Part shown: in pieces, positions 1 through 64,000 of the stretch | Layout: each line of letters begins with the position of its first letter | How positions within the stretch are numbered: position 1 is the stretch's first letter | IMG/VR virus record: IMGVR_UViG_3300025759_000088 | Location: 1 to 64,000 of that record | Length of the DNA: 64,000 nt | Strand: one strand, 5' to 3' | Source of the DNA: a virus | Notes under the pieces: model-generated | Seen by the model: the letters and a program-made list of their open reading frames with translations, nothing else | The model's database searches: none | Told to the model about the DNA's origin: nothing | Program-made: the position numbers and the translations under genes

Positions 1-50
1 TCAAGGATCGCATGTTCTAGATAATTGGTTGCTGCGTTTGACGTTGCCAT
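1..50 (-). CDS. 5' fragment of a tail-locus protein gene (partial at window edge)
   Basis: This encodes the first 16 residues of a protein and runs off the left edge. The bases are identical to the 5' end of the complete gene at 60305-60733. If the genome is a circle closing at 60683/1, this is the same gene and not a second copy. A GGAG ribosome site lies just upstream, at about 57-60. Confidence 0.8.
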   Translation of the reverse strand, partial: MATSNAATNYLEHAIL

Positions 51-127
51 GTCTTCTACTCCTTATGTACGAGGCCGATCTGGCAGACCTCTGCGATACG
101 CATCGCTGTTTTCTCTAGCTTCCGCCA
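1..127. repeat. 127-bp exact repeat, left copy
   Basis: Identical to 60684-60810; the first mismatch is 128 (a) versus 60811 (g), and the sequences are only about 80% alike after that. The length equals a common largest k-mer (127) of de Bruijn assemblers. This fits a loop edge, that is a circular genome of 60,683 bp, better than a biological terminal repeat. Confidence 0.9.
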
Positions 128-716
128 AATCTTTAATTCGACTTAGAGCTTCGGCGAACTGTTTTTCGTACATCTGAAGCATGTCTTGTTCGCCCTTCAT
201 ATAAATGTACGCTTCCATCAGAGAGCCGTAAAGCAACGCATTTGGGGCGTTCTCACTGAGCCAAGTCGTTTGGCTATCCGCTCCGGGGGACTTTGTAATG
301 CTGTCTGGCCGGTAGTAGTAGTGAAGCTCTACAGCATAGTTTGAATCTGGCGTTGGAGATAAAATAAAATTGTCCACGTCAAAGAAAGCGTAATATTTTG
401 GCGTCCCCGTAGTAGCGGGATTAGGATTGTATGTTTGCAAAAAGTTAACGTCTTTTTGCAACAAAAACTCTTTGCTGGAACTGTTTGTTACAGACATCGA
501 AAAAGAAGATAAATAATCTGTGGGAACAGACAAATAAGGATCGTTTTGCGTCAAGGTGCTTGTGGCATTTTTGCGAAACACCTCAAGATCTACTAACTTA
601 AATATCCGATCTTCTGCGGAACGAATAAAGACAGGTAAATTTGCAACGAAGGTTGTTTCTTCGTTGTCCGTAAAATTTTGAATTGCTGTCTTTAATTCGC
701 CATACGTGAAGCTCAT
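63..716 (-). CDS. Head-tail adaptor-like protein (SU10 adaptor type)
   Basis: A 217-aa protein of the type found in the neck of SU10-like podoviruses, where adaptor subunits join portal and tail. I recognise the N-terminal pattern LPVFIRSAEDRIFKLVDLE and the C-terminal helical segment ending GLPDRPRT. It lies in the leftward late operon, overlapping the next gene by one base. A diverged copy of 215 aa at about 80% identity is at 60746-61393. The role rests on family resemblance and position beside a second adaptor-like gene (1948-2616). Confidence 0.65.
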   Translation of the reverse strand: MSFTYGELKTAIQNFTDNEETTFVANLPVFIRSAEDRIFKLVDLEVFRKNATSTLTQNDPYLSVPTDYLSSFSMSVTNSSSKEFLLQKDVNFLQTYNPNPATTGTPKYYAFFDVDNFILSPTPDSNYAVELHYYYRPDSITKSPGADSQTTWLSENAPNALLYGSLMEAYIYMKGEQDMLQMYEKQFAEALSRIKDLAEARENSDAYRRGLPDRPRT

Positions 717-1138
717 CAGGCAATCCTAACTATCGCATTGCTCGCATCCGCCGTCGGGATTGTGATTGTAAATGTTGAGGACGACGAAGATTTATCCGCA
801 CCAAAATCAAATACCGCAACCGCTTTATCTGATGCGCTACTGTTATACAACAGGGCACCTCTGGCAGTTATCGAAGAGCTTGAAAAAGCAACATCATCAA
901 AATCAATGAAAGCCGTCGTGCCGCTGGTGTTGACACTGACGTTTGCAACAGTTGCTCCGCCCGCACTGTAACCCGTCCCACTAACCTCGTTCGTGGTAGA
1001 GTACGCCGTGGTTGACGCGTTTAAAGTAGCGCTATTGGTAAATAACGCCATTTTAAATGTGTGACTTCCAAAATTATGCACTGCACTAAACAGTTCGCTC
1101 TTGAAAGACGTACACAAGAAATTTCCAGAAAAAGCCAT
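716..1138 (-). CDS. Conserved phage structural protein, 140 aa
   Basis: A Ser/Thr/Ala-rich beta-type protein with the start MAFSGNFLCTSFKSEL and an internal MALFTNSATL segment. Such proteins sit next to adaptor genes in many uncultured marine phages, and the fold resembles that of the 142-aa product at 60305-60733. No enzymatic motif is visible. It is probably a minor virion protein. A copy of equal length with roughly 80% identity is at 61393-61815. Confidence 0.55.
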   Translation of the reverse strand: MAFSGNFLCTSFKSELFSAVHNFGSHTFKMALFTNSATLNASTTAYSTTNEVSGTGYSAGGATVANVSVNTSGTTAFIDFDDVAFSSSSITARGALLYNSSASDKAVAVFDFGADKSSSSSTFTITIPTADASNAIVRIA

Positions 1139-1147
1139 TTTCTACTC

Positions 1148-1948
1148 CTATGGCGTGTTTGCCGTGCCGCCCATACCACTGTGATTTGAGCAGTAATAAT
1201 ACAGAGTTGGAGCCCCAGAGGCTACCGTGATCTGTGTATACGCCCCTGAACTGCCCGGAGTGCCGTTGTGCGTTACACCGGTGGTGTATTCACTACCCCC
1301 CGCATGTGTTCCATTAGAAGTGGTAGAGAATCTGAAGGGATGCCCGGAATTACTGGAATCAGACTGATCAAATCGATAAGTGCTTCCCTCGTTGAGGGTG
1401 AGGGTTGGGGCAGCGCCTGAAAGACCTGCAATATAGTATTTATTACCGTATCCATCGCTTGAAACCGTTACCGTATAAACTGTTATTGCCAATACAGAGA
1501 CTGAACCTACGGCACTTGTCCCTGCTACGCCAGTTACCGCCGCCGTTGCAGATGCTATGTTAGACGCAACCACGCTTCCAACGTAACCTTCCGCGGAGAT
1601 GCCCGTAATTGATACTGAAATAGCTTCTCCCGTCGCACTGCCCGTCGCCACTACCTGCCCGACTGAACCTAGCATGACAGGTACTGGAATATACCTGATG
1701 GTGGTAAGATTGAAGGTTGGGAAAGTCACATTCACAGAAAAAATGTTCTGAGTGTCAGGTCTTGGATCACGCAACGCTTGCGGATCCGCTATATTCCGTA
1801 CAGGAAACAACTGTGGGTGTTTAGGATCAAATTCATCCGGGCCTACAATAGCCCCAGTCCATTCACGCTTTGCGTCCCTATATCTGTACCTCTGACCAGA
1901 ACGGTCAGAAATAAAATAAGCTCTTTTTCCTGACGCAAATTTAGACAT
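1148..1948 (-). CDS. Virion protein with C-terminal cupredoxin-like domain
   Basis: A 266-aa protein starting at the ATG that overlaps the preceding stop (ATGA at 1948). Residues 1-70 form a conserved phage domain (FASGKRAYFISDRSGQRYRY then VGPDEFDPKHPQL). The middle is a Ser/Val-rich beta region. The last 100 residues look like a cupredoxin: TYRFDQSDSSNSGHPFRFS, then YYYCSNHSGMGG. The His of GHPF plus Cys-x2-His-x2-Met are the kind of residues that bind type 1 copper. Copper binding is inferred, not shown. A diverged copy is at 61824-62561. Confidence 0.6.
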   Translation of the reverse strand: MSKFASGKRAYFISDRSGQRYRYRDAKREWTGAIVGPDEFDPKHPQLFPVRNIADPQALRDPRPDTQNIFSVNVTFPTFNLTTIRYIPVPVMLGSVGQVVATGSATGEAISVSITGISAEGYVGSVVASNIASATAAVTGVAGTSAVGSVSVLAITVYTVTVSSDGYGNKYYIAGLSGAAPTLTLNEGSTYRFDQSDSSNSGHPFRFSTTSNGTHAGGSEYTTGVTHNGTPGSSGAYTQITVASGAPTLYYYCSNHSGMGGTANTP

Positions 1949-2616
1949 CAATTTACTCGTAAATACTGATACTGAGGCGTCACGTTAAATGAAGATCTAT
2001 CCCGATCCTCTGTACGCGCTCTCTCAAACTCCTCTTCATAGACCGCTTTTAAAAGTTGAACGCGTTCAGGAGCTTTCTTCATTGAAATGTAGTACGCCAG
2101 CCCCGCGGCCAAACAAGGGTAAAACCGAAAAGGAACTTCTATTGTGTTTGTATAGACATCCGCATCATCCATCCGCACAAGGGCATCGTAAATTATCGTG
2201 TCGGTGGCATTCTCAGGAGTGGGGTACAGTTTCAAAGACGGTGTAATTTGCCGATCTAAAAAAAATTGGCTTGGACGCCCCTGAGTGGTTTTTGAGGGGA
2301 TGACTATGTACCCATCTCTACTGAGGCGCTGCATAGACAAATCAGAATTGCTTCTGCTGCACACCGCCGACAATATGTCGATCACATCCGTGCCAAGATT
2401 GTACGCGCTAGTGCCTTGAGACAGGGTCAACGTCCTCTGCGCGATTGTCCATTGGTTCAAGCCACGGTTAGCCCAATCCGCAAGAAGCAGATTGAGGGAA
2501 CGTTTTGCGGTGCGGGCATCGTATCCCGTCCTGAACTCTAACCCACACCGCTCAAAAGCTTCTTCGATGTATTCATCGACTTGAAGCTCAAAGTTTTTTG
2601 ACCCCGAAGTAGCCAT
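1948..2616 (-). CDS. Head-tail connector/adaptor-like protein
   Basis: A 222-aa protein with an N-terminal helical part (VDEYIEEAFERCGLEFRTGYDARTA) followed by a mixed region with the motif GRPSQFFLDRQITPSLKLYPTPE. This pattern is typical of the gp4/SU10-type adaptor proteins encoded near the portal in P22-like podoviruses. It is translationally coupled (ATGA) to the cupredoxin-domain gene. A diverged copy is at 62561-63229. A second adaptor-like gene (63-716) lies downstream, so the two may form successive rings of the neck. Confidence 0.6.
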   Translation of the reverse strand: MATSGSKNFELQVDEYIEEAFERCGLEFRTGYDARTAKRSLNLLLADWANRGLNQWTIAQRTLTLSQGTSAYNLGTDVIDILSAVCSRSNSDLSMQRLSRDGYIVIPSKTTQGRPSQFFLDRQITPSLKLYPTPENATDTIIYDALVRMDDADVYTNTIEVPFRFYPCLAAGLAYYISMKKAPERVQLLKAVYEEEFERARTEDRDRSSFNVTPQYQYLRVN

Positions 2617-2618
2617 GA

Positions 2619-2777
2619 TTACTTCTTAACCCTGCCACCACGTTTCATTTTCTTTTTAGCCATACCGCCACCGCGCATCATAAGAGGCTTTTTAGCCATG
2701 CCACCACCGCGCATCATCTTTGGAGCCGCCTTTTTAGCCGCTCCGCCGCGCATCATCTTCTTAGCTTTTTTCCGCAT
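2619..2777 (-). CDS. Protamine-like MMRGG/KK repeat protein, 52 aa
   Basis: I choose the ATG at 2777 because AGGAGA lies eight bases upstream; an earlier in-frame start would add a stretch inside the neighbour. The product is nearly all Met, Arg, Gly, Lys and Ala, with about four copies of the unit MMRGGxxxKK. Such proteins are frequent in marine phages. The charge suggests nucleic-acid binding, perhaps DNA condensation in the head, but this is inference. It overlaps the upstream gene by 17 bases. Confidence 0.6.
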   Translation of the reverse strand: MRKKAKKMMRGGAAKKAAPKMMRGGGMAKKPLMMRGGGMAKKKMKRGGRVKK

Positions 2778-3342
2778 CTTTAAATCTCCTGTACAAGAAT
2801 TTACGGTTTTCATACAGTTGAGAAGAGTCATAATACTCTTCGCAGTTGTTATAGTACCCTTTCACTCTAAGGGCATCCGACGCTTCTTGCAACTTAGTCA
2901 ATCTTTGCAAAAAGATCATAGCATACGAAACCTCAGAGGTCGATGTTGCGCTTTCAAAGTCCGTGTCATCTAAAAAATCGTTGTCTTCATCGTCTGGGTG
3001 GAACCCCATCAAGAACATGTCTTTGTTTATCAAAACGCCTTCGGATATCATGTCGTTCAACATGTTGAGATATCTATCCATCTCATCTATTGGCAACGGA
3101 CAAAAATCTATAAGAATTACAACGTCTTTAGTGTCATCCCATTGAGAGACTAGGGTGTAAAGATCTTGCCAATGGTCATTGTACTTAAAACAAAACCCTA
3201 CACGATCTTGTGCCCATGCTGTTTTTGCATAGGGGCATGCGGGTAAGTCATTGTAATTTGGATTTATTTTTTCCAAAGCATGCGAAGACCAATCTCGCAT
3301 TTCTTTAATAATTTCTTGCTCCAGTTGAAAATTTGGAAGCAT
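2761..3342 (-). CDS. Acidic hypothetical protein, 193 aa
   Basis: I do not recognise a family. The protein is acidic, with an Asp/Glu-rich centre (HPDDEDNDFLDDTDFESATSTSE) and a segment VVILIDFCPLPIDEMDRYLNMLND. It lies among small basic genes in the leftward late operon, and its acidity contrasts with its neighbours. A role with the basic proteins is possible but unsupported. Confidence 0.5.
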   Translation of the reverse strand: MLPNFQLEQEIIKEMRDWSSHALEKINPNYNDLPACPYAKTAWAQDRVGFCFKYNDHWQDLYTLVSQWDDTKDVVILIDFCPLPIDEMDRYLNMLNDMISEGVLINKDMFLMGFHPDDEDNDFLDDTDFESATSTSEVSYAMIFLQRLTKLQEASDALRVKGYYNNCEEYYDSSQLYENRKFLYRRFKDAEKS

Positions 3343-3351
3343 TTTATTCTC

Positions 3352-3738
3352 TCAAGTTTGTACAACAGAGCCTTTTGTTCTTTTTCGGCGGTTCGGCATG
3401 ACTGCTCCGCAGCCTCTAGCAACCGCAGTTCCGCGAACAGATTTGCCTTTGAAGGGTCTTTTTGGTTTTGTCGTTGGTACAGCAGCGCCGCCATTTGCCA
3501 TTTTTCTGACCTTGGCTTCTTTGGTGTTAGATACAACGGTCTTGCCGCCAGCCCCCGCTTTTTTCTTTTTCCGTGCAGTAGAGGCGCGTTGAGCTTTTGT
3601 AAGACTGTTAGCTTTAGCCCGCGGCAGACAGCGATCAGGATTTTTTTTATCTTTAGAAGTGCCGCACTTGCCTTTAATTGAACCGTCACTACCAATCCTT
3701 ACCCAATCCTGCTTCAACCATTTTTGAAGCTCACCCAT
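3352..3738 (-). CDS. Basic DUF5872-like protein, 128 aa
   Basis: The N-terminus (LQKWLKQDWVRIG, then KGKCGTSKDKKNPDRCLPRAK) matches a small family annotated DUF5872 in phages of aquatic bacteria; the name is from memory. The rest is Lys/Arg/Gly-rich (about 30% basic). Two Cys pairs occur in the conserved part. A related 92-aa protein with the same start (LKRWFKEDWKDVRTGKACGR) is at 63439-63717. The function is unknown; charge suggests nucleic-acid contact. Confidence 0.55.
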   Translation of the reverse strand: MGELQKWLKQDWVRIGSDGSIKGKCGTSKDKKNPDRCLPRAKANSLTKAQRASTARKKKKAGAGGKTVVSNTKEAKVRKMANGGAAVPTTKPKRPFKGKSVRGTAVARGCGAVMPNRRKRTKGSVVQT

Positions 3739-3998
3739 TACTTTCCTTTCCGCTTTCCGCCTTTTGACTTTTTAGCGTAGTTTGGGTCTTTGCAGTATTT
3801 GGATGCGGCCAAGTTTGCATACGCCGACGGGTATGTATCAAACGTCCGTTTAGCCCATGCTTTTCCTTCCGGGCAAATCTTGGACCCTTTGCTTTTCCTA
3901 CTGACACCGCCGCCCTTTCTAAAATAAGTGGGCGTTATCTTTTTTGATTTAGGCCCTGTGTTTACTTGCCTATTCATTGATCCACGCAGCATAGTCAT
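3738..3998 (-). CDS. Basic small protein with ICPEGKAWAKRTFDTYPSAYAN motif region
   Basis: An 86-aa Lys-rich protein. Its core (FDTYPSAYANLAASKYCKDPNYAK) is conserved in many marine phage proteins of unknown function. The start at 3998 has GGAGAA six bases upstream. It overlaps its neighbours on both sides, as is usual in this operon. It may bind nucleic acid. Confidence 0.55.
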   Translation of the reverse strand: MTMLRGSMNRQVNTGPKSKKITPTYFRKGGGVSRKSKGSKICPEGKAWAKRTFDTYPSAYANLAASKYCKDPNYAKKSKGGKRKGK

Positions 3999-4194
3999 CA
4001 GACTTCTCCAACAAAAAATCTTCCCACATGGGAGTAATCATTTCGTGATTAGCCGCAATTTTCTCTTCAACATTTTCAAGTTGAACAGTCAAAACCGCTA
4101 AATCTGTTTTGACAACAGACATTTCCATCGATATCCAACCAATTCCGGTCAAAATTAAAGCTGGCGCAATCTTATCCCACGTCAACATTTCCAT
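3970..4194 (-). CDS. Small protein with N-terminal membrane helix and coiled coil
   Basis: A 74-aa protein. Residues 8-24 (IAPALILTGIGWISMEM) are hydrophobic enough for one membrane segment, followed by a heptad-like stretch LTVQLENVEEKIAANHEM. This is an i-spanin or holin-accessory layout, but it lies in the head-gene region rather than beside the endolysin. A second ATG at 4188 fits the AGGAAGAG ribosome site better than 4194. Function unknown. Confidence 0.45.
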   Translation of the reverse strand: MEMLTWDKIAPALILTGIGWISMEMSVVKTDLAVLTVQLENVEEKIAANHEMITPMWEDFLLEKSDDYAAWINE

Positions 4195-4466
4195 CTCTTC
4201 CTAGCTTGGCGTAAACGGCTGTTAGGATTTTTTGCAGCCTTTGGAAATTTTTTCATTTGACCCGCGGAACGAGCGCAAAAGGACTTACGTCTTTTAGCGT
4301 CTTTTGAACCCTTCTTTACCTTGCCGGTAACCGCAGTTTTTAACTTACTTCCGGGGTTTGCTTTTCGATACGCTGCCACCCCAGCTTTGGTCATTCCCGC
4401 CCCAGACTTTGTGGGGCGGAAATTTTTTTTGTTTCGCTTCGGCATTTTATCATCACGCGAAGCCAT
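4182..4466 (-). CDS. Basic DUF6321-like protein, 94 aa
   Basis: A very Lys/Arg-rich protein whose core TKAGVAAYRKANPGSKLKTAV and Cys pair (SFCARS, RKRWKC) match a small family common in marine phages; I believe this is DUF6321, from memory. It is one of a run of basic proteins between 2.6 and 4.8 kb. The function is unknown; the charge suggests DNA binding in the capsid. Confidence 0.55.
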   Translation of the reverse strand: MASRDDKMPKRNKKNFRPTKSGAGMTKAGVAAYRKANPGSKLKTAVTGKVKKGSKDAKRRKSFCARSAGQMKKFPKAAKNPNSRLRQARKRWKC

Positions 4467-4473
4467 AACTCAC

Positions 4474-4746
4474 CTAGTTAAAAAAGAACGTTACTGCGGT
4501 GATATTAGTCAAAGTGCCGACAAAGATGTCGGTGACTCTAATACCTTCCGCAGGAATGTTCACAGAATGCGTGTCAGAGGCGTTAAAGTCCAAATCTAAG
4601 ACCGTAGCACCGCCGGAGCCATCTGTAAGAGTGAGCCGTGGAGTTCCAGATCCAGTTTTTAATTGTATCTGTCTAATACGGGCGGGACCGACACCCAATG
4701 AACCAGTGCCGGTGACCCGCTTTGTTTTTACGTCAGAGCCTGCCAT
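4474..4746 (-). CDS. Hypothetical beta-rich protein, 90 aa
   Basis: A short protein of alternating polar and hydrophobic residues (TPRLTLTDGSGGATVLDLDF, VNIPAEGIRVTDIFVGT). It resembles small head-accessory or ORFan structural proteins. No catalytic motif is seen. It sits between basic small proteins and a capsid-accessory candidate in the late operon. Confidence 0.5.
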   Translation of the reverse strand: MAGSDVKTKRVTGTGSLGVGPARIRQIQLKTGSGTPRLTLTDGSGGATVLDLDFNASDTHSVNIPAEGIRVTDIFVGTLTNITAVTFFFN

Positions 4747-4749
4747 AGC

Positions 4750-4833
4750 TTACTCCTCATTCTTTTTCGTAGCCTTCTTGATGGCCTTTACAACCTTCTT
4801 AACAGGCTTTTTACCGCTGTTGAGCTTACCCAT
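4750..4833 (-). CDS. Lys-rich micro-protein, 27 aa
   Basis: A short open frame MGKLNSGKKPVKKVVKAIKK followed by ATKKNEE, with an AAGAGG ribosome site nine bases upstream and tight packing between its neighbours. Eleven of 27 residues are Lys. It fills what would otherwise be the only gap in this part of the operon. It is probably real, but a peptide this short cannot be proved from sequence alone. Confidence 0.45.
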   Translation of the reverse strand: MGKLNSGKKPVKKVVKAIKKATKKNEE

Positions 4834-4843
4834 GATAAGCCTC

Positions 4844-5326
4844 TTACGAAACAGCAGCAGAGAAAGGAGTGGCTTCAGTGCCTGTTGCTGCGCCGCGGGC
4901 AACTACTGAGAACACATTTGACGCCACATCTTGAATCTCAATTGTAGCTCCAAGAATACCGCCGGTGGTCGTACCATTTAGAGTAATGGTATCGCTCGTT
5001 GCGGCAGTTTCAAAAATAGATGCAGAATTGTCTGAGTCATTAGCAACAATCGCTACACCGGCCATTGTGTCGTCACCGCTGGCAACCTGAATGATGTAAT
5101 TGTTTGAGGTGACGGTGGTTGCTACAAAAAACTTGTAAACATTACCCGTGCCGCTGGCGGCAGGAAGAGTAACAGTCGCGCCGCTTGCTACACCCAAGAC
5201 CATTGTACGGCCCGCATTAGAAGCAGAAGTCAATGTTACATCAGCAGCCACAGATACGAGAGAATCTGATCCTGAAATAAATCCAGCGGTAGAGGTCACC
5301 GGACCTGAAAAAGTAGTTGAAGCCAT
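4844..5326 (-). CDS. Capsid-accessory/decoration candidate, 160 aa
   Basis: An Ala/Thr/Ser/Gly-rich protein starting MASTTFSGPVTSTAGFISG, of a kind found beside capsid genes in many uncultured marine phages. The composition (no Cys, few charged residues, many small residues) fits a surface beta protein. It is separated from the major capsid gene only by a hairpin terminator, so it may be expressed at a different level. No enzymatic motif. Confidence 0.5.
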   Translation of the reverse strand: MASTTFSGPVTSTAGFISGSDSLVSVAADVTLTSASNAGRTMVLGVASGATVTLPAASGTGNVYKFFVATTVTSNNYIIQVASGDDTMAGVAIVANDSDNSASIFETAATSDTITLNGTTTGGILGATIEIQDVASNVFSVVARGAATGTEATPFSAAVS

Positions 5327-5433
5327 ATTAACACCCTTTGCACAAGGTTTCGCTTTGTAGTCCGTGCAATGTCAGGTGGGCATGATCCTGTCTACAAAGC
5401 TAAGTTGCGCCCAAAATCAATATATAACAAAAA

Positions 5434-5461
5434 GGAAAGGGCGGCAACCGCCGCCCTTTCT
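5434..5461 (-). terminator. Intrinsic terminator after the capsid gene
   Basis: A stem AAAGGGCGGC/GCCGCCCTTT with a four-base loop, directly downstream of the capsid stop (5481) in the leftward direction and followed by CCTTTTTG. It probably works partially, setting a high capsid:downstream ratio, because late genes continue beyond it. About 100 bases between it and 5326 hold no gene. Confidence 0.8.
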
Positions 5462-5480
5462 CAAATTTATTTCGCCGCTG

Positions 5481-6386
5481 TTACGCGCCGGGTGTGCCGA
5501 AGACACTGCGCCAGTCAGATACGCCGAAGCTATAACGCTCACGTGCCTTGAAGCGCATGTTACCCGTATCAAAATCACCTTCCATGGCAGTCTTGATTGG
5601 CGAACGGTTAAACATCTTAAAGCCGTTAGGTGCATCAGTCTTGATGAAAAATGCATCTGTGTCGGTCAGGAAGTGGTTAACCACTGCGCCGTCGGGGATC
5701 ATGCCCATATTCTTCATGGCATTCGCATCATTGTCGGCGGTGCCAACACGAAGGTTTGAGTTCATTACACGCTCTGCAATAAACTGAAGTTCCTTCGGAA
5801 TGATGAGCTTCATACCGCGGACAGCAACCTTGAGCCCGCGCTCATCGGTAAAGCCTGCGATATCAATCAGCATCTGCTCCAGTGACGTTTCGTTAAGATC
5901 CGCCGCTGTAGAAAGCAGGTTACGCTGGTTGCCAGACAGAGATGGGTGAGCGGCAGAACAAAGTGCTGCACCGTCACCAATCGGGCTACCGGTGCTGAAC
6001 GCATTGTTCAGAATCGCCGCAGCCTTGATCTGCTTGGTTTGTGCCATTGAACGAGCCAGCGCTTTTGTGTAACGCGAAGCCAGACGATCATAAAGATTGT
6101 CTTCAATAGCCTCTTCAGTAATTGAAAACGCAAGAGCAATTGTCTCGTGTGTGTAACGAGCCGTATATGTCTCTTGTGCATCATCAAACTGAACAGCACC
6201 ACCTTCGTTCTTAACAGGAGCCGTTGTGAAGCCCCCCAACATCACCTCTTCTTCAAAGGCCCGATCTGAGGACTCTTCTTCAAAGACTTCTGCATGCTCG
6301 TTCTCGTAACGAGAATACTCCAGACCAAACAGCGCGTTTAGGCCCGGCTCTAGCTCTTTTGCTAGTTGTGCGCGAGAAATAGCCAT
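5481..6386 (-). CDS. Major capsid protein
   Basis: A 301-aa HK97-fold-type head protein resembling the Mu gpT-like/phage major head family. Recognisable segments are LFGLEYSRYENEHAEVFEEE near residue 20, the conserved SAAHPSLSGNQRNLLS around residue 145 and a C-terminal SFGVSDWRSVFG. It lies in the order portal...scaffold...capsid expected for P22-like heads and is followed by a strong hairpin. Confidence 0.85.
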   Translation of the reverse strand: MAISRAQLAKELEPGLNALFGLEYSRYENEHAEVFEEESSDRAFEEEVMLGGFTTAPVKNEGGAVQFDDAQETYTARYTHETIALAFSITEEAIEDNLYDRLASRYTKALARSMAQTKQIKAAAILNNAFSTGSPIGDGAALCSAAHPSLSGNQRNLLSTAADLNETSLEQMLIDIAGFTDERGLKVAVRGMKLIIPKELQFIAERVMNSNLRVGTADNDANAMKNMGMIPDGAVVNHFLTDTDAFFIKTDAPNGFKMFNRSPIKTAMEGDFDTGNMRFKARERYSFGVSDWRSVFGTPGA

Positions 6387-6403
6387 TGTCTATATCTCCC
6401 TTC

Positions 6404-7051
6404 TTATATGCCAGTAGACGCTGCTGTAGTCTGAGAATCAGAGCTAGAGCAAGGTGCGTTGTGGTGGAAATTAAACCGAACGATGAAATTCACACCCGCC
6501 GACGCATAGTCAAGGTTGGCGACATCTGTCGTCAAACCTACGATACGCATCGCCAAGGTTGCGGTTGTAGCCGCCGTGGAAATATCAAGTTCAGCAGTTG
6601 AACGTCCTGTTGCTGTTGAGCCCGAAGTGGCTGTCGCAAGTGACGCGTTAGCAAAAACATCAGCAAGTGCAGTTGCACGATCTGTTGTCGTTGTATCCGC
6701 GGCTACCATAAACAGTTGATTAGGGTTGTCAGCTACAAGAGCTTTGATTGGAAAGTTCGTATCAACGCTAACGTTGTTTGAACCCGGCCAATAATTTTTG
6801 AAGACAGTTTTCTTAGTAGAGCTGTCAACATATTCAACGCCCATAAAGACCCCAAGAGCAGGAACCGTACCACCGTTTGCATTACCAACAATATCAATCA
6901 CACCCGCCGCTAGCGGAATGACTGGCGAATACTGATAAATAGCATTCGTATTGTTGGATGCGATCTCATACTGAGTCACACCAGTGGTGTTAGCCGCTGC
7001 ACCATTGAGTCCAATTGGACGAAGACCAAAGGCAGTATCTTGGTTTGCCAT
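6404..7051 (-). CDS. Capsid-associated protein (decoration candidate), 215 aa
   Basis: I start at the ATG at 7051 because GGAGA lies just upstream; the frame stays open four more codons. The sequence MANQDTAFGLRPIGLNGAAA is the typical start of a conserved protein adjacent to the capsid gene in uncultured marine phages. Rich in Ala/Thr/Asn/Gly, with beta character and no enzymatic motifs. A head decoration or cement role is inferred from position. Confidence 0.55.
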   Translation of the reverse strand: MANQDTAFGLRPIGLNGAAANTTGVTQYEIASNNTNAIYQYSPVIPLAAGVIDIVGNANGGTVPALGVFMGVEYVDSSTKKTVFKNYWPGSNNVSVDTNFPIKALVADNPNQLFMVAADTTTTDRATALADVFANASLATATSGSTATGRSTAELDISTAATTATLAMRIVGLTTDVANLDYASAGVNFIVRFNFHHNAPCSSSDSQTTAASTGI

Positions 7052-7069
7052 ATTCGTCTCCATTCAGTC

Positions 7070-7555
7070 CTATTTTTTAGGACCACCAAAGGTTACACGC
7101 GATTGACGATCAGCATTGCTGATCCTCATTGTAGAGTGAGAATTTTCCCGCATCATATCGTGATCCACGGCTTCCATTTGGTCTTGAGTCCTACCATCAA
7201 AGTAAGCACTCCGTTCCGCAACAGTCTCCAATGGGATACGAGCAAGAACTAATCCGCCAACTCCAAACACACCAGCATATTTACCTGAATCAACGACGGG
7301 GGCCTCAAAATCTGGGTACTCATCTTGGCGGACAAGTTCGTAGCCTTCGCGTAGACGCGCAGAAATGTTTTTCTGATCATCAAATCCACGAACTTCAGCC
7401 CTAATCCAACGATGCTTGTATCCATCGGGCGCAGGTGGTGCGTCTAGCATAGACGGGGGAGCCCAAGGCTTACGCCTTGTCTCTTTCTCCCTTGTCTTAC
7501 TAGCACGGGAGCTACGATCAACGCCGGTAGACCTTGTTACTTCTATGTCAGACAC
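7070..7555 (-). CDS. Conserved hypothetical protein next to scaffold, 161 aa
   Basis: A charged protein with a basic N-terminus (RSSRASKTREKETRRKPWAPP) and a more ordered middle (HRWIRAEVRGFDDQKNISARLREGYELV). This type is regularly found between scaffold and capsid genes in marine podoviruses, suggesting a role in head assembly. I know no biochemical function for it. Confidence 0.5.
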   Translation of the reverse strand: MSDIEVTRSTGVDRSSRASKTREKETRRKPWAPPSMLDAPPAPDGYKHRWIRAEVRGFDDQKNISARLREGYELVRQDEYPDFEAPVVDSGKYAGVFGVGGLVLARIPLETVAERSAYFDGRTQDQMEAVDHDMMRENSHSTMRISNADRQSRVTFGGPKK

Positions 7556-7560
7556 TGATC

Positions 7561-8451
7561 TTACTCCTTTACGTACTTAGCATACTCTTCAAGAGGCACA
7601 CCCAATTTCTTGGCTATAGCGACCTGAGAGGGGGTCAATTTGACCTTGCGGCGTCCAGATGTTTTAGCAGTCCTAGATGCCGAAGCTACCGTCTGAACGG
7701 GGCGGCTGCTCGACTGACTGGTTTTGTCAAACTCGTTGGGGAACTTGTCCACAAGTCGTCTGTCAAGCTCAGTATAGTAATCATCTGAGTTCGGGTCAAA
7801 CCCTTCATTCTCAACAAGACGTTTATGTATACCAAAGGCCGCATAAGTCATGGCCTCATCCTTACCAAACCACTCATTGCGCTCCGCCCAATCCTCTGCT
7901 TTTGGATCAGGACGCTGTGGTTCGGAACGATTGTACTGCTGTTCAACAGGAGCAGCCTGTTCTTGCGCCGGTGGTTGGCGATCAAACTGCGCTTTTGCTT
8001 GGCGGGCGCGTTCTTTTGCGACACTTAACTGAGCCAGCCTTTCTTGTGCTTCAACGGCGGCATCCGTGTCACCAATAGACATAGCCTGTCGGAGTGCTGT
8101 CTTAGCTGTCTCAAGCTCTGACTCAACTCGCCCGGAATACTCTTGGACGTAACCCTCATCTAGGGTTCTCATCTTGGTTTTTAATTCGTCAGCTTCTTTT
8201 TTTACAGCTTCAGCATAAGCTAACGCATCTTTTTCACGGCGTTCCGCTTCACGTCTCAGTTTTGTAAGACGATCAATTCTTTTTTGAGAATCCGAAACTT
8301 GTTTTTCCTGTTGAGATGTTTCTTCTTGTGGCACCTCAACAGATGAGTCCTGTTCGCCCTCAACCTCTATTTCTACAGGCTCTTCCCTTGGCTCCGGCGA
8401 ACCCGTATCAACGGACTTTTCTACGTCTTTATCTTCCATAAGATTTTCCAT
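7561..8451 (-). CDS. Scaffolding protein candidate
   Basis: A 296-aa protein, acidic at the N-terminus and with a long predicted coiled coil at about residues 50-150 (Glu/Lys/Arg/Ala/Gln-rich). The C-terminus is basic (SGRRKVKLTPSQVAIAKKLG). An acidic helical body with a basic C-terminal capsid-binding region and a position directly upstream of the capsid gene are the marks of P22/phi29-type scaffolds. No protease motif is seen. Confidence 0.65.
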   Translation of the reverse strand: MENLMEDKDVEKSVDTGSPEPREEPVEIEVEGEQDSSVEVPQEETSQQEKQVSDSQKRIDRLTKLRREAERREKDALAYAEAVKKEADELKTKMRTLDEGYVQEYSGRVESELETAKTALRQAMSIGDTDAAVEAQERLAQLSVAKERARQAKAQFDRQPPAQEQAAPVEQQYNRSEPQRPDPKAEDWAERNEWFGKDEAMTYAAFGIHKRLVENEGFDPNSDDYYTELDRRLVDKFPNEFDKTSQSSSRPVQTVASASRTAKTSGRRKVKLTPSQVAIAKKLGVPLEEYAKYVKE

Positions 8452-8459
8452 GATAGCTC

Positions 8460-8888
8460 TCAGTTATGAAGAATGTCTTCAGGGTCTAGTACAGTTGCCA
8501 GAATTTCGTCGTCATTAAGTATGCGGACTTCACCGCCCTCAATTTTAAAACGAGATCCTGCGTACCTAGCAAAGATCACCCAATCCCCCTCACGACACCA
8601 CGGTCCATCGGGAAATTTCTGCTCTTCAGCATAGGCAAGAGCCCCTGCTTTCAAAACATAGCCTACTTGGGTGGATACCTCATTTTGCTGAACCGCTTGA
8701 TCCGGCAAATAAATACCCCCGGCGGTCTTCGCTTTGCCTTTGTACGGCAAAACAAGAACCCTCCATCCGGTGGGTTGAGGCATTCTTTCAATAAGAGATT
8801 TATCAAGGAGAGTGGGGTCAAGAACCCTGTCTTTAGGGTCTACCCATGGTGTGGAAGTAACTTCCGCGGGCTGTATAGCCTCAGTCAT
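8460..8888 (-). CDS. GroES-like co-chaperonin (Cpn10)
   Basis: A 142-aa protein with a Cpn10 domain after a 35-residue extension: GWRVLVLPYKGKAKTAGGIYLPD, a mobile-loop-like stretch, GDWVIFARYAGSRFKIEGGEVRILNDDEILATV. This would cap host GroEL during folding of head proteins, as T4 gp31 does. The position in the head module, next to the scaffold, supports that role. No phage GroEL is in the window, so it would depend on the host GroEL. Confidence 0.8.
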   Translation of the reverse strand: MTEAIQPAEVTSTPWVDPKDRVLDPTLLDKSLIERMPQPTGWRVLVLPYKGKAKTAGGIYLPDQAVQQNEVSTQVGYVLKAGALAYAEEQKFPDGPWCREGDWVIFARYAGSRFKIEGGEVRILNDDEILATVLDPEDILHN

Positions 8889-9078
8889 CTATTAGCTCCT
8901 GTTTTTCTAGCAGGCTCTTGAGTTCCTGTTCAACGTATTCAAGACCGTCAATGTTTCCCATCAACCGCCCATAGTGTTCCATATCTTTAACACCGCCCGC
9001 CATTACAAGCTCTGTGACTTGTTCTTTTTTCTTTCGGACAATATCAAGAATGAACTGTGCGAGATTTATCTCATTCAT
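8881..9078 (-). CDS. Small helical hypothetical protein, 65 aa
   Basis: Mostly helical and charged (MNEINLAQFILDIVRKKKEQV, later LEYVEQELKSLLEKQELIDD). It overlaps the GroES-like gene by eight bases, so translation is likely coupled. Similar short proteins occur near lysis/head genes of marine phages. Function unknown. Confidence 0.5.
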   Translation of the reverse strand: MNEINLAQFILDIVRKKKEQVTELVMAGGVKDMEHYGRLMGNIDGLEYVEQELKSLLEKQELIDD

Positions 9079-9090
9079 ATGAGATTTTTA

Positions 9091-9471
9091 CTACTTCTTC
9101 CGAAACTTGTCCAGTCCTCGTATGCCTAATGCTGCGCTACATACGAGAAAAACCAGATATTGATACCAGTCCGGTAACTCATTCAATCTGTCAAAACCGT
9201 TCTTGACCACCTCTTCCATGCCCGGAACAAAGACCAGCACCACCGGAATCAACACGATTACGGTTACAATTTCGTCTTTGATGCTCGTTGTTGTGGCCTG
9301 CGCCATTATGATCTCCCACTTGGAGTCATGGGTGGCGGCGGTCTTCATAATCTCAGCTTTTGCTTCTGCCTCTGTCTGAGCAAGTGAGGCTTTTGCTTTT
9401 TGCTTAGATATCTGTCCTTCCAAGAAAGAGCCCGCAAGTGACGATAACGGTCCCAATAGAGCTTGAAACAT
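9091..9471 (-). CDS. Holin, GTA-type 3TM family
   Basis: A 126-aa membrane protein of the holin-3TM family first linked to gene-transfer-agent release in Rhodobacterales. An amphipathic N-terminal part with a Lys/Ala coiled stretch precedes two clear membrane helices, about residues 68-88 (IVTVIVLIPVVLVFVPG) and 103-120 (YQYLVFLVCSAALGIRG), and a basic tail (LDKFRKK). It would make the inner-membrane hole for the GH108 endolysin encoded at 37421-37939, which is in the same leftward transcription unit on the circle. Confidence 0.7.
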   Translation of the reverse strand: MFQALLGPLSSLAGSFLEGQISKQKAKASLAQTEAEAKAEIMKTAATHDSKWEIIMAQATTTSIKDEIVTVIVLIPVVLVFVPGMEEVVKNGFDRLNELPDWYQYLVFLVCSAALGIRGLDKFRKK

Positions 9472-9485
9472 GTGACTATTCCTTC

Positions 9486-9713
9486 TTAGTAAATTTTCAC
9501 CAATTCAGGGTCTACTTGTCTAGGCACACAATATGCCGTCACCCTATCTTTTGCATCAATATATTCAGAAAAACCATAGTTGCCGTATCTTTTAGATATT
9601 TGTTCCGCAAAATAGTTACATTCAACTATAGAATAAAAATGCATGTTTCCGCTTTCTAGTTTGCGAAAATCACCGGTGCCTAAATAAACCATAAGCAAAA
9701 AGGCGTCGATCAT
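9486..9713 (-). CDS. Small hypothetical protein, 75 aa
   Basis: A hydrophobic N-terminus (MIDAFLLMVYLGTG) precedes a polar domain with two Cys (ECNYFAEQISKRYG, AYCVPRQVDPELV). This could be a secreted or membrane-anchored small protein; its position directly by the holin suggests a role in lysis such as spanin or accessory. That is inference. Confidence 0.45.
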   Translation of the reverse strand: MIDAFLLMVYLGTGDFRKLESGNMHFYSIVECNYFAEQISKRYGNYGFSEYIDAKDRVTAYCVPRQVDPELVKIY

Positions 9714-10031
9714 TCACTTTCGCGCCATCCAAGCTGTGGTCCCCATATACGCCCCGACTATTCCCGCGCCGGAAATATAGAATAAACTACTGATTTCACT
9801 CAAAGCTTGTATGCGTTCTACTGACACCCATGGTGTAAACATCGCCGCCGTAAAAACACCCATGCCAATCAGTGTAAACCGCGCCATACGCAATTGAGCC
9901 AAGCTCTTTCGCAAATCACGTTCTGTCTCTCGTATTTCTTTGGCGTGTTCTAATTCTTCATCTGTGATTTCGCCGTCACCGTCGAGATCATACCGCGCAT
10001 ACTCTGTGCCTTCTTGGAACTTTTTGCTCAT
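9714..10031 (-). CDS. Membrane protein with an EF-hand-like loop, 105 aa
   Basis: Residues 15-26 (DLDGDGEITDEE) are a full EF-hand calcium-loop pattern (D-x-D-x-D-G-x-I-x-x-x-E). They are followed by a charged helix and two hydrophobic segments (LIGMGVFTAAMFTPWVSV, SSLFYISGAGIVGAYMGT). A Ca2+-binding cytoplasmic loop on a small membrane protein next to the holin is unusual. Function unknown; modulation of lysis is speculation. Confidence 0.5.
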   Translation of the reverse strand: MSKKFQEGTEYARYDLDGDGEITDEELEHAKEIRETERDLRKSLAQLRMARFTLIGMGVFTAAMFTPWVSVERIQALSEISSLFYISGAGIVGAYMGTTAWMARK

Positions 10032-10720
10032 TTCTGACTGTCCCTCACCGCTTTTAAGGTTTCTTGCACCGTCATCTCTTTCTTAGCGTTTGGATCATAC
10101 TTGCACTGATATTCAGAAGGAATAAATTCCAAATACTCAAATATCTGAGATTCAATAGTGTAGTTTTGCCCGCGGAACACACAAACTACCTGACGGTTGT
10201 CCATCTTTTCGCATTTAACTTTACGACAGGTTGTCATTTGTTCGGCGTTAGCAGTATGGGACTTTAATAACAGCACAAAAATAACCAAAGCTGTCGTGCC
10301 TACGGCTGCGGTAAGTACCCACGCCACGATTTCAACAAACTTTCGTCTACGCTCACGCTGGCGATACAATGTTTCTTTACGCCTTTTGCGTATTTGCCCT
10401 TCCATTGCTACAAGTTGATCCCATTTTGACTTACCCATAGTCAAAGAAATCCACTGTTGTAACTCGTAACGTTGTTGCTGCGCCTTCTGCTTGTTGGCAA
10501 AAGTCGTTATGGCTTCTTGCTCTACGCTTTGACCACCGAACAGTTTTTTAAATATAGGGGGGTTCTTTGCCTCTTTCTCCATCTGATCAAGGTCAGATAA
10601 AGCGCCCATCCATCTTGACAGGTCAGAGGCCATAGACTCAATGTCCCGGCCAATGGCGAAGCCCTTTTTAAGGGCTCCAAATGCCGCCGAAGCGGTTGCC
10701 ATTGCAGATACCGGATCCAT
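10028..10720 (-). CDS. Membrane-anchored hypothetical protein, 230 aa
   Basis: An N-terminal helical, charged region (to about residue 130) is followed by one strong membrane helix (AWVLTAAVGTTALVIFVLLL) and a C-terminal domain of about 75 residues with three Cys (TTCRKVKCEKM, YQCKYDPNAK). That domain would be periplasmic if the positively charged RRRKF segment stays inside. It overlaps the EF-hand gene by four bases. A homologue of the membrane helix and C-terminal domain is at 63719-64000. A spanin-like or envelope role is possible. Confidence 0.5.
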   Translation of the reverse strand: MDPVSAMATASAAFGALKKGFAIGRDIESMASDLSRWMGALSDLDQMEKEAKNPPIFKKLFGGQSVEQEAITTFANKQKAQQQRYELQQWISLTMGKSKWDQLVAMEGQIRKRRKETLYRQRERRRKFVEIVAWVLTAAVGTTALVIFVLLLKSHTANAEQMTTCRKVKCEKMDNRQVVCVFRGQNYTIESQIFEYLEFIPSEYQCKYDPNAKKEMTVQETLKAVRDSQK

Positions 10721-10728
10721 TTAATTTT

Positions 10729-10923
10729 TTACTCACAACCCATGTAGCTGCCACCTTTTGTGGCAGCACCCATGCCGCGAACAGTCATCTTCTTCATGCC
10801 CGTAGGGGTTTTTACTTCTTTTGCCCCGCCGTATGGAATACGACCCTGCTTGTCAATCTCCGCATACGGCTGTGCTTTTGGTGCCGCTGCAGGAGTATTG
10901 GTGACAATTTTTACCACGCTCAT
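10729..10923 (-). CDS. Small hypothetical protein, 64 aa
   Basis: A Gly/Lys/Met-rich short protein (AKEVKTPTGMKKMTVRGMG) of a type often seen beside portal genes in marine phages. It overlaps the portal stop by four bases. No fold is recognised. Confidence 0.45.
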   Translation of the reverse strand: MSVVKIVTNTPAAAPKAQPYAEIDKQGRIPYGGAKEVKTPTGMKKMTVRGMGAATKGGSYMGCE

Positions 10924-13325
10924 TCTACACTCCTTTGTTTCAAAAGTTCTCTTTCCATTGCCGCATTGATTCTAGATGCCGTCTGCTCTTCCTGACTTTG
11001 GATGCGTTCGTCAAACTGGCGAGACTTATCCATCATCTGAGCTTCTTTCAGGTTAAGCTCACGCTCTTCCATCATCTTGTCGTTCTCTTCCCTAACCGCA
11101 TCTAGCTGCAGTTCCTGTTGTTTCAACTGAACTACAGGGTCTGGCTTGCCACCGCCGGACAACTGGCGACCAAGGTCTTGAACCGTCTTCATACCCTCTG
11201 CCATAAACTGCGCGGCCATGGCATCTAGCTGTATTTGCGCCTGCGGCGGCAACTGCTGCTCTTGACCGGTTAGACCAAGCTGCTGCATCGCCCGTTCGCG
11301 GGACTCAATCTGCACGTGCTGCATGACATGCTTCTGAAGCGCCACCGCTATAGAGGGGTTTGCTCCAACAAGAGGTGACCCGGCAAAGACCAAGTGCGCT
11401 AAAATGTGCGCCTGATGACTCTGCATTGGGAAGGCCATGAGTCGTACACCATCAAGGGCATCCATGTTCTCTTGCGCCGGGTCTTTCGGAACGGGCTGTA
11501 CGGATTGCTCGTTCTTCAGATACTTGTCAATATCCCGAACACCCAAAGCCTCATACATGTCACGATACACTTCATACATGTTGTGCATCTGTGGAGCCTG
11601 TGCCGCTAACTGCATCTGCGTTTGAGCAAGTGCAATACGCTGCGCTTGTGAGAAAACATTAGGATTCGATACCGGGATCACGTCAATCCGGTCATCAAAA
11701 TCCTTTGCTTTTACCGCCGCATCAACACCCTCCAAGGCATATGGATATACCGGCGGCAAACTCTCGCCCATTACCTTGGCAAGAAGCTTGAACTCTAAAC
11801 GCATCGCATAATGCAGGCGTTTATGCACCGCACTCATTACACGAGAACCCTGCTCCATAAGGGCGATTGTAGTGCCTACAGCGGCCTGCTGGTTGCCATC
11901 CCCGACCTTCATGTCAGTTATGGTGGCAAACCGCCTTCCCGCGTCCACAACGAAGCCTAGAAGCTGAAAGAGCGTCTGGTCCGGCCCCTTGAACGGCAGC
12001 GGCATCAAGCTGTCACGGATAGCCCCGCCCGGCGCATCTACGTCCCTGAACTCACCCGGCTGCAGCGGATCGTCATCGTCCCTGATCCGTAGGCCGCGGG
12101 CCTTGAAGCCTGCAGGCAGGTTCGACAACGTACCCGCGTCAATCAACTGCCGCAGTGCCGCCGTCGCAGAACGAGACAAGCCACCAATGGTGTGAATCAA
12201 ACCCAAACCGTAAAAACCAAAGCCCGGCAAGAACTTATAGTGAACAAAATACTGTATTTTCTTCTTGTCGGGGTCATCTTCGCGATAATTACGACGAATT
12301 GACAGAATTTGCCCGTTATCCTGACTAATCGTCACGACATAAGGCAATTTTATGCCTGTCGGCTCCCCGTCTTCACCCATATCCTCGAATCCTTCCAGAT
12401 CCAAGTCTGCGTGACACTCCAACAATGTGCAATCATAGTCCACGGACGACGGTTCAATGCCCGTTATCCGGTTCAATTCGTCGGATAGATCGTCTGTGTC
12501 TGATTGTTGTGGCAAAACAGGTATGTCCCTGTAAAAACCGCCAATCTGACGCTTCCGAAGGTCGTTCAAGCTCATCCGAACAACATGCGTGATGTTCGGA
12601 CACGTCTCTAAATCCGCGGTATCATAGGGAACAACAAGATGCTCTGCAGGAACGAACTTACTAACCGCACGATCCATGCTCTCATCATAGTAAACCTTCT
12701 TAAAAGTGCTGCCCGCCAGCGGCAAATAGAACAACATTTGATCAAATTCAGGCGTGTACTCCTCCATCACGTTCGTGATGTAGAAATTCATAAAATCTTT
12801 TACGCGCTGGGCCTGATCTGACGTCGCACTGTTCTGCGAACCAACTATCGCAGTCCGCACGGGCCCTCCCGGCGGCAACAACTCATTGAACGCTTGGGCC
12901 TGAAACTGCACAGCAGCTTCCGCCAAAAGGGGATGGGTGACGCCAGAAGCACCTCTAAACGGCTCAGTCCTTTCGGAGTAGTTGAACCCAAGTAATTCCA
13001 AGCCATCCGCGTATGCATCCTCCCATTCTTGGCGACTCGCCTTGTTTGCATCGTAGTCCGCGGTCAATTCACTGGCAACCGCGCCCAACTCACGCTCGTC
13101 CATATCTTCTGCTAAGTTTTCAGAAAAATCTCCGCTGGGCATCTCCGACATAGGGTCAAAATCAACGACTGCGCCGCCCATTTCATCCACTTCAATGTCA
13201 ATATCAGAAGCTTCGCCCGACATGTCTAACGTGCCGGGGGCCTCAATCTCAATCTCTGCCAGCAATTCTTCTGTTTCTACTTGCGGATTCTGGTTCTCTA
13301 CAAGCGAAATGGGCGGTCTAGCCAT
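10920..13325 (-). CDS. Portal protein (P22-like)
   Basis: At 801 aa it is close in size to P22 gp1 and much larger than siphovirus portals. Typical features are an acidic N-terminus, the motif GASGVTHPLLAEAAVQFQAQAFNELLP at about 125-150, DQMLFYLPLAGSTFKKVYYDE near 205, and a long C-terminal helical, Gln/Glu-rich barrel (residues 700-800). It forms the dodecameric DNA entry/exit channel. The neighbours (TerL upstream, scaffold and capsid downstream) fit. Confidence 0.9.
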   Translation of the reverse strand: MARPPISLVENQNPQVETEELLAEIEIEAPGTLDMSGEASDIDIEVDEMGGAVVDFDPMSEMPSGDFSENLAEDMDERELGAVASELTADYDANKASRQEWEDAYADGLELLGFNYSERTEPFRGASGVTHPLLAEAAVQFQAQAFNELLPPGGPVRTAIVGSQNSATSDQAQRVKDFMNFYITNVMEEYTPEFDQMLFYLPLAGSTFKKVYYDESMDRAVSKFVPAEHLVVPYDTADLETCPNITHVVRMSLNDLRKRQIGGFYRDIPVLPQQSDTDDLSDELNRITGIEPSSVDYDCTLLECHADLDLEGFEDMGEDGEPTGIKLPYVVTISQDNGQILSIRRNYREDDPDKKKIQYFVHYKFLPGFGFYGLGLIHTIGGLSRSATAALRQLIDAGTLSNLPAGFKARGLRIRDDDDPLQPGEFRDVDAPGGAIRDSLMPLPFKGPDQTLFQLLGFVVDAGRRFATITDMKVGDGNQQAAVGTTIALMEQGSRVMSAVHKRLHYAMRLEFKLLAKVMGESLPPVYPYALEGVDAAVKAKDFDDRIDVIPVSNPNVFSQAQRIALAQTQMQLAAQAPQMHNMYEVYRDMYEALGVRDIDKYLKNEQSVQPVPKDPAQENMDALDGVRLMAFPMQSHQAHILAHLVFAGSPLVGANPSIAVALQKHVMQHVQIESRERAMQQLGLTGQEQQLPPQAQIQLDAMAAQFMAEGMKTVQDLGRQLSGGGKPDPVVQLKQQELQLDAVREENDKMMEERELNLKEAQMMDKSRQFDERIQSQEEQTASRINAAMERELLKQRSVE

Positions 13326-13346
13326 GATAAACCCTCAAAAATTTAT

Positions 13347-16300
13347 TTACTGTACCATATAAGGTATAAAACCGGCAACGCCGCTATCAATAGGCCGTCC
13401 CTGTGGCTTAATGTTGTCGCTAAAACCTCGCGCTACCGTAGAAGCCTCTGCTTCCGTGTCAAAAACTAAATATTCCCCACTGTCAATCGCCCGATTAAAC
13501 GCGGGCTTGTCGTCAAGACGCGTGAGCCGCGGGCCATCCGGCGTCATCGTAGGAAAAATCGTAGGATAAACATAATACTTGCCATCCATTTCAGAGTCCG
13601 ACAAACGCATTGTTTCGTTGTTCGCAGTCTTTGGAGACTTGGGATCCAAAACTCTCTTTATAAACAACGGCATACGGCCTGTTCTGTTTACTGCGTCGGC
13701 GACAAGTTGAAATGCACGATCTGCAGATGATACGTCGCCACCGTCCTCGTACAATTTGGCACCGGGCCGCGGACCAAAGCGCATTCTGTCTACAATGCCC
13801 TCATAGAGATCTAAATCAGGCCCCGTCAATGGCCCCCGTCTTAGTCTTTCTCTAGCGGCTTCTCTAAATTGGTAATACGCGTCGTCGCCCGCAAGCCGCG
13901 CAGTAACTTGCCCTGTTCTCTGGCGAGAGCCGGGGACACCCTTATTAGCAAGCTCTTTAATTATATTAAACAACTCATCTCGCTCGTTGCGATATTGCCG
14001 GAAAAGATCGTTGTATGCTTTTGCATGACGACCCTTGTTGACTTGACCAGTAAGCGCCCGTTCTCTATCGGTGTTGCTGTCAAAAATCTGCGCCAAAGCG
14101 GGCCGGAGATATGCCGCCGGGACTTCGTCCACCCTCTCATCAAATTTATCTTTAGACCCATGAAGTTTGTTCATGGCAGCGGTTACTGCAAACTGAATTG
14201 TTAAATACTGCTGTTTTAAATCCCCTTCCAAGAAAGCCTTGGGAGAACCCACATCTGGGAAAGGATCGCCTGTAGCCGGAAGCGAATTGCGCCTAAACAC
14301 ACCGTCCTCGTCGATATACCCAAGCAACTCCACGATGGCGGCGGCATTAGGGCTTTGCAAAAACTTGTCTGTTAGTTTTTTAGGGTCAGCAGGTTTATTA
14401 CCTAATATCCCCGATTGAGTAAGATACCCGGTTCTTGCCAATTCAATTCTGTTTAAATCAATGACCTGCTCCGGGGTGAACATGTCATTAAAACTGACCA
14501 AGTCTATTTCAGTCGGCAAACTTGACTGCCCGAAAGGTGACTTAAACTCAAAAAATGGTGCAAACTTTCTCGACTCCCCAGTGAAAGAATCCCGCAAAAT
14601 TTGTGTCTGTAACTCTGCAGCCTCTCTGCGAACCAACCCTTCGTAAGGGCCAACCTTTAAAAGCGACTTAGTCGTGGAAAATTTCTTTGCAGCGTCGTAC
14701 AAACGCCTGCCGTCAGAAATAGCCGCAGAACCTTCGGGGTAAAGCTCATCTAACCGCAAATAACCGTCCCGATAGCCTTGAACTACGTTTTTCGCAAAAC
14801 CCCCAAGGTATTCTTCAACAATAGACAAACTTTTTTGGCCGACGGCGGTGGGGTTGTCCACAGCTAAAGCCATCATTCGCATGGATTGATCAACGCCGTC
14901 TTTAAAATCTAAACTGCGCGGGTCGAACCCACTCACAGCGGCCATCGCCTCGTCAGCTTTCCTTGCAAACTCTGTAGATTTTTGTTCAAAATTTAAAGAA
15001 GCAACAAGATCTTCTTCTTCTCTGTCAGTCAAAGGACGAACATTCAACGCATGAGATGCGTCTTCTGCGACATGAACTTCACTTTCATTAAATTTTGTGT
15101 TGGGCTTTCTCAAAAGTGGTTTGTCCGGGTCATACGCAGCTAACAAATACTGCGACGGCGACAGATCCTGAACATCGTGCATGGTCATTTCACGTGGCGC
15201 ATACACAGGGTAACCATCCGCGTCCACTTCGCCCGTCTTTACAAAAATATTTTCTTTTGGCTCTATGGCGACAACGCCCTCTGTGCGATCCGCGGCACGT
15301 GGGCCAAGACCACTTTCTGTTGCAGTGAAGGTTGTCAACGACAACACAGGGTCTGTACCCACAGAAAATCCGGGCCGATTTATTTCTGCGCTGGCGGCAC
15401 GACTGTCGGAAACAATGTTTCTAACCCGGTTACTAAGGCCAAATTCCTTAACCAAATCACCAATGGTCATGTTTGCACCTTCCGCCGCCTTCAAAACTTC
15501 TGGTGAAATAGCGTAACGCTCCGAAGGAGAAACTAATGCGGGTGCGCCTCTGTATGTGTCGTACATCGACGCAATGCCCCCGCCGATGCCAGTGCCAAAA
15601 AAGGCTTCCACCATATGGTCAGGCACATTCTTTTGCCCATCATAATACTTAATACCGTGGGCCAACCCTCTTATGCCGCCTCTGCCGCCGCGCAGGGAGC
15701 GTGTGGTTACGGGCTTGCCCCCGCCCAACATACCCAAAACGGTGAAATTTGAACCGGGCGCACCTGCTTTTGTTTCAAACTCAGGGTCAAACTCTTGGTT
15801 CCGCGCATCAAATGACCCGTCATCTATGGCTTCGTCCAAAACACTTAAATTATATCGCGCTTCGTCATAATCTTTTCGGCCCAAAGCTACGGCAAAATTA
15901 CGCGCCGCAAGCTGCAACTCATTAAATACAGGAAGATTAGCGTGAAAAGCTGCGTACTCTCCCAGCCCCTTGTCTATGTTTTGTTCAAACTCCTCCAAAG
16001 TTGTAGCTTTGGCGGCCTCTCCACGTTCTTTTGCAGTTTCAAGATCAAACCTATAATTCGTTTGCGTGTTTTCTTGAATTTCTCGTTCAAAACCATACGG
16101 GCTGTTTAAAACACGGGTAAGATTTTTAATCTTGGTCTTTGCGTTACTTGAGAAATCGCCGCCGTACTCCATCATACGGTGCAAAAGATCCCCACCATGT
16201 TCAATCGCATAGCTGTTTACGCCGCCGCCCATATAGCCCTGCAATTGGCCCATTTTTAACTCTGGGAATCCGCGTTGCAGGTTAGCAACGCCATTGAACG

Positions 16301-16880
16301 CAGACTCCCTGTCTGTGCGTGTGCGAATTTCTCTGGCGTCTTTCATCAAACGCTGTATTTGAGAGGTGAACGCGCTATCCCCGCCACCTAACATACCTAC
16401 TGGAACGCCGCTCCCATCGGGCGCGTCGGCCATTGCCTTGATGCCCCTCATAGTTCCGTAAGCTATTGGGGCCCCGGCGGCAACACTCAAAGACAAAGGA
16501 TCAAAACGGTCATAAGTGTTTGTTTCGGGGTCAAAGGTATCCGTAATTCCGGTACTCGCCGCCAATATTCCTTTATCTATTTCTTCTCCCATGCCTTCTA
16601 TGGCACCAACGACACCTGTTTTTGCAGACTCTACAGGGTCGTCCATGAAAGCTTTAAAAGCATCAATCCCCGATGTAACTATTTGTGGCGTTGTGAAACT
16701 GTCAAAAGCATACTTCCCCGGCTTTACCAGAGCGTAACCGCCCATGTCGTCAACCACAGCAGAGCGCCGGGGCTCCACAACAGAAAACCTTGTTGGCGAT
16801 AACATAGACAGAAATTTATAGATGCCCCCGCCTGCATCAGGTTCGGGCAATCCTACAATGGTTTCTTCTTTTTCAGCCAT
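13347..16880 (-). CDS. Large hypothetical protein, 1177 aa
   Basis: I recognise no family. It sits between terL and the portal and overlaps terL by eight bases. The N-terminus has short hydrophobic, Gly-rich stretches (LSLSVAAGAPIAYGTM); the rest is soluble, with many charged helical segments and no catalytic motif I can identify. The size and late-operon position suggest a virion protein, such as an internal or ejected protein or a DNA-packaging accessory. Confidence 0.45.
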   Translation of the reverse strand: MAEKEETIVGLPEPDAGGGIYKFLSMLSPTRFSVVEPRRSAVVDDMGGYALVKPGKYAFDSFTTPQIVTSGIDAFKAFMDDPVESAKTGVVGAIEGMGEEIDKGILAASTGITDTFDPETNTYDRFDPLSLSVAAGAPIAYGTMRGIKAMADAPDGSGVPVGMLGGGDSAFTSQIQRLMKDAREIRTRTDRESAFNGVANLQRGFPELKMGQLQGYMGGGVNSYAIEHGGDLLHRMMEYGGDFSSNAKTKIKNLTRVLNSPYGFEREIQENTQTNYRFDLETAKERGEAAKATTLEEFEQNIDKGLGEYAAFHANLPVFNELQLAARNFAVALGRKDYDEARYNLSVLDEAIDDGSFDARNQEFDPEFETKAGAPGSNFTVLGMLGGGKPVTTRSLRGGRGGIRGLAHGIKYYDGQKNVPDHMVEAFFGTGIGGGIASMYDTYRGAPALVSPSERYAISPEVLKAAEGANMTIGDLVKEFGLSNRVRNIVSDSRAASAEINRPGFSVGTDPVLSLTTFTATESGLGPRAADRTEGVVAIEPKENIFVKTGEVDADGYPVYAPREMTMHDVQDLSPSQYLLAAYDPDKPLLRKPNTKFNESEVHVAEDASHALNVRPLTDREEEDLVASLNFEQKSTEFARKADEAMAAVSGFDPRSLDFKDGVDQSMRMMALAVDNPTAVGQKSLSIVEEYLGGFAKNVVQGYRDGYLRLDELYPEGSAAISDGRRLYDAAKKFSTTKSLLKVGPYEGLVRREAAELQTQILRDSFTGESRKFAPFFEFKSPFGQSSLPTEIDLVSFNDMFTPEQVIDLNRIELARTGYLTQSGILGNKPADPKKLTDKFLQSPNAAAIVELLGYIDEDGVFRRNSLPATGDPFPDVGSPKAFLEGDLKQQYLTIQFAVTAAMNKLHGSKDKFDERVDEVPAAYLRPALAQIFDSNTDRERALTGQVNKGRHAKAYNDLFRQYRNERDELFNIIKELANKGVPGSRQRTGQVTARLAGDDAYYQFREAARERLRRGPLTGPDLDLYEGIVDRMRFGPRPGAKLYEDGGDVSSADRAFQLVADAVNRTGRMPLFIKRVLDPKSPKTANNETMRLSDSEMDGKYYVYPTIFPTMTPDGPRLTRLDDKPAFNRAIDSGEYLVFDTEAEASTVARGFSDNIKPQGRPIDSGVAGFIPYMVQ

Positions 16881-18330
16881 AATACGAGCGTACCTGAGTA
16901 TAGTTGTCCTCGTCTATGTCCCAATCGTCCGTAGGTAACGATACGAAATTGCCCTGACGGTATCGCATCAGAGCTTGGGTCATACTATCGACAAGGTCAT
17001 CATACTCACCATTGGGAAAAGCCGCAACTTCCTCAATAAGCTCGTCCGCAAATGTCTCATCCGGCGCATACACCATCCCCGCCTCAAACAAAGGAGATAC
17101 AGAATGGACACGCGACACCTTATCGTTGCCGCGAGATGGCGTAAAATTCACAACAGGAATGCCCATGTTACGTAATTCGTGTGTCAAAGGAGTCCCTGAC
17201 GCCTTTGCTTCCACGATTACAGTATCGGGTTCCCAGAACTGATAGCTTTCATAAGCTTCTGCTTTCAACTCTGGAAAATCCCACCGGCCCTTCTTGCTAT
17301 CTAACAAAATGACCGCCGGGGGCCCCCCAATTTCTTCCGGGCGAAATACACCCCACGTCGTTATAGCGCTGTAGTCAGCAGTCTCGCGCTTTGAAAACGC
17401 CGTGTCATAACTTTGAATGACATACTCAAGATTAGGGACGTTGTCTTTTTCCCACCGCTTCCACCACTCTCGCGGGATAATTGCGTTCTCTTCACCTGTA
17501 GGACGCTGTTGATACTGCGCGTTCCACTTTGACGGCGGGATAGACGCCTTGACCCTTTCAAGATCGTCTTTTGACCAAAACTCCGGCCAACAAGGTTCCT
17601 CATCGTCCATAATCGCAGGAAGTTCCACAACTTCCCACTGATCCGCTTTCTCATCTTTACCCATTTGACGAATAAGCTGACCGGTCAAATCCTTTTGTGA
17701 CCAACGAGTCATTACCAAAATGATCGCCCCGCCGGGCTGCAAACGCTGTCGGGGGCCCCCTGTGTACCAATCCCAGTCATTGTCAAAACCCGACGCCGAC
17801 ATAGCCGTCTGCTCAGAATGGGGGTCGTCAATAATAATTAGATCGCCGCCGCGGCCAGCAAGATTACTGCCAACGCCGACAGCATAGTACATGCCGCCAC
17901 GTGAAGTGTCCCACCGGCCTGACGCCTTGGAATCCGCCGATAATTTCGCTTCAGGAAAAATCTCAGCATAATCTTCTCGCTCTAGAAGGTTCTTCACCTT
18001 ACGGCCAAAGGATACAGCAAGCTCCGTGGTGTGCGTTGCCTGAATGATTTTCATCGCCGGGTTCTGCCCAATAAACCACGCAGGCAGAAGATAACTGGCA
18101 AACTCAGACTTTGTGTGACGCGGGGCCATGTTGATGATCAAACGCTTCAATTCGCCCTTGGCTACGCGCTCAAACTTCTCTGCAATTATACGATGATGCT
18201 CGCCAGCAATGAAGTCCGGCCAGACCGCTTTCACAAATCCCAAGAAGTCCGTCTGACAGTGTTCAACACGATTTAATTGAGCTAGTCGAAGCTGTAACTT
18301 GACTACTTTATCTTGGATTTCATCGCTCAT
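16873..18330 (-). CDS. terL: Terminase large subunit
   Basis: A 485-aa DNA-packaging motor. The ATPase part shows a non-canonical Walker A region APRHTKSE (69-76), an adenine-side ATHTTE at about 98-103 and Walker B LIIIDD (164-169). The C-terminal RNase H-like nuclease begins near residue 305 with QSYDTAFSKRETADYSA and ends with DLVDSMTQALMRYR. It is the first gene of the leftward late unit; the small subunit is apart, at 22065-22640, on the other side of a GC-rich insert-like segment. Confidence 0.93.
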   Translation of the reverse strand: MSDEIQDKVVKLQLRLAQLNRVEHCQTDFLGFVKAVWPDFIAGEHHRIIAEKFERVAKGELKRLIINMAPRHTKSEFASYLLPAWFIGQNPAMKIIQATHTTELAVSFGRKVKNLLEREDYAEIFPEAKLSADSKASGRWDTSRGGMYYAVGVGSNLAGRGGDLIIIDDPHSEQTAMSASGFDNDWDWYTGGPRQRLQPGGAIILVMTRWSQKDLTGQLIRQMGKDEKADQWEVVELPAIMDDEEPCWPEFWSKDDLERVKASIPPSKWNAQYQQRPTGEENAIIPREWWKRWEKDNVPNLEYVIQSYDTAFSKRETADYSAITTWGVFRPEEIGGPPAVILLDSKKGRWDFPELKAEAYESYQFWEPDTVIVEAKASGTPLTHELRNMGIPVVNFTPSRGNDKVSRVHSVSPLFEAGMVYAPDETFADELIEEVAAFPNGEYDDLVDSMTQALMRYRQGNFVSLPTDDWDIDEDNYTQVRSYYG

Positions 18331-18364
18331 AATAAGCCAGTAAACCTTTTTTCGGTTGACCTAC

Positions 18365-18392
18365 TTTATAGGGGCCCCTGAAGAAAAGTCAG
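18365..18392 (-). promoter_or_regulatory. Candidate late promoter for the structural operon
   Basis: Leftward -35 CTGACT (18387-18392), 16-bp spacer and -10 TATAAA (18365-18370), about 35 bases before terL. The GGGGCCCC palindrome at 18371-18378 lies inside the spacer. A half-site TATGGGA of the early-operator family is further upstream near 18411. Confidence 0.45.
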
Positions 18393-18834
18393 AATACACT
18401 ATTTATCCCATATTGATATCGTTTTTTACAGTATTGTTTGCGAAAAACATGGACTTTGACGTCGTCTGCCACAGGTGCGGGGCTCATTTTGAGCGATTCA
18501 TGCGCTATGTGCCTGTATTTATTGCTAAAATTAAGTTTACCGGGGCCCCGTGTAACTAATTATTAAAACGCGGATCACGTGCCGCGGATCACGTGCCGGG
18601 CATGATCCGGCGCAATTTTCCGGCCCGCTGCTGACGCAATTTTAACGCCAGATCGCGGCACCCGGTCCCCGGATCGCGGGCCATGCGCCGTTGTCATAAG
18701 TTTAAAAACATGGGCGGGCGGGGCGCGGGGCAAGTTTTGGGGAAAATAGATATTTTGCGGGATTGTTCCCGTATGTTGTGCGCGACGGGCTTTCCTGCAG
18801 CTGTTTGGTGTCTAGATGTAGTGCGGGCAAAAAT
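18393..18834. other. Non-coding control region between terL and the DUF932 gene
   Basis: About 440 bases with no convincing gene. The first third is AT-rich, and the part after 18541 is strongly GC-rich. It holds a second GGGGCCCC palindrome near 18542, a 14-bp tandem repeat at 18570-18597, and two CGCAATTTT copies near 18611 and 18635. A 36-codon rightward frame at 18449-18559 starts MDFDVVCHRCG, but has no ribosome site. Confidence 0.5.
18570..18597. repeat. Tandem direct repeat, 2 x 14 bp (GCGGATCACGTGCC)
   Basis: Two perfect abutting copies, each containing the palindrome CACGTG. The second copy continues into GGGCATGATCC, which forms an inverted repeat with GGATCAcGTGCC. This is a possible protein-binding array in the spacer between early and late genes. 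Confidence 0.6.
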
Positions 18835-18872
18835 AAAACCCGCCGGGCGCGATGTCCGGCGGGTTTTTTGTG
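18835..18872 (-). terminator. Intrinsic terminator after the DUF932 gene
   Basis: A stem AAAACCCGCCGGG/CCGGCGGGTTTT with an eight-base loop, placed two bases beyond the stop of the leftward DUF932 gene. T-runs flank both sides, so it could work in both directions and insulate the late promoter. Confidence 0.85.
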
Positions 18873-18874
18873 TT

Positions 18875-20056
18875 TTATGCGGCTTCAAGTGATGCGCGGC
18901 TGATTGCGGTCCAGTCGGATTGCTTCATTTCTAAAACACGTCCGCCCAAACGCTGCCAATCATCAATATCATCCGGTTGCACCATGGGATTACCCGATGC
19001 ATCCCGCATTTGCGGCACGGCTGTTATGGCATTCATCAGCGTTGCACGGCTGACGGGTTCGCCAACATATCCATCCTGCGCCCGCGTTTGCACTAATCCC
19101 TCAAGAACAAGGGACCGGCGCTTTTGCGGGATACCTAAGATCGATCCCATTTTGTCGACTGCCTTTTCTGTATACGTACCTTCGATGACGTCGGCGGCTG
19201 CGTCTTTCATCTTTTGCAGTATTTCATCAAAGCTGTCCCGGCTGCTGAAAGCCCGCACCATGTCCCGCAATTTCAGAGACATTGCCGCGTTGTCGGCTTT
19301 CTTTGCTTCCTCTGTCAGGACTGACCAAACGTCCGCGTCACCGCGGCTGCTGGTCAGATGCGGGGACCGGATTTTGTTTTCGGTTTGCATCCCGTTAAGG
19401 CAAGCCAACGTCCAGTTGATTTGTGCAACCTGAATTGATCCGTGCCCCGTTTCTGAATTGCTAATGAGCAATCCAAGCGCCATTAGATCACCAACTTTCG
19501 CACCTTCGCCGACAATGGTGTTTGATTTAAATCGAGCCATTAGTTTTTTGTCGGTGCTATGCCAGTTTTGAAGCTGCCACCCGGCGTTGTCTTCATCGTT
19601 TGCTTTGATCAATTCGGGAATTGCCGTCTCAATCAAATCCAGATTGTCATAGGTTTTAAACCTATCAGACAACATAGCGCGGGCGGTCCCGGTTCTTTCA
19701 TCATCCATGAACGTCCGCAATAAGCGCGGCTTTGGTTCCTGTTGCCAGATTGCATTAATCAGGCCGTCCCATTGTTCGGGATAATTGTCAGACAACCGGC
19801 GGGCAGTCCGAACGTCAATTTCTGCTGTCTTGGCGATGCCGTCAAAACAAACATTATTCACGTCAAGCTGGCGGGTTGGTTCCCCGCCCTGCCCCTCTAA
19901 AAAGATTGCTGTCTGCTTACCGTTTCCGGTTTCCCGCGTCCGATATTCCATCTGGCCGGTGTTGGCCTGATAATCAACCGAACGGCTGTTTTGCTCCATA
20001 ACGTGACGCAAAAGGGTTTCCATGTCGCGGTTCGCATTGTCGATATTTTGCAGCAT
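18875..20056 (-). CDS. DUF932-family protein
   Basis: A 393-aa protein of the DUF932 phage/plasmid-like family; the family core is seen at about residues 115-130 (RTGTARAMLSDRFKTYDNLDL) and in GDLMALGLLISNSETGHGSIQVAQINW. Members are common on plasmids and phages near replication genes, and their biochemical role is unknown. The start at 20056 has TGGAG seven bases upstream. The codons are GC-richer than in the late genes, and the gene is bounded by its own promoter and terminator, suggesting an acquired module. Confidence 0.7.
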   Translation of the reverse strand: MLQNIDNANRDMETLLRHVMEQNSRSVDYQANTGQMEYRTRETGNGKQTAIFLEGQGGEPTRQLDVNNVCFDGIAKTAEIDVRTARRLSDNYPEQWDGLINAIWQQEPKPRLLRTFMDDERTGTARAMLSDRFKTYDNLDLIETAIPELIKANDEDNAGWQLQNWHSTDKKLMARFKSNTIVGEGAKVGDLMALGLLISNSETGHGSIQVAQINWTLACLNGMQTENKIRSPHLTSSRGDADVWSVLTEEAKKADNAAMSLKLRDMVRAFSSRDSFDEILQKMKDAAADVIEGTYTEKAVDKMGSILGIPQKRRSLVLEGLVQTRAQDGYVGEPVSRATLMNAITAVPQMRDASGNPMVQPDDIDDWQRLGGRVLEMKQSDWTAISRASLEAA

Positions 20057-20093
20057 GTCTTTAACTCCATTTTAAAAGGTTGTTTGGTTTTGC

Positions 20094-20121
20094 ATAATAT
20101 AGGGCTGCTATGTGGTGTCCC
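20094..20121 (-). promoter_or_regulatory. Candidate promoter of the DUF932 gene
   Basis: Leftward -35 GGGACA (20116-20121), 16-bp spacer and -10 TATTAT (20094-20099), about 40 bases before the start codon. The spacer contains ATAGCAGCCCTAT, a short dyad that could be an operator. Confidence 0.35.
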
Positions 20122-20279
20122 TGCAGCGGGCCCGGACTAGCACGGGGCGGGGGTGCGAACGTCAACCGAAAAGGGGCAAGGGATAAACAAAAAACGCAAT
20201 TTGAAAATCCCGACCAAAACGATTTCGCCTAGTCAATTGGCAGATTATGCGATTAATCCCGCAAACGCAAACGTATTTT

Positions 20280-20314
20280 TAAAAAAAGAAAACCCGCCGC
20301 GCCGGGATGGCGGG
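20280..20314 (-). terminator. Intrinsic terminator after the Cys-rich gene
   Basis: Stem CCCGCC/GGCGGG (20293-20314) followed, in the leftward direction, by TTTTCTTTTTTT. It lies 23 bases beyond the stop at 20338. Confidence 0.75.
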
Positions 20315-20337
20315 CGGGCTGCAGCGGGGCGGGCGTT

Positions 20338-21078
20338 CTATTCTTTCCCGATGTCCCCGGCTATGTGGTGCCGCAATATTGAACGGGGCGGCAAGTTGCG
20401 GGCAAAGTCTCGCAACTTTTCCCCGTCGGGCTTTGCCTGCGTCTGGCCCGGCATGCGCCGCCAGTGAATGGCAACGTTACCGGTGCCCGCATAACATCCG
20501 CCCTGCGTCTCGCTATCGCCTGCCCGGTTTTTGTCCGTCCCGTGCGCCGTAAATGCAATTATGTAATCGCGATTTAAACGGGCGCATAACGGGCCGCCGC
20601 GCCCGCCGCAATCCGCGCATCCTCTTATTGCGCCGGTTTCTTCTGGGCAGCGCACAAATTGAACATGGTCAATTGTCCGGTTTTTTTGCGACTCTTGCCA
20701 AAACGTCGGGGGCACTACGGTCACCATAGGAAATTGCCATTGATCCGGCGGGGCTTTCCGCATTGCATTTTTTAAAAACGCGGCTGTCTCCGGGTTGGCG
20801 GTGCTGTAATTAACAACGGTTTTAATCGGGCTTAATTTGTGGGCCCAGTGCATGGGGCTAAAATGGGTATATGTGAAACTGTAACCCGCCCGCGGCTTGC
20901 TATCTAAAACAGCATCCAAATAATCATGGTCAATCTGCCCCGCGCCGCATCCCTTGCCTGACGGATTCAGTTCGCAATCCGCCGGGCACGTGCCAAACAT
21001 GTTTTTATTACCGCTGCGATATGTGACGGCGCATCCTTTCAGTTTCTTGGCGGTGCTGATTTCAACTGTCTTTAACAT
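20338..21078 (-). CDS. Cys-rich hypothetical protein (DUF7227-like?), 246 aa
   Basis: Starts TAKKLKGCAVTYRSGNKNMFGTCPADC, a pattern I associate with conserved phage/plasmid proteins of unknown function (possibly DUF7227, from memory). About ten Cys occur in clusters (GTCPADCELNP; RCPEETGAIRGCADCGG; GGCYAGTG), consistent with one or two Zn or Fe-S sites. His residues occur in the middle (YTHFSPMHWAHKL). It is GC-rich like the DUF932 gene and is preceded by a TATGGGA-type operator. Confidence 0.5.
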   Translation of the reverse strand: MLKTVEISTAKKLKGCAVTYRSGNKNMFGTCPADCELNPSGKGCGAGQIDHDYLDAVLDSKPRAGYSFTYTHFSPMHWAHKLSPIKTVVNYSTANPETAAFLKNAMRKAPPDQWQFPMVTVVPPTFWQESQKNRTIDHVQFVRCPEETGAIRGCADCGGRGGPLCARLNRDYIIAFTAHGTDKNRAGDSETQGGCYAGTGNVAIHWRRMPGQTQAKPDGEKLRDFARNLPPRSILRHHIAGDIGKE

Positions 21079-21096
21079 TTTTAAAATCTCCTGTTG

Positions 21097-21114
21097 TCTA
21101 GGACTAATCCCATA
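21097..21114 (-). promoter_or_regulatory. Early operator site 1 (TATGGGA-TTAG-TCCTAGA)
   Basis: Read leftward, this 18-bp site is a copy of the dyad TATRRGA-N4-TCYYATA found at six early control regions. It lies about 20 bases before the Cys-rich gene. A promoter is weak here (TTGCGC ... TAGACA, spacer 19). Confidence 0.5.
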
Positions 21115-21128
21115 TTAGAGCGCAAAAT

Positions 21129-21158
21129 AAAAAAGGCAAGCGCTAGCCTGCCTTTTGT
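21129..21158 (-). terminator. Intrinsic terminator (bidirectional)
   Basis: Stem AAAAGGCA/TGCCTTTT (21131-21156) with T-runs on both sides. Leftward it can end transcripts of the 141-aa gene at 21272. The 110 bases between it and that gene contain no feature I can name. Confidence 0.7.
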
Positions 21159-21271
21159 TTTTATTTTTTCCGCCGTCGTTTTGTGGGCTCAATGCTATAT
21201 CGGCTTTTTATTTTGTCCGGGTCTGGCGATCCCCAAAACAGCCAATAATAAAGGCGCGACAATATCCACAT

Positions 21272-21697
21272 TTAATAATTACCCGCGGCGCAAACTTCCA
21301 TGTCAAGCTTGCCAGAATACCGGCGGCGTCCATCGCCCTTTATTATTTGCTCTGCGCGGCGGCTTGCAGCTTCTAAACTGACGTCACGGACGGCAAAATC
21401 AAAATCCCGCATGTTACCGCTTGTTGTGCAATAGCTGCCATTTGCCCAGAATAATTTCACGTCCGGCGTCGGGCTATCAGATATTCTTTCAACCACAACG
21501 TCCCCGTCTTGATCTCTTTTTATTCCGACAAGAACGTTAACCGGTTCAGCCTCTCTTGCCTGCAGCATGACATCCACACTGTCCCACCATTTTTTTTCTG
21601 CAGCCTTTTCCATATTTGCAAGCGACAGATACTCATCAAAGTACATGTCAAACTCAAACGTGCGTATTTCACGAACGCGAAAGGTAGCTTTCTTCAT
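21272..21697 (-). CDS. Hypothetical early protein, 141 aa
   Basis: Not recognised. Starts MKKATFRVREIRTFEFDMYFDEYLS; mixed alpha/beta and charged throughout, with Cys at YCTTSG and VCAAGNY. The leader AACAACGGGAGA before its start is shared with other early genes (23729, 26803). It has its own strong promoter with an operator inside the preceding nuclease gene. Confidence 0.5.
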   Translation of the reverse strand: MKKATFRVREIRTFEFDMYFDEYLSLANMEKAAEKKWWDSVDVMLQAREAEPVNVLVGIKRDQDGDVVVERISDSPTPDVKLFWANGSYCTTSGNMRDFDFAVRDVSLEAASRRAEQIIKGDGRRRYSGKLDMEVCAAGNY

Positions 21698-21723
21698 TTC
21701 GTTTATCTCCCGTTGTTGGTGCG

Positions 21724-21754
21724 TATAAGATAGTTCTTACACCGGGATTGTCAA
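21724..21754 (-). promoter_or_regulatory. Early promoter with operator site 2
   Basis: Leftward -35 TTGACA (21749-21754), 16-bp spacer and -10 TATCTT (21727-21732). The dyad TGTAAGA-ACTA-TCTTATA (21724-21741) covers the -10. It drives the 141-aa gene and overlaps the 3' end of the nuclease gene. Confidence 0.6.
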
Positions 21755-22171
21755 ACGGAAAAACTGCTCCCAATCAATCGGGGCATCTATTTTAAAATGC
21801 GGTTTTAAAAGAAGCCCGCGGTCAACAAGCTCAACCGCCTGATCCGCACGATACACGTGGGCGTGTCGATCCTTGCAGCGCACAATGACAAACGATGCGG
21901 TGTGCTTGTGCTGCTCCATCCATGCAACCTGATGAGGCGATAGCCGAACAGCAACGCCGGTTGCCGTTTTTAACTCCCAAAAAGAAAAGTCCCCTGTCTC
22001 GCCGCAAACGACAAGATCGGGGACGCCTTGAGATGCCCAGCTTTCTATTCGCGTCAGCCTGACGTCAGGCCGGTGCTTCTTCTGGTTCTTCTTTATACTC
22101 TGGTAGAAGCTCGCTTCCAGATTCTTCGGCGTCTTTTTCGACGGGCGTGATATCGATAACGGAAGATCCAT
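21737..22171 (-). CDS. VRR-NUC-type nuclease, 144 aa
   Basis: A small restriction-fold nuclease as found in many phages. Signs are the helix NLEASFYQSIKKNQ, SWASQGVPDLVVCGETGDFSFWELKTATG (the GVPDL...ELK catalytic core, about residues 48-72) and a following SPHQVAWMEQH helix. VRR-NUC proteins act on branched DNA such as Holliday junctions; here it may resolve replication intermediates before packaging. It overlaps terS by 107 bases in another frame. Confidence 0.75.
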   Translation of the reverse strand: MDLPLSISRPSKKTPKNLEASFYQSIKKNQKKHRPDVRLTRIESWASQGVPDLVVCGETGDFSFWELKTATGVAVRLSPHQVAWMEQHKHTASFVIVRCKDRHAHVYRADQAVELVDRGLLLKPHFKIDAPIDWEQFFRLTIPV

Positions 22172-22640
22172 ATTGCTTTTTAATCTCTTCTAGTTCTTTC
22201 ATCACTTCATCACGGCTCATGCTGTCAATAGAACCGTGCCGCACTTCAGATTTGCTGATGTAGATATCCCCGTGCGCCTGCCCCCGGCGGTACTCCGCCT
22301 GCACGGCGGCTGAATATGCTCCATTGTCCAAAGCTTCATCACGTATGCGCTGCAGGTCACGGACATGACGATGGTAAGTGATTGCATACCGCTCGTTCAG
22401 TTCGTCCCGATACATCTTGATCGCCTTGGCAACATTCGGGTGCTTGTGGGGGTTCAAAAGTTCAGAAGCTTTGACCGACGCACTCTTTTCAGAGAAGCCC
22501 GCGTTTAAAGCGCATTGCTTCTTACTAATCATGCCGTCGTTGGAAACGTATTCCTTAACGAATTTCTTTTGCTTTTCAGAGAGCGGGGAGTCCGGTGTCA
22601 GCCGCGGACGACCAACAGGGTTTACTTTTACGATTTCCAT
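22065..22640 (-). CDS. terS: Terminase small subunit
   Basis: A 191-aa protein of the terminase_2 type. After a basic leader with a GRPRLTPD motif comes LSEKQKKFVKEYVSNDGMISKKQCALNAGFSEKSAS, the helix-turn-helix that recognises the packaging site. A helical oligomerisation part follows and the C-terminus is acidic (DAEESGSELLPEYKEEPEEAPA). It is not next to terL: the GC-rich DUF932 segment and the nuclease lie between. The promoter/dyad at 22647-22699 suggests separate control. Confidence 0.8.
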   Translation of the reverse strand: MEIVKVNPVGRPRLTPDSPLSEKQKKFVKEYVSNDGMISKKQCALNAGFSEKSASVKASELLNPHKHPNVAKAIKMYRDELNERYAITYHRHVRDLQRIRDEALDNGAYSAAVQAEYRRGQAHGDIYISKSEVRHGSIDSMSRDEVMKELEEIKKQYGSSVIDITPVEKDAEESGSELLPEYKEEPEEAPA

Positions 22641-22646
22641 GACGTG

Positions 22647-22679
22647 CCCTTATGTTTGAAATCATTCCAAATATAAGGG
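22647..22679. promoter_or_regulatory. Large operator-like dyad upstream of terS
   Basis: Two 16-bp arms (CCCTTATGTTTGAAAT and ATTCCAAATATAAGGG) around one central base match at 14 of 16 positions. It starts seven bases before the terS ATG and covers the -10 and transcription start of its promoter. It could be a repressor (possibly TerS) binding site. It is unlike the TATGGGA sites. Confidence 0.65.
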
Positions 22680-22699
22680 TAAGTGCGGGTTTAAAACAA
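22670..22699 (-). promoter_or_regulatory. Candidate terS promoter
   Basis: Leftward -35 TTGTTT (22694-22699), 18-bp spacer and -10 TATATT (22670-22675). The -10 lies inside the large dyad, so a bound protein would block polymerase. Confidence 0.45.
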
Positions 22700-22925
22700 G
22701 GTGTTACACCTCTAATTTCGCGTTACACAAAAAAGTAACGATATTTGCCTTCTTTATGTAAGGATTTCAACGATGTTACACTTTTCACATTTGTCACAGC
22801 ACTGTGGGAAGAAAAAAAATTATTTTTTTTTCTAGCCCTATAGAAAAGTTTTGGATTTTAGAACCCTTTGTCACCTTGGGTTTGAGCGTTACATATTTGG
22901 TTTTTCAAAAGTGTAACAAAGTAAC
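22700..22925. repeat. GTTACAC iteron array in AT-rich DNA (candidate origin/operator region)
   Basis: Seven GTTAC or GTTACAC units in both orientations: 22701-22709 (GTGTTACAC, palindromic), 22722, 22735 (reverse), 22775, 22888, 22911 (reverse) and 22921 (reverse). They flank an A/T tract at 22811-22831. No gene lies between 22641 and 23027. The layout is that of an iteron origin or a multi-site operator; which one cannot be settled from sequence. Confidence 0.55.
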
Positions 22926-22952
22926 GCCCCGCCCTAAGAAAGGACGAGGCGC
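22926..22952 (-). terminator. Hairpin terminator after the small early gene trio
   Basis: In leftward RNA, CGCCTCGTCC pairs fully (with G-U) with GGGCGGGGCG over a seven-base loop. The following T-tract is weak. It lies about 75 bases past the stop at 23028 and would shield the iteron region from transcription. Confidence 0.55.
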
Positions 22953-23027
22953 TACAAACCAAAACAACACGGAGAAAGAACACAACCGTTAATGAACCGT
23001 AGGCCGCGTTCTCTGCCCCGTCAAGCG

Positions 23028-23252
23028 TTATTCGTCATTCCTTGCAACTTTTAGTGTTGCGGATGCTTCGACGATGTTTGGTATTCTCATTCTGGCTTTT
23101 ATCATCAGGGACTGTGCTTCGTGCAGCTTGCTGATTGCTTCGTCGAGGAAGGGCTTTTCGCCCGGCAGCGCTTCCAGCCACAGGTCATTGACGGCGTGGA
23201 TAGCTTGATTAAGCAGTGCGGCTGCTTCTTGGTGTTCATTGACACTATTCAT
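23028..23252 (-). CDS. Helical early protein, 74 aa
   Basis: I start at the ATG at 23252, which forms an ATGA overlap with the upstream stop. The protein is almost all helix (EHQEAAALLNQAIHAVNDLW, FLDEAISKLHEAQSLMIKARM). Last gene of a three-gene leftward unit. Function unknown. Confidence 0.5.
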   Translation of the reverse strand: MNSVNEHQEAAALLNQAIHAVNDLWLEALPGEKPFLDEAISKLHEAQSLMIKARMRIPNIVEASATLKVARNDE

Positions 23253-23440
23253 TCCCAATATACTCCCAGTGTTTCGACGCGGATGCACACCGCTTCTTCA
23301 TTTACGGGCATATCTTCCCAGAACATTTTTGTTGCTGCGACGTGGCATTGTGCAATGGTGTCGAAGACTCCTACGTTTTTCACGATGAACTCTTCAACAC
23401 CTACCGCGGTGATCCACAGCAACACCCAGTTAACCGTCAT
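23249..23440 (-). CDS. Small early protein, 63 aa
   Basis: The start at 23440 overlaps the end of the AT-hook gene, suggesting coupling; longer starts would lie inside that gene. Hydrophobic N-terminus (MTVNWVLLWITAVGVEEF), two Cys, and a C-terminal EAVCIRVETLGVYWE. Not recognised. Confidence 0.45.
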   Translation of the reverse strand: MTVNWVLLWITAVGVEEFIVKNVGVFDTIAQCHVAATKMFWEDMPVNEEAVCIRVETLGVYWE

Positions 23441-23729
23441 TTTTCTTTGGGCGTCCGCGTTTCTTGGGCGCGGGCTTGTTTTCTTCTGCCAGCACCCAAT
23501 TTCCAAAGCCGTTCCATTCGGTATTTTCTGGCCGTTGGAATTGAAGCGTTTGCTGCATCCGGTGCATCAGCGTTTCCAGATTACGCAAATCGGAAATCCA
23601 GAGATCGTTGCATTCCCAGATGGTTTGCAGCGCTGTCCGCAGTTCGTTGTGCGAGTCGAGCAGTTTCCGGCGGGCGGCTGCGTCGATGGTCAAGTCCCCG
23701 GTTGTGGGGCTCACGTGGCTTTTATTCAT
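23430..23729 (-). CDS. Small early protein with C-terminal AT-hook-like motif, 99 aa
   Basis: The start at 23729 has AGGAGA ten bases upstream; frame extensions to 23843 would cross the promoter. Mostly helical (AARRKLLDSHNELRTALQTIWE), ending PAPKKRGRPKKNDG, an AT-hook core (RGRPKK) that binds the minor groove of AT-rich DNA. The nearby AT-rich control DNA is a possible target. First gene of the unit under the 23.77-kb promoter. Confidence 0.5.
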   Translation of the reverse strand: MNKSHVSPTTGDLTIDAAARRKLLDSHNELRTALQTIWECNDLWISDLRNLETLMHRMQQTLQFQRPENTEWNGFGNWVLAEENKPAPKKRGRPKKNDG

Positions 23730-23756
23730 TGGTGTCTCTCCTGTTGTTGACCCGGT

Positions 23757-23785
23757 TATTATGGGAACCGTCCCATACAAGTCAA
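23757..23785 (-). promoter_or_regulatory. Early promoter with perfect operator site 3
   Basis: Leftward -35 TTGACT (23780-23785), 17-bp spacer and -10 ATAATA (23757-23762). The spacer is filled by a perfect inverted repeat TATGGGA-ACCG-TCCCATA (23760-23777). It drives the 23729-23028 genes. Confidence 0.7.
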
Positions 23786-23817
23786 GCAAAAAAATGCAGA
23801 TGTTTTTGTATTTGCTT

Positions 23818-23882
23818 GTTAACCATATTCTGGTTGACTGCACATTAGAATCATTTCAAGTTAACCACATTTCAGTTTAACT
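23818..23882. repeat. Pair of GTTAACCA dyads spaced 42 bp
   Basis: GTTAACCA-N5-TGGTTGAC (23818-23838) and AGTTAACC...GTTTAACT (23859-23882). The GTTAACCA words start at 23818 and 23860, exactly four helical turns apart, so both face the same side of the DNA. They lie between the divergent promoters at 23.77 and 23.93 kb and could be paired operators. Confidence 0.45.
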
Positions 23883-23923
23883 AATTGATTTCATTAATAA
23901 AAAAGGTGCGACACTATGTCACA

Positions 23924-23952
23924 TGGACTGTATGGGAGTTATCCTTTAAGAT
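23924..23952 (+). promoter_or_regulatory. Early rightward promoter with operator site 4
   Basis: -35 TGGACT (23924-23929), 17-bp spacer and -10 TAAGAT (23947-23952). The operator TATGGGA-GTTA-TCCTTTA (23931-23948) sits in the spacer. It drives the rightward genes from 24057, reading across the parS site. Confidence 0.55.
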
Positions 23953-23993
23953 AGAATGTTAGCTCGAAATAGGGCTATGGGCTTTCGGGCCCG

Positions 23994-24015
23994 GAATGTT
24001 TCACGTGAAACATTC
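23994..24015. promoter_or_regulatory. Perfect consensus parS site
   Basis: A 22-bp perfect palindrome whose core TGTTTCACGTGAAACA (23997-24012) is identical to the bacterial chromosomal parS consensus bound by ParB. It lies in the 5' leader of the gene at 24057, about 45 bases downstream of the promoter. No canonical ParA/ParB pair is in the window; the ParB-fold protein at 25430 lacks the usual GERRxRA box. Use of host ParB is the likely meaning. Confidence 0.85.
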
Positions 24016-24056
24016 GCTATTTGAAATCGTAAACCAAACAACCAACGGAGGTCAGT

Positions 24057-24365
24057 ATGTCTGACGCCAAACCGTCTTTCCTTGCCATCATCTTTATTGG
24101 GTGCGGAAGCTCTTGGGCCTACGGCTCATCGGCTGACGAAGCCGCCACCAGTGCAGCGAGCATTCTTGTTCGTGACTGGAGCAGCTTGTACACCTTTAAA
24201 GAAGAGGTGCCGGTCAACATCTTCGATGTCGAAGATTACGACGGGTTCCACGCCACCCATCAGGGTGTGTTCGGAACCAAGGATGATATCCCCGACGACG
24301 AAGGGGTAGCGTTGGAGTGCCTTGAAACGAGGCACGTGCCGACGCCCCCGCAGCCGCGGAGATAA
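24057..24365 (+). CDS. Small early hypothetical protein, 102 aa
   Basis: Starts MSDAKPSFLAIIFIGCGSSWAYG, a pattern seen in short conserved phage proteins of unknown role; the rest is acidic. The ribosome site ACGGAGG lies eight bases upstream. First gene of the rightward early unit, directly downstream of parS. Confidence 0.5.
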   Translation: MSDAKPSFLAIIFIGCGSSWAYGSSADEAATSAASILVRDWSSLYTFKEEVPVNIFDVEDYDGFHATHQGVFGTKDDIPDDEGVALECLETRHVPTPPQPRR

Positions 24366-24373
24366 GACCTACG

Positions 24374-24396
24374 CCCCCCTACCTACGGTAGGGGGG
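24374..24396 (+). other. Perfect intergenic hairpin
   Basis: CCCCCCTACC-TAC-GGTAGGGGGG: a 10-bp perfect stem with a three-base loop, between the stop at 24365 and the start at 24428, with no T-run after it. More likely an RNA-stability or attenuation element than a full terminator. Confidence 0.6.
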
Positions 24397-24427
24397 TAGA
24401 CCTCCCAGCCACCAAAGGAGAAAGTAA

Positions 24428-24727
24428 ATGGCTGAATTAAACGACACTGAGTTGAACGTAATGTGGGAAGCTTTAAACACTGTCTACTTCACAGACGAGA
24501 AGGGGATAGATGCCCACCGCAAGCTTTTGATGAAATACCGGCGGCAGGTTGCAAAGCAGCTTCACGGCGGTGCCATCAACGCGGCGGATGTCGAGTGTGG
24601 TACGCTTGAACATTACAACGAGCTTCGTGCCAAACGAAAGAAGGCTGTAGCCGACTCTGCTATGCAGAAGATAAAAGAACAAGCGGAGTTAGACCATCTT
24701 CAAAAGACATTGGGGAAGATAGGCTGA
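24428..24727 (+). CDS. Small helical early protein, 99 aa
   Basis: A charged, helical protein (DAHRKLLMKYRRQVAKQLHGG, then ELRAKRKKAVADSAMQKIKEQ). AAGGAG is nine bases upstream. TGATG overlap with the next gene implies translational coupling. Not recognised. Confidence 0.5.
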   Translation: MAELNDTELNVMWEALNTVYFTDEKGIDAHRKLLMKYRRQVAKQLHGGAINAADVECGTLEHYNELRAKRKKAVADSAMQKIKEQAELDHLQKTLGKIG

Positions 24728-25002
24728 TGGCGCTTGATCTTGAAATTCATCTTTCGCAGTACGATCACAACGGCGCAGATTTCATCTGCCGGATAACCGG
24801 CAGAAGATTTGAGCTTGGCAATGAACCGGGGCTCTACGGCGGCGTGGTCTTCTATGAGGACGACGTCGATAGCCCCATCATGCGCTTTGGCCGCAACTAC
24901 AAATCAAAACGTAGTACGCGGATTGCAAAGATACTTGAATGGTTTGAGGACCGTGAGGAGTTTCACGGGGGCCTTGTGGCAGTAAAGGTGAATAAAAAAT
25001 AA
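24727..25002 (+). CDS. Small early protein, 91 aa
   Basis: MALDLEIHLSQYDHNGADFICRITGRRFEL suggests a small alpha/beta fold; Lys/Arg-rich near the end (NYKSKRSTRIAKILEWF). It overlaps the stop of the preceding gene and is followed at once by a terminator. Not recognised. Confidence 0.5.
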   Translation: MALDLEIHLSQYDHNGADFICRITGRRFELGNEPGLYGGVVFYEDDVDSPIMRFGRNYKSKRSTRIAKILEWFEDREEFHGGLVAVKVNKK

Positions 25003-25005
25003 AGG

Positions 25006-25032
25006 AAGGGCGGTCAATGACCGCCCTTTTTT
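25006..25032. terminator. Bidirectional intrinsic terminator between convergent genes
   Basis: Stem AAGGGCGG/CCGCCCTT with loop TCAATGA and a following T6. It ends the rightward unit (24057-25002); in the other direction the same stem sits just past the stop of the leftward 89-aa gene. Confidence 0.85.
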
Positions 25033-25300
25033 AATGCCGTGTTCCGTGGTCTAGGGTGTTTTGTGCGATTTCTTTTGCCATGCCTATCAGTTCATCGACA
25101 TCGTTTTCATCGCGGCAGGCTTGCATTGCGTACTGCATCAGTGCGGTCATCACGCCCAGAATGACGATTGGTTCGTGTTCCGCGGCCTGTGCATCGACGT
25201 GCTTGCTTATTAAGTCGAGGGCATCGATACCCATTTCGTGACCAAGGCTGAAGTCCCCGCCGTTGGGATCCAGTTCTACTTCTTCTGCTTCATCAAACAT
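25031..25300 (-). CDS. Acidic early protein, 89 aa
   Basis: Start at the ATG at 25300 (GGAGA nine bases upstream); the frame extends to a GTG at 25315. Acidic N-terminus (MFDEAEEVELDPNGGDFSLG) then helices (EPIVILGVMTALMQYAMQAC). A single gene with its own promoter and operator. Not recognised. Confidence 0.5.
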   Translation of the reverse strand: MFDEAEEVELDPNGGDFSLGHEMGIDALDLISKHVDAQAAEHEPIVILGVMTALMQYAMQACRDENDVDELIGMAKEIAQNTLDHGTRH

Positions 25301-25326
25301 GTTGGCAGTCTCCACTGTTCCAAACC

Positions 25327-25356
25327 GTTATATGGGATTATTCTTAGAATCGTCAA
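25327..25356 (-). promoter_or_regulatory. Early leftward promoter with operator site 5
   Basis: -35 TTGACG (25351-25356), 18-bp spacer and -10 TATAAC (25327-25332). The dyad TCTAAGA-ATAA-TCCCATA (25331-25348) fills the spacer. It drives the 89-aa gene. Confidence 0.6.
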
Positions 25357-25365
25357 GGAAAAAGG

Positions 25366-25394
25366 TTGACGGCGTATGGGATGGCTCCTATCTT
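25366..25394 (+). promoter_or_regulatory. Early rightward promoter with operator site 6
   Basis: -35 TTGACG (25366-25371), 17-bp spacer and -10 TATCTT (25389-25394). The operator TATGGGA-TGGC-TCCTATC (25375-25392) overlaps spacer and -10. Divergent from the promoter at 25327-25356; the two -35 boxes are ten bases apart. Confidence 0.6.
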
Positions 25395-25429
25395 TAAAAG
25401 GTCAACAACGACAAACAAAAGAGAGAAAA

Positions 25430-26308
25430 ATGCAGATCATCAAAACACAGTCTGAAAAAGAGACAGAAATCAAGAACTTGGAGAAGTTTCTCCGCAAGTC
25501 CCCGACGAACAGCGTGGTGATGGAGTTCACACCATCGTTAGCAGAGTACATTTTGTCTAAGCTTAATATCGGCAATCGTCCTCAGAAGCCGCAGCGTATT
25601 GTAGATTACGCTAAAGACATGGCTTCGCACAACTGGTCATTGACCGGCGAGACAATCTGCTTCGGCGACAACGGGCGTCTTTTAGATGGTCAGAACCGGT
25701 TAGCTGCTTGCATCCGGGCTCAGACATCATTTAAGACACATGTCATTTTTGGCATTGATCCTGCAACGTTCCATCACATGGACACAGGAAAAAATCGTGG
25801 CGGGGACGATATTCTCGCAATCATGGGTGTACCAAACTCCGGTAAGGTAGCTGGTGCATTGAAGATGATACGGGCTTGGAAGCGCGGTGTAACGAACACG
25901 CAGGGCACTGTATCGAACCAGATCATTAAGGACATGTACCTTAATGAGATTGACGAAGAGCTTATGCAGCGGGCGATCAAGTCAGCTAAGAACGTTTACA
26001 ACGTAATCAGCTACCCGATTGGTCAGACAGCTTCGCTGTACTATCTTGCCAGCTTGAACGGCGACGAAGAGCTTGTAGATAAGTTTTTTGCGGAGCTTCG
26101 CGTCGGCGGTTCGGGGACAAGCAAGTATCAGCCGTCCCGGCATCTTGTCGAAACATTGACGCGTATGAAGATGAACCGTGAACGGCGGATCACGTCACAT
26201 GACTATAGTGTGATGCTCACGCGGTCTTGGTACAATTTCAAGCACAAGAAGCGGAGCAAGAAGGCCGACATGGAAGTGTACCTTGACGACAAGCTGATGG
26301 AAATCTAG
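25430..26308 (+). CDS. ParB/sulfiredoxin-like fold protein, 292 aa
   Basis: I choose the ATG at 25430, with GAGAG just upstream, over 25376, which lies inside the promoter. The N-terminal half resembles ParB/Srx-type domains: PQRIVDYAKDMASHNW, then GRLLDGQNRLAACIRA (about residues 75-92), where ParB has GERRxRA. A basic C-terminus (RSWYNFKHKKRSKKADM) suggests DNA binding. Its role is unknown; the Asp-Gly-Gln-Asn-Arg motif is usual for a phage subfamily annotated as ParB-like. The nearby parS makes a functional link tempting but unproved. Confidence 0.5.
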   Translation: MQIIKTQSEKETEIKNLEKFLRKSPTNSVVMEFTPSLAEYILSKLNIGNRPQKPQRIVDYAKDMASHNWSLTGETICFGDNGRLLDGQNRLAACIRAQTSFKTHVIFGIDPATFHHMDTGKNRGGDDILAIMGVPNSGKVAGALKMIRAWKRGVTNTQGTVSNQIIKDMYLNEIDEELMQRAIKSAKNVYNVISYPIGQTASLYYLASLNGDEELVDKFFAELRVGGSGTSKYQPSRHLVETLTRMKMNRERRITSHDYSVMLTRSWYNFKHKKRSKKADMEVYLDDKLMEI

Positions 26309-26481
26309 TGCGCCATCGTGATGACATGACGCTTGAAGAGTTTAAAAAAGCTCTTCAAGCTATTCGTCAAAAGGCTCTTTACATACCGATACTAGAACAC
26401 AGTAGACGAGGGCCTGAGACGCGTTCTTTAAAAAACACAACTCAGGCCGCTCGCGGTAGATTTTTTAGGAGGGAAGGATGA
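26308..26481 (+). CDS. Small basic protein, 57 aa (GTG start)
   Basis: A GTG overlapping the preceding TAG opens a frame VRHRDDMTLEEFKKALQAIR with a basic C-terminal half (AARGRFFRREG). It fills the space before the Zn-ribbon gene, with an ATGA overlap at its stop. Coupling at both ends supports it. Confidence 0.45.
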   Translation: MRHRDDMTLEEFKKALQAIRQKALYIPILEHSRRGPETRSLKNTTQAARGRFFRREG

Positions 26482-26648
26482 AGAGAGTTATGTTCTACTC
26501 AAAGTGTGTTGAGTGCGGCGACAAAGCCGACACAGCATATGGCAAGCTTTTCTACTGTGCCGCCTGTTGGTTGAAGTTTTTCTCTTCTGGAAGGGTATCG
26601 ACAGGCTTGTCTTGCATCAAACTGGACGCGCAAACCCCCAGATTATAA
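26478..26648 (+). CDS. Zn-ribbon-like micro-protein, 56 aa
   Basis: MKRVMFYSKCVECGDKADTA has a Cys-x2-Cys knuckle, matched by CAAC 14 residues later (Cys10, 13, 27, 30). A strong AGGAGGGA site lies just upstream. The last third overlaps the convergent TSCPD-like gene by 97 bases. It probably binds zinc; target unknown. Confidence 0.55.
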   Translation: MKRVMFYSKCVECGDKADTAYGKLFYCAACWLKFFSSGRVSTGLSCIKLDAQTPRL

Positions 26649-26803
26649 AGAGCTTCCTGCATAGGATTGTCTGAAGCTTTCCCGCGGCCTGTGAGAAACA
26701 CCTCGCAGGCCGTTCCTGTTTGTGGATGATAGCTGACGGTTACAGTGAGGCCCATGCCTACATCTTCTGTGACGCATGGTCGGCGGTTAGGTAAGGCTGT
26801 CAT
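26552..26803 (-). CDS. TSCPD-like domain protein, 83 aa
   Basis: A small protein similar to the stand-alone TSCPD-type proteins of phages and Rhodobacterales: MTALPNRRPCVTEDVGMGLTV, then TGTACEVFLTGRGKASDNPMQEALYNLG. The TSCPD domain otherwise occurs at the end of some ribonucleotide reductases; the stand-alone form has no known role. Leader AACAACGGGAGA shared with other early genes. Confidence 0.5.
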   Translation of the reverse strand: MTALPNRRPCVTEDVGMGLTVTVSYHPQTGTACEVFLTGRGKASDNPMQEALYNLGVCASSLMQDKPVDTLPEEKNFNQQAAQ

Positions 26804-26854
26804 GGTTTTCTCCCGTTGTTAAACAATAACGATATGTAGAAAAAACCAGAAGTT

Positions 26855-27022
26855 CTAGCCTTGACCTTTCTTTTTTATTTGGTAGCCCTCTGTGCGGCAG
26901 AACACGTCGAACATAACGCGCAACTGACCGGAGATGCTTCTGTTCTCCATCTGTGCGATTTGTTTAATCCCGCGGTAAATATCCATCGGGACTACGATTG
27001 ATTTCCACTTCTCGACATCCAT
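26855..27022 (-). CDS. Ribbon-helix-helix-type regulator candidate, 55 aa
   Basis: MDVEKWKSIVVPMDIYRGIK, then QIAQMENRSISGQLRVMFDVF, has the Arc/CopG layout: a short strand (KSIVVPMD), helix A (IYRGIKQIAQMEN) and helix B beginning with Ser-Ile-Ser. A basic tail follows. RHH dimers bind short inverted or direct repeats, so this is a candidate for the early TATGGGA operators or its own promoter. GAGGG lies about 10 bases upstream. Confidence 0.6.
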   Translation of the reverse strand: MDVEKWKSIVVPMDIYRGIKQIAQMENRSISGQLRVMFDVFCRTEGYQIKKKGQG

Positions 27023-27056
27023 AACACCCTCTACTGGTACAGTTATACTCTGAGAG

Positions 27057-27085
27057 AATATAAGACTTTATGTTAATGATTGCAA
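27057..27085 (-). promoter_or_regulatory. Promoter of the RHH gene
   Basis: Leftward -35 TTGCAA (27080-27085), 17-bp spacer and -10 TATATT (27057-27062). An imperfect dyad (TTATATTCTC...GAGTATAA) spans the -10 and start site, a good place for autoregulation. Confidence 0.55.
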
Positions 27086-27110
27086 CAAAAAACCCCGCCG
27101 AAGCGGGGTT
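27086..27110 (-). terminator. Intrinsic terminator at the end of the sRNA
   Basis: Stem AACCCCGC-CGAA-GCGGGGTT (27091-27110) followed leftward by T6. It insulates the RHH promoter immediately downstream. Confidence 0.9.
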
Positions 27111-27205
27111 TGCTTAAATGTCCCAGTCTGCTTTTTAAGGAGGATAAATCCTCTGACAAGGGAGTTCTAAGTTTTTAGAAAAACACTGGTGTGTCTCTCT
27201 CGACA
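27087..27205 (-). ncRNA. Candidate structured small RNA, about 115 nt
   Basis: This has its own promoter (27209-27239) and ends at a strong terminator (27086-27110). No start codon gives more than a few residues. The RNA can form four hairpins in a row: ACAC/GTGT (27183-27192), TTCTAA/TTAGAA (27165-27180), GAGGAT/ATCCTC (27140-27153) and the terminator. The third is followed by a TCCTCCTT stretch complementary to Shine-Dalgarno sites. Function is inferred. Confidence 0.45.
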
Positions 27206-27208
27206 ATC

Positions 27209-27239
27209 AATATATGAAGGACGAAGGCATTACTGTCAA
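27209..27239 (-). promoter_or_regulatory. Promoter of the candidate sRNA
   Basis: Leftward consensus -35 TTGACA (27234-27239). The -10 is TATATT at 27209-27214 (spacer 19) or CATATA at 27211-27216 (spacer 17). It lies immediately after the polymerase terminator, so it starts a new transcript. Confidence 0.5.
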
Positions 27240-27240
27240 C

Positions 27241-27266
27241 AAAAAAGGCCCCGCCGGAGCGGGGCC
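27241..27266 (-). terminator. Intrinsic terminator of the replication operon
   Basis: Stem GGCCCCGC-CGGA-GCGGGGCC (27247-27266) followed leftward by T6, about 30 bases past the DNA polymerase stop. Confidence 0.92.
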
Positions 27267-27294
27267 AGTCTCTAAGGGAGGAATACCATGAAAA

Positions 27295-29199
27295 CTACAT
27301 CGAATCGCCCCAACTGGAGCCCATTTCGATATCGGTCTGCATCGGCACTTTTAAATCTATTGCATCACACATGATTCCTGCAAGTGTTTTTGCTTCTGCC
27401 TCGTCGGCGACACTGAAGGCTAGCTCGTCATGTACCTGCAGCAGGGGCAGCACACCAGCTTTGTAGATGTCTACCATTGCCTTCTTCGTCATGTCGGCGG
27501 CGGACGCCTGTATGAGCCTGTTAAGGGCTTTGTATGCATATGCCCGCTGCAGGCTGACATTGGGCCCGTAATAAGCTTTGGCTTCCTCGTAGGGCATTGC
27601 CTTGTGCATGCCGAAGCTCTGCGGCTCAAAGTCAGGAAACCGGCACTTACGCCCCAGCAGGGAGCGGATAGAGCCTTCTTTGTTTCCGTTCTGCACACGC
27701 TCCTGCACCGCCCGCATCAGACGCTTCACAAAGGGGACGCGGCTATCATACTGCGTCATTAGTTCCTTTGCTTCCTCCTTCGACAGGTCAAGCTGATCGG
27801 CAAGCTTTCCTACGCCCATGCCGTACATCATGCCAAGGTTGATCGTCTTTGCCTGTTTGCGCGGGATATCGGCGATACCAGCCACCATGTCATGGAAATC
27901 CATGTCGGGGTTGTTAGTGTAGCCGTCCACAAACTCATCCACCCGCGGCATTTCTTTGCCGGTGGCTTCCTGAAAAGCCGCTGCAAAGTGAACCAAGATC
28001 CGTGGTTCCTGTTGCGAATAGTCTATAGAAGCCCACTTCTGGCCTTCTTCTGGTTTGAACACGGATCGTATCAACGGGCCAAGGTCCGGGTGCCGTGCAG
28101 GAATTTGCTGCAAGTTGGGGTTTGACATGGATATGCGCCCGGACACTGTACCGCCGTCATCTGACCTGATTTGGTTGATGTGGCCGTGGACACGCCCATC
28201 CTTGCCGACGTGCTTTAAAAGCCCATCCATGAAGGTGTTCTTGCTTTTGTTAAACTCACGCGCCTGCAGGATTGCTTTGGGCAGATCGTGCGTGTGCGTG
28301 GTCAGGAAAGCTTTGGTAAAGGATGGCGCATTCTTTTCAGTCTTGGGGTAGCTGATGTCGAGCTTGTCGAAGGCTTTGGCTATTGACTGCGCTGCCCATA
28401 TTTCTACATCGAAGCCGACCAGAGACTTTATCTGTTTCACGGCGGCTTTCTCTTGCTGCAGCATAAACTGGCTGGCGCGTTCCATTGCGTCAGTGTCCAC
28501 CCGGATACCGCGCAGAGTCATATCCACAAGACATGGCAGCAAGTCTCGCTCCAGCGCATGGACGGTGGTGAGCCCCTGCTTGCCTATCTCAACTTTAAAA
28601 TATGTCCAAAGTTCCAACGTAAGCTCCGCGTCGGCGGTAGCATACTCTCCCACAAACATGGCGGGCATCTTCCACATTTCGGACTTGGGGTCCAAGCCAA
28701 AATCCTTTGCCGCTTGCACCAGACCCTTTTCGGACTTGGTCTTGTTCAGGTGGTCGTAACAAACAGAGTTAAGGCTATAACTAAATCTATTTTCATCTAG
28801 CAGCGCAGCGACGACCATCGTGTCGATGATATGGCCGTTCACTTCAAAGCCGCTCGCTTTGAGCCATCCAAGATCATACTGTGCGTTATGCATTACTTTG
28901 TCGGCGGGGCAGGCAAGCACCTTCTTCATCCAGTTGTTGACGATGCGCTTGTCGAGGTTGCCGCCGCCAAGGTGGGCGATTGGTAAGTAACCGCTCCACC
29001 CGTCACAGGCGACAGCGTAACCTATAACTTCCCCGTCATTGCGGGGCCAACCGGGGCCCAACGTCTTCAGGTTCGGGTCACGAGTTTCCAAGTCGATAGC
29101 AATTTCTTTTCTATCGGTAATGTCGGGCAACTCTGACGGCGGTGTCCAATCTGTCTTTTGATTAAACATCACCAGTTGCAGTCCATCATTCCTCTTCAT
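27295..29199 (-). CDS. Family A DNA polymerase with 3'-5' exonuclease
   Basis: A 634-aa replicative polymerase. Exonuclease motifs: I (IAIDLETRD, D36/E38), II (NAQYDL, D109) and III (YATAD, D190). Polymerase motif A is DYSQQEPR (D393), motif B RKQAKTINLGMMYG (R447, K451, Y459) and motif C VHDE (H590, D591). There is no 5'-3' exonuclease domain, as in T7 gp5. All key residues are present. It is the last gene of the leftward replication operon, overlapping the preceding small gene. Confidence 0.93.
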   Translation of the reverse strand: MKRNDGLQLVMFNQKTDWTPPSELPDITDRKEIAIDLETRDPNLKTLGPGWPRNDGEVIGYAVACDGWSGYLPIAHLGGGNLDKRIVNNWMKKVLACPADKVMHNAQYDLGWLKASGFEVNGHIIDTMVVAALLDENRFSYSLNSVCYDHLNKTKSEKGLVQAAKDFGLDPKSEMWKMPAMFVGEYATADAELTLELWTYFKVEIGKQGLTTVHALERDLLPCLVDMTLRGIRVDTDAMERASQFMLQQEKAAVKQIKSLVGFDVEIWAAQSIAKAFDKLDISYPKTEKNAPSFTKAFLTTHTHDLPKAILQAREFNKSKNTFMDGLLKHVGKDGRVHGHINQIRSDDGGTVSGRISMSNPNLQQIPARHPDLGPLIRSVFKPEEGQKWASIDYSQQEPRILVHFAAAFQEATGKEMPRVDEFVDGYTNNPDMDFHDMVAGIADIPRKQAKTINLGMMYGMGVGKLADQLDLSKEEAKELMTQYDSRVPFVKRLMRAVQERVQNGNKEGSIRSLLGRKCRFPDFEPQSFGMHKAMPYEEAKAYYGPNVSLQRAYAYKALNRLIQASAADMTKKAMVDIYKAGVLPLLQVHDELAFSVADEAEAKTLAGIMCDAIDLKVPMQTDIEMGSSWGDSM

Positions 29200-29377
29200 C
29201 CGGCAAACGCCTTTCTTCAGCGAGAAGATTTAAAAGATGCCTTGCCAATTCTTGCGCCTGTTCTGGCGATATGGCGTACACGTTGTAGTCATCCCCTTTC
29301 CCGCTGTCCTTTGTCAGGACAGCGAGATTCAGGGCACCCTTCTTTTGAAGGCTGCAATATACGATGTGCTTCTTCAT
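29186..29377 (-). CDS. Small replication-operon protein, 63 aa
   Basis: A compact protein (MKKHIVYCSLQKKGALNLAV; ISPEQAQELARHLLNLLAEE) with ATGA overlap to the AT-hook gene and 14-base overlap with the polymerase gene. The pattern of short beta strands then a helix resembles small phage regulators. Function unknown. Confidence 0.5.
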   Translation of the reverse strand: MKKHIVYCSLQKKGALNLAVLTKDSGKGDDYNVYAISPEQAQELARHLLNLLAEERRLPDEEE

Positions 29378-29670
29378 TTCTTCGCCTTTGTGGGGCGTCC
29401 CCTTTTCTTCGGGGCAGCTTTTTTCTTTGAAGCGGCCTTTTTAGCTGGGGCCTTACCGCCTACCCAAGCCTCATTGACGGCGGGTGTTTTGGTGTTGTCC
29501 GCCACCAGACGACCTTTGTCATCTCTGGCTCTTTCTGGCTTTTCGCCCGCAACCAATTTACCTTTTTCGTCGTAATGCATCGTAAAGCTGCGGGGGTTTA
29601 GTTTAGGCTTTTCACTCTCCGGCGGTGCCACAAAGGTGGGGAAGAACAGTTTCAAGAATTTTTTAAACAT
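29374..29670 (-). CDS. Basic protein with AT-hook-like C-terminus, 98 aa
   Basis: The start at 29670 has AGGAG nine bases upstream; longer frames run into the helicase gene. The N-terminus is hydrophobic (MFKKFLKLFFPTFVAP), the middle has two repeats of a Gly-Lys-Leu-Val-Ala motif (DEKGKLVAG, DDKGRLVAD) and the C-terminus is Lys/Ala-rich, ending with KKRGRPTK. Histone H1-like composition; probably binds DNA. Confidence 0.5.
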   Translation of the reverse strand: MFKKFLKLFFPTFVAPPESEKPKLNPRSFTMHYDEKGKLVAGEKPERARDDKGRLVADNTKTPAVNEAWVGGKAPAKKAASKKKAAPKKRGRPTKAKK

Positions 29671-29701
29671 GCTTTCACTCCTCATGTTTCTGGTTTTTCG
29701 C

Positions 29702-31237
29702 TCATATTTGATAGCTACGCAAGCCATCCATGGGCGACACGATGTACAAGCTTTCTTTTGTCCGCGTGACGCCGACGTAAAAAAGCCTGTGAAGATCATC
29801 CATCATGCGTCTTCCTTCTAACGTGTTGGATGAAACTGCTTGGTCAGATGCGTGGGATATGTCTGTGTACAGGACAACGTTGTTTGCCTCTCCCCCCTTT
29901 GACCCATGTATTGTCGATACCTTGATCCGTGGTTCGTGTCTCAGGTTCTCCCCGCGGCGGAGCAGGGCGGACACGTAGGTATTCAGATGCTCTGGCACGT
30001 TGTTCATTGCTTCTTGCCACGGCATGTCGCCGGTAGCTAGCAGACCAAAATCCGTTTGTAGTGTCGTTAAGTTGTATGTGCTTTGCACGTCGATAGTGGA
30101 CAGAGCTTTGAAACCGCGTTTAATCCGGCTACCTGATTTCATGTAGTAGTAGAGGTTTCGCGCAGACATAGCGTCGATCTCACCACCACCACACAGGGCT
30201 TCCCATGCAATCAACGCCGACGCCAGCTTCTCGCTAATGCTTTTGCTACCGCGGTTCTCAAAGAAATAGCCGTGTATCTTCAGTTGCTCGCATATGTCAT
30301 TCAACATGTAGTTGCACTGCGCCATGACTAGCCACTCATCTTGTGCAAATCGCTTCATGTCTGGCATGAACACACGGTCTACAACGCCCGTCATGTCTTT
30401 TGGCCGGTACTTTTTTGGTCTGCGGGTTTGGATCCGGTTGACGATGCGAGTAGCCACGTCATGCACCTTTGAAGGTATCCGGTAGGATTGCGACAACACC
30501 TCTGACCCATCTTCTACACCAAGGAAATGCTCAACATTCGCTCCTGCCCAACGATAGATAGCTTGATCGTCGTCACCGGCGGCATACATGCGGCCTGCAT
30601 TGTCATTCAAGATATGTGCCACTTCCCATTGAAGCGGGGATAAGTCTTGCGCCTCATCCAGAAAGACCATACTGAAGGGCGGGCATACCCGTGAGCCGTG
30701 TTCCGCGAACCATTCTAGGATGTCGGTGTAGTCGTAGAGGTTGTTAGCTGTTTTAAAAGCTGCGTATGCCTCGTTGATATACTTGACCGTGGTCAGCGGC
30801 TCCTCGACAGCGCTTTCTCTATATGTGGTTTCTATGCGCTCTTTCTTGAGCCGGGCCAACTGAATCAACTGCATCATAGGGTTGTCGCGGGAATTGGATC
30901 CTATGTCGTCGTCGTAGTCATCGCTGCCTTTTGCCATAAGGTTGAAACCAACGCTTTGGCCGAACTCTTTAAGATGCTCATTACCCATCAAGTTGTTTTG
31001 ATTGATATCCGACAGGTGGTAGCAGAAGCTGTGCAGCGTCCTGAAAAAATTCAGGTCTTTCTCAAGATCCAGTTTGAACTGACGTGCCGCCCGCTCTCGC
31101 GCCTCTCGCGCAGCTTTGCGCGTAAACGCCAGAAAAGCGATAGAGCTTGGCGCAGTGCCGTTGGCAATCGCTTTTTCAACCATGTTCAGCAGCGTGGTTG
31201 TTTTGCCTGTGCCCGGCGGGCCATAGATAACAAACAT
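29702..31237 (-). CDS. UvrD/PcrA-like SF1 DNA helicase
   Basis: A 511-aa helicase with Walker A YGPPGTGKTT (residues 5-14), motif II VFLDEAQDLSP (about 195), motif III GDDDQAIYRWAGA (about 220), and motif VI RRLFYVGVTRTKESLYIV near the C-terminus (the UvrD signature VTR). It is shorter than UvrD (720 aa), mostly in the 2B region. Overlaps the primase stop by one base. Likely the replication fork or recombination helicase, as no DnaB-like helicase is seen. Confidence 0.9.
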   Translation of the reverse strand: MFVIYGPPGTGKTTTLLNMVEKAIANGTAPSSIAFLAFTRKAAREARERAARQFKLDLEKDLNFFRTLHSFCYHLSDINQNNLMGNEHLKEFGQSVGFNLMAKGSDDYDDDIGSNSRDNPMMQLIQLARLKKERIETTYRESAVEEPLTTVKYINEAYAAFKTANNLYDYTDILEWFAEHGSRVCPPFSMVFLDEAQDLSPLQWEVAHILNDNAGRMYAAGDDDQAIYRWAGANVEHFLGVEDGSEVLSQSYRIPSKVHDVATRIVNRIQTRRPKKYRPKDMTGVVDRVFMPDMKRFAQDEWLVMAQCNYMLNDICEQLKIHGYFFENRGSKSISEKLASALIAWEALCGGGEIDAMSARNLYYYMKSGSRIKRGFKALSTIDVQSTYNLTTLQTDFGLLATGDMPWQEAMNNVPEHLNTYVSALLRRGENLRHEPRIKVSTIHGSKGGEANNVVLYTDISHASDQAVSSNTLEGRRMMDDLHRLFYVGVTRTKESLYIVSPMDGLRSYQI

Positions 31238-32781
31238 TAGAAGGGGATATCCTGTTCGTTGACGCCGTAATCTGGCGTGGTGATGTCGGATACTCCTTCT
31301 TCAAACGCAGGAATTTGCCATACGCGCACGACGCGGCCTTTGATGCGTAGCACCGTGGATTCGCCGTTGATGTCGCGTAGACGCTGGGCAATGCGGTGTG
31401 TTTTAAATTCAAAGAACCGTTGGCGCTTGAGATAGCTTTCAAAATCTTTGAGCCGGAAATATGTCAGATCATTTTCTTCATCTGTCCATGGGCGGCGGAG
31501 CAGTATCTCTTCCTTGTCAGCGGCGGTCTGCATGTTGCGGCAGAAATCCTCAAGATACTCGTAGAATGCGCCGTCGATAGATGCGTCAGTGCTGGCCTCA
31601 ATCACGCCGCCCTCTGTCTCTGTCATGTCCCGCAGCAGTGCTGCCACACGGTTTTCCCACACAGGCTTACTGACTGTCGGCGGCATGACGTTAAGCTGTT
31701 CGATGCAGGACTTTTGAAAACTACCTTGGTTTTGCAAAGCGTCAGTGTCCAACTCCAAAGGCTCCCCGTTGACATCCATAAACCATATGGGGGGCTTGGA
31801 ATTATACTTGCGAAGGTTTGCAACTGTGGCTGCAGTGCCTACGTTGCCCACCCCGTAACGGCGCGTCAGGCACCGCTCACGGTCACAGTGGTCATTGATA
31901 GGTGCATCGTTGCACTTGTAGGCGTAGTCGCGTCTCTGAAGCTGCCTAGCGATAACGTTTACTTCTGCCAGCGGCAGCGGCGGCTCAAAATGCTCCATGT
32001 TGTAGCGCATCAGTTCGTCTTCCCATGTGTCGGGAGAGAACTTGCGTAAGTACACACCAATATTAAACAGGCCATTATTTCGTGTACCTTCAGGAAATCC
32101 CTGTGTACAAAGGTGCTGCAGACAGGGGGGGCCTTCCATTATTGGTGAAACTTCACTCGTGCTTTCTACGGAAAGACCAGTGACTTGCTCCGCCGTCTGC
32201 ACGAACCGTGTATGCAACTCAAAGAACTCTTCAAGCGTGGCTGCAGAGCCATCGTCCTTGAAGGCATACCGCAATCCTTCTTCTGCATTGTAATACGGCA
32301 GGTTTAAAAAGTTGCCCACGTCGCCGCGCTCAAGATGCAGGCGAATTTGTTTTGGAAATATCTCGCAACCTGCGTAGCCCAAACCGGCGGAGATAGTGGA
32401 CAGCGTGTCCTGCATTAGCTTTGCGGCAATCCAATCTGATGTGAACAGGAACACATGTGCGCCCCCGGACTTTGACCGTGCCACAACGAGTGGCAGTTCG
32501 CGCTCTCGTATCTTGTTTATCAATTCGACGTGGTTGAAACCTGCATACTGATCAATATCAATGCAGCCCCACTTACACATGTTATCTTCATTAATGGGAA
32601 TGATGCCCAACGCAACGCCTGCGCCGCTCAAATGCCCTTCCCATAAATCCATGGTCCGCGGGCTTTTGATCACGCTGGCTTTACCGGCTTGCTTGCCGTT
32701 GTTTTGTTCGCGTTGGATTTCGTAAGTGCCGTAGGCAGCTTCCAACCCGACAAAAATCTGTGAAAATTGTTCTGCAGACAT
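31237..32781 (-). CDS. Archaeo-eukaryotic-type primase (TOTE-like AEP), 514 aa
   Basis: The N-terminal AEP domain shows CIDIDQY (the DxD metal motif, residues 75-77), SKSGGAHVFLF (the s-x-H motif, about 103-113) and RLHLERGDVGNFLNLPYYN (third acidic/nucleotide-binding region, about 147-165). This arrangement is typical of the AEP domain named after TOTE conflict systems and found in many phages. A Cys/His cluster (KCNDAPINDHCDRERC) follows. The last residues are NEQDIPF, like an SSB tail. It makes primers for the family A polymerase. Confidence 0.8.
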   Translation of the reverse strand: MSAEQFSQIFVGLEAAYGTYEIQREQNNGKQAGKASVIKSPRTMDLWEGHLSGAGVALGIIPINEDNMCKWGCIDIDQYAGFNHVELINKIRERELPLVVARSKSGGAHVFLFTSDWIAAKLMQDTLSTISAGLGYAGCEIFPKQIRLHLERGDVGNFLNLPYYNAEEGLRYAFKDDGSAATLEEFFELHTRFVQTAEQVTGLSVESTSEVSPIMEGPPCLQHLCTQGFPEGTRNNGLFNIGVYLRKFSPDTWEDELMRYNMEHFEPPLPLAEVNVIARQLQRRDYAYKCNDAPINDHCDRERCLTRRYGVGNVGTAATVANLRKYNSKPPIWFMDVNGEPLELDTDALQNQGSFQKSCIEQLNVMPPTVSKPVWENRVAALLRDMTETEGGVIEASTDASIDGAFYEYLEDFCRNMQTAADKEEILLRRPWTDEENDLTYFRLKDFESYLKRQRFFEFKTHRIAQRLRDINGESTVLRIKGRVVRVWQIPAFEEGVSDITTPDYGVNEQDIPF

Positions 32782-32834
32782 AATAGCTCCAAAAGGATCG
32801 GGGCGGCAGACCGTGCTTCTGCCACCCCGAAGGC

Positions 32835-33620
32835 TTAGAACGGGATATCGTCTCCGGTTTTATCACCGGCGTCAGCACCTTCTTGAGTGTGCTTGACCTT
32901 TACCTCGCCCTTTTCAATTGACTGGTTGAAAGTTTTTGCGGAGTCATACTGCCCCCGCGTCGTGATGGGCCCTTCAAGGCTCATCTCCCAACCATGCCAA
33001 CTTCCTTTGCTATTTTCTTCCTGAATAGTCTTCAGCAAGTAGATGTGGCTATACATCGGCGGAACAAATGCCCCATTCTGCCCCTGCATTTCGCGAGACA
33101 GGATCATGCTCATCCATTTACGCGACTTTTTAAGCTGCGTAGATTTCATAGCAATAAGGGCATTGGTAGCGCCGTTGTCTGACAGCACTTTGACATACCA
33201 CTGCGACGTCTGTTCGATGTAATCGCCAGAGCCGTCCTTCAGATATTCTTTGTTATCGTTAGGATCACGCTCTGTTTCGGGCATGTCGTCGCTTGGGTCG
33301 TAAATTGCCACCGGCGCTCCAGAACCAGAACCTCGTGGGCTCCACTGGATATACTTACGCTGGTAAGCGCACGGGATCACCTTGATGCCGTCTTTGCCTT
33401 TGAACACCTCACCCGTAACGGTATTGAGAATGTCACCCTTGCGGACGTCTTCACGCTCATCAAGGATTGGATCAAGGCCAGATACGATCTTCAGGAACGG
33501 CAGCGCCATATCTTCCTGATCGACTTTGCCCAATCCGCCATGTGCATCTGCTTCAAACATTGAAACATCGAACGCAGCAACGGCGGACTCTTCTTTCTTC
33601 ACAACTTCATTTTTCGCCAT
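32835..33620 (-). CDS. ssDNA-binding-protein candidate with SSB-type tail, 261 aa
   Basis: Start at 33620 (TAATG overlap with the preceding stop). I do not recognise a family for the body, which has a beta-rich core (KVIPCAYQRKYIQWSPRGSG; SQWYVKVLSDNGATNALIAM). The C-terminus is the exact bacterial SSB-style tip: acidic and Gly/Asp-rich, ending DDIPF. Between a primase and a coiled-coil gene, an SSB role like T7 gp2.5 is the best guess. Confidence 0.55.
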   Translation of the reverse strand: MAKNEVVKKEESAVAAFDVSMFEADAHGGLGKVDQEDMALPFLKIVSGLDPILDEREDVRKGDILNTVTGEVFKGKDGIKVIPCAYQRKYIQWSPRGSGSGAPVAIYDPSDDMPETERDPNDNKEYLKDGSGDYIEQTSQWYVKVLSDNGATNALIAMKSTQLKKSRKWMSMILSREMQGQNGAFVPPMYSHIYLLKTIQEENSKGSWHGWEMSLEGPITTRGQYDSAKTFNQSIEKGEVKVKHTQEGADAGDKTGDDIPF

Positions 33621-34198
33621 TACTTCGCTCCTTTGATAACAGCACGTTGACCTACCCATGCGCCGAACATTTCCATTGGCAGCGGACGCCCCGCTTCCAC
33701 TTCGTCCTTTACGAACGAACGTAAGGTTGACGGATGAACCGACTCTTTTTGATCGGGGTGCAGGCCCTTTGACTTTGCTAAGTCGGCGAACTCCGCTGCC
33801 ATGGAGTCTTCCCCCATTTTGAAGTCTACCGACACGATATTCTTGACCATGTCTCCATGACCGTTCTGCCTTAACCATGAGAACGCCTCTTCCCTGCTTG
33901 CCACCGGTATGCTCGCACCGTAGGTCTTTTTAATTTCTACTTGCGAGCCGTCGGAAAGCTTGAAAGACGACACACCCATTTCCGCCAACATGCTGGGCAA
34001 CTCTTCATCAGTCAGACGCAGAAGATCCTTCTTCTTGGCCTTGACCTTTTCTTCAAGTTCAGCAAGTTCTGTTTCGCGGCTGGCGATATCTGCGGCCAAT
34101 TTAGCAACCCCTTTCAGGTTGCCGTCGTCAAATTGACCCAGTGGGGAAGCTTGTTTGGACTGGGTGTCCGCTTCCATAAGTGATGAAAGATCACTCAT
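33620..34198 (-). CDS. Coiled-coil replication-operon protein, 192 aa
   Basis: I choose the ATG at 34198 (AAGGAGA ten bases upstream); the frame goes on to 34306 but across the promoter. A coiled coil at about residues 30-65 (IASRETELAELEEKVKAKKKD) precedes a domain with SSFKLSDGSQVEIKKTYGAS and a helical end. First gene of the operon. The coiled coil followed by a small domain is reminiscent of recombination accessory proteins, but no match is claimed. Confidence 0.5.
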   Translation of the reverse strand: MSDLSSLMEADTQSKQASPLGQFDDGNLKGVAKLAADIASRETELAELEEKVKAKKKDLLRLTDEELPSMLAEMGVSSFKLSDGSQVEIKKTYGASIPVASREEAFSWLRQNGHGDMVKNIVSVDFKMGEDSMAAEFADLAKSKGLHPDQKESVHPSTLRSFVKDEVEAGRPLPMEMFGAWVGQRAVIKGAK

Positions 34199-34219
34199 AC
34201 TCGTCTCCTTTCGTGATTG

Positions 34220-34236
34220 AGTGCTGTTTAAGCACT
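34220..34236. promoter_or_regulatory. Dyad AGTGCT-N5-AGCACT between divergent promoters
   Basis: A perfect 6-bp inverted repeat just upstream of the leftward coiled-coil gene and next to the rightward -35. It may be an operator coordinating the replication operon and the SNF2 helicase. Confidence 0.5.
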
Positions 34237-34264
34237 TGAGGTATCCTATATAATGATATATATT
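34236..34264 (+). promoter_or_regulatory. Rightward promoter of the SNF2 helicase gene
   Basis: -35 TTGAGG (34236-34241), 17-bp spacer and -10 TATATT (34259-34264). It overlaps the leftward promoter completely, so only one can be occupied at a time. Confidence 0.6.
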
Positions 34265-34275
34265 CTCACAGTCAA
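34247..34275 (-). promoter_or_regulatory. Leftward promoter of the replication operon
   Basis: -35 TTGACT (34270-34275), 17-bp spacer and -10 TATATA (34247-34252). It serves all genes from 34198 to 27295. A TATAGGA half-site overlaps the -10. Confidence 0.7.
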
Positions 34276-34286
34276 GGAGAAAACAA

Positions 34287-35744
34287 ATGCGCCGTAAATT
34301 TGACAAATACGTATTTAAAACAGAGCCTTACGACCACCAAAGGTCCGTGTTCCGTGATTCGTGGCACAGGGAATGTTATGCTTTATTTATGGAGATGGGT
34401 ACAGGCAAGTCCAAAATCGTAGTCGATACGATTGCATTATTGCAAGAGGTTGGCGAGATCAACACAGTGCTGATCGTCGCTCCGAAAGGTGTTTTCCATA
34501 ATTGGGTGCGAAAAGAAATACCGACGCATCTGCCTGATAGGATTGAGCATTCTGTATGTGCATGGCAACCGAACATCACGCAAAAGTACCGGGATGAATT
34601 TCAAGCGTTCATCAATTCAGACAAGCTGAAGATATTTGTAATGAACGTTGAGGCGTTCTCTACGCCCAAGGGTGCGGAGACAGCGGCGTGGTTTGCTAAG
34701 AAGTTTGGTGAGAAGGGCATGATGGTGGTGGACGAATCGACAGCCATCAAAAACCGTAAGGCCAATCGAACCAAAGCTATCGTCGCGGCGGGTAAGTTTT
34801 TCACTTACAAGCGTCTGCTGACTGGCTCGCCGGTGACAAAGTCGCCGATGGATTTGTTCTCGCAGTGCCTGTTTCTGGGCGACAACTACTTAGGCTACCC
34901 TAACTATTATGCCTTTCAAGGCCGCTACGCCGTCGTACAGCGGCGTTCTATGGGCCACCGGTCTTTCCAACAGATCGTGGGCTTCCAGCGTCTGGACGAG
35001 CTTAATTTGAAGCTTGACGACTTTAGCTCGCGGGTACTGAAGAAAGAATGCCTTGATCTGCCAGAAAAGGTTTACATCCGCCGGGAAGTGGAACTGACCA
35101 GCGAACAGAAAAACCTGTACCGTCAGATGAGCAAGCTGGCCTTGGCGCAGCTACAGGATGGCTCGCTGGTGTCTACCAACAACGTTCTGACGCAGATCAT
35201 GCGCCTGCAGCAAATCTGTTGCGGCTTCGTGCGTGACGATGATGAGCGCACACGTGAACTTTCGTCGAACCGTGTGCAGGAGTTGTTGAACGTCTGTGAA
35301 GAAATAGACGGCAAAGCCATCATATGGGCCACATATGTTCACGACATTGAAAAGATCTGTGAAGTTTTGTCGAAAGAATACGGGCCTGACAGCTTTGGTG
35401 CGTTCTACGGCGCTACCGCTCAAGATGAGCGTCAGCGCATCGTGGAAGAGTTTCAAAACCCCGACTCTCCTATGCGCTTCTTTGTGGGCAACAGTCGCAC
35501 CGGCGGTATGGGGATCACGCTGACAGAGGCTAGCACAGTCATTTATTACTCAAACAACTACGATCTGGAGATTCGTGTGCAGTCTGAAGACCGGGCGCAC
35601 CGCATTGGGCAGAAAAACAATGTCACTTACATTGATCTGGTGTCGCCGCGGACAATCGATGAAAAGATATTGACCGCGTTGCAAAACAAGCAAAACATTG
35701 CAAGTACGGTTTTGGGCGAGGAGTTGCGAGAATGGTTCCAATAG
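34287..35744 (+). CDS. SNF2-like SF2 DNA helicase/translocase
   Basis: A 485-aa protein. Walker A is MEMGTGKSK (35-43), motif II VVDES (147-151), motif III LTGSPV (about 172), and motif VI QSEDRAHRIGQ near residue 440, the SNF2/SWI2 form with the characteristic HRIGQ. There are no accessory domains. Phage SNF2 proteins are thought to remodel DNA-protein complexes in replication or recombination. It is divergently transcribed from the replication operon, and an AAGGAG site is upstream. Confidence 0.88.
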   Translation: MRRKFDKYVFKTEPYDHQRSVFRDSWHRECYALFMEMGTGKSKIVVDTIALLQEVGEINTVLIVAPKGVFHNWVRKEIPTHLPDRIEHSVCAWQPNITQKYRDEFQAFINSDKLKIFVMNVEAFSTPKGAETAAWFAKKFGEKGMMVVDESTAIKNRKANRTKAIVAAGKFFTYKRLLTGSPVTKSPMDLFSQCLFLGDNYLGYPNYYAFQGRYAVVQRRSMGHRSFQQIVGFQRLDELNLKLDDFSSRVLKKECLDLPEKVYIRREVELTSEQKNLYRQMSKLALAQLQDGSLVSTNNVLTQIMRLQQICCGFVRDDDERTRELSSNRVQELLNVCEEIDGKAIIWATYVHDIEKICEVLSKEYGPDSFGAFYGATAQDERQRIVEEFQNPDSPMRFFVGNSRTGGMGITLTEASTVIYYSNNYDLEIRVQSEDRAHRIGQKNNVTYIDLVSPRTIDEKILTALQNKQNIASTVLGEELREWFQ

Positions 35745-35920
35745 TTGTTGGCGACGGCGTCATGGCTCAACGAGAAAAAAATGGGTTGTGCCCTAAGTGC
35801 CAAGCTTTTTGGAAAAAGGGACAGACCCAGTGCAGGGTCTGTGACTTGGTTATTTTAACGGCGGAAGACCGGCCTCAAAAGCCGCTGCCATTGGATCAGC
35901 GCCCCGACCTATCGCCATAG
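35732..35920 (+). CDS. Zn-ribbon small protein, 62 aa
   Basis: Two Cys-x2-Cys knuckles (CPKC and CRVC, 11 residues apart). The start at 35732 has GAGGAG within the end of the helicase gene, and overlaps it; a second in-frame ATG is at 35762. The last 71 bases overlap the convergent virion gene (35850). Zn binding likely; role unknown. Confidence 0.5.
   Translation: MVPIVVGDGVMAQREKNGLCPKCQAFWKKGQTQCRVCDLVILTAEDRPQKPLPLDQRPDLSP
35812..35842 (-). terminator. Intrinsic terminator of the late operon
   Basis: In leftward RNA, ACAGACCC/GGGTCTGT (stem 8, loop 6) followed by CCCTTTTTCC, eight bases beyond the stop at 35850. It would end the long late transcript. It lies within the convergent Zn-ribbon gene, so the hairpin also has coding duties. 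Confidence 0.7.
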
Positions 35921-37421
35921 ATGTACGTGGGGTAGCATCTCCAAATGCGTACACCGCTCTATTCGCTCTCATTCGTGCTTCGGCGCGGTCTACGCCTTGA
36001 GCGACAAGCTGGTTTTCTATCTCCTGAACTCTTCTATTTTCACCCATCAACCGGGCTCTTTCGTCACCTATAGTCGCCTCTCTAGACACAGACGTCGGGG
36101 TCACCGTCGTTGTCGGAGCGGTTGTTCGCGCCGACGTGGAAGCTCTGTCGAACATCCCGCTGTACGACGGCCCATAGCCATAGAGATATGGAATGGCGTC
36201 CATAGCACCCTCTATGACGGATGAGGGAGCAGTGGTTGGTAATGATGTTGAGCCCAAAGTGAGCATGTCAAAATCATCTATTTGATCAGCGGCTTCGGGG
36301 ACCGAAGCTATTGGGTCACCCAGCGGGTTATTGATTCCTAACAGTCTTTGAGCCTCTCTTATTCCTTCAATATTCTTCCGCTGTTCAGATTGACGAGCTA
36401 GTTCATGCACGTCCATCATTGTGTTGAAATTTGCCAATTCTTGTTGTTCGGCGAGTCTAGGGTTAGCTGCTTGGCCGACAAGGTTTTGAATGTTTTGAGC
36501 ATTTCTGTCTCGCACTTGATTAGCCAGAATCGCGTCCATTATGTTCTCTCTCGTAACGGCGTCAGGAGAAGGAGAATAATCTCTGTCGAGAGTTTGCCCC
36601 ACATTACTTAACGCACTGTCTACCAAATCTGTTGTCTGTTGGGCTCTGTTTCGTAAATCCAACAAATCGGACACGTTTGTTGGGCGCGGGGTTGGCAGTG
36701 TCATGTCTACCATGTCTGCGGCAGGATCTGGAAACGCCTGACCACCGGGGTTGGCAATTGCTTCCATTGGGGATACGTTGTCGCCGATGCTGCCGCCGAT
36801 TTCTCTTATAGGGTTTGCTATGGGCATGTTGTTTTGCAGCATCTCTGCCGCATTGTAAGGCTGCGGTGCTTGCCGTGCAGCACTTACTGCCGCCGGATTT
36901 GGAACACTGTTATACATGACCGCACCTAAAGCATCACCATCTGGCGAATAAGGGGCCGCGGGGGGATTGGGAGCAAACCTACGAGGTGCTTTACCACCGA
37001 TGTCAGATAAAAACGCGCCTAGAAAACCGCCGTCTTTAAAAAACGAACCAAGGCCGGTGCCTCTTGGCGTAGCACGTTGCACTGTCCCGCCGGGCACATA
37101 TTCACCGATTTTTAAAGCTGGAGCATACCCCTGTTTTGGGGAAGTCATTCCACTACCTTGGTAGCCTTCCCCGCTTTGTAAACCTAAAAATTGTTCATAG
37201 GCTAGTCGGTTAATATTATCGATTGACTTCTGCGTCATGCCACGATTGTTGGTGCTAAGAGGGTCGCCTCTATAATCGGCGTTTCTTCCAAACATACCGG
37301 CATCGCCATACGGATTTTTATCCGAACGACCAGTCATGGCTTTGAATTTATCAAATTCGTATTGTTCTTGACCGCCGCGAGCAGCTATATCCGCTAACCG
37401 CATCTCATTTGGACTTGCCAT
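35850..37421 (-). CDS. Virion-type hypothetical protein, 523 aa
   Basis: A low-complexity protein rich in Pro, Ala, Asn, Gly and Gln (for example GNPLGDPIASVPEAADQIDDF). It has several PYSPDGDAL-like loops and no membrane segment. It overlaps the endolysin gene by one base. Similar disordered proteins close the tail/ejection gene series in marine podoviruses. No function assigned. Confidence 0.45.
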   Translation of the reverse strand: MASPNEMRLADIAARGGQEQYEFDKFKAMTGRSDKNPYGDAGMFGRNADYRGDPLSTNNRGMTQKSIDNINRLAYEQFLGLQSGEGYQGSGMTSPKQGYAPALKIGEYVPGGTVQRATPRGTGLGSFFKDGGFLGAFLSDIGGKAPRRFAPNPPAAPYSPDGDALGAVMYNSVPNPAAVSAARQAPQPYNAAEMLQNNMPIANPIREIGGSIGDNVSPMEAIANPGGQAFPDPAADMVDMTLPTPRPTNVSDLLDLRNRAQQTTDLVDSALSNVGQTLDRDYSPSPDAVTRENIMDAILANQVRDRNAQNIQNLVGQAANPRLAEQQELANFNTMMDVHELARQSEQRKNIEGIREAQRLLGINNPLGDPIASVPEAADQIDDFDMLTLGSTSLPTTAPSSVIEGAMDAIPYLYGYGPSYSGMFDRASTSARTTAPTTTVTPTSVSREATIGDERARLMGENRRVQEIENQLVAQGVDRAEARMRANRAVYAFGDATPRTSMAIGRGADPMAAAFEAGLPPLK

Positions 37422-37939
37422 TACACGTTCCCCATTTTTAGCGAAGCTTCCAACGTTTCATTGTTGCGCCGCAGCCAACCTTTACCAAAAGTATCAAAAG
37501 TTTTTAAAGAGCGATAGTAACCTTCACGGTCTTCTGCCATCGCTTTAATTATGTACTCAGGCTCAAACTGAGCGACTTGTTCCAAGGTCCGTGGCCCGAT
37601 GGCCCCGTCTGGTGTGGCCTCGACAATACTTTGCAGATATTTAGCTGCGCGTCCGGGCCCAGAGTTCACGGCCCAATCAAAGGTGCTGAAGTCTACACCG
37701 CCGGGCAGTTCGTCGCCTTTTACTTTGTCCCAGTATCCCTGCTTGTAAATAAGCTCGACATGATCGTCTGAGATGTTTTTTAACTCATCCACGTCTTCTA
37801 GCGGGCGACCAAGAAACTCTGAGTAAGTACGGTGCGTGATGCCTTTGTTGGTAGCACCGCCGGGATCTTTAGGGTGATCTACAAAACCGCCCTCATGCTT
37901 CAATACCATCTCAAGGCTTTTAAAAAAGTTAGCTTCCAT
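37421..37939 (-). CDS. Endolysin/ejection muramidase, GH108 family
   Basis: A 172-aa peptidoglycan hydrolase. The catalytic motif is seen at residues 15-32 (KHEGGFVDHPKDPGGATN), where the Glu of EGG is the expected acid. The C-terminal part resembles the PG-binding_3 fold (TPDGAIGPRTLEQVAQFEP). No signal peptide, so it needs the holin (9091-9471). Its place among internal-virion-type genes leaves open a second role as a virion-borne lysozyme during DNA ejection. Confidence 0.88.
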   Translation of the reverse strand: MEANFFKSLEMVLKHEGGFVDHPKDPGGATNKGITHRTYSEFLGRPLEDVDELKNISDDHVELIYKQGYWDKVKGDELPGGVDFSTFDWAVNSGPGRAAKYLQSIVEATPDGAIGPRTLEQVAQFEPEYIIKAMAEDREGYYRSLKTFDTFGKGWLRRNNETLEASLKMGNV

Positions 37940-40900
37940 TATCCAGTTCCCATTAAGCCCATGATCCCATCGCCGGGAAAGGCTGCGGCCATACGACGGC
38001 GTGTGTCAGGTTGAGGAGGTGCCTGCGCCAACGAGACTGGTGAGGCAGATGTTGTCTGCGGCGCAGGCATAGGCACCGCGGGAGGAGCGGGTGCCATGCT
38101 TAGATCAAAGCCAAAGGGTTGATCTGGAGTAGACGGAATAGAAGGGTCACGTGCTTTAATTGGCTCTCGAAAACGACGATCTTCAAAATAGGTTTCTACA
38201 TCTTCTGGAATATCGTCTTCTGCAAGCGTAAGACCAGCGTTAATTAAAAAGCCTCGCATTCTGGCAATCGCTTTTTTCGCTGCTTCTGGTGTGTCTGCTT
38301 TCTGCAGAAGAGCCACCATGGTTGGGGCGTCGTATACTGCTTTTTCTAGCAACGCTATTTGAAATTTTGCGGGGACTCTTTCAAATAGTTTTCCTGCTAA
38401 TTTGGCACCAAGCCCCGCTTCCACCAAACCTTGTGGGCGAACAAGTGGAACCATTTCACCCGCTCTGCCTGCAGCACCCGCACCAAGCCAGCGAACCATA
38501 GCAGACAAAATATCGTCTGTTTCTTTAACAAGCTTCCCAGCGTTTTTGCCGCCAGCTTCTGCTACCTGAATGTTTCTTCCGGCGTCGATTATATATTCAA
38601 GGCGATCTAACTCAGCTTGAGTAAAAATACCTTGATCCTTCAAAATATCTGCAAGTGATGTAAATCTTCCGGGCTTTCCCGCTCCCGCGGGTCTTTTAAA
38701 CGCGGACTTTGGTGGGGCTGCTTCAAGAGGGCCGAAAATGTATTCTTTCATTTGAGCGAAGTTAGGGCTTGCGGAAGTGCCGCCATTTCTCACCCACATT
38801 GCTTTAATTATTGCGGATTTGAAGCCGTTTGTTACATCAGAGCCCGTAATACCTTCTCCAAGTGAGGCTAAAAGCTCTTTGTCGCTCGCTGCGCTAGAAA
38901 CGAGCTTCACAAGATTCTCTAATTCTGTGTATGGTTTTTTGCCCTCTATGGCTTCCGCAATCGCGATAGACGGGCTGTCATAATTTATGACATTTGCAAT
39001 TGCGTCTGTTTCTTGTAACCGCTTATCAAGCGCAGCTTTACCGGCCTCTGTTTCAGCAAGTTTTGCTGCAACAGTTAACTGATCACCTGTGGTAATCATG
39101 TCGCGCACTTGTGGGAACATCTCAAAAAGACGCTGGTTAGCTCCATCTTCAAGAAAATCTTTTGCTTTAGTCGGATCAACCTTCAAGTCACCGTTTTCAT
39201 CACGCCTTAAAATCTTACGTGCGGCGTAACGAAAAACCTGTTCTAAAGAACTTTCGATGTCTTGAATGGGCACGGGGGCAAGATCAATTACCTCTGGCTC
39301 GCCGCCGATTGTTTGACCGGTAGTTCTAGGTTGATCCGAAATTCCGCCACGAGGCACAACTACATCTTCTGGAACGTCCAACTCTTCAATTAAATTTTTC
39401 ACCGTAGAAGCGGCGTCCAACATTTCTGCAATACGCAAAGCTGTAGGCCCAGATCCACCTTGCAAAACCTCTTCAATCAAAAGGTCCGGGTGAATCATCC
39501 TACCGCGGTTGGGTAATTTAAGTTCTGTTGCCCCCGCAAACGTGCGAACAATGGATTGATTCCGTGCGAGAGAAAAAGCTTTTGCGCGTTCATAGGCTGC
39601 GCTACCGCCCGCGGCGGCAATGTTATTGTCCATATCGCTGCCAACAGCGTCAGCAAGTTCTCCAAGCGCAGCAGCTAAAGCCTTATTAGGGTTGTCCCCA
39701 CCATATGCATTTGCCGCTTCATTAAGAAGAAAAGACCGAAACTTTTTTAAGTCATTAAAGACAAGTTCAGGTTCTTGTACGTCTTGCAAAGCTGTTTTTT
39801 CAACGCTTGCGTAAGAAGCTTCTTCTTGAACAAGATTACTTTTAGCTTTGTTGATACGCTCAAAACGTTTAAATCTGCTGTCGGGCAAGTTACGGCGACG
39901 TCTGTCCGCCATAATTTCTAAAATTATGTCGTCTGGGGTCTGACCTTTACCAAGATCACTGACATCTACATCAGGAGCATATATCCGCAAAGCCTCTGTA
40001 TTAGGTCTTAAACCTCCGGCACTACCCTCATCTTTAATGAAAAACCTATTAACAAAAGCATCATACTCTGCAACATCTCCGCGTGGGATATCTTGCAAGG
40101 CTTTCTTTGCGCGAGTAAGCGACGTCGGTTCACTTACCTCAACTATTTGAAGCCCCAAGGCCCGCTCAAACGAACGTAGTTCATTCTCCACCGCGGGCGG
40201 CAAAGTCCCGCTGCGTAGAACATAAGACTCTCTGATGTTATCAATAGCACCTTGAATGTAGCGTATATCGTCTATTGCAATGGTGCCGTCAACTTCATCA
40301 TATAAGGCAGTTTCTTGTGCTTTAGCATTTGCATTCAACTGTCTTAAATTCTTATATAGGTTCCTAGAAATTACTTCCGGTCTTGCATTTTCAGATATGT
40401 TTAAAGTATCCGCCGCGGCAACTGCTTTTGCATTTGCTAACAGAAACTGTTGCTCTAACAACGAAGCATCTGTCGCTATTCGTATTTCTGTCGCTAACTT
40501 AAAATCTGAAGGGTCACCACTAGCCTCAAGTGCCTCAATTAATCGTATTGCAAAATCGTACCCCTCTTTGTTTCTTTCTTGCAGAGCCTTATCCAAGAGA
40601 GAGAAAGCGTTGGTTTGCGTTGCGACTTTTTCCGTGTCTTGTTGCAGTCGAGCTAAAAACGGAGAGCCCGAAATTTGAGCCGGGGTTAACTCTGGGACTA
40701 AGCTCTCATCACCAAGCAACTCTTTCGCCAAAGCACTAAGCTGTTCGGGATTTTTTTCTAAAGACTGTAGAATGCTCTCTACAGATTCTCCGGGCGCTCG
40801 TGCTTGAATTAATCTAGCTATTCTATTTGCTACGCGACCTTCTTGAGCTTCTCTTCCGGTAACTTTCTGAGCGCCACTTATTATTTTAGGCATAAATTTT

Positions 40901-41820
40901 ATTAGTAGACTTGTGGGTGTCAACGCTGACGCTACACCCCCAGCGATCTGAAATCCGGCGCTAGTGGATGCGTCACCGGGATCATAGGCTTCTGCAATAC
41001 CTGCTCCACTAGTAGCCGCAAGAGTTGCTGCTGTTTCCCCTGCAAAAAAACCCGCACGAGTGCTTTTTCCCAATTCTCCTCTAGCCGCCGCCCCAGCTTT
41101 TTCTAGACCTGTTTCAAGAGCCCTAGATGTTCTATACGGAGCGCGAGCTATTGACGCCAAGGGGCCTGATTTTTTCAAAAGATTTTGAGAAATAAAATAC
41201 CCGGAAAAAGTATTGTATGCTTTTCGTGGCAAAAGGTAAGGAGATGCGGCAACAACAAGAGCATCATATCCCGCTACCTTACCCATCTCTGCAAAAACGT
41301 TGTTTTCAGGAAACAACGGTCTGCCTTCAAAGATGCCTAAAGATTGCCCGGTTTCTACGGCTTTTTGTGCAGGAATGTCTCCTAACAGCATTCCACCTAC
41401 AAAACCAACCCCCGCCGCCGCAGGCTTTACTTGCGGGGGAAGAGGCAATTTGCTGGCGGTTTTAGCCCCGGCTATGCCAGTTCCTATTTGAAAAGCGGCT
41501 TCGGTAGCACCTTGTAAAGCAAACTGCGTAAACCGCGTTATTGGGGCGGCTTTCGGCGCAACATTTGAATAACGATATAGAAATTGATCGTGGCTATAAT
41601 TGCCCGCAGCTATCCCTTCATTAAAATTAGACACTGCCTGATTTATGCGTGTATTTAATTCACTTGGGTCCGTTATTCCCGCGTTTGTGGCGTCGTCATA
41701 TGTTTTGAAACGAACCAAAGCTTCGTTGATGTCTGGCGTAGAAAGGCCATTCTGCCTCAAAGCATCAAAGTTCAAATCATAAAGTTGATCTGCTTTGGTT
41801 ACACCTTCAAATGTTTCCAT
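37939..41820 (-). CDS. Large internal-virion/ejection protein candidate, 1293 aa
   Basis: The largest gene. Hydrophobic, Gly/Ala-rich stretches occur at about residues 100-240 (AAAGVGFVGGMLLGDIP; ALVVAASPYLL) and 270-310, the rest being helical and charged; the end is Pro/Ala-rich. T7 gp16-like or P22 ejection proteins share this pattern of a large helical body with membrane-active parts. It overlaps the endolysin gene by one base. Assigned by size and context. Confidence 0.5.
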   Translation of the reverse strand: METFEGVTKADQLYDLNFDALRQNGLSTPDINEALVRFKTYDDATNAGITDPSELNTRINQAVSNFNEGIAAGNYSHDQFLYRYSNVAPKAAPITRFTQFALQGATEAAFQIGTGIAGAKTASKLPLPPQVKPAAAGVGFVGGMLLGDIPAQKAVETGQSLGIFEGRPLFPENNVFAEMGKVAGYDALVVAASPYLLPRKAYNTFSGYFISQNLLKKSGPLASIARAPYRTSRALETGLEKAGAAARGELGKSTRAGFFAGETAATLAATSGAGIAEAYDPGDASTSAGFQIAGGVASALTPTSLLIKFMPKIISGAQKVTGREAQEGRVANRIARLIQARAPGESVESILQSLEKNPEQLSALAKELLGDESLVPELTPAQISGSPFLARLQQDTEKVATQTNAFSLLDKALQERNKEGYDFAIRLIEALEASGDPSDFKLATEIRIATDASLLEQQFLLANAKAVAAADTLNISENARPEVISRNLYKNLRQLNANAKAQETALYDEVDGTIAIDDIRYIQGAIDNIRESYVLRSGTLPPAVENELRSFERALGLQIVEVSEPTSLTRAKKALQDIPRGDVAEYDAFVNRFFIKDEGSAGGLRPNTEALRIYAPDVDVSDLGKGQTPDDIILEIMADRRRRNLPDSRFKRFERINKAKSNLVQEEASYASVEKTALQDVQEPELVFNDLKKFRSFLLNEAANAYGGDNPNKALAAALGELADAVGSDMDNNIAAAGGSAAYERAKAFSLARNQSIVRTFAGATELKLPNRGRMIHPDLLIEEVLQGGSGPTALRIAEMLDAASTVKNLIEELDVPEDVVVPRGGISDQPRTTGQTIGGEPEVIDLAPVPIQDIESSLEQVFRYAARKILRRDENGDLKVDPTKAKDFLEDGANQRLFEMFPQVRDMITTGDQLTVAAKLAETEAGKAALDKRLQETDAIANVINYDSPSIAIAEAIEGKKPYTELENLVKLVSSAASDKELLASLGEGITGSDVTNGFKSAIIKAMWVRNGGTSASPNFAQMKEYIFGPLEAAPPKSAFKRPAGAGKPGRFTSLADILKDQGIFTQAELDRLEYIIDAGRNIQVAEAGGKNAGKLVKETDDILSAMVRWLGAGAAGRAGEMVPLVRPQGLVEAGLGAKLAGKLFERVPAKFQIALLEKAVYDAPTMVALLQKADTPEAAKKAIARMRGFLINAGLTLAEDDIPEDVETYFEDRRFREPIKARDPSIPSTPDQPFGFDLSMAPAPPAVPMPAPQTTSASPVSLAQAPPQPDTRRRMAAAFPGDGIMGLMGTG

Positions 41821-41831
41821 AACTGTATCCC

Positions 41832-44780
41832 TTAATCAACTTTAACCGGATCAAAAACACTATCCATTGAATTGTCCGTATTGCTTATTGTCGAACCGGG
41901 ATCGCCCGCGGCGTTAAAGTTTCCAGCAAGCATGTTACTCAACCGAATGTATTGTTCTTCCAAGTTTTCTAGTTCATACAACGATGAAAGTAAACGCGCC
42001 CTTTCTTTTTCGTTTCGGGTGGTCGCGGGCAAATTATCTCTTTCTGTCATAACGTCAACCTTCATATTATAGAGAAAGGTAGCGACTTTCTTTGCATCTG
42101 CCGCTCTTTGCTGATTTGCCTCTGTTATCCCCGTAATGTTTGGTAAAGTCTTTTGAAATTCATCTACTAGAGAACCCTTGGTTTGTGCGGGCAAAGCGTT
42201 GCGATAAATAATCAAGGCATAAGTGTTTACTGCCTCTACATCTTTTACAGCTTGTCTAGATTCAGGAAAAGCCGCAGTGGCTCTACCCAAAAACAAGTTT
42301 TGTAATGGTACGAAAACCCCGTCTATACCTCTCTTAATTTTCCCTGAAACACCAAGATTAGATTCACTCAAGTTTAAGTCGCTACTAATCATGTCTGCAA
42401 ATGTTGGTGTTGCAGATTCCGTCGGCTTTGCCAACAACCCGAAATCATTGATGGCCGTTTTAACCCCAGCGGCTCTAGCCTCTTCAAGTGTTAAGCCCTG
42501 ATTTAATTCAGTTAAAGTGTCCATCACAAAACTTGGAATCGACGGCGGCAAAGAAACTTGCCCACCTTCCACTGTCGTAGAAATGTTTGCAGTGCCCGAC
42601 CTATCAATGAGCGCGGCAAGATTATTTTCAAAACTACGGCGCAGTGTTTCAAACTCAGCATCTGGTAAACCCTCAGTCATTATTTGAGGGACAATGCTTT
42701 CCAAGTTTGTTCGTGCTTGAGATTCTGTCAGTTTTGGTGCTTTGTCCGTGCCTTGATCCACTGCTTCAAACAGGCTCATGTTGTTGTTAACGAAGTCCGC
42801 CGGAACTGGCTTAACTTGACCCCTTGCTCCTACAACACCATCTTTATTTACAGACTGCAAAAATCTGACATTTATCATGTTTGGCTTTACCGGATCTGGT
42901 TTTTTGCCAAAGGCATTCGGGTTTTGTTCATTAATGGCATCTACCGCGGCAGGAGTAAGGGGTCTACTTTCTCCAGCCTCTACAGTAATCGTGTTGCCTG
43001 TAGGTAATTGATACGTACCAGCTTCTAAGAACGTCATATTGTTTGTTTTCTTAGCATCTTTGTCGTCGGCTCTTTGTGCCGCGACATCTTCGGATGTACG
43101 AAACTTGCTTCTATTTTTATCGTAAAAGGCTTGTGGTACTTTTGCGATCATTTGCCCAGCAGGCAGTGTTTCACCGTTAAGAACAATGTCTTCAATCGGC
43201 GTTAAATTACTTACATATTTTTCGTCTTTTTTGGCAGGTGGCGCAGTAGTGGTATAGCTACCTTCTGGGAACCCCGCAATCGTGCTTAATTTGAAATCAG
43301 CCGGAGTCCCCGCCGGGAATACTGTGTCCGCCCCGTTTACCTTAACGGTGGTTGCCTGACTGAAGTAAACAGTGTCGGTAGCGTTCGGATCGTCTATAGA
43401 ATATTTACTACGATCATTATCGTATTCACTAAACGGTAATTTTATTTTGTTACCGGTTTCTAAATCAAAAACGTCCATAAGCGTGTCCGGGCCCGGTTTT
43501 GTGTATCGGGTAGTATTTTGACGAGCTTTTGCATCTGGTATGCTCACAACAACTTTTTTGACGCTATCAAAATATTCGCCAAACTTTATGTCAGGTTGAG
43601 TGAAACCATAACCTTCAGGCACCTCATCTCCGGGCTGAATAGTCATTGACCGGAATCCACGTGGAGCATCAAGATCCACAATAAATATATCTTTACCGAA
43701 CTTCGGTTCAGACGGCACCGGACCCAAATTATTTTTCTGGTCTTCCGGCAGGGCATCTACTTCTTTGTCTGTATAAAGTCTTAGGCCATCTATTGATTTA
43801 TCAAAATAAAACGTCGGCTTTCCTACTTCTTGGCCCGGTGGTCGGCTACTTTCTGTAAAGCCTTGCCCCGCTGCAGTTTGAGCCTGTTCCAAAGTGGTTA
43901 CATAAGTTGACTCGTAGCCACCATCAGTCACTTTATAAAGAGAGGTGGGCGTGAAAACCGGAGCTTTTGGAACGCCTTTTCTAACAAGAGTGGGCCCGCG
44001 ATAAAGATCCTTTGTTGGATCGCGTTCCGTTAATTTATTTTGTTCGGCAAACTGAGTTGACGCCATGTTCAGTGCAGCCTGACGCTGTGCGTCCCGTGTC
44101 TTGCGCTTCGCTGCGTCCACGCTTGCGCCAGCTTTGCCAAGCTCTGGCAAGCCGCGCATCAAAGCTTCCTCAATAGGCATGCCTTGAGCAATCGCCAAAC
44201 CAAGTGGTGCCGCGGTGCCCAACAAGAACTGACCCGTCGCCCGCTTGCGAAGCTCGTCAGTGTCGTCGCCGTAAATCTCTTGAATCATAGGCAGGTTTTG
44301 CTTGTAAAGCTCTGCCAAGCTTGCCTGACCGCCAGACTGCATACGCACAGGCTGCATGATGCCTTGCGCCATCTTGCCTTCTACCGGCGTGTCCATGGCC
44401 TTTTGTGCCACCTGACCAATGCCCTGATCAACCTGACCCATCTCACGCATTTCCATAACAGGCTGTACCAAAGTCAGCACAGACTCCGGCGTCTTCTTGG
44501 CATCCTTCATGCCTACAATGCCGCCAAGCTCTTCACGACGCTGCTCTACGGACTTATCATCCCCCCGGAATGCATTCATGGCCCCACGATAATCTTCAGC
44601 CGCTTTTACGCCCGCCGTCATGTCCTTCATAACACCGGCAATGCCCTCTTGGATCATAGGGCCAGCAACACTTTGTGACATGTTCGCCATAGAAGAAACC
44701 GCCTGAGTGGCGGCTTTTGGCGAATTACCACGAGCCGTGGGCCGTGATCCGCGGAACATGTTTCTATCGTAAACAGCCAT
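41832..44780 (-). CDS. Large virion protein candidate, 982 aa
   Basis: The N-terminal third is helical (VSSMANMSQSVAGPMIQEGI; GAMNAFRGDDKSVEQRREEL). The middle is beta-type, with repeated short modules about 50-60 residues long of the type TVKVNGADTVFPAGTPADF or TYQLPTGNTITVEAGESRP. The C-terminus is helical. The middle modules resemble each other, suggesting internal duplication. Probably an internal or ejected protein; no enzymatic site seen. Confidence 0.45.
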   Translation of the reverse strand: MAVYDRNMFRGSRPTARGNSPKAATQAVSSMANMSQSVAGPMIQEGIAGVMKDMTAGVKAAEDYRGAMNAFRGDDKSVEQRREELGGIVGMKDAKKTPESVLTLVQPVMEMREMGQVDQGIGQVAQKAMDTPVEGKMAQGIMQPVRMQSGGQASLAELYKQNLPMIQEIYGDDTDELRKRATGQFLLGTAAPLGLAIAQGMPIEEALMRGLPELGKAGASVDAAKRKTRDAQRQAALNMASTQFAEQNKLTERDPTKDLYRGPTLVRKGVPKAPVFTPTSLYKVTDGGYESTYVTTLEQAQTAAGQGFTESSRPPGQEVGKPTFYFDKSIDGLRLYTDKEVDALPEDQKNNLGPVPSEPKFGKDIFIVDLDAPRGFRSMTIQPGDEVPEGYGFTQPDIKFGEYFDSVKKVVVSIPDAKARQNTTRYTKPGPDTLMDVFDLETGNKIKLPFSEYDNDRSKYSIDDPNATDTVYFSQATTVKVNGADTVFPAGTPADFKLSTIAGFPEGSYTTTAPPAKKDEKYVSNLTPIEDIVLNGETLPAGQMIAKVPQAFYDKNRSKFRTSEDVAAQRADDKDAKKTNNMTFLEAGTYQLPTGNTITVEAGESRPLTPAAVDAINEQNPNAFGKKPDPVKPNMINVRFLQSVNKDGVVGARGQVKPVPADFVNNNMSLFEAVDQGTDKAPKLTESQARTNLESIVPQIMTEGLPDAEFETLRRSFENNLAALIDRSGTANISTTVEGGQVSLPPSIPSFVMDTLTELNQGLTLEEARAAGVKTAINDFGLLAKPTESATPTFADMISSDLNLSESNLGVSGKIKRGIDGVFVPLQNLFLGRATAAFPESRQAVKDVEAVNTYALIIYRNALPAQTKGSLVDEFQKTLPNITGITEANQQRAADAKKVATFLYNMKVDVMTERDNLPATTRNEKERARLLSSLYELENLEEQYIRLSNMLAGNFNAAGDPGSTISNTDNSMDSVFDPVKVD

Positions 44781-44791
44781 GCTAATCAGTC

Positions 44792-45700
44792 CTATCCAAA
44801 CAGGCTTTGTATGCCCGCCGCGCCAGACAATGCCGCGGTTCCGTAACCAAACAGTTTCTCAAACGGTGATGCCGTGTTGCCGCCCGCGGCTCCTGTGACG
44901 GTGGTCATCTGCGTAGAAGGAGCGCCCTGATATATATCAGATACAAAACCTAATCTCTTATATGGCTCGTACAGATTTTCCAGATTGCCCGCACGTAACG
45001 CATCAATCTCTGCCTGACCCTGCGCCTGTTCCCGTGCCCCGACATCAAAGCCAAATCCAACACCCTGCTGCTCAAGACCTTGCTGAAGTTGTGCCAGCCC
45101 GGCTCCTTGTCCTGCAAACCCTGCGCCTTGCCCGGCAAGGCTGGCAATACCACCGGCGGCAGAGCCAAGACGATTTGCAGCATCTGTAAAAGCGGCACTG
45201 CGAAGCTGAGAGCCAATGCGCCCAGCTTCTCTGATGGCGTCCCGATCAATCATACCTTGCTGGATTTCACCGCGAGAACCAAATGCCGCGTCACCCGCGG
45301 CAGCAATGCCTTCTGCAGTTGCCCGGTTGCCCTGCATTTGAGCTTGTTCAAAGATATCTTGCTGCGCTTGGTCGATGACCTCGTTGACATACGGATCCAT
45401 AGCACCGCGAATACCGGCACCGCCGTCGCGTCCAAGAGACTGCAGAATCAAATTCTGTGCATCAGTAAGCTGTTGACCCGCACCAGTTAAACCCAACCGG
45501 GCCGCGTCAATGTCGGCGGTAGGGTCATACATGCCCCCCGCACGTCGAAGTGCAGCTTTTTGAAGTTCTGTAAGCCCCTCTACGTCATAGCCGGGTATGT
45601 CAATTGGAGTGTCGGCAAGTGTTTTTGCCGATTCCATGAGCCCTAGTTTAAGAGCTTCTACTTCAGGAGCTTCGCGGACTATTTGAGTTTGAGTAGCCAT
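44792..45700 (-). CDS. Ejection-type internal virion protein candidate, 302 aa
   Basis: Gln/Ala/Gly-rich and helical (QGAGFAGQGAGLAQLQQGLEQQ), of a kind found in many uncultured podoviruses between large internal proteins and the tail. The composition resembles that of P22 gp7/gp20-type ejection proteins. A C-terminal hydrophobic, Gly/Ala stretch (YGTAALSGAAGIQSLFG) could insert in membranes. One-base overlap with the next gene. Confidence 0.5.
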   Translation of the reverse strand: MATQTQIVREAPEVEALKLGLMESAKTLADTPIDIPGYDVEGLTELQKAALRRAGGMYDPTADIDAARLGLTGAGQQLTDAQNLILQSLGRDGGAGIRGAMDPYVNEVIDQAQQDIFEQAQMQGNRATAEGIAAAGDAAFGSRGEIQQGMIDRDAIREAGRIGSQLRSAAFTDAANRLGSAAGGIASLAGQGAGFAGQGAGLAQLQQGLEQQGVGFGFDVGAREQAQGQAEIDALRAGNLENLYEPYKRLGFVSDIYQGAPSTQMTTVTGAAGGNTASPFEKLFGYGTAALSGAAGIQSLFG

Positions 45701-46791
45701 TATGCTGTCGCCTTGTTTTCTAGGTCACGCATTACATCATACATTCGATCAATGCCTTTCTTGACACTGCCGCCGCCTGCACCTTTAACTGCGTCACGTG
45801 TCATCACAAACTCTCCATCCATAAGAAGCGCGGGAACATCATCCTTTGTTCCAGAACCTATTCCGGGGCCAATGCCGCCGGTACGGCGTGGGTAAGCTTC
45901 ACCACCGGCCTTGTATTTTGCAGCAAGAGAGGGGTCAATTTTCTCCTGAACAGCTTCGGGCAGCTTTGAAAAGCCTTTGTAATTGTTTGGTACAGCGCCG
46001 CCGTCTTGATACAAATTGATATTGTACCGGTCAGGGTCAGCGTAATACAGGTCGGCCCCTGTCTCCATGTACTCTTCTTCTTCTTCTTCGTCGCCAGAGA
46101 AAGCTGCGAGGGATGCAAGCCCCAGAGCGGGAACGCCAAAGCGAGAAAACGCTGACGGGGTGTATTCTTCTTTTAAGAGTGAAAGTGCTTTGTCAGGGCT
46201 TATGCCCTGCTCTGTTAAAGAAGCAAACTCGCTTGAGTTCAGTATAGTGTCTGTGGTTGGCCCGCTCTCAAAAGGGTTTGCAAAGAAACTTCCGGGTTTG
46301 TCGCCCAATGAAGGAGCGGGGTTGCCCAATTTGTTTAACAACTCTGTCGAAGAATTAAGATTCATTGTAGCTTCTGCCGGATTGGCGGCGGGCTGGTTAG
46401 CTAATGGATTTCTGCCCAAGAAGCTCTCTCTTAAAGTCCTGTCTCCACCTGCAGCGGAGTCACGAAGAGGACGACCAAAAATACCAGTGTCTTGTGTTCC
46501 TTGGAAAGAACGTTTCATCCCTTCGGTAAAGCCACCGCCATCCTGCATCAACCCGCCAATACCGCCTTGTACCGCACCAAGAGCGCCGCCGATAGCCGCT
46601 GACTTAAGAGCATCTTCTGGTTTGCCGCCCTTCAACAATGTGCCGATACCTGCACCAAGAGCTTGCCTGCCCACCAAACTCATGCCGGGAGCAAAATAAG
46701 ATAGGGCTATAGGCAGTAAAACAGGAGCCGCGTCTACGACAGCGTCCTTTACGTCCTCAAAAACATCCCCGATTTTGTCAAATAAGCCCAT
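45700..46791 (-). CDS. Virion protein with DDVPALLMDGEFVMT motif, 363 aa
   Basis: The N-terminus is amphipathic and hydrophobic (GLFDKIGDVFEDVKDAVVDA, PVLLPIALSYFAPG), followed by Gly-rich helices and, near the end, GIGPGIGSGTKDDVPALLMD then GEFVMTRDAVKGAG. That closing motif is widespread in tail and ejection proteins of marine phages. It probably works with the 302-aa and larger proteins in DNA delivery. Confidence 0.5.
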   Translation of the reverse strand: MGLFDKIGDVFEDVKDAVVDAAPVLLPIALSYFAPGMSLVGRQALGAGIGTLLKGGKPEDALKSAAIGGALGAVQGGIGGLMQDGGGFTEGMKRSFQGTQDTGIFGRPLRDSAAGGDRTLRESFLGRNPLANQPAANPAEATMNLNSSTELLNKLGNPAPSLGDKPGSFFANPFESGPTTDTILNSSEFASLTEQGISPDKALSLLKEEYTPSAFSRFGVPALGLASLAAFSGDEEEEEEYMETGADLYYADPDRYNINLYQDGGAVPNNYKGFSKLPEAVQEKIDPSLAAKYKAGGEAYPRRTGGIGPGIGSGTKDDVPALLMDGEFVMTRDAVKGAGGGSVKKGIDRMYDVMRDLENKATA

Positions 46792-46835
46792 GGGTCAACT
46801 CTTATTAGCTACTACAAGTATACGCAAAAACGCGC

Positions 46836-47066
46836 TTATGTCACGATCTTCACTGTACCGCTGTCATTAAATAACGCACCAACCTCTAAACCAGTCGCGC
46901 TGGTAGGCAATTCAGTAAGCGTGATCCGTGTTCCGCGAAGCTCGCCCGGATTTCTTTCTTGCGCGATAAATAACTCTAAAGCCCGCAACAAATCAGCCAT
47001 GTATTGCGGGCTATACTCAAAAGGAGCTTCCGGTAATCGCGGTGGTGCAATCTGATTTGATGACAT
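46836..47066 (-). CDS. Small hypothetical protein, 76 aa
   Basis: A short protein: an N-terminal APPRLPEAPFEYSPQYMADL helix and a C-terminal beta part (TEEL-like, TGLEVGALFNDSGTVKIV). It overlaps the nozzle gene by one base; similar short proteins often precede tail genes in marine podoviruses. Function unknown. Confidence 0.5.
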   Translation of the reverse strand: MSSNQIAPPRLPEAPFEYSPQYMADLLRALELFIAQERNPGELRGTRITLTELPTSATGLEVGALFNDSGTVKIVT

Positions 47067-48943
47067 TATCGTCTCCCATCAGGCCGCATATCAACACGCG
47101 GGCTACCCAGTTTCCACTTAGCACCTAGTGCCTCTGATTCGATACGCATTGCAAAAGATCTGCCTCGCGCCCGCAAATATAACTGCTCTGTAAACTTTTC
47201 TACCGGAGATTCAGATGTTCGTATAGCCGCAGATGCCGCCGTATTATCAAAACTAGCGCCGGGGAAGTTTCTGGCTTTGACAGTAAACGTGGCTTGCGGG
47301 CTACTCAAGTTTGTTGACCCGGTAAATGTCAGGTCAGGTATCACCTTGTTTATGTAAACAAAACGGTCCCCGTCTTCGATATCAATTGCAGCGGACTCAA
47401 TGAAAGAGTTCATCGCTGAACCATCGTCATCATATCCTAACTCATGGTTATACAAATAAGAGGATTCCGCAGCGATTGGATACTGCCGCACCCCACGGTC
47501 AAGCCAAGCACTTCTAGACATAGTGCCAAAGTACCAGACTTTTTCACCGTAATTATACACAACATACCGGTCATTATCATTGCTTGCCGCCGATGGGTAG
47601 AACCAAAATACCTCAGAAAACTCAGAGTTGACGCCCGCTACAACTTTAGCTGTCTGACTAAAGTTAAAGTCTAGGAACACTTTGTTCTTTACGGTGCATG
47701 GCAACTGTTGCGTCTGACCGGCATAAACGTAGAAATTGTCGATACCCATCCAGAAGACAACGTCTTCAGTAGCTACCGCTGCATTTGGACCCATGATCGT
47801 AATGTTGGATGCAAGCTGTTGCAGGCCAAAAGTAAACGGCGGGCCGATAAATCGCATAGAATTTAGCGCGGTATCTGTCCAGACAAGTATTTCTCGCTTT
47901 GTTTCAACAGCCTGTACAAAGGTAGAACCGGCACCAAGACGTATGTCACCGGCGGTGTTTGTGGCTGTAGGATACCAATCTATCGGGTCTTCTTGGGACG
48001 AAAAGCGGATCAACAATGGGTCTTGTGTGCCGTTTCCTTGCGCTGCGGTATTGCTTGAGTTCAGCCCGTCACAACCAAAGGCAATCACATGACGGTCTTG
48101 ATCAGATACCAAGATCTGTTTTGCAATCGTAGGCACACTTCGTTTTGTTCCAGAAATAGTGGACAGTTCAATCGCTCGTGTGGAGAGGTTGTTTGTTCTG
48201 TCCCAGTAAAAAATATTACTGTCTCTGGCGTTAATCAGTAGGTCTTCGCCAAAGTTATCGTGCGACCAAAGCCTGATTTCAGTTGTCGTTGTCAAACCGT
48301 TAGGCTCCGCAGAACCCCACGCGCCTCGACCCCACGTCCCTGCACCCCAACCGGTGCCGCCGACGACAGAATCAAGACCCACATTTATCTGATACGCTGC
48401 AACGGTGTTGCTGCCGCCGTTACCAGAATCTGATCCACTTGCAGTGGCACTTGCCGTAATTTTATAGGTGTTCGCATCTACGATTTGCGTGATCTGATGT
48501 TCAACATTAAGAACCGCAGCGGTGATGTTGCCCCCCAGAGATGCTGCGCTTGAAAAAGTAACAAAGTCATTCTCGACTGCGCCATGAGAGCTATCAGTTA
48601 CAGTGATGACGGCGCTGCCGTTGGTCGCAGCAAACGTCGCGTCACCTGCCCCTGTAGTAGAGCGAATAGGGGTGATGTCTGAAAACGCCTGACCTTCTTC
48701 AATGTAATATTTAAGGTGAGTGCCAACGCCCAAGTAATTAGAACCGTCAAGCGCGATCCAGTTGTGCAGCGCACGAGCAGAGCCAAGATATGTAGAAGAA
48801 CTATATTTTTCCCACCCGCCTATCTTTTCAGGATAGCCAAAGCGAAACCTGATCTTATCACAATCACGCCAACCACCTTCGTTGGAGTACGAGGTGATCT
48901 CTTGGTTTACACCGGGCTTAAATTGTAACTTTCTAAGCGGCAT
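47066..48943 (-). CDS. Tail nozzle/DNA-stabilisation protein (P22 gp10-like)
   Basis: A 625-aa beta-propeller-type protein. The start MPLRKLQFKPGVNQEITSYS, then GWRDCDKIRFRFGYPEKIGG, is the hallmark of the P22 gp10/phage-stabilise family, which forms the nozzle below the adaptor ring and seals the packaged DNA. Insert-rich middle (TDSSHGAVENDFVTFSSAAS). It is placed right before the fibre locus. In these phages fibres attach to this protein. Confidence 0.75.
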   Translation of the reverse strand: MPLRKLQFKPGVNQEITSYSNEGGWRDCDKIRFRFGYPEKIGGWEKYSSSTYLGSARALHNWIALDGSNYLGVGTHLKYYIEEGQAFSDITPIRSTTGAGDATFAATNGSAVITVTDSSHGAVENDFVTFSSAASLGGNITAAVLNVEHQITQIVDANTYKITASATASGSDSGNGGSNTVAAYQINVGLDSVVGGTGWGAGTWGRGAWGSAEPNGLTTTTEIRLWSHDNFGEDLLINARDSNIFYWDRTNNLSTRAIELSTISGTKRSVPTIAKQILVSDQDRHVIAFGCDGLNSSNTAAQGNGTQDPLLIRFSSQEDPIDWYPTATNTAGDIRLGAGSTFVQAVETKREILVWTDTALNSMRFIGPPFTFGLQQLASNITIMGPNAAVATEDVVFWMGIDNFYVYAGQTQQLPCTVKNKVFLDFNFSQTAKVVAGVNSEFSEVFWFYPSAASNDNDRYVVYNYGEKVWYFGTMSRSAWLDRGVRQYPIAAESSYLYNHELGYDDDGSAMNSFIESAAIDIEDGDRFVYINKVIPDLTFTGSTNLSSPQATFTVKARNFPGASFDNTAASAAIRTSESPVEKFTEQLYLRARGRSFAMRIESEALGAKWKLGSPRVDMRPDGRR

Positions 48944-49995
48944 TAGTTATCGGTCCCTGAAAAACCAGAAGTATCGAAGTTTCCCTCGCGACGAGTCCCG
49001 TTAGCATCTTGCAGAACAGAACTTCTTTGACTGTTACTGGTGGTCAATGTGGTCTGAGTATGACCGGGTTGAATGTACCTGTTATTAGCCACATCCATAT
49101 TAGTGGGCTTGTTATTGGACCCAAACCAATAATACATGGTCCCACTAACCACTTTTTTACCGATGCCAATATCTCTAACGTCTCTGCTATATGCACCGAC
49201 TTGACTGTTTTGATCTAAAGAACTTGTGTTCGTGTAATCAAAGCTGCTGCCAGAAAGAGGGAACATAGAGGAAATATCTAAACTACCCGCACCCGCATTG
49301 GAATAGTCCATTTCGTTATATGTCCATGACAACGTAAAGGTGTTGCCGCTACGAGTTAACTTTGAATTAAACCCACTACCTCCGTAATCAGAATGATGAA
49401 TGTCGCTGCCGGATGCCCCGCCAAATCCTCCAAGGTAGTTTATCTGAACTGACCCATCGCTTTGCAAAGCAGAAACAAACTCTGCACGAGTGCCTGCGGT
49501 AAATGTGCCGTTTCCAGTCACAACAATAGTTGTAGAGGTGTTGTTGTCCACGCCCTTTGACCCAACCGCATTAATGGTGCCGTTGTTGATAAGCTCCAAG
49601 TCACCACCGCCGTTAGATGGGTAGTCTAATGCTGAATCAAGCACTGCGCTCACACTGAGCGTAACACCGTTGTTGACGGTGACACGCTTTTTGTAGTTTC
49701 CCGCATAATCGTCGCCAAACACTGTGGCCGCACTTTGATCCGTCTGACTAGAAGAATAAACATACGCAAACGCACGTTCAGAACCGTAAAAGTTACTAAG
49801 GGTAATTGCGCCCGAAGCAGGGATGTTTGGTGCTAAATCTGTGCCACTGTTGTTAGAGGCTTTTGATCGAACAATGGCATTGCCCCCGGCGGAGCCTTTA
49901 TACAGACTTTGCAAATCAATAGAGCTATTACCGCCTACAAATTCAGCGCGGATATCATTAAGAGATATAGCTCCAGAACTTGGCAATGCGCTCAT
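48943..49995 (-). CDS. Tail fibre/appendage protein, 350 aa
   Basis: Starts MSALPSSGAISLNDIRAEF, with the related SGAITLSNFYGSERAF about 60 residues on. This LPSSGxISL module recurs at the start of fibre-type proteins in many marine phages. The rest is Ser/Asn/Gly/Thr-rich beta structure, including a lectin-like TLSWTYNEMDYSNAGAGSLD. First gene of the fibre locus after the nozzle. Host binding is inferred. Confidence 0.55.
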   Translation of the reverse strand: MSALPSSGAISLNDIRAEFVGGNSSIDLQSLYKGSAGGNAIVRSKASNNSGTDLAPNIPASGAITLSNFYGSERAFAYVYSSSQTDQSAATVFGDDYAGNYKKRVTVNNGVTLSVSAVLDSALDYPSNGGGDLELINNGTINAVGSKGVDNNTSTTIVVTGNGTFTAGTRAEFVSALQSDGSVQINYLGGFGGASGSDIHHSDYGGSGFNSKLTRSGNTFTLSWTYNEMDYSNAGAGSLDISSMFPLSGSSFDYTNTSSLDQNSQVGAYSRDVRDIGIGKKVVSGTMYYWFGSNNKPTNMDVANNRYIQPGHTQTTLTTSNSQRSSVLQDANGTRREGNFDTSGFSGTDN

Positions 49996-50738
49996 TAGAT
50001 AGATCCATATGCTGTCACGTTTCCGGTTACCTTTAAGTTTCCGCTTGTATCAAGCTCCATCTTTGCAGTGCCGGAGTAGCTGATAATCAACTTGTTTGAC
50101 GAAACAGTAAACGTCCAGTCGTTAGATGAGTTGTCTAGAGTAAACTGGCCGCCCTGAACGGTGCCCGTGCTTGTGATGTTAGCCGAACCTGTACCAATCG
50201 CACCTGATGAAACCGCCCCAGTTACAGTAAGTGTACCGGTGGTATTGATGTTTCCAGTGCCAGTAATATTGTTGGAATTAAGATCAAGGTTGCCACCTAG
50301 TTGTGGAGAACTGTCCTCTACAACCTCACTAGGAAGAACCCTAACCTGTGCGCCAGCACCCGCACCATCAGCATAAATCCACTTGGAAGTAGAAGCCGGA
50401 ATAGTAACATTCCCGCCGGAACCCTGCGTAAATACAACACTTTGGTTTGTAGTGTTGTTTGCCAAATACATTTTGCTTTGGTCGTTAGGGCTGATTGTGA
50501 TTGTGTTTGTGCCAGAGGGGGATCCGGCAAGTATTAAAACCTTGTAGTGACCATCTGACAAAGAACCATCTGACGTGCTTAACGTAGTGGTTGTGCCTGT
50601 CAGCGTAAGTGTGCCGACGCCGTTAAGCACACGGTCAATAATGTCAAAGTTTGTGTTTGTGGTTGCGCCCCAAGTACCTGACTGTTCTCCGGTGCCGGGT
50701 TTTTCAATGCCACTGTTTACTGTATATGTGGAAGCCAT
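49995..50738 (-). CDS. Tail fibre-type protein, 247 aa
   Basis: Begins MASTYTVNSGIEKPGTGEQS, a module typical of marine phage fibre proteins, followed by WGATTNTNFDIIDRVLNGVG and Thr/Asn-rich repeats with NGNIxTTGTLTVTGAV-like beta-helix units (NINTTGTLTVTGAVSSGAIG). The end (KMELDTSGNLKVTGNVTAYG) resembles fibre parts before a receptor-binding tip. Confidence 0.6.
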   Translation of the reverse strand: MASTYTVNSGIEKPGTGEQSGTWGATTNTNFDIIDRVLNGVGTLTLTGTTTTLSTSDGSLSDGHYKVLILAGSPSGTNTITISPNDQSKMYLANNTTNQSVVFTQGSGGNVTIPASTSKWIYADGAGAGAQVRVLPSEVVEDSSPQLGGNLDLNSNNITGTGNINTTGTLTVTGAVSSGAIGTGSANITSTGTVQGGQFTLDNSSNDWTFTVSSNKLIISYSGTAKMELDTSGNLKVTGNVTAYGSI

Positions 50739-51452
50739 TTAAACCACCGTTTCTGTCCATGTATCTGTTGTACCACCTGTAGAGATTTCTGTCCACGAGT
50801 CGCCGCTGTGTGTGATTGCTGCCCAATTCGGCGAACCGTCAGGATCTATACGCTCCCACAACAGCCCGCCGTCCGTGGTCATCACAAAAACAGCGATAAT
50901 TTCTGCGGCACCGCTAAGAATAAGATTAGCCGTCGTCGTCTGATCAAACGCAAAGTCCATTGTGGCGCTGTCGGTTCTAACTCTGATGCCGACAGTCGTC
51001 TGATCAAACTGTGTGTTGATGTTTATAAGGCCGTGAGCGATCAGGCTTGCTGTGCTGACCTGTGTAAAGTTGAACGATTGCTCTGATATGCCGCTGACAA
51101 CTGTTATGCCCGCACTACTTTGCGTAAAGTTGGCGTCAAGCGTAGACACACCAGAGCCAATAAATATACCGGCGGCGCTTTGCGTAAAGTCAAAGATGGA
51201 GCTTGCTGCTCCTGTTTGTATCCGTGTCCCTGTTGATGTTTGGGTAAAGTTGAATGACTTCACAACATCTGCGCTGGCGATCATTACCGCGTCAGTGTCT
51301 TGGGTAAAGTTAGCAGAGGCTTCCATGATGCCAGTCAACAGACCGGCGGCTGCGCTCACCTTGCTGAAGGTGCCGATCATACTGGAACTGCCGAAAGACA
51401 GGATACCCTGTGCGGCTATCGCCCTTTCAGATAATGCCAGTTCGCCGAACAT
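50739..51452 (-). CDS. Repeat protein with eight FNFTQ-type units, 237 aa
   Basis: After a 40-residue start, seven or eight units of 20-22 residues follow, each with an F/N-F-T-Q or F-D-Q core and a Gly-rich turn (FNFTQTSTGTRIQTGAASSI; FDFTQSAAGIFIGSGVSTLD). A regular length with a fixed aromatic position indicates a beta-solenoid or ladder. It probably makes a rod segment of the tail appendage. The tail end has WERIDPDGSPNWAAITHSGD. Confidence 0.6.
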   Translation of the reverse strand: MFGELALSERAIAAQGILSFGSSSMIGTFSKVSAAAGLLTGIMEASANFTQDTDAVMIASADVVKSFNFTQTSTGTRIQTGAASSIFDFTQSAAGIFIGSGVSTLDANFTQSSAGITVVSGISEQSFNFTQVSTASLIAHGLININTQFDQTTVGIRVRTDSATMDFAFDQTTTANLILSGAAEIIAVFVMTTDGGLLWERIDPDGSPNWAAITHSGDSWTEISTGGTTDTWTETVV

Positions 51453-51631
51453 CAGTCGGCGTCCGCGATGGTCAGTGTACCGGCGGCGACCTGTCGCATG
51501 ATTTCGTCGTAGTGGCGGTTGCCGGGGGCAAGAGGTACAGAAATTGTTTCGCCGTCGATAACCGCATCAATGTGGTCATTGATATTGTTATGAAGAACAT
51601 ACTTTGCAGAAGTGACATTTATTTCATTCAT
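51452..51631 (-). CDS. Small protein with amide-type motif, 59 aa
   Basis: The start at 51631 has GCGGAG seven bases upstream; earlier starts lie in the fibre gene. MNEINVTSAKYVLHNNINDH, then IDAVIDGETISVPLAPGNRH, then a helix (YDEIMRQVAAGTLTIADAD). This is a common short phage protein near fibres, possibly an assembly helper. Function unknown. Confidence 0.45.
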   Translation of the reverse strand: MNEINVTSAKYVLHNNINDHIDAVIDGETISVPLAPGNRHYDEIMRQVAAGTLTIADAD

Positions 51632-51632
51632 A

Positions 51633-52751
51633 TTATAACTCCGCATCCACTTTAATACTGTTTGTTTGTATGCTGTATACTTGTGAAGCAGCATTAGAGG
51701 TTAGACCTCCATAACTACTACCCACAATACTACAGCTATGTCTGTTAATAGCAGATGCTGTGTTACTACCGGTGGTGCTTGGATAGTTGTTATTAGCAGC
51801 TATGAAAGTAATGTTGTTTGAACTTTGTCCTGCTGTTGGCAGAGTCACTGATGGAGCAGCCCTCATTTCTTTTAAAAATGGAAATGCAGCATAAGCATTA
51901 TTGGCATTGTATGTTGCTCCCATCGCTATTACAGATGTATTAACGTAATCAAATTGTTGATAATACCTCTGGCACCTAGCTAATTCATCGCCAAACGACC
52001 GATGCTCGAAATCCGTCGCTGAGGAGCCGACCTCAAGCTGGATGCCGGTGATTTCCATAAAGTTGCTAGTTGATGCAAACAGACTGCCTACACCCGCTGC
52101 ACGATTGGCATTGTTTGCAGCCGCCCAGTCTGTACTAAGGGTGCCGCCGGAATAAGTAGAGCCAGCGTGTAGCCAAAAGTTTATCGTCAATTCAGCACTG
52201 TTGTCGTTGTCTATCTGCATATTGCTTGCAGACGCTGGCACAGAAAACTCAAACCGCTGCCAAGATGAAGAAGTTGTGAAAAGTTTAGCAACCTGACGAT
52301 TTGTGCCATTGGATGTACGAGCCTCAACGCTAAACGCACGACTCTCGTTGGCTTTTGCATAAAAAGAAATAGTAAACGCTTTAGTTGAGGTCGATGTTTC
52401 CATCAGACTTTGTACGTCTTGACCTTCAAAAACATATTGAACAAGCATAGCTTCACTTGCGGCGATGCTAGTGTCGGCTGTTGTACATTGGAATTTAACA
52501 GCATTAGAAAACCCAGCAAGGTCTGTGACATCTGATTGTGTCATTGTAAACCGCCCCGCTGTAGCGGTAGAACCCTTCGCCACTTTTATTCTGTCTACGG
52601 TGTGATAAGCATTTGACCCTGCACCTAAGTCTGTTGCTGACGTAGCCCTCTGCGCCACCTGCATCGCACCGTTGATGACAAGGTTCCTGCCTGTAATGCC
52701 ACCGGCATCAGCCGAACCGGCGAGGTCTGCAAATTCACGCGCTCTACTCAT
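51633..52751 (-). CDS. Tail fibre protein with carbohydrate-binding-like domain, 372 aa
   Basis: The start at 52751 has GGAG six bases upstream. N-terminal module (ITGRNLVINGAMQVAQRATS) and the marine fibre signature EITGIQLEVGSSATDFEHRS, then FGDELARCQRYYQ. The middle (KAFTISFYAKANESRAFSVE) resembles a CBM/lectin jelly roll. The C-terminus is variable, likely the receptor-binding part. Followed by the tail-assembly-type helper. Confidence 0.65.
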   Translation of the reverse strand: MSRAREFADLAGSADAGGITGRNLVINGAMQVAQRATSATDLGAGSNAYHTVDRIKVAKGSTATAGRFTMTQSDVTDLAGFSNAVKFQCTTADTSIAASEAMLVQYVFEGQDVQSLMETSTSTKAFTISFYAKANESRAFSVEARTSNGTNRQVAKLFTTSSSWQRFEFSVPASASNMQIDNDNSAELTINFWLHAGSTYSGGTLSTDWAAANNANRAAGVGSLFASTSNFMEITGIQLEVGSSATDFEHRSFGDELARCQRYYQQFDYVNTSVIAMGATYNANNAYAAFPFLKEMRAAPSVTLPTAGQSSNNITFIAANNNYPSTTGSNTASAINRHSCSIVGSSYGGLTSNAASQVYSIQTNSIKVDAEL

Positions 52752-52754
52752 CAC

Positions 52755-53144
52755 TTACTCCGGTTTTGTCGGCCACGTTACATCGTCAAGGCTGGTCGCG
52801 CTGTCGGTGATGTCACGCAGCGCCTGACGATACGCTGTGCGCTCCGTACTCATGGTCAGATCCGAAGAGGCCCACCAGTCTGTCTCGGCGATACGGCGGT
52901 CACGCTCGGCACGAAGCAGCTTCATAGGCTCGGCGGCATCAAGCTCTGCCTTCTTTGCAGATACCGTGGTCCACGATACACCCCAGTTATGTGGGTTGCT
53001 GGACTCGACAGCACTGCCATTGTCGTCCTCGCCAATAATCCGGCGAAACATGGCATTGAACTCATCCTCTGTGGTCGGTTCACCACGAAGCACCCACTGT
53101 TCGTCAGGGATTAGAGCTACGATTGCGTCTGCTACTGTTGCCAT
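52755..53144 (-). CDS. Tail fibre assembly chaperone-like protein, 129 aa
   Basis: The C-terminal 55 residues match the phage tail assembly chaperone pattern: LLRAERDRRIAETDWWASSD, TMSTERTAYRQALRDIT, WPTKPE. Such proteins help fibres fold or trimerise and are not in the mature virion. The N-terminal half is a different, shorter domain (VADAIVALIPDEQWVLRGEP). It sits between fibre genes, fitting the role. Confidence 0.7.
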   Translation of the reverse strand: MATVADAIVALIPDEQWVLRGEPTTEDEFNAMFRRIIGEDDNGSAVESSNPHNWGVSWTTVSAKKAELDAAEPMKLLRAERDRRIAETDWWASSDLTMSTERTAYRQALRDITDSATSLDDVTWPTKPE

Positions 53145-53146
53145 GT

Positions 53147-53656
53147 CTAACCCATCAGTATCCCAGAAAAGTGGTTGTGGTCGCCGCCATAGTAATAAAG
53201 GCTTCCATTATCAGACGACATAAAAGCTGTATCATTAACTCTTAAATGACATATAACAGAGTAACTTGTTGTTCCTCCAGCTTGAGCGCCGGTATCATTT
53301 CCAGCAATTGGTCTAAATCCACTGGGGTGATTGCTTGAGTTGTTTACAAAAAGACAAGGTCTTGAACCACTCCCTGTGTTGTTCGTTAAAGAAGACCAAG
53401 TGAACAAATAAAACCCTTCAACGGGCGCGGTAAATTTGTATGTTGAAGTTGAGTAGTGACCGCCCACATTCTTGTATGCGGTGTTCGCCGGAAAGGGACT
53501 ACCAGAAGAAACAGACAAATAATTACTATTACCTGTAGCAGCCGCCATAAATGCTGGTCTCGCCGGGGTCAACACTCGGCCAGACGAGTCGATGGTCAGC
53601 GCACTGTTCCCGTTAGTCGGGTCTTGGATTTCGGAGACCTTCAGTATGCTGCTCAT
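53147..53656 (-). CDS. Tail appendage protein with C1q/TNF-like domain, 169 aa
   Basis: A short N-terminal anchor (SSILKVSEIQDPTNGNSALT) and a jelly-roll end with the C1q-type core YKFTAPVEGFYLFTWSSLT and FSGILMG. C1q domains form compact trimers and serve as receptor-binding tips in many phages. A paralogue lies at 54142-54627. Confidence 0.6.
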   Translation of the reverse strand: MSSILKVSEIQDPTNGNSALTIDSSGRVLTPARPAFMAAATGNSNYLSVSSGSPFPANTAYKNVGGHYSTSTYKFTAPVEGFYLFTWSSLTNNTGSGSRPCLFVNNSSNHPSGFRPIAGNDTGAQAGGTTSYSVICHLRVNDTAFMSSDNGSLYYYGGDHNHFSGILMG

Positions 53657-54138
53657 TGGGCAATCTCCATCGCGGTCACATAGCTTGTTGAACCCGCAGC
53701 GCCGTTTACCTGTGCGTTAGTCCCATTGTACTTCGAAACTTGGATTTTGATTGTGACTGCTGACGTTGAAGCTGCCGTAACGTAAACTTGTCTGGACATG
53801 CGGATATAAAAGGTCTGGTCAACCACTGAATGCAAAAAGTCTATGGCGTTGGTCTGTGGATCAATATTACTGCCGTTGTAGTTTATAAGAGCTTGTCCGC
53901 TTGGTCGCTCTCCGCCGCCGCCTGTAAACTGAAAAGATGTGTCAGCCATAATCAGAATTTTATTGGTGGCGCTCGTGGGCGTGATAGTGAAGCTACTACC
54001 GCCAGCGTCTACAAACCCACCTGTCGTAGTTGTGTTTGTTGTGTAGCTGTGGTTCACAACCTGCACCACATGCCCCGGTATCTGCACCCCGTTGCCGCTG
54101 GTCTTCTCGTTGATGGTGTCTACGAATAGTGTACTCAT
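53653..54138 (-). CDS. Tail appendage protein, 161 aa
   Basis: Anchor-like start (MSTLFVDTINEKTSGNGVQI) and a beta domain with FTITPTSATNKILIMADTSF, VTIKIQVSKYN and YVTAMEIAQ, a jelly-roll pattern common to small marine phage appendages. It has the same layout as the C1q-like proteins on either side, so it is a third member of a paralogous trio. Confidence 0.55.
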   Translation of the reverse strand: MSTLFVDTINEKTSGNGVQIPGHVVQVVNHSYTTNTTTTGGFVDAGGSSFTITPTSATNKILIMADTSFQFTGGGGERPSGQALINYNGSNIDPQTNAIDFLHSVVDQTFYIRMSRQVYVTAASTSAVTIKIQVSKYNGTNAQVNGAAGSTSYVTAMEIAQ

Positions 54139-54141
54139 GTC

Positions 54142-54627
54142 TTAACCCGCCAAATGTCCGCTAAAATATGAATACCCGGAGTTTGTGTGATGCGAAGTGC
54201 TACCAGTAGACACATAAACTTCATGTCCTGAATCACAATACAATGTCCAACTTCCCGATATGCCCAGATAGTTTTGCGCGTTCGTGTAGTTGCATCTACT
54301 ACCAGCGACAACGACATCGTTTTGATAAAGAGTAAAACTTAATTCATTCGTGCCTTCTGTATACACTTGATTGCTGAACACATAAACGCCATCTACCGGC
54401 GCGGTAAATTTGTATGTTGTCGTTGAAAAATGCGCGCCCTGATTAAAGCATCCGGTGCTGGTCACATCATTATATTTAATAATTCCAGTTTGACTATATT
54501 GGGTAGCGGCACGAGCAAAAAATGCTGGACGCTGCGGCATGATTACATAGCCGGAGGAGGCTACAGTCAGCCCATCCGTCGTGCTGCCTGTCGCCCTAAT
54601 CTTGTCTACATTTATTATCGAAGCCAT
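54142..54627 (-). CDS. Tail appendage protein with C1q/TNF-like domain, 161 aa
   Basis: Same plan as 53147-53656: an anchor (MASIINVDKIRATGSTTDGL) and a C1q-type domain (YKFTAPVDGVYVFSNQVYTE; YSYFSGHLAG). Two C1q-like proteins in one locus suggest alternative receptor-binding tips or recent duplication with divergence. Confidence 0.6.
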   Translation of the reverse strand: MASIINVDKIRATGSTTDGLTVASSGYVIMPQRPAFFARAATQYSQTGIIKYNDVTSTGCFNQGAHFSTTTYKFTAPVDGVYVFSNQVYTEGTNELSFTLYQNDVVVAGSRCNYTNAQNYLGISGSWTLYCDSGHEVYVSTGSTSHHTNSGYSYFSGHLAG

Positions 54628-54634
54628 ACGCGCC

Positions 54635-55369
54635 TCACAGAATTGTCAGACTGCCACCGCTGGCAACCGTTATTGTTACGCCATCAGCAATCGTCAGAGG
54701 ACCGATGCCAAGGGCATTCTTTGTGGCGGCTATGGTGGTGTCCTCGCTGACCGTCTTGTCGTTGGTGCGGAACGCCGCCGTGTCCACTAGGGTGTTCGTT
54801 GTCTGGAAGGACGGTGCGGTAATCTCACCGCTGAACGTGCCGCCAGACGCTTTGGATACTGTATCAGTAACAGTGAAAGCACGATAGGCGCGTATTACCA
54901 ACTCATCATTAGTCGCGGCCCCGGTGCCAAGTGTGATTGTATTGCCGTTGCTTGCTGTGAAGTCTGAACTGTCCAGATGCACCCCGTTAAGGTAAACATC
55001 GACATCATCACCACTAAAAGCCAGTATCGCACCATTTGCATCTGCCCCCGTAAATGCCGTCTGGTTGTTGGTAGCTACATACTTGAACAACTGCATCGCG
55101 TAGCTGGTTGGCTGGTCAACAGCGCGACCAAAGAAGCGCACAGTGATTACATCGCCGTTAGCAGGGGCGGCAGAGAATGTCAGGGTGTTGCCCTGCGCCG
55201 TATACGCCTTGCTGGTTCCCGGCTCCTGCACGACGTTACCAATGGTGACAAGCAAAGCCTCTCCAGACACGACGCTTTGCGCCAGCGTGAAGGCCGTCGC
55301 ACTACCTGTCCCAGTAAAGGTCTGAAAGGTGATGTCACCTATATTTGGATCTACGCCTATGTAGGCCAC
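54635..55369 (-). CDS. Tail fibre-type protein, 244 aa
   Basis: The N-terminal module (FTGTGSATAFTLAQSVVSGE, later EPGTSKAYTAQGNTLTFSAAP) is shared with 56615-57781 and is common at the start of marine phage fibres. A second similar beta module follows (NNQTAFTGADANGAILAFSG). C-terminal KNALGIGPLTIADGVTITVA is a tip-like beta strand. The conserved hairpin element lies just upstream. Confidence 0.6.
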   Translation of the reverse strand: MAYIGVDPNIGDITFQTFTGTGSATAFTLAQSVVSGEALLVTIGNVVQEPGTSKAYTAQGNTLTFSAAPANGDVITVRFFGRAVDQPTSYAMQLFKYVATNNQTAFTGADANGAILAFSGDDVDVYLNGVHLDSSDFTASNGNTITLGTGAATNDELVIRAYRAFTVTDTVSKASGGTFSGEITAPSFQTTNTLVDTAAFRTNDKTVSEDTTIAATKNALGIGPLTIADGVTITVASGGSLTIL

Positions 55370-55417
55370 ATTTTATCTCCTATGGTTAAACTGTCCGACC
55401 CTCACCATCCGGTGGGG
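55370..55417 (-). other. Conserved RNA hairpin element, copy 1
   Basis: Between the stop at 55418 and the start at 55369. In the transcript, CCC-CACC pairs with GGTG-A-GGG around GGAT (55399-55417), with a bulged A, followed by TCGGACAG and a GGAGA ribosome site. It is nearly the same as 56566-56614, where one pair has changed on both sides (C-G to T-A). Confidence 0.6.
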
Positions 55418-56275
55418 TTATCCTGTTATGTAAGTAGCGTTAAAAAGTAGGTAACGGTTAGTTCCGGGACTATGCTGCAAGGGATACCAAGCATCGTTAG
55501 AACGATTTGCGTAGAAATACCATTCTGTGGCCCCATCACCTAGTCTGGCGAATAATCCACTACTCGCAGAATCCCAAGTAGCCGCGCTGTAACTAGCAAC
55601 ACTCCCACTAACTTGTCGCACTGTTCCGCTGGGGTCAGAGGCTGCAAAGGGCATTCCAAAAACGCTAATCTGTCCAGCGTAGTTTGGAGAGCCAGTGGTG
55701 GTCACGTTATTAAATTCAAAGCTAACAGTGACCTTGTTGCCAACTTTTGTATATTGACCTGTAGTTTGCAGTCGTGATGAAGGGTGATTAGAGCCGCCAT
55801 TCAGCGTTGCGGTGAACGTGCCTTCCTCATAATCATTCAGAGCATTCGCCGCCGCCGTGTCGCCGTTGAAGGTGAGGCCACCGCTCGACTTCATTCTAGC
55901 GATTTCTGCTGATGTAGACCCTGCATTTCTGGCCCGAAAAACTAGATCGCCATTGAAAGCCGACTGAAACTCATTTGCCACTAGCCAGCCCGCTGCCTGA
56001 TTGCTGCGAGTTTCAATCCGCAGCCCAGAGTAAGTGGCGCTGTCATTAGTATTCATAATCACCAAGCCAAGATTGTTATCATCTTGCTGGACTAAATAAT
56101 TCGTTGGGATGCTGCCGGTGCCACTTGGGTGGGTGTGCAGAAGGCACCGCGCATTTGAGGTTGCAGGGGTGGCTATACCAACTCTTTCAGAGCTATCAAT
56201 CGTGATGGCAGTGGCATCTGAGTTATCATCAATGCCAGTGTTTAAACTGTCTCTTACGATTTTACTCAGTGCCAT
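55418..56275 (-). CDS. Tail fibre-type protein, 285 aa
   Basis: Starts MALSKIVRDSLNTGIDDNSD with SSERVGIATPATSNARCLLH, a fibre N-terminus in marine phages. The C-terminal half (DYEEGTFTATLNGGSNHPSS, YTKVGNKVTVSFEFNNV) is the distal receptor-type domain also seen in 56615-57781 (DYEEGTFTPAYTEG, YTKVGRLVYFQISI). It ends directly at the conserved hairpin. Confidence 0.6.
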   Translation of the reverse strand: MALSKIVRDSLNTGIDDNSDATAITIDSSERVGIATPATSNARCLLHTHPSGTGSIPTNYLVQQDDNNLGLVIMNTNDSATYSGLRIETRSNQAAGWLVANEFQSAFNGDLVFRARNAGSTSAEIARMKSSGGLTFNGDTAAANALNDYEEGTFTATLNGGSNHPSSRLQTTGQYTKVGNKVTVSFEFNNVTTTGSPNYAGQISVFGMPFAASDPSGTVRQVSGSVASYSAATWDSASSGLFARLGDGATEWYFYANRSNDAWYPLQHSPGTNRYLLFNATYITG

Positions 56276-56286
56276 TACCTAGCTCC

Positions 56287-56565
56287 TTATACTTCCTGCG
56301 CGTCTATAGCGGCCTGATACGCAGTCTTCACAGCGTCGGACCAAACGGCGTTGCAAATGCCTTGCACCTCAGTGCTTTCGCCAGAGATGTCTGTGTCGCC
56401 CCAAGTGTCACCTGACTTGGTGCTGCATTGCAGAACATGCCGGTGAAAGTTGCGGCTAATCTCCACGCCGTCACGCTTGATGACAGTGGCGGTGCGTACT
56501 TGCACAGCTTTGTAATCGCCGACGACTTCAATCTTGTCTTCTACTGTTTCTTCTGTAAGTGCCAT
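56287..56565 (-). CDS. Small conserved protein of the fibre locus, 92 aa
   Basis: MALTEETVEDKIEVVGDYKA, QVRTATVIKRDGVEISRNFH is a protein seen in many marine phages near fibre genes; function unknown. The pattern of a short beta core and a C-terminal helix (AVKTAYQAAIDAQEV) suggests an assembly helper. A conserved hairpin precedes it. Confidence 0.5.
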   Translation of the reverse strand: MALTEETVEDKIEVVGDYKAVQVRTATVIKRDGVEISRNFHRHVLQCSTKSGDTWGDTDISGESTEVQGICNAVWSDAVKTAYQAAIDAQEV

Positions 56566-56614
56566 TTTTATCTCCTACGGTTGGACTGTCCGACCCTCAT
56601 CTCCGATGGGGTTA
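56566..56614 (-). other. Conserved RNA hairpin element, copy 2
   Basis: Between the stop at 56615 and the start at 56565. CCC-CATC/GATG-A-GGG around GGA (56594-56611), again with the bulged A, then TCGGACAG and GGAGATAA before the start codon. The stem is kept by paired changes relative to copy 1. Confidence 0.6.
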
Positions 56615-57781
56615 TTACGTCATGTAAAAGCCATTAATATGAATATCGTTCAATTCCTGCAAATCACTGTCGTTACCCTTTAACGTGCCGCCATCAGACT
56701 TTTTGTAAAACAGCACATGCGTATCATTTTCCTGTATGAAAAGCGTCGGGCCACCTAGTTGAACATACCAGTTGTTGTTGTAAGTTATAAATGCACCGCC
56801 ATAAGCAGCAGCAGATGTGTCTGAATTAAAAGGCAGACCGGATATTCTCACTTGATTGCCGTTTGTTGTTGCAGCACTTGCCCTAATGCTTATTTGAAAA
56901 TAAACAAGACGCCCCACCTTAGTGTATTTTCCACCCCTAAATTGATAAGAAACGCTTGTCAAACCTTCTGTGTAAGCTGGCGTAAACGTGCCCTCCTCAT
57001 AGTCACTCAGAGCATTTGCACTGCCGGTGCCGCCAAGATACAGGTTGCCGCCAAGATAAAGGTCTTTGAAGCGGTTGTTAGATGCGCCTAAATCACTAGT
57101 GCCGTCACTATCGCTTCCGTTTTCTCTTGGTGTGATTGCGCCGTTGGCAAAGCGAATGCCTTCGTGACCGCTTTCACCATCAATGTAAAAGCCGCTAGAC
57201 TGTATGCCAATACTCCCCACCGTGGTGTTGTCTTTACGAGCCTCAATAATAGTGCCGTCACTTGATTTTCTGTTCACATAAAGGGCTGTTGCACCATCTT
57301 TTGTAAAACCAGCGGTAGCAGATGGACTTATCTGAAAGCCTATGTTGTCAAAGCTGGCAGAAGTTTTGCCCCCCGTCATAAACACGTTGTTGCTATCTAT
57401 AATTACAGCGGTGGCACCCGCATTGTCGTCGATGCCGGGTGATGTAAATGCGCCGGTAAACGTACCCGTCGTCGCCGCCAGCGCAGAGTTAGCATCATGC
57501 TCTAGGCGCGGGTTGATAGTCGCCTCACCACGGTAGATGACATAGATGTTGCCGGTGCCCGAAGCAGGGGCTGCGCTGAACGTCAGCGTCGTACCGCTGG
57601 CAGTATACGCCTTGCCTGAACCCGGTTCCTGCTGGACGTTGTTGACAAACACCTCTAGGTCTTCGCTCACATTGACGGACCTGTTCAGCGTAAACGCAGT
57701 CGCCGAACCAGTGCCGTTAAACGACTGACTCGTTGTCTGATTTACTATCGCTGTGTTTGGTGCCTTGCCAATATATGCCAT
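56615..57781 (-). CDS. Tail fibre-type protein, 388 aa
   Basis: N-terminal module as in 54635-55369 (MAYIGKAPNTAIVNQTTSQS; ATAFTLNRSVNVSEDLEVFV). The middle resembles bacteriophage fibre shafts (ITPRENGSDSDGTSDLGASN; NRFKDLYLGGNLYLGG). The distal domain EEGTFTPAYTEGLTSVSYQF, then KVGRLVYFQISIRAS, is shared with 55418-56275. It may be the main long fibre. Confidence 0.6.
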   Translation of the reverse strand: MAYIGKAPNTAIVNQTTSQSFNGTGSATAFTLNRSVNVSEDLEVFVNNVQQEPGSGKAYTASGTTLTFSAAPASGTGNIYVIYRGEATINPRLEHDANSALAATTGTFTGAFTSPGIDDNAGATAVIIDSNNVFMTGGKTSASFDNIGFQISPSATAGFTKDGATALYVNRKSSDGTIIEARKDNTTVGSIGIQSSGFYIDGESGHEGIRFANGAITPRENGSDSDGTSDLGASNNRFKDLYLGGNLYLGGTGSANALSDYEEGTFTPAYTEGLTSVSYQFRGGKYTKVGRLVYFQISIRASAATTNGNQVRISGLPFNSDTSAAAYGGAFITYNNNWYVQLGGPTLFIQENDTHVLFYKKSDGGTLKGNDSDLQELNDIHINGFYMT

Positions 57782-59193
57782 TAGCCAGCCTCCAGTGCTG
57801 CGATACGAGCCTTCGCTTCATCAAGTTCGGTTTTCAGTTCTTGGATTGCTTTGATGCACAGCGACACCATATTTCCATATGCAAGCGCATCCGGCTCATC
57901 ATCGTCGTTGTATTGAACAAACTCTGTCAAGCCAGCGTCGTGGACTTCTTCAGCAATCAAACCGCCGAATACTGTGTCGCCATCGTTGTTACCTTTGTAG
58001 GTAATGGGACGAAGTGTAAGCAGTTCAGTGAGGCCGTGTGTGGCGTCGGTTATAGTGTTCTTGTAGCGGCGGGATGATGTGGAACGATGAATTACTCCTG
58101 CGGAGTTAACTTGCATATTTGCTGGATTACTTGTGGTGTCGTTGTAAATTTGCGGTACAAAAAGTGTTCCATTGGCGTTTAGGTAAAGACGAGGATTACC
58201 ATCTCCATCTGACAGCACGATATGGTTATAAGCAGCACTGATGTTTAGGCCGCCTTGATTGCCGTTGTATCGGCCAAGAATGGTGTTTCTATAACCAGTA
58301 CTTACCCGTGACCCAGAGCCGTTGCCTATAAAGGTGTTTCTGTCGCCAGTGGTGCTACCACCAGCACCGCCGTAAGTTCCATCGGTACTGCCTACAAAAG
58401 TATTGAAACTTGCAGTTGTAGCTGAGGCACCAGAATCTGCTCCTACGTATGTATTATATTGGCCTGTGGTTGTGCCAATTCCTGAGTTATATCCCGCTGC
58501 AAAATTCTTGGTACCCGTAGTGTTGTTAATTAAAGCCGCATAACCTACCGCCGTATTGTTGGATGCGGTGGTGTTTGCAAAAAGAGAATTAACACCTACA
58601 GAAACATTATTTGCTCCCGTAGTATTTGAATACAGGGCTTGATAGCCATAGGCACTATTTGCGTCTGCTGTTGTATTGGTCGATAAAGCGTTGACACCAA
58701 AAGCGGAGTTGTTATCACCTGTTGTATTAGCATCAAGAGCAAGCGAACCCACAGACGTATTTGCTGCGCCGGTGGTATTAGCACTTAATCCAACATAACC
58801 CACTGCTGTGTTGTTAGATGCCGTAGTATTCGCTCGTAACGCATTTTTTCCAACAGCTACATTACTGCCCCCAGTAGTATTTCCACTCAAAGATTGCGAA
58901 CCTACTGCGGTGCTATTATTACCAGAGGTGTTTGCATCAAGACTATTCCATCCGACAGCCACATTTTCTTGACCGCCCTCGTTCTCACCAAGTGCAGCCT
59001 CTCCTACCGCCACGTTATAGCCACCAGACAAAGAGCCATCATCAAGTGCGCCATCCCCTAGAGCAGTGTTGTCTGTGCCTGTGGGAAATGCCCCATCTAA
59101 CTTGATAGTGCCGCCGTCCGCGCTGACGTTACCGGAAACCGTTAGTGACGCCGCAGAATCAATTTGATTTGAACCAACCTTACTAAGTGCCAT
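57781..59193 (-). CDS. Tail spike/fibre with repeat shaft and S74 chaperone, 470 aa
   Basis: The N-terminus is followed by about 18 units of roughly 16 residues around N-T-T-G-x-x-N-x-x-x-G-x-x-A-L (SGNTTGGSNVAVGKNALRAN), a YadA-like beta-roll shaft. Residues from about 375 form the intramolecular chaperone of endosialidase (peptidase S74): SSRRYKNTITDATHGLTELL, FGGLIAEEVHDAGLTEFVQY, LCIKAIQELKTELDEAKAR. In the family, a Ser at the start of this domain self-cleaves after trimerisation (a Ser lies in the HRSTSSRRYKN junction here). Confidence 0.85.
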   Translation of the reverse strand: MALSKVGSNQIDSAASLTVSGNVSADGGTIKLDGAFPTGTDNTALGDGALDDGSLSGGYNVAVGEAALGENEGGQENVAVGWNSLDANTSGNNSTAVGSQSLSGNTTGGSNVAVGKNALRANTTASNNTAVGYVGLSANTTGAANTSVGSLALDANTTGDNNSAFGVNALSTNTTADANSAYGYQALYSNTTGANNVSVGVNSLFANTTASNNTAVGYAALINNTTGTKNFAAGYNSGIGTTTGQYNTYVGADSGASATTASFNTFVGSTDGTYGGAGGSTTGDRNTFIGNGSGSRVSTGYRNTILGRYNGNQGGLNISAAYNHIVLSDGDGNPRLYLNANGTLFVPQIYNDTTSNPANMQVNSAGVIHRSTSSRRYKNTITDATHGLTELLTLRPITYKGNNDGDTVFGGLIAEEVHDAGLTEFVQYNDDDEPDALAYGNMVSLCIKAIQELKTELDEAKARIAALEAG

Positions 59194-59522
59194 CAGCTAA
59201 TCTCCAACAACGACACAGTCACATCAGCGGCTGACGCTTGACTTGCCGTAATTCGCAAGATGTCACTCGCGTTCAAAACAATCTTCTGGTCACCCCCAAC
59301 AGCCACCAAACTACTGCCCACCGGCACAATAGCCGACTTGACGATGTGTACGTTGTCGCCGTCGTTGTTGATTAGCTGGACATTTACGGTGATGGAGACG
59401 GTCAGGATGTTGGCAATGTTCAGTCCGATAATGGTTGTTTCTGTCGAACTGGGGCATGTGTAAACATCTGCGTTAGCGGTGCCTACCGCCGTGTCTGTAA
59501 AGGTCTTAAAGTTATTAGGCAT
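59193..59522 (-). CDS. Conserved fibre-locus protein, 109 aa
   Basis: MPNNFKTFTDTAVGTANADV is a common small phage protein: beta-rich (IIGLNIANILTVSITVNVQL), with no Cys besides one (YTCPSS). It occurs beside fibre genes and might be a small appendage or connector. It overlaps the S74-type gene by one base. Confidence 0.5.
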   Translation of the reverse strand: MPNNFKTFTDTAVGTANADVYTCPSSTETTIIGLNIANILTVSITVNVQLINNDGDNVHIVKSAIVPVGSSLVAVGGDQKIVLNASDILRITASQASAADVTVSLLEIS

Positions 59523-59526
59523 ATCG

Positions 59527-60303
59527 TTACCCCAGTGCTATCGCCATGACTACGCTTTGCCCAGCGGATTCAAAGTCGGTTGTGTTAGATGTGGCTGCGC
59601 TACCTAACCCCAGTGATGTTCTGGCTGTTGCGCCGCTCTCAGCTACAAAATTAGACCCATCACCCACAATAAAGTTACCGTTTGTAACCGCCAGCCCCGC
59701 CACGTCTTGTAGCTGTGCGTCCAACCTAGCGTTAGCCACTGTCCCGCTAGAAAGGTTGCTGGCGTTCAATGCCGTCAGATTACTACCATTCGCCGCCGGT
59801 AGTGTCGCGGGGAACCGCGCATCTGGAACTGTACCGGAGCCAAGATTGCTGGCGTTCAACGCAGTGAGGTTTACACCACTAGCCGCTGGCAGCGTTGCGG
59901 GAAACCTAGCATCTGGGACCGTGCCAGAAGCAAGGTTGCTGGCATTGAGTGCAGTTAGGTTGCTACCGTTAGCCGCCACCACATTTCCAGAGGCATCAAG
60001 GAAAGACATCTTCTCCGCTGGCAACGTGCAGAAAATCGTCCTTGTACCGGAACTCCAGTTCACAGCAGCATCACTGTTGCTCGACTGAAGCACCGTAGTT
60101 CTGGCTAGTGTGGTGCCTGACGCAGTGTAGGTTCCAATGCCGACCTCAAAGTCGGTTCCGTCAGAACAAGCGTAATATGTCGTGTTCCCATCGCCCACGC
60201 TGCCGAAAGTCTCAAAACCAGAAACAGCGCCTGCAAGCGTGTACGTTGCAGTGCCGGTGGTTGTGGTCGTTTCTTTTACGCGATCTCTGAGAACAAGTGC
60301 CAT
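59527..60303 (-). CDS. Fibre-type protein with three 30-aa repeats, 258 aa
   Basis: Starts MALVLRDRVKETTTTTGTAT, a fibre or baseplate-type N-terminal domain. Residues 105-200 contain three near-perfect repeats of about 30 residues (LTALNASNLASGTVPDARFP and so on). The third is shortened and ends NARLD. The repeat is typical of phage fibre shafts with variable copy number. Confidence 0.65.
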   Translation of the reverse strand: MALVLRDRVKETTTTTGTATYTLAGAVSGFETFGSVGDGNTTYYACSDGTDFEVGIGTYTASGTTLARTTVLQSSNSDAAVNWSSGTRTIFCTLPAEKMSFLDASGNVVAANGSNLTALNASNLASGTVPDARFPATLPAASGVNLTALNASNLGSGTVPDARFPATLPAANGSNLTALNASNLSSGTVANARLDAQLQDVAGLAVTNGNFIVGDGSNFVAESGATARTSLGLGSAATSNTTDFESAGQSVVMAIALG

Positions 60304-60304
60304 G

Positions 60305-60733
60305 TTACTTTAGCTCTATCGACAGGTTGCCTGCGTTAATGCGGAAGATATCGCCAGTGGCGATTGTCTTACTTGCATCAAGTGCGCCAACGAACAGGAT
60401 GTTTCCGCTACTAGCCGCGTCTACAACAAACGCATGTGTGATCGTGTTGTTTGTGCCGGTAGACGCCGGGAACTCAATATTGGCCGCGTTTGTTGCGGTC
60501 TGAGCATCTGTTCCCACTGCGGGAACTGTCCAGCCGGAAGCCTGAACCTGCTGCCTAGCGTAAGATCCAAACGTGGCCTCTGTTAGAGAGCCTGTTTCAA
60601 TACTAGATACGGCGGTTGCAAGGCCGACATAAATGCTGTTGCCGGGGGTGGCAAAGCTCTCCGAGTTATTCTTGAACAAGAAATCAAGGATCGCATGTTC
60701 TAGATAATTGGTTGCTGCGTTTGACGTTGCCAT
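60305..60733 (-). CDS. Conserved phage structural protein, 142 aa
   Basis: MATSNAATNYLEHAILDFLF, IYVGLATAVSSIETGSLTEA is a family found in many marine and tailed phages next to tail/neck genes. Ala/Thr/Ser-rich and beta-type. Its first 16 codons also occur at 1-50. On the circular map it precedes the adaptor gene at 63-716. Confidence 0.6.
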   Translation of the reverse strand: MATSNAATNYLEHAILDFLFKNNSESFATPGNSIYVGLATAVSSIETGSLTEATFGSYARQQVQASGWTVPAVGTDAQTATNAANIEFPASTGTNNTITHAFVVDAASSGNILFVGALDASKTIATGDIFRINAGNLSIELK

Positions 60734-60810
60734 GTCTTCTACTCCTTATGTACGAGGCCGATCTGGCAGACCTCTGCGATACGCATCGCTGTTTTCTCTA
60801 GCTTCCGCCA
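60684..60810. repeat. 127-bp exact repeat, right copy
   Basis: Identical to bases 1-127 and covering the end of the 142-aa gene and the end of the adaptor gene. To its right the sequence departs from the left copy at once. This is the proposed join between two phage genomes. Confidence 0.9.
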
Positions 60811-61393
60811 GATCTTTAATCCTGGTCATTGCCTCGGTGAACTGTTTCTCATACATCTGAAGCATGTCCTGCTCACCTTTCATGTATATATACGCTTCAA
60901 CCAAAGAACCGTAAAGCAGGGCGTTGGGAGCGTTGTCGCTCAACCACGTGGTTCCACTATCACTGCCAGCGGTCAGAGATGCCGGCCTGTAATAGTAGTG
61001 AAGCTCAACAGCGTAGTTGCTGTCAGGGGTTGGCGCCATAATGAAGTTATCTTTATCAAAAAACGCATAATACTTTGGCGTTCCTGTCGTTGCCGGATTC
61101 GGATTGTATTCTTGGATGTAGTTCACATCTTTTTGAAGCAGGAACTCCTTCGAGCTACTGTTTGTGACAGACAAAGAAAAAGATGAAAGATAGTCGCTCG
61201 GCACAGAAAGATACGGATCACCTTGTGTTAGCGCACTTGTCGCGTTCTTGCGAAAAATCTCAAGGTCAACCAGCTTGAAGATACGATCTTCGGCTGCGCG
61301 AATAAACACAGGTAGATTCGTCACGAAGGACGTTTCAGTGTTTTCGGTATAATCTTGGATGGCTGTTTTTAGCTGTGCGTATGTAAAAGCCAT
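60746..61393 (-). CDS. Adaptor-like protein, diverged second copy, 215 aa
   Basis: About 80% identical to 63-716 over its whole length, two residues shorter (a gap after PDSNYAVELHYYYRP). Most differences are conservative. Both encode the same C-terminal PDRPRT. It belongs to the extra segment that may be a related phage. Confidence 0.65.
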   Translation of the reverse strand: MAFTYAQLKTAIQDYTENTETSFVTNLPVFIRAAEDRIFKLVDLEIFRKNATSALTQGDPYLSVPSDYLSSFSLSVTNSSSKEFLLQKDVNYIQEYNPNPATTGTPKYYAFFDKDNFIMAPTPDSNYAVELHYYYRPASLTAGSDSGTTWLSDNAPNALLYGSLVEAYIYMKGEQDMLQMYEKQFTEAMTRIKDLAEARENSDAYRRGLPDRPRT

Positions 61394-61815
61394 TAAGCGA
61401 TCCTTACAATCGCGCTACTCGCGCCCGCTGTTGGAATGGTAATAGTAAAAGTAGATGAAGAAGAAGCTTGATCGGCTCCAAAATCAAACACCGCAATCGC
61501 TTTGTCAGATGCACTGCTGTTATAAAGCAGTGCTCCTCGTGCCGTTATTGTAGAGTTAGCAAAACTAACGTCAGCAAAATCTATAAAAGCAGTTGTGCCG
61601 CTGGTGTTGATGGTTATGCTTGTGACGGTAGCACCGCCCGCGCTATAGCCTGTTCCGCTTACTTCGTTAGCTGTTGAGTATGCGGTTGTGGTCGCGTCGA
61701 GAGTGGCGCTGTTTGTGAACAGCGCCATCTTAAATGTGTGACTTGCAAAATTGTGGACGGCTTGAAGCAGTTCGCTTTTAAAAGACGTACACAGATAATT
61801 TCCAGTAAAAGCCAT
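61393..61815 (-). CDS. Structural protein, diverged second copy, 140 aa
   Basis: Same length as 716-1138 with roughly 80% identity and a similar one-base overlap with its neighbour. Same gene order as at the left end. Confidence 0.6.
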   Translation of the reverse strand: MAFTGNYLCTSFKSELLQAVHNFASHTFKMALFTNSATLDATTTAYSTANEVSGTGYSAGGATVTSITINTSGTTAFIDFADVSFANSTITARGALLYNSSASDKAIAVFDFGADQASSSSTFTITIPTAGASSAIVRIA

Positions 61816-61823
61816 GTTTACTC

Positions 61824-62561
61824 CTATGGCGTGTTCGCTGTACCGCCCATGCCGCTGTGGTTTGTGCAGTAATAATACAGAGTTGGAGTCCCCGAGGCTA
61901 CCGTGATCTGTGTGTAAGCTCCCGAGCTACCCGGGGAACCGTTAGTAGATACACCTGTTGTATACTCGGAACCCCCGGCGTGAGTGCCGTTGGCAGTTTC
62001 TGAAAACCGGAAGGGATGCCCCGAGTTGCTGTTGTCTGATTGATCGAACCTGTAGGTAGAACCCTCGCTTAACGTAAGCGTCGGAGAAGCCCCCGACAAA
62101 CCAGCAACATAATACTTATTGCCTGTTCCGTAAGAATTTGTTCCCGAAGCAACAGTAACTGTGTAGTTCGTAACGATTCCAACTGAAACAGAATTTACGC
62201 CGCCAGTGGCGGAAACCCCGGTTATGGATACAGTAACAGTCCCTGATGGTGTTGTACCTGTTGTGACTACGTCTCCCACAAATCCATGCATGACTGCAAC
62301 AGGAGACACTTCCAGCGTCCGTGAGTTAAACGTGGGAAATGTTATAGTGACTGAATGAATAATCGAGGGTGGTCGTGGATTGTGAAGAGCCTGCGGATCC
62401 GGCCCCACTCGAACGGGCTGTAGTTGAGGATGCTTCGTCTCATACTCATCAGGTCCGACTTTTAAACCATTCCACTCCGTAACCATTTCTCGAAGACGAT
62501 ACCGGAATCCGGATCTATCCGAATAGCCCCAGGCGTCTTTTCCTGAAGCGAACCGCGCCAT
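61824..62561 (-). CDS. Cupredoxin-domain virion protein, diverged second copy, 245 aa
   Basis: Homologous to 1148-1948 but with a shorter middle. The copper-site pattern is unchanged: GHPFRFS and YYYCTNHSGMGG. Conservation of His, Cys, His and Met across otherwise diverged copies supports a functional site. Confidence 0.6.
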   Translation of the reverse strand: MARFASGKDAWGYSDRSGFRYRLREMVTEWNGLKVGPDEYETKHPQLQPVRVGPDPQALHNPRPPSIIHSVTITFPTFNSRTLEVSPVAVMHGFVGDVVTTGTTPSGTVTVSITGVSATGGVNSVSVGIVTNYTVTVASGTNSYGTGNKYYVAGLSGASPTLTLSEGSTYRFDQSDNSNSGHPFRFSETANGTHAGGSEYTTGVSTNGSPGSSGAYTQITVASGTPTLYYYCTNHSGMGGTANTP

Positions 62562-63229
62562 TAGTTCACCCTCAGATACTGAATGCTTGGCTGTAGCTTG
62601 AGAGCCACACGATCTTCATCTTCATCTGCGGCTCGTTGAAACTCTTCTTCGTAAACCACTTTCAAAAGCTGCACACGTTCCGGCGCTTTCTTCATCGCAA
62701 GATAGTATGCAAGACCAGCGACCATACACGGCAGAAATCTAAACGGTGCATCCGTGGTGTTCACCAAAGCATCAGCGTCTTGAATTCTTTGCACGTAATA
62801 ATAAACTAAGCTGTCTGTCGAATTTTCAGGAGTCGGCCACAGTGTAACTTGTGGTGTTACTTGCCTGTTGTAGAAATACTGGCTGGGGCGTCCTGTCTGT
62901 GTTTTATTGGGCGTCGTCAAGTATTCGCTTCGAGACATGCGGTCAAGCTGGTAGTCCGTGCCGCTTCTTCGAATCACAACCTCAAGTAGATCCGTGTACG
63001 CTGTGTCGAAGGTGTACGTAGCAGTTCCTGCGGTCAACGCCTGTGTTCCCTGCTGCACCGTCCACAGATTCAAGCCACGGTTAGCCCAGTCTGCAAACAT
63101 AAGATTCAGAGACCTACGAGCCGTACGCGCATCATAACCGGTGCGAACCTCAAGACCGCACCGCTCATATGCTTCTTCGATAATCTCTGCTACATCGAGA
63201 TCAAAATCTCTGGATCCGGAAGTTGCCAT
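62561..63229 (-). CDS. Adaptor/connector, diverged second copy, 222 aa
   Basis: Same length as 1948-2616 and clearly homologous (EEAYERCGLEVRTGYDARTA; GRPSQYFYNRQVTPQVTLWP). It marks the end of synteny with the left end: beyond it the two copies differ. Confidence 0.6.
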   Translation of the reverse strand: MATSGSRDFDLDVAEIIEEAYERCGLEVRTGYDARTARRSLNLMFADWANRGLNLWTVQQGTQALTAGTATYTFDTAYTDLLEVVIRRSGTDYQLDRMSRSEYLTTPNKTQTGRPSQYFYNRQVTPQVTLWPTPENSTDSLVYYYVQRIQDADALVNTTDAPFRFLPCMVAGLAYYLAMKKAPERVQLLKVVYEEEFQRAADEDEDRVALKLQPSIQYLRVN

Positions 63230-63439
63230 CTATTTATTCTTCTTGTGTGTGCCGCCGTAACCAAAACCAGGAACGCCGCGACCTTTTAGAATATCTTGCT
63301 TCGTGACCTTACCATCACCTGTTAGGTCGGGGAAGTTACCACCACCCATTTTAAAACGAGTGCGGCTAGGAGCCTTGTTGTTGCGAGTAGGCATTACCAT
63401 CGCGCCGGCAGCGGCTTTTCGAGGAGAACAATGAGACAT
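63230..63439 (-). CDS. Small protein with dockerin/EF-hand-like loop, 69 aa
   Basis: The core NFPDLTGDGKVTKQDILKGR contains the calcium-loop pattern D-x-T-G-D-G-x-V-x-x-x-D, as in dockerin or EF-hands. Basic N-terminus and C-terminus. It replaces the MMRGG protein at the corresponding place in the other copy. A common protein in marine phages; function unknown. Confidence 0.5.
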   Translation of the reverse strand: MSHCSPRKAAAGAMVMPTRNNKAPSRTRFKMGGGNFPDLTGDGKVTKQDILKGRGVPGFGYGGTHKKNK

Positions 63440-63717
63440 TATTTTTTCCTTCTCTTTAGTGATTTAACCCGTCGTGGCTTACCGGCAGGCTGTCCAATGC
63501 GTTTCTTTTGACTGATTCTACTACGCTTTTCAGCCGCTGTCATTTCTGACGATGTTTTAGGAGTCTTCGAAGAAACTCGTTTGGAAGGACGACAATAAGG
63601 AGTGCCACGCTTTTCACCCTTTTTTCTGCCACACGCCTTGCCAGTGCGTACATCTTTCCAATCCTCTTTAAACCAGCGCTTTAACGCCAATCCTTTTTTG
63701 GTTTTTCGTACAGCCAT
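63439..63717 (-). CDS. Basic DUF5872-like protein, 92 aa
   Basis: ATG at 63717. KRWFKEDWKDVRTGKACGRK and YCRPSKRVSSKTPKTSSEMT are the family pattern; the rest is Lys/Arg-rich, ending SLKRRKK. It is related to 3352-3738 but shorter and with a different tail. Confidence 0.55.
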   Translation of the reverse strand: MAVRKTKKGLALKRWFKEDWKDVRTGKACGRKKGEKRGTPYCRPSKRVSSKTPKTSSEMTAAEKRSRISQKKRIGQPAGKPRRVKSLKRRKK

Positions 63718-63718
63718 C

Positions 63719-64000
63719 TCAGTCTCTCGACTTCCGTATTTGTTCAAGACTCTCTTGTATTGTCATGTCTTTTTTTGCATTCGGATCATACTTGCACTGA
63801 TATTCGTTTGGCACAAATTCTAGGTACTGAAAAAACTGAGACTCAATGGTATTGTTTGCGCCTCGGAATACGCAAACCATTTCTCTGTTATCCAGCTTTT
63901 CACACTTCACCTTACGACAAGTAACCATTTGATCAGCACTAGCTGAATGCGCTTTTAACAATAGTATAAAGGCCAATAAAGCCGAGACAGCAATTCCGGA
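63719..64000 (-). CDS. Membrane-anchored protein, partial at the window edge
   Basis: The frame remains open to base 64000, so the apparent start at 63976 (TTG) is not real. The visible part is a membrane helix (SGIAVSALLAFILLLKA) and a C-terminal domain with three Cys, over 60% identical to the end of 10028-10720. Here it follows the DUF5872-like gene directly, whereas in the other copy they are 6 kb apart. Confidence 0.6.
   Translation of the reverse strand, partial: SGIAVSALLAFILLLKAHSASADQMVTCRKVKCEKLDNREMVCVFRGANNTIESQFFQYLEFVPNEYQCKYDPNAKKDMTIQESLEQIRKSRD

Follow-up and report, generated by a model that had tools for sequence, protein, structure and literature searches.

Within a 64,000-nucleotide stretch of viral DNA (positions 1 to 64,000 of IMG/VR virus record IMGVR_UViG_3300025759_000088; hereafter the window), we found that a phage neck-region protein ends in a domain, residues 155-266, which very likely binds copper, as predicted from its structural model and from the conservation of four putative metal ligands. 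We lean modestly towards the reading that this cupredoxin, with the full set of type 1 (blue) copper ligands, serves as an interchangeable neck and tail decoration of marine phages, loaded with copper and displayed for the encounter with the host.

Predicted fold and ligands of the C-terminal domain

The open reading frame at 1148-1948 on the minus strand was confirmed and encodes 266 amino acids from an ATG at 1948, which overlaps the stop codon of the upstream adaptor gene; an alternative upstream start, a TTG at 1951, is on offer, and homologues begin at the same Met as the 1948 start. The protein consists of an N-terminal domain matching phrog_28581 (residues 1-75; 1724-1948, minus strand) with a degenerate zinc-ribbon-like element, a linker of low model confidence (residues 76-154; 1487-1723, minus strand) that shows GVxxTxxVGxV-type repeats across the family, and a domain with a predicted cupredoxin fold (residues 155-266; 1151-1486, minus strand). 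Zinc-ribbon-like CxxC...CxxC motifs occur in the N-terminal regions of five related proteins and are absent from the window protein, for which a zinc-ribbon role of the N-terminal domain was ruled out, as the cysteines are missing. The last domain contains ...SGHPFRF...LYYYCSNHSGMGG..., in the order GHPF, then CSNHSGM. The pattern that the original prediction had pointed to, GHPF-His followed by Cys-x2-His-x2-Met, was thus recovered as four candidate ligands on the minus strand, assigned from alignments and from comparison with amicyanin: His203 within GHPF (ligand 1; 1340-1342), Cys253 (ligand 2; 1190-1192), His256 (ligand 3; 1181-1183), and the axial Met259 (ligand 4; 1172-1174).

AlphaFold2 modeled the isolated domain with a mean pLDDT of 97.6 and a pTM of 0.90. 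The full-length model reached a pLDDT of 68.5, being poor outside the ends with the linker below 50, and we therefore make no claim on the shape of the whole protein. When the domain model was compared with the PDB (Foldseek, VIA-align), the rows were headed by cupredoxins. The best match was the N-terminal cupredoxin domain of the Hyphomicrobium nitrite reductase HdNIR (Z 9.9 over 97 residues, rmsd 2.4), with further matches to a laccase T1 domain (Z 8.5) and rusticyanin (Z 8.5), and with amicyanin lower in the Foldseek list; Foldseek E-values against the PDB were 4e-3 at best. Antibody chains were scattered among these rows at worse scores, and the diverged profile described below drew antibody hits as well; we took these antibody matches as probable beta-sandwich background. 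As predicted by the model, the domain has the Greek-key beta-sandwich fold of cupredoxins. In the numbering of the domain model, Cys99 ends the strand 95-99, His102 and Met105 lie in the loop before the strand 107-110, and His49 sits just before the strand 51-54, a modeled placement of the Cys, the His, the Met and the first His that is as in known blue copper proteins.

Sequence comparisons agreed with the model at varying strength. Aligning the family to amicyanin with hhalign placed all four residues on its copper ligands (E 8e-4, as a single comparison), and a profile of the diverged set searched against the PDB reached the copper nitrite reductase CuNIR at E 0.0024 and plastocyanin at E about 0.01, with the plastocyanin ligands aligned, while hhalign of the closely related set against known cupredoxins aligned the C-terminal ligand loop alone. 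The copy from P-SSM2 matched Pfam Cupredoxin_1 at E 2.7e-4 and Copper-bind at E 1.1e-3, both under the curated cut-offs (19.8 of 21.2 bits for PF00127 and 21.4 of 27 bits for PF13473). Searched as a single sequence, the window protein gave no match in Pfam or NCBIfam and nothing useful among PDB sequences, known cupredoxins being reached by the diverged profiles only; the window domain falls below the curated cut-off and is not assignable to PF00127 or PF13473. Phage copies also match, weakly, a plant At5g54830-like domain (PF25489, E 0.005, under the cut-off; locus L114, positions 578-922).

Two groups of known copper proteins are the closest points of comparison. Amicyanin, plastocyanin, pseudoazurin and rusticyanin resemble the phage domain in predicted fold and in the positions of the H...C-x2-H...M residues, and the C-x2-H-x2-M spacing of the window domain is that of amicyanin, whereas the phage domain differs from these small blue copper proteins in being carried on phage structural proteins, in having a His-Pro at ligand 1, and in scoring under the Pfam cut-offs. 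Small blue copper proteins usually have an Asn after the first ligand, while laccase T1 sites have HP, and the HPF at the first ligand of the phage domain resembles the laccase motif HPFHLHG. The type 1 copper domains of laccases and CuNIR likewise match the phage domain in fold, whereas the phage protein has a single such domain, without the ligands for trinuclear or catalytic copper.

Ligand conservation and the second copy

The original prediction had drawn attention to a diverged copy of the protein at 61824-62561 (minus strand) that keeps the same residues. Alignment confirmed that all four are present there, but the window phage probably does not encode the protein twice. In the record, a virus contig of 65,072 bases, window positions 1-127 are identical to 60684-60810 and the sequences diverge afterwards; metagenome assemblers commonly use 127 as their maximum k-mer length. 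The simplest reading of this exact 127-bp repeat is an assembly junction, with the contig probably comprising a circular genome, complete at 60,683 bp, and a branch (60811-65072) from a co-assembled sister phage. Related contigs carry one block each; given this and the exact overlap, we set aside, as the less likely case, the alternative of two paralogous blocks in one phage, and the protein at 61824-62561 most likely belongs to a co-occurring sister phage, as the orthologue of the window protein. Because the domains of the two proteins are 87% identical, the conservation of the ligands between them means little.

We therefore base the case for conservation on a wider sample, for which we gathered 80 viral loci and another 26 from collections of cellular genomes. 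Among 60 non-redundant domains, the Cys and the second His were invariant, and the first His and the Met were kept in all but one, the sole exception having Asp in place of the His and also Leu in place of the Met. Across 21 diverged phage and cellular sequences, which share 22-46% identity with the first row of their alignment, H, C, H and M were invariant and no other column was. The ligand columns ranked as the top four in the pooled alignment and stayed the best-conserved columns even in subsets of ~30% mean identity, with one Tyr tying in the two smallest clustered subsets. Conservation of the four residues is, on these alignments, far beyond what chance would produce.

A search blind to the ligands gave a similar picture. 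Loci were fetched by their neighboring genes, and the profile hid the first His and omitted everything from the Cys onward. This yielded 39 distinct copies, of which 36 had all four ligands, 2 had none, and 1 was cut by a contig end, leaving no partial ligand set among the 38 complete copies; the two ligandless ones were nearly identical to each other. Such all-or-none keeping is what a metal site predicts. In a clade of five loci, the domain is retained with all four ligands gone (Y, S, D and L in the alignment). Taken together, the predicted fold, the alignment with the amicyanin and plastocyanin ligands, and the joint keeping or loss of the four residues support the proposal that these are cupredoxin-type ligands.

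Neck context and mobility of the module

The gene order around the cupredoxin gene points to a role in the virion. On the minus strand, it follows neck adaptor 1 (1948-2616; Pfam SU10_adaptor, E 7.6e-13) and is followed by a gene for a phrog_644 protein of the same block (716-1138; PHROG match) and by neck adaptor 2 (63-716; SU10_adaptor, E 6e-28), and in most related contigs the cupredoxin gene likewise lies between the two adaptors. From this gene context and from adaptor fusions, the product of 1148-1948 would be a virion protein. The earlier assignment to the virion accordingly gained support from the SU10-adaptor neighbors, from fusions with and insertions into adaptors, and from matches to phage proteins labeled "virion structural protein" or "tail fiber". 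Elsewhere in the window, a 470-amino-acid protein at 57781-59193 has a weak C-terminal match to the S74 endosialidase chaperone and is a likely tail spike.

The module moves between positions and proteins. In phage 023Pt_psg01 it lies N-terminal to adaptor 1, in a protein whose adaptor part matches the window adaptor 1 and gives no Pfam match, and one further locus has the same arrangement with a recognizable adaptor (SU10_adaptor E 1.7e-16). Three loci have the whole cupredoxin cassette inserted inside an SU10-type adaptor 2, and two carry the module in tandem. A detectable cupredoxin was present in 22 of the 79 proteins fetched by the N-terminal domain, and in short homologues that consist of this domain and end near VTVTT, no frameshifted cupredoxin was found downstream, the next open reading frame being adaptor 2. 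For HTVC023P, HTVC027P and DSL-LC04, isolates related to the window phage by terminase and capsid, the regions that were fetched contained the N-terminal domain with no cupredoxin detected. Fusion to adaptor 1, insertion into adaptor 2, and absence from relatives therefore indicate, at the level of gene arrangement, that the cupredoxin domain is an optional and mobile module decorating necks and tails. In two loci, the N-terminal protein is followed by a gene for a tail-like protein, part of which looks like a cupredoxin (SSHPLQIRTSNGG...), and this suggests that the module moved to the adjacent gene. In these respects the domain resembles the Ig-like decoration domains of phages, which are also accessory modules, joined to neck and tail proteins or placed inside them, and optional among relatives, with the difference that a predicted cupredoxin fold and a metal-ligand set take the place of the Ig domain.

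Domain matches were found in 358 isolate records, many of them near-identical isolates, and in at least 598 confirmed viral-contig stretches, and the matches found show a marine bias. The proteins that contain the domain in isolated cyanophages and pelagiphages bear the annotations tail fiber, baseplate connector or virion structural protein; S-TIM5, P-SSM2 and the pelagiphages HTVC028P and EXVC032P are among the isolates with the domain. PHROG families 30742, 693, 708, 27200 and 28581 contain the cupredoxin domain or the N-terminal part, and their labels read tail fiber, baseplate or unknown and name neither cupredoxin nor copper. Among cellular collections, a SAR86 contig (locus L102, positions 5857-6342) encodes a 161-amino-acid protein with a lipobox-like start and a lone cupredoxin domain, with ordinary metabolic genes on either side. 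In contigs binned as Bacteroidetes, Prochlorococcus, SAR116 and marine archaea, some of which may come from viruses, the domain is combined with Ig-like, FG-GAP, laminin-G, RTX, collagen-repeat or DUF4214 parts.

Candidate roles of the putative metal site

In the reading that we favor, the cupredoxin would form the C-terminal head of a protein whose gene lies between two head-to-tail adaptor genes, and this head would probably be displayed in several copies around the neck. The protein would be assembled in its apo form inside the cell; after lysis, the Cys/His/His/Met site would take up Cu(I)/Cu(II), and the copper-loaded domain would face outward and aid the particle when it meets a host, perhaps by adhering weakly to partners on the cell surface, a role that has been proposed for the Ig-like domains of phages. 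Copper as the metal, its loading after lysis, the outward display, and the copy number are what we infer, and a role in adhesion is suggested by the analogy to those domains.

The main rival to display for host encounter is electron transfer, in which the virion cupredoxin would take up or give off an electron at the envelope of the host, and this might, for instance, trigger DNA delivery or serve as a check on it. Redox potential in blue copper sites is tuned by the axial Met, which is as conserved here as the other ligands, and the ligand loop has the spacing of amicyanin, an electron carrier. Yet no redox partner gene was noticed beside the cupredoxin gene, and the hopping of the domain among unrelated structural proteins and positions fits decoration better than a specific electron circuit, so that we regard electron transfer as unlikely. 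We give somewhat less credence to a second idea, that copper or another metal lets the particle dock on metal-uptake receptors of the host. Its precedent is the T4 gp37 tip, where iron is bound by HxH motifs and for which a Trojan Horse hypothesis was put forward (PMC11705849); these T4-type tail fiber sites are likewise transition-metal sites in phage tail proteins, although in another fold, with other metal ligands, and at another location on the virion. The marine bias of the matches found would suit such docking, whereas the gene context here is the neck rather than a fiber tip. Type 1 copper sites are moreover buried and hold copper tightly, which speaks against it.

A purely structural metal, perhaps zinc or copper, that merely stiffens the small beta-sandwich strikes us as improbable. 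The site is strictly conserved, and decoration domains would presumably need stability in seawater, but the ligandless clade keeps the domain, and the fold thus seems able to do without the site, contrary to what a purely structural metal would lead one to expect; a Met axial ligand is also unusual in zinc structural sites. That the residues are vestiges of a cellular cupredoxin and bind no metal is very improbable, even though the ligandless clade exists and copper binding is so far a prediction, as the ligands are the best-conserved columns at ~30% mean identity and are kept or lost together.

Display for host encounter thus remains the reading that we prefer. In the open papers searched, with subscription journals mostly outside the search, we found no description of cupredoxins in phage virions; blue copper domains and accessory decoration domains of phages are each known, and their combination appears to be unreported in those papers. 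A bolder proposal, which we consider rather doubtful, is that several marine phage groups carry redox-active blue copper proteins on their particles and that virions exchange copper and electrons with the host surface; if the redox-active reading were true, this would be a virion role not described before. A domain that has been filed as tail fiber or unknown gains a likely identity. Should copper be bound, marine phage particles of a widespread class would be copper-carrying, which would bear on trace-metal cycling, on the hypothesis that metals take part in phage attachment, and on host recognition by the short-tailed phages of ocean bacteria.
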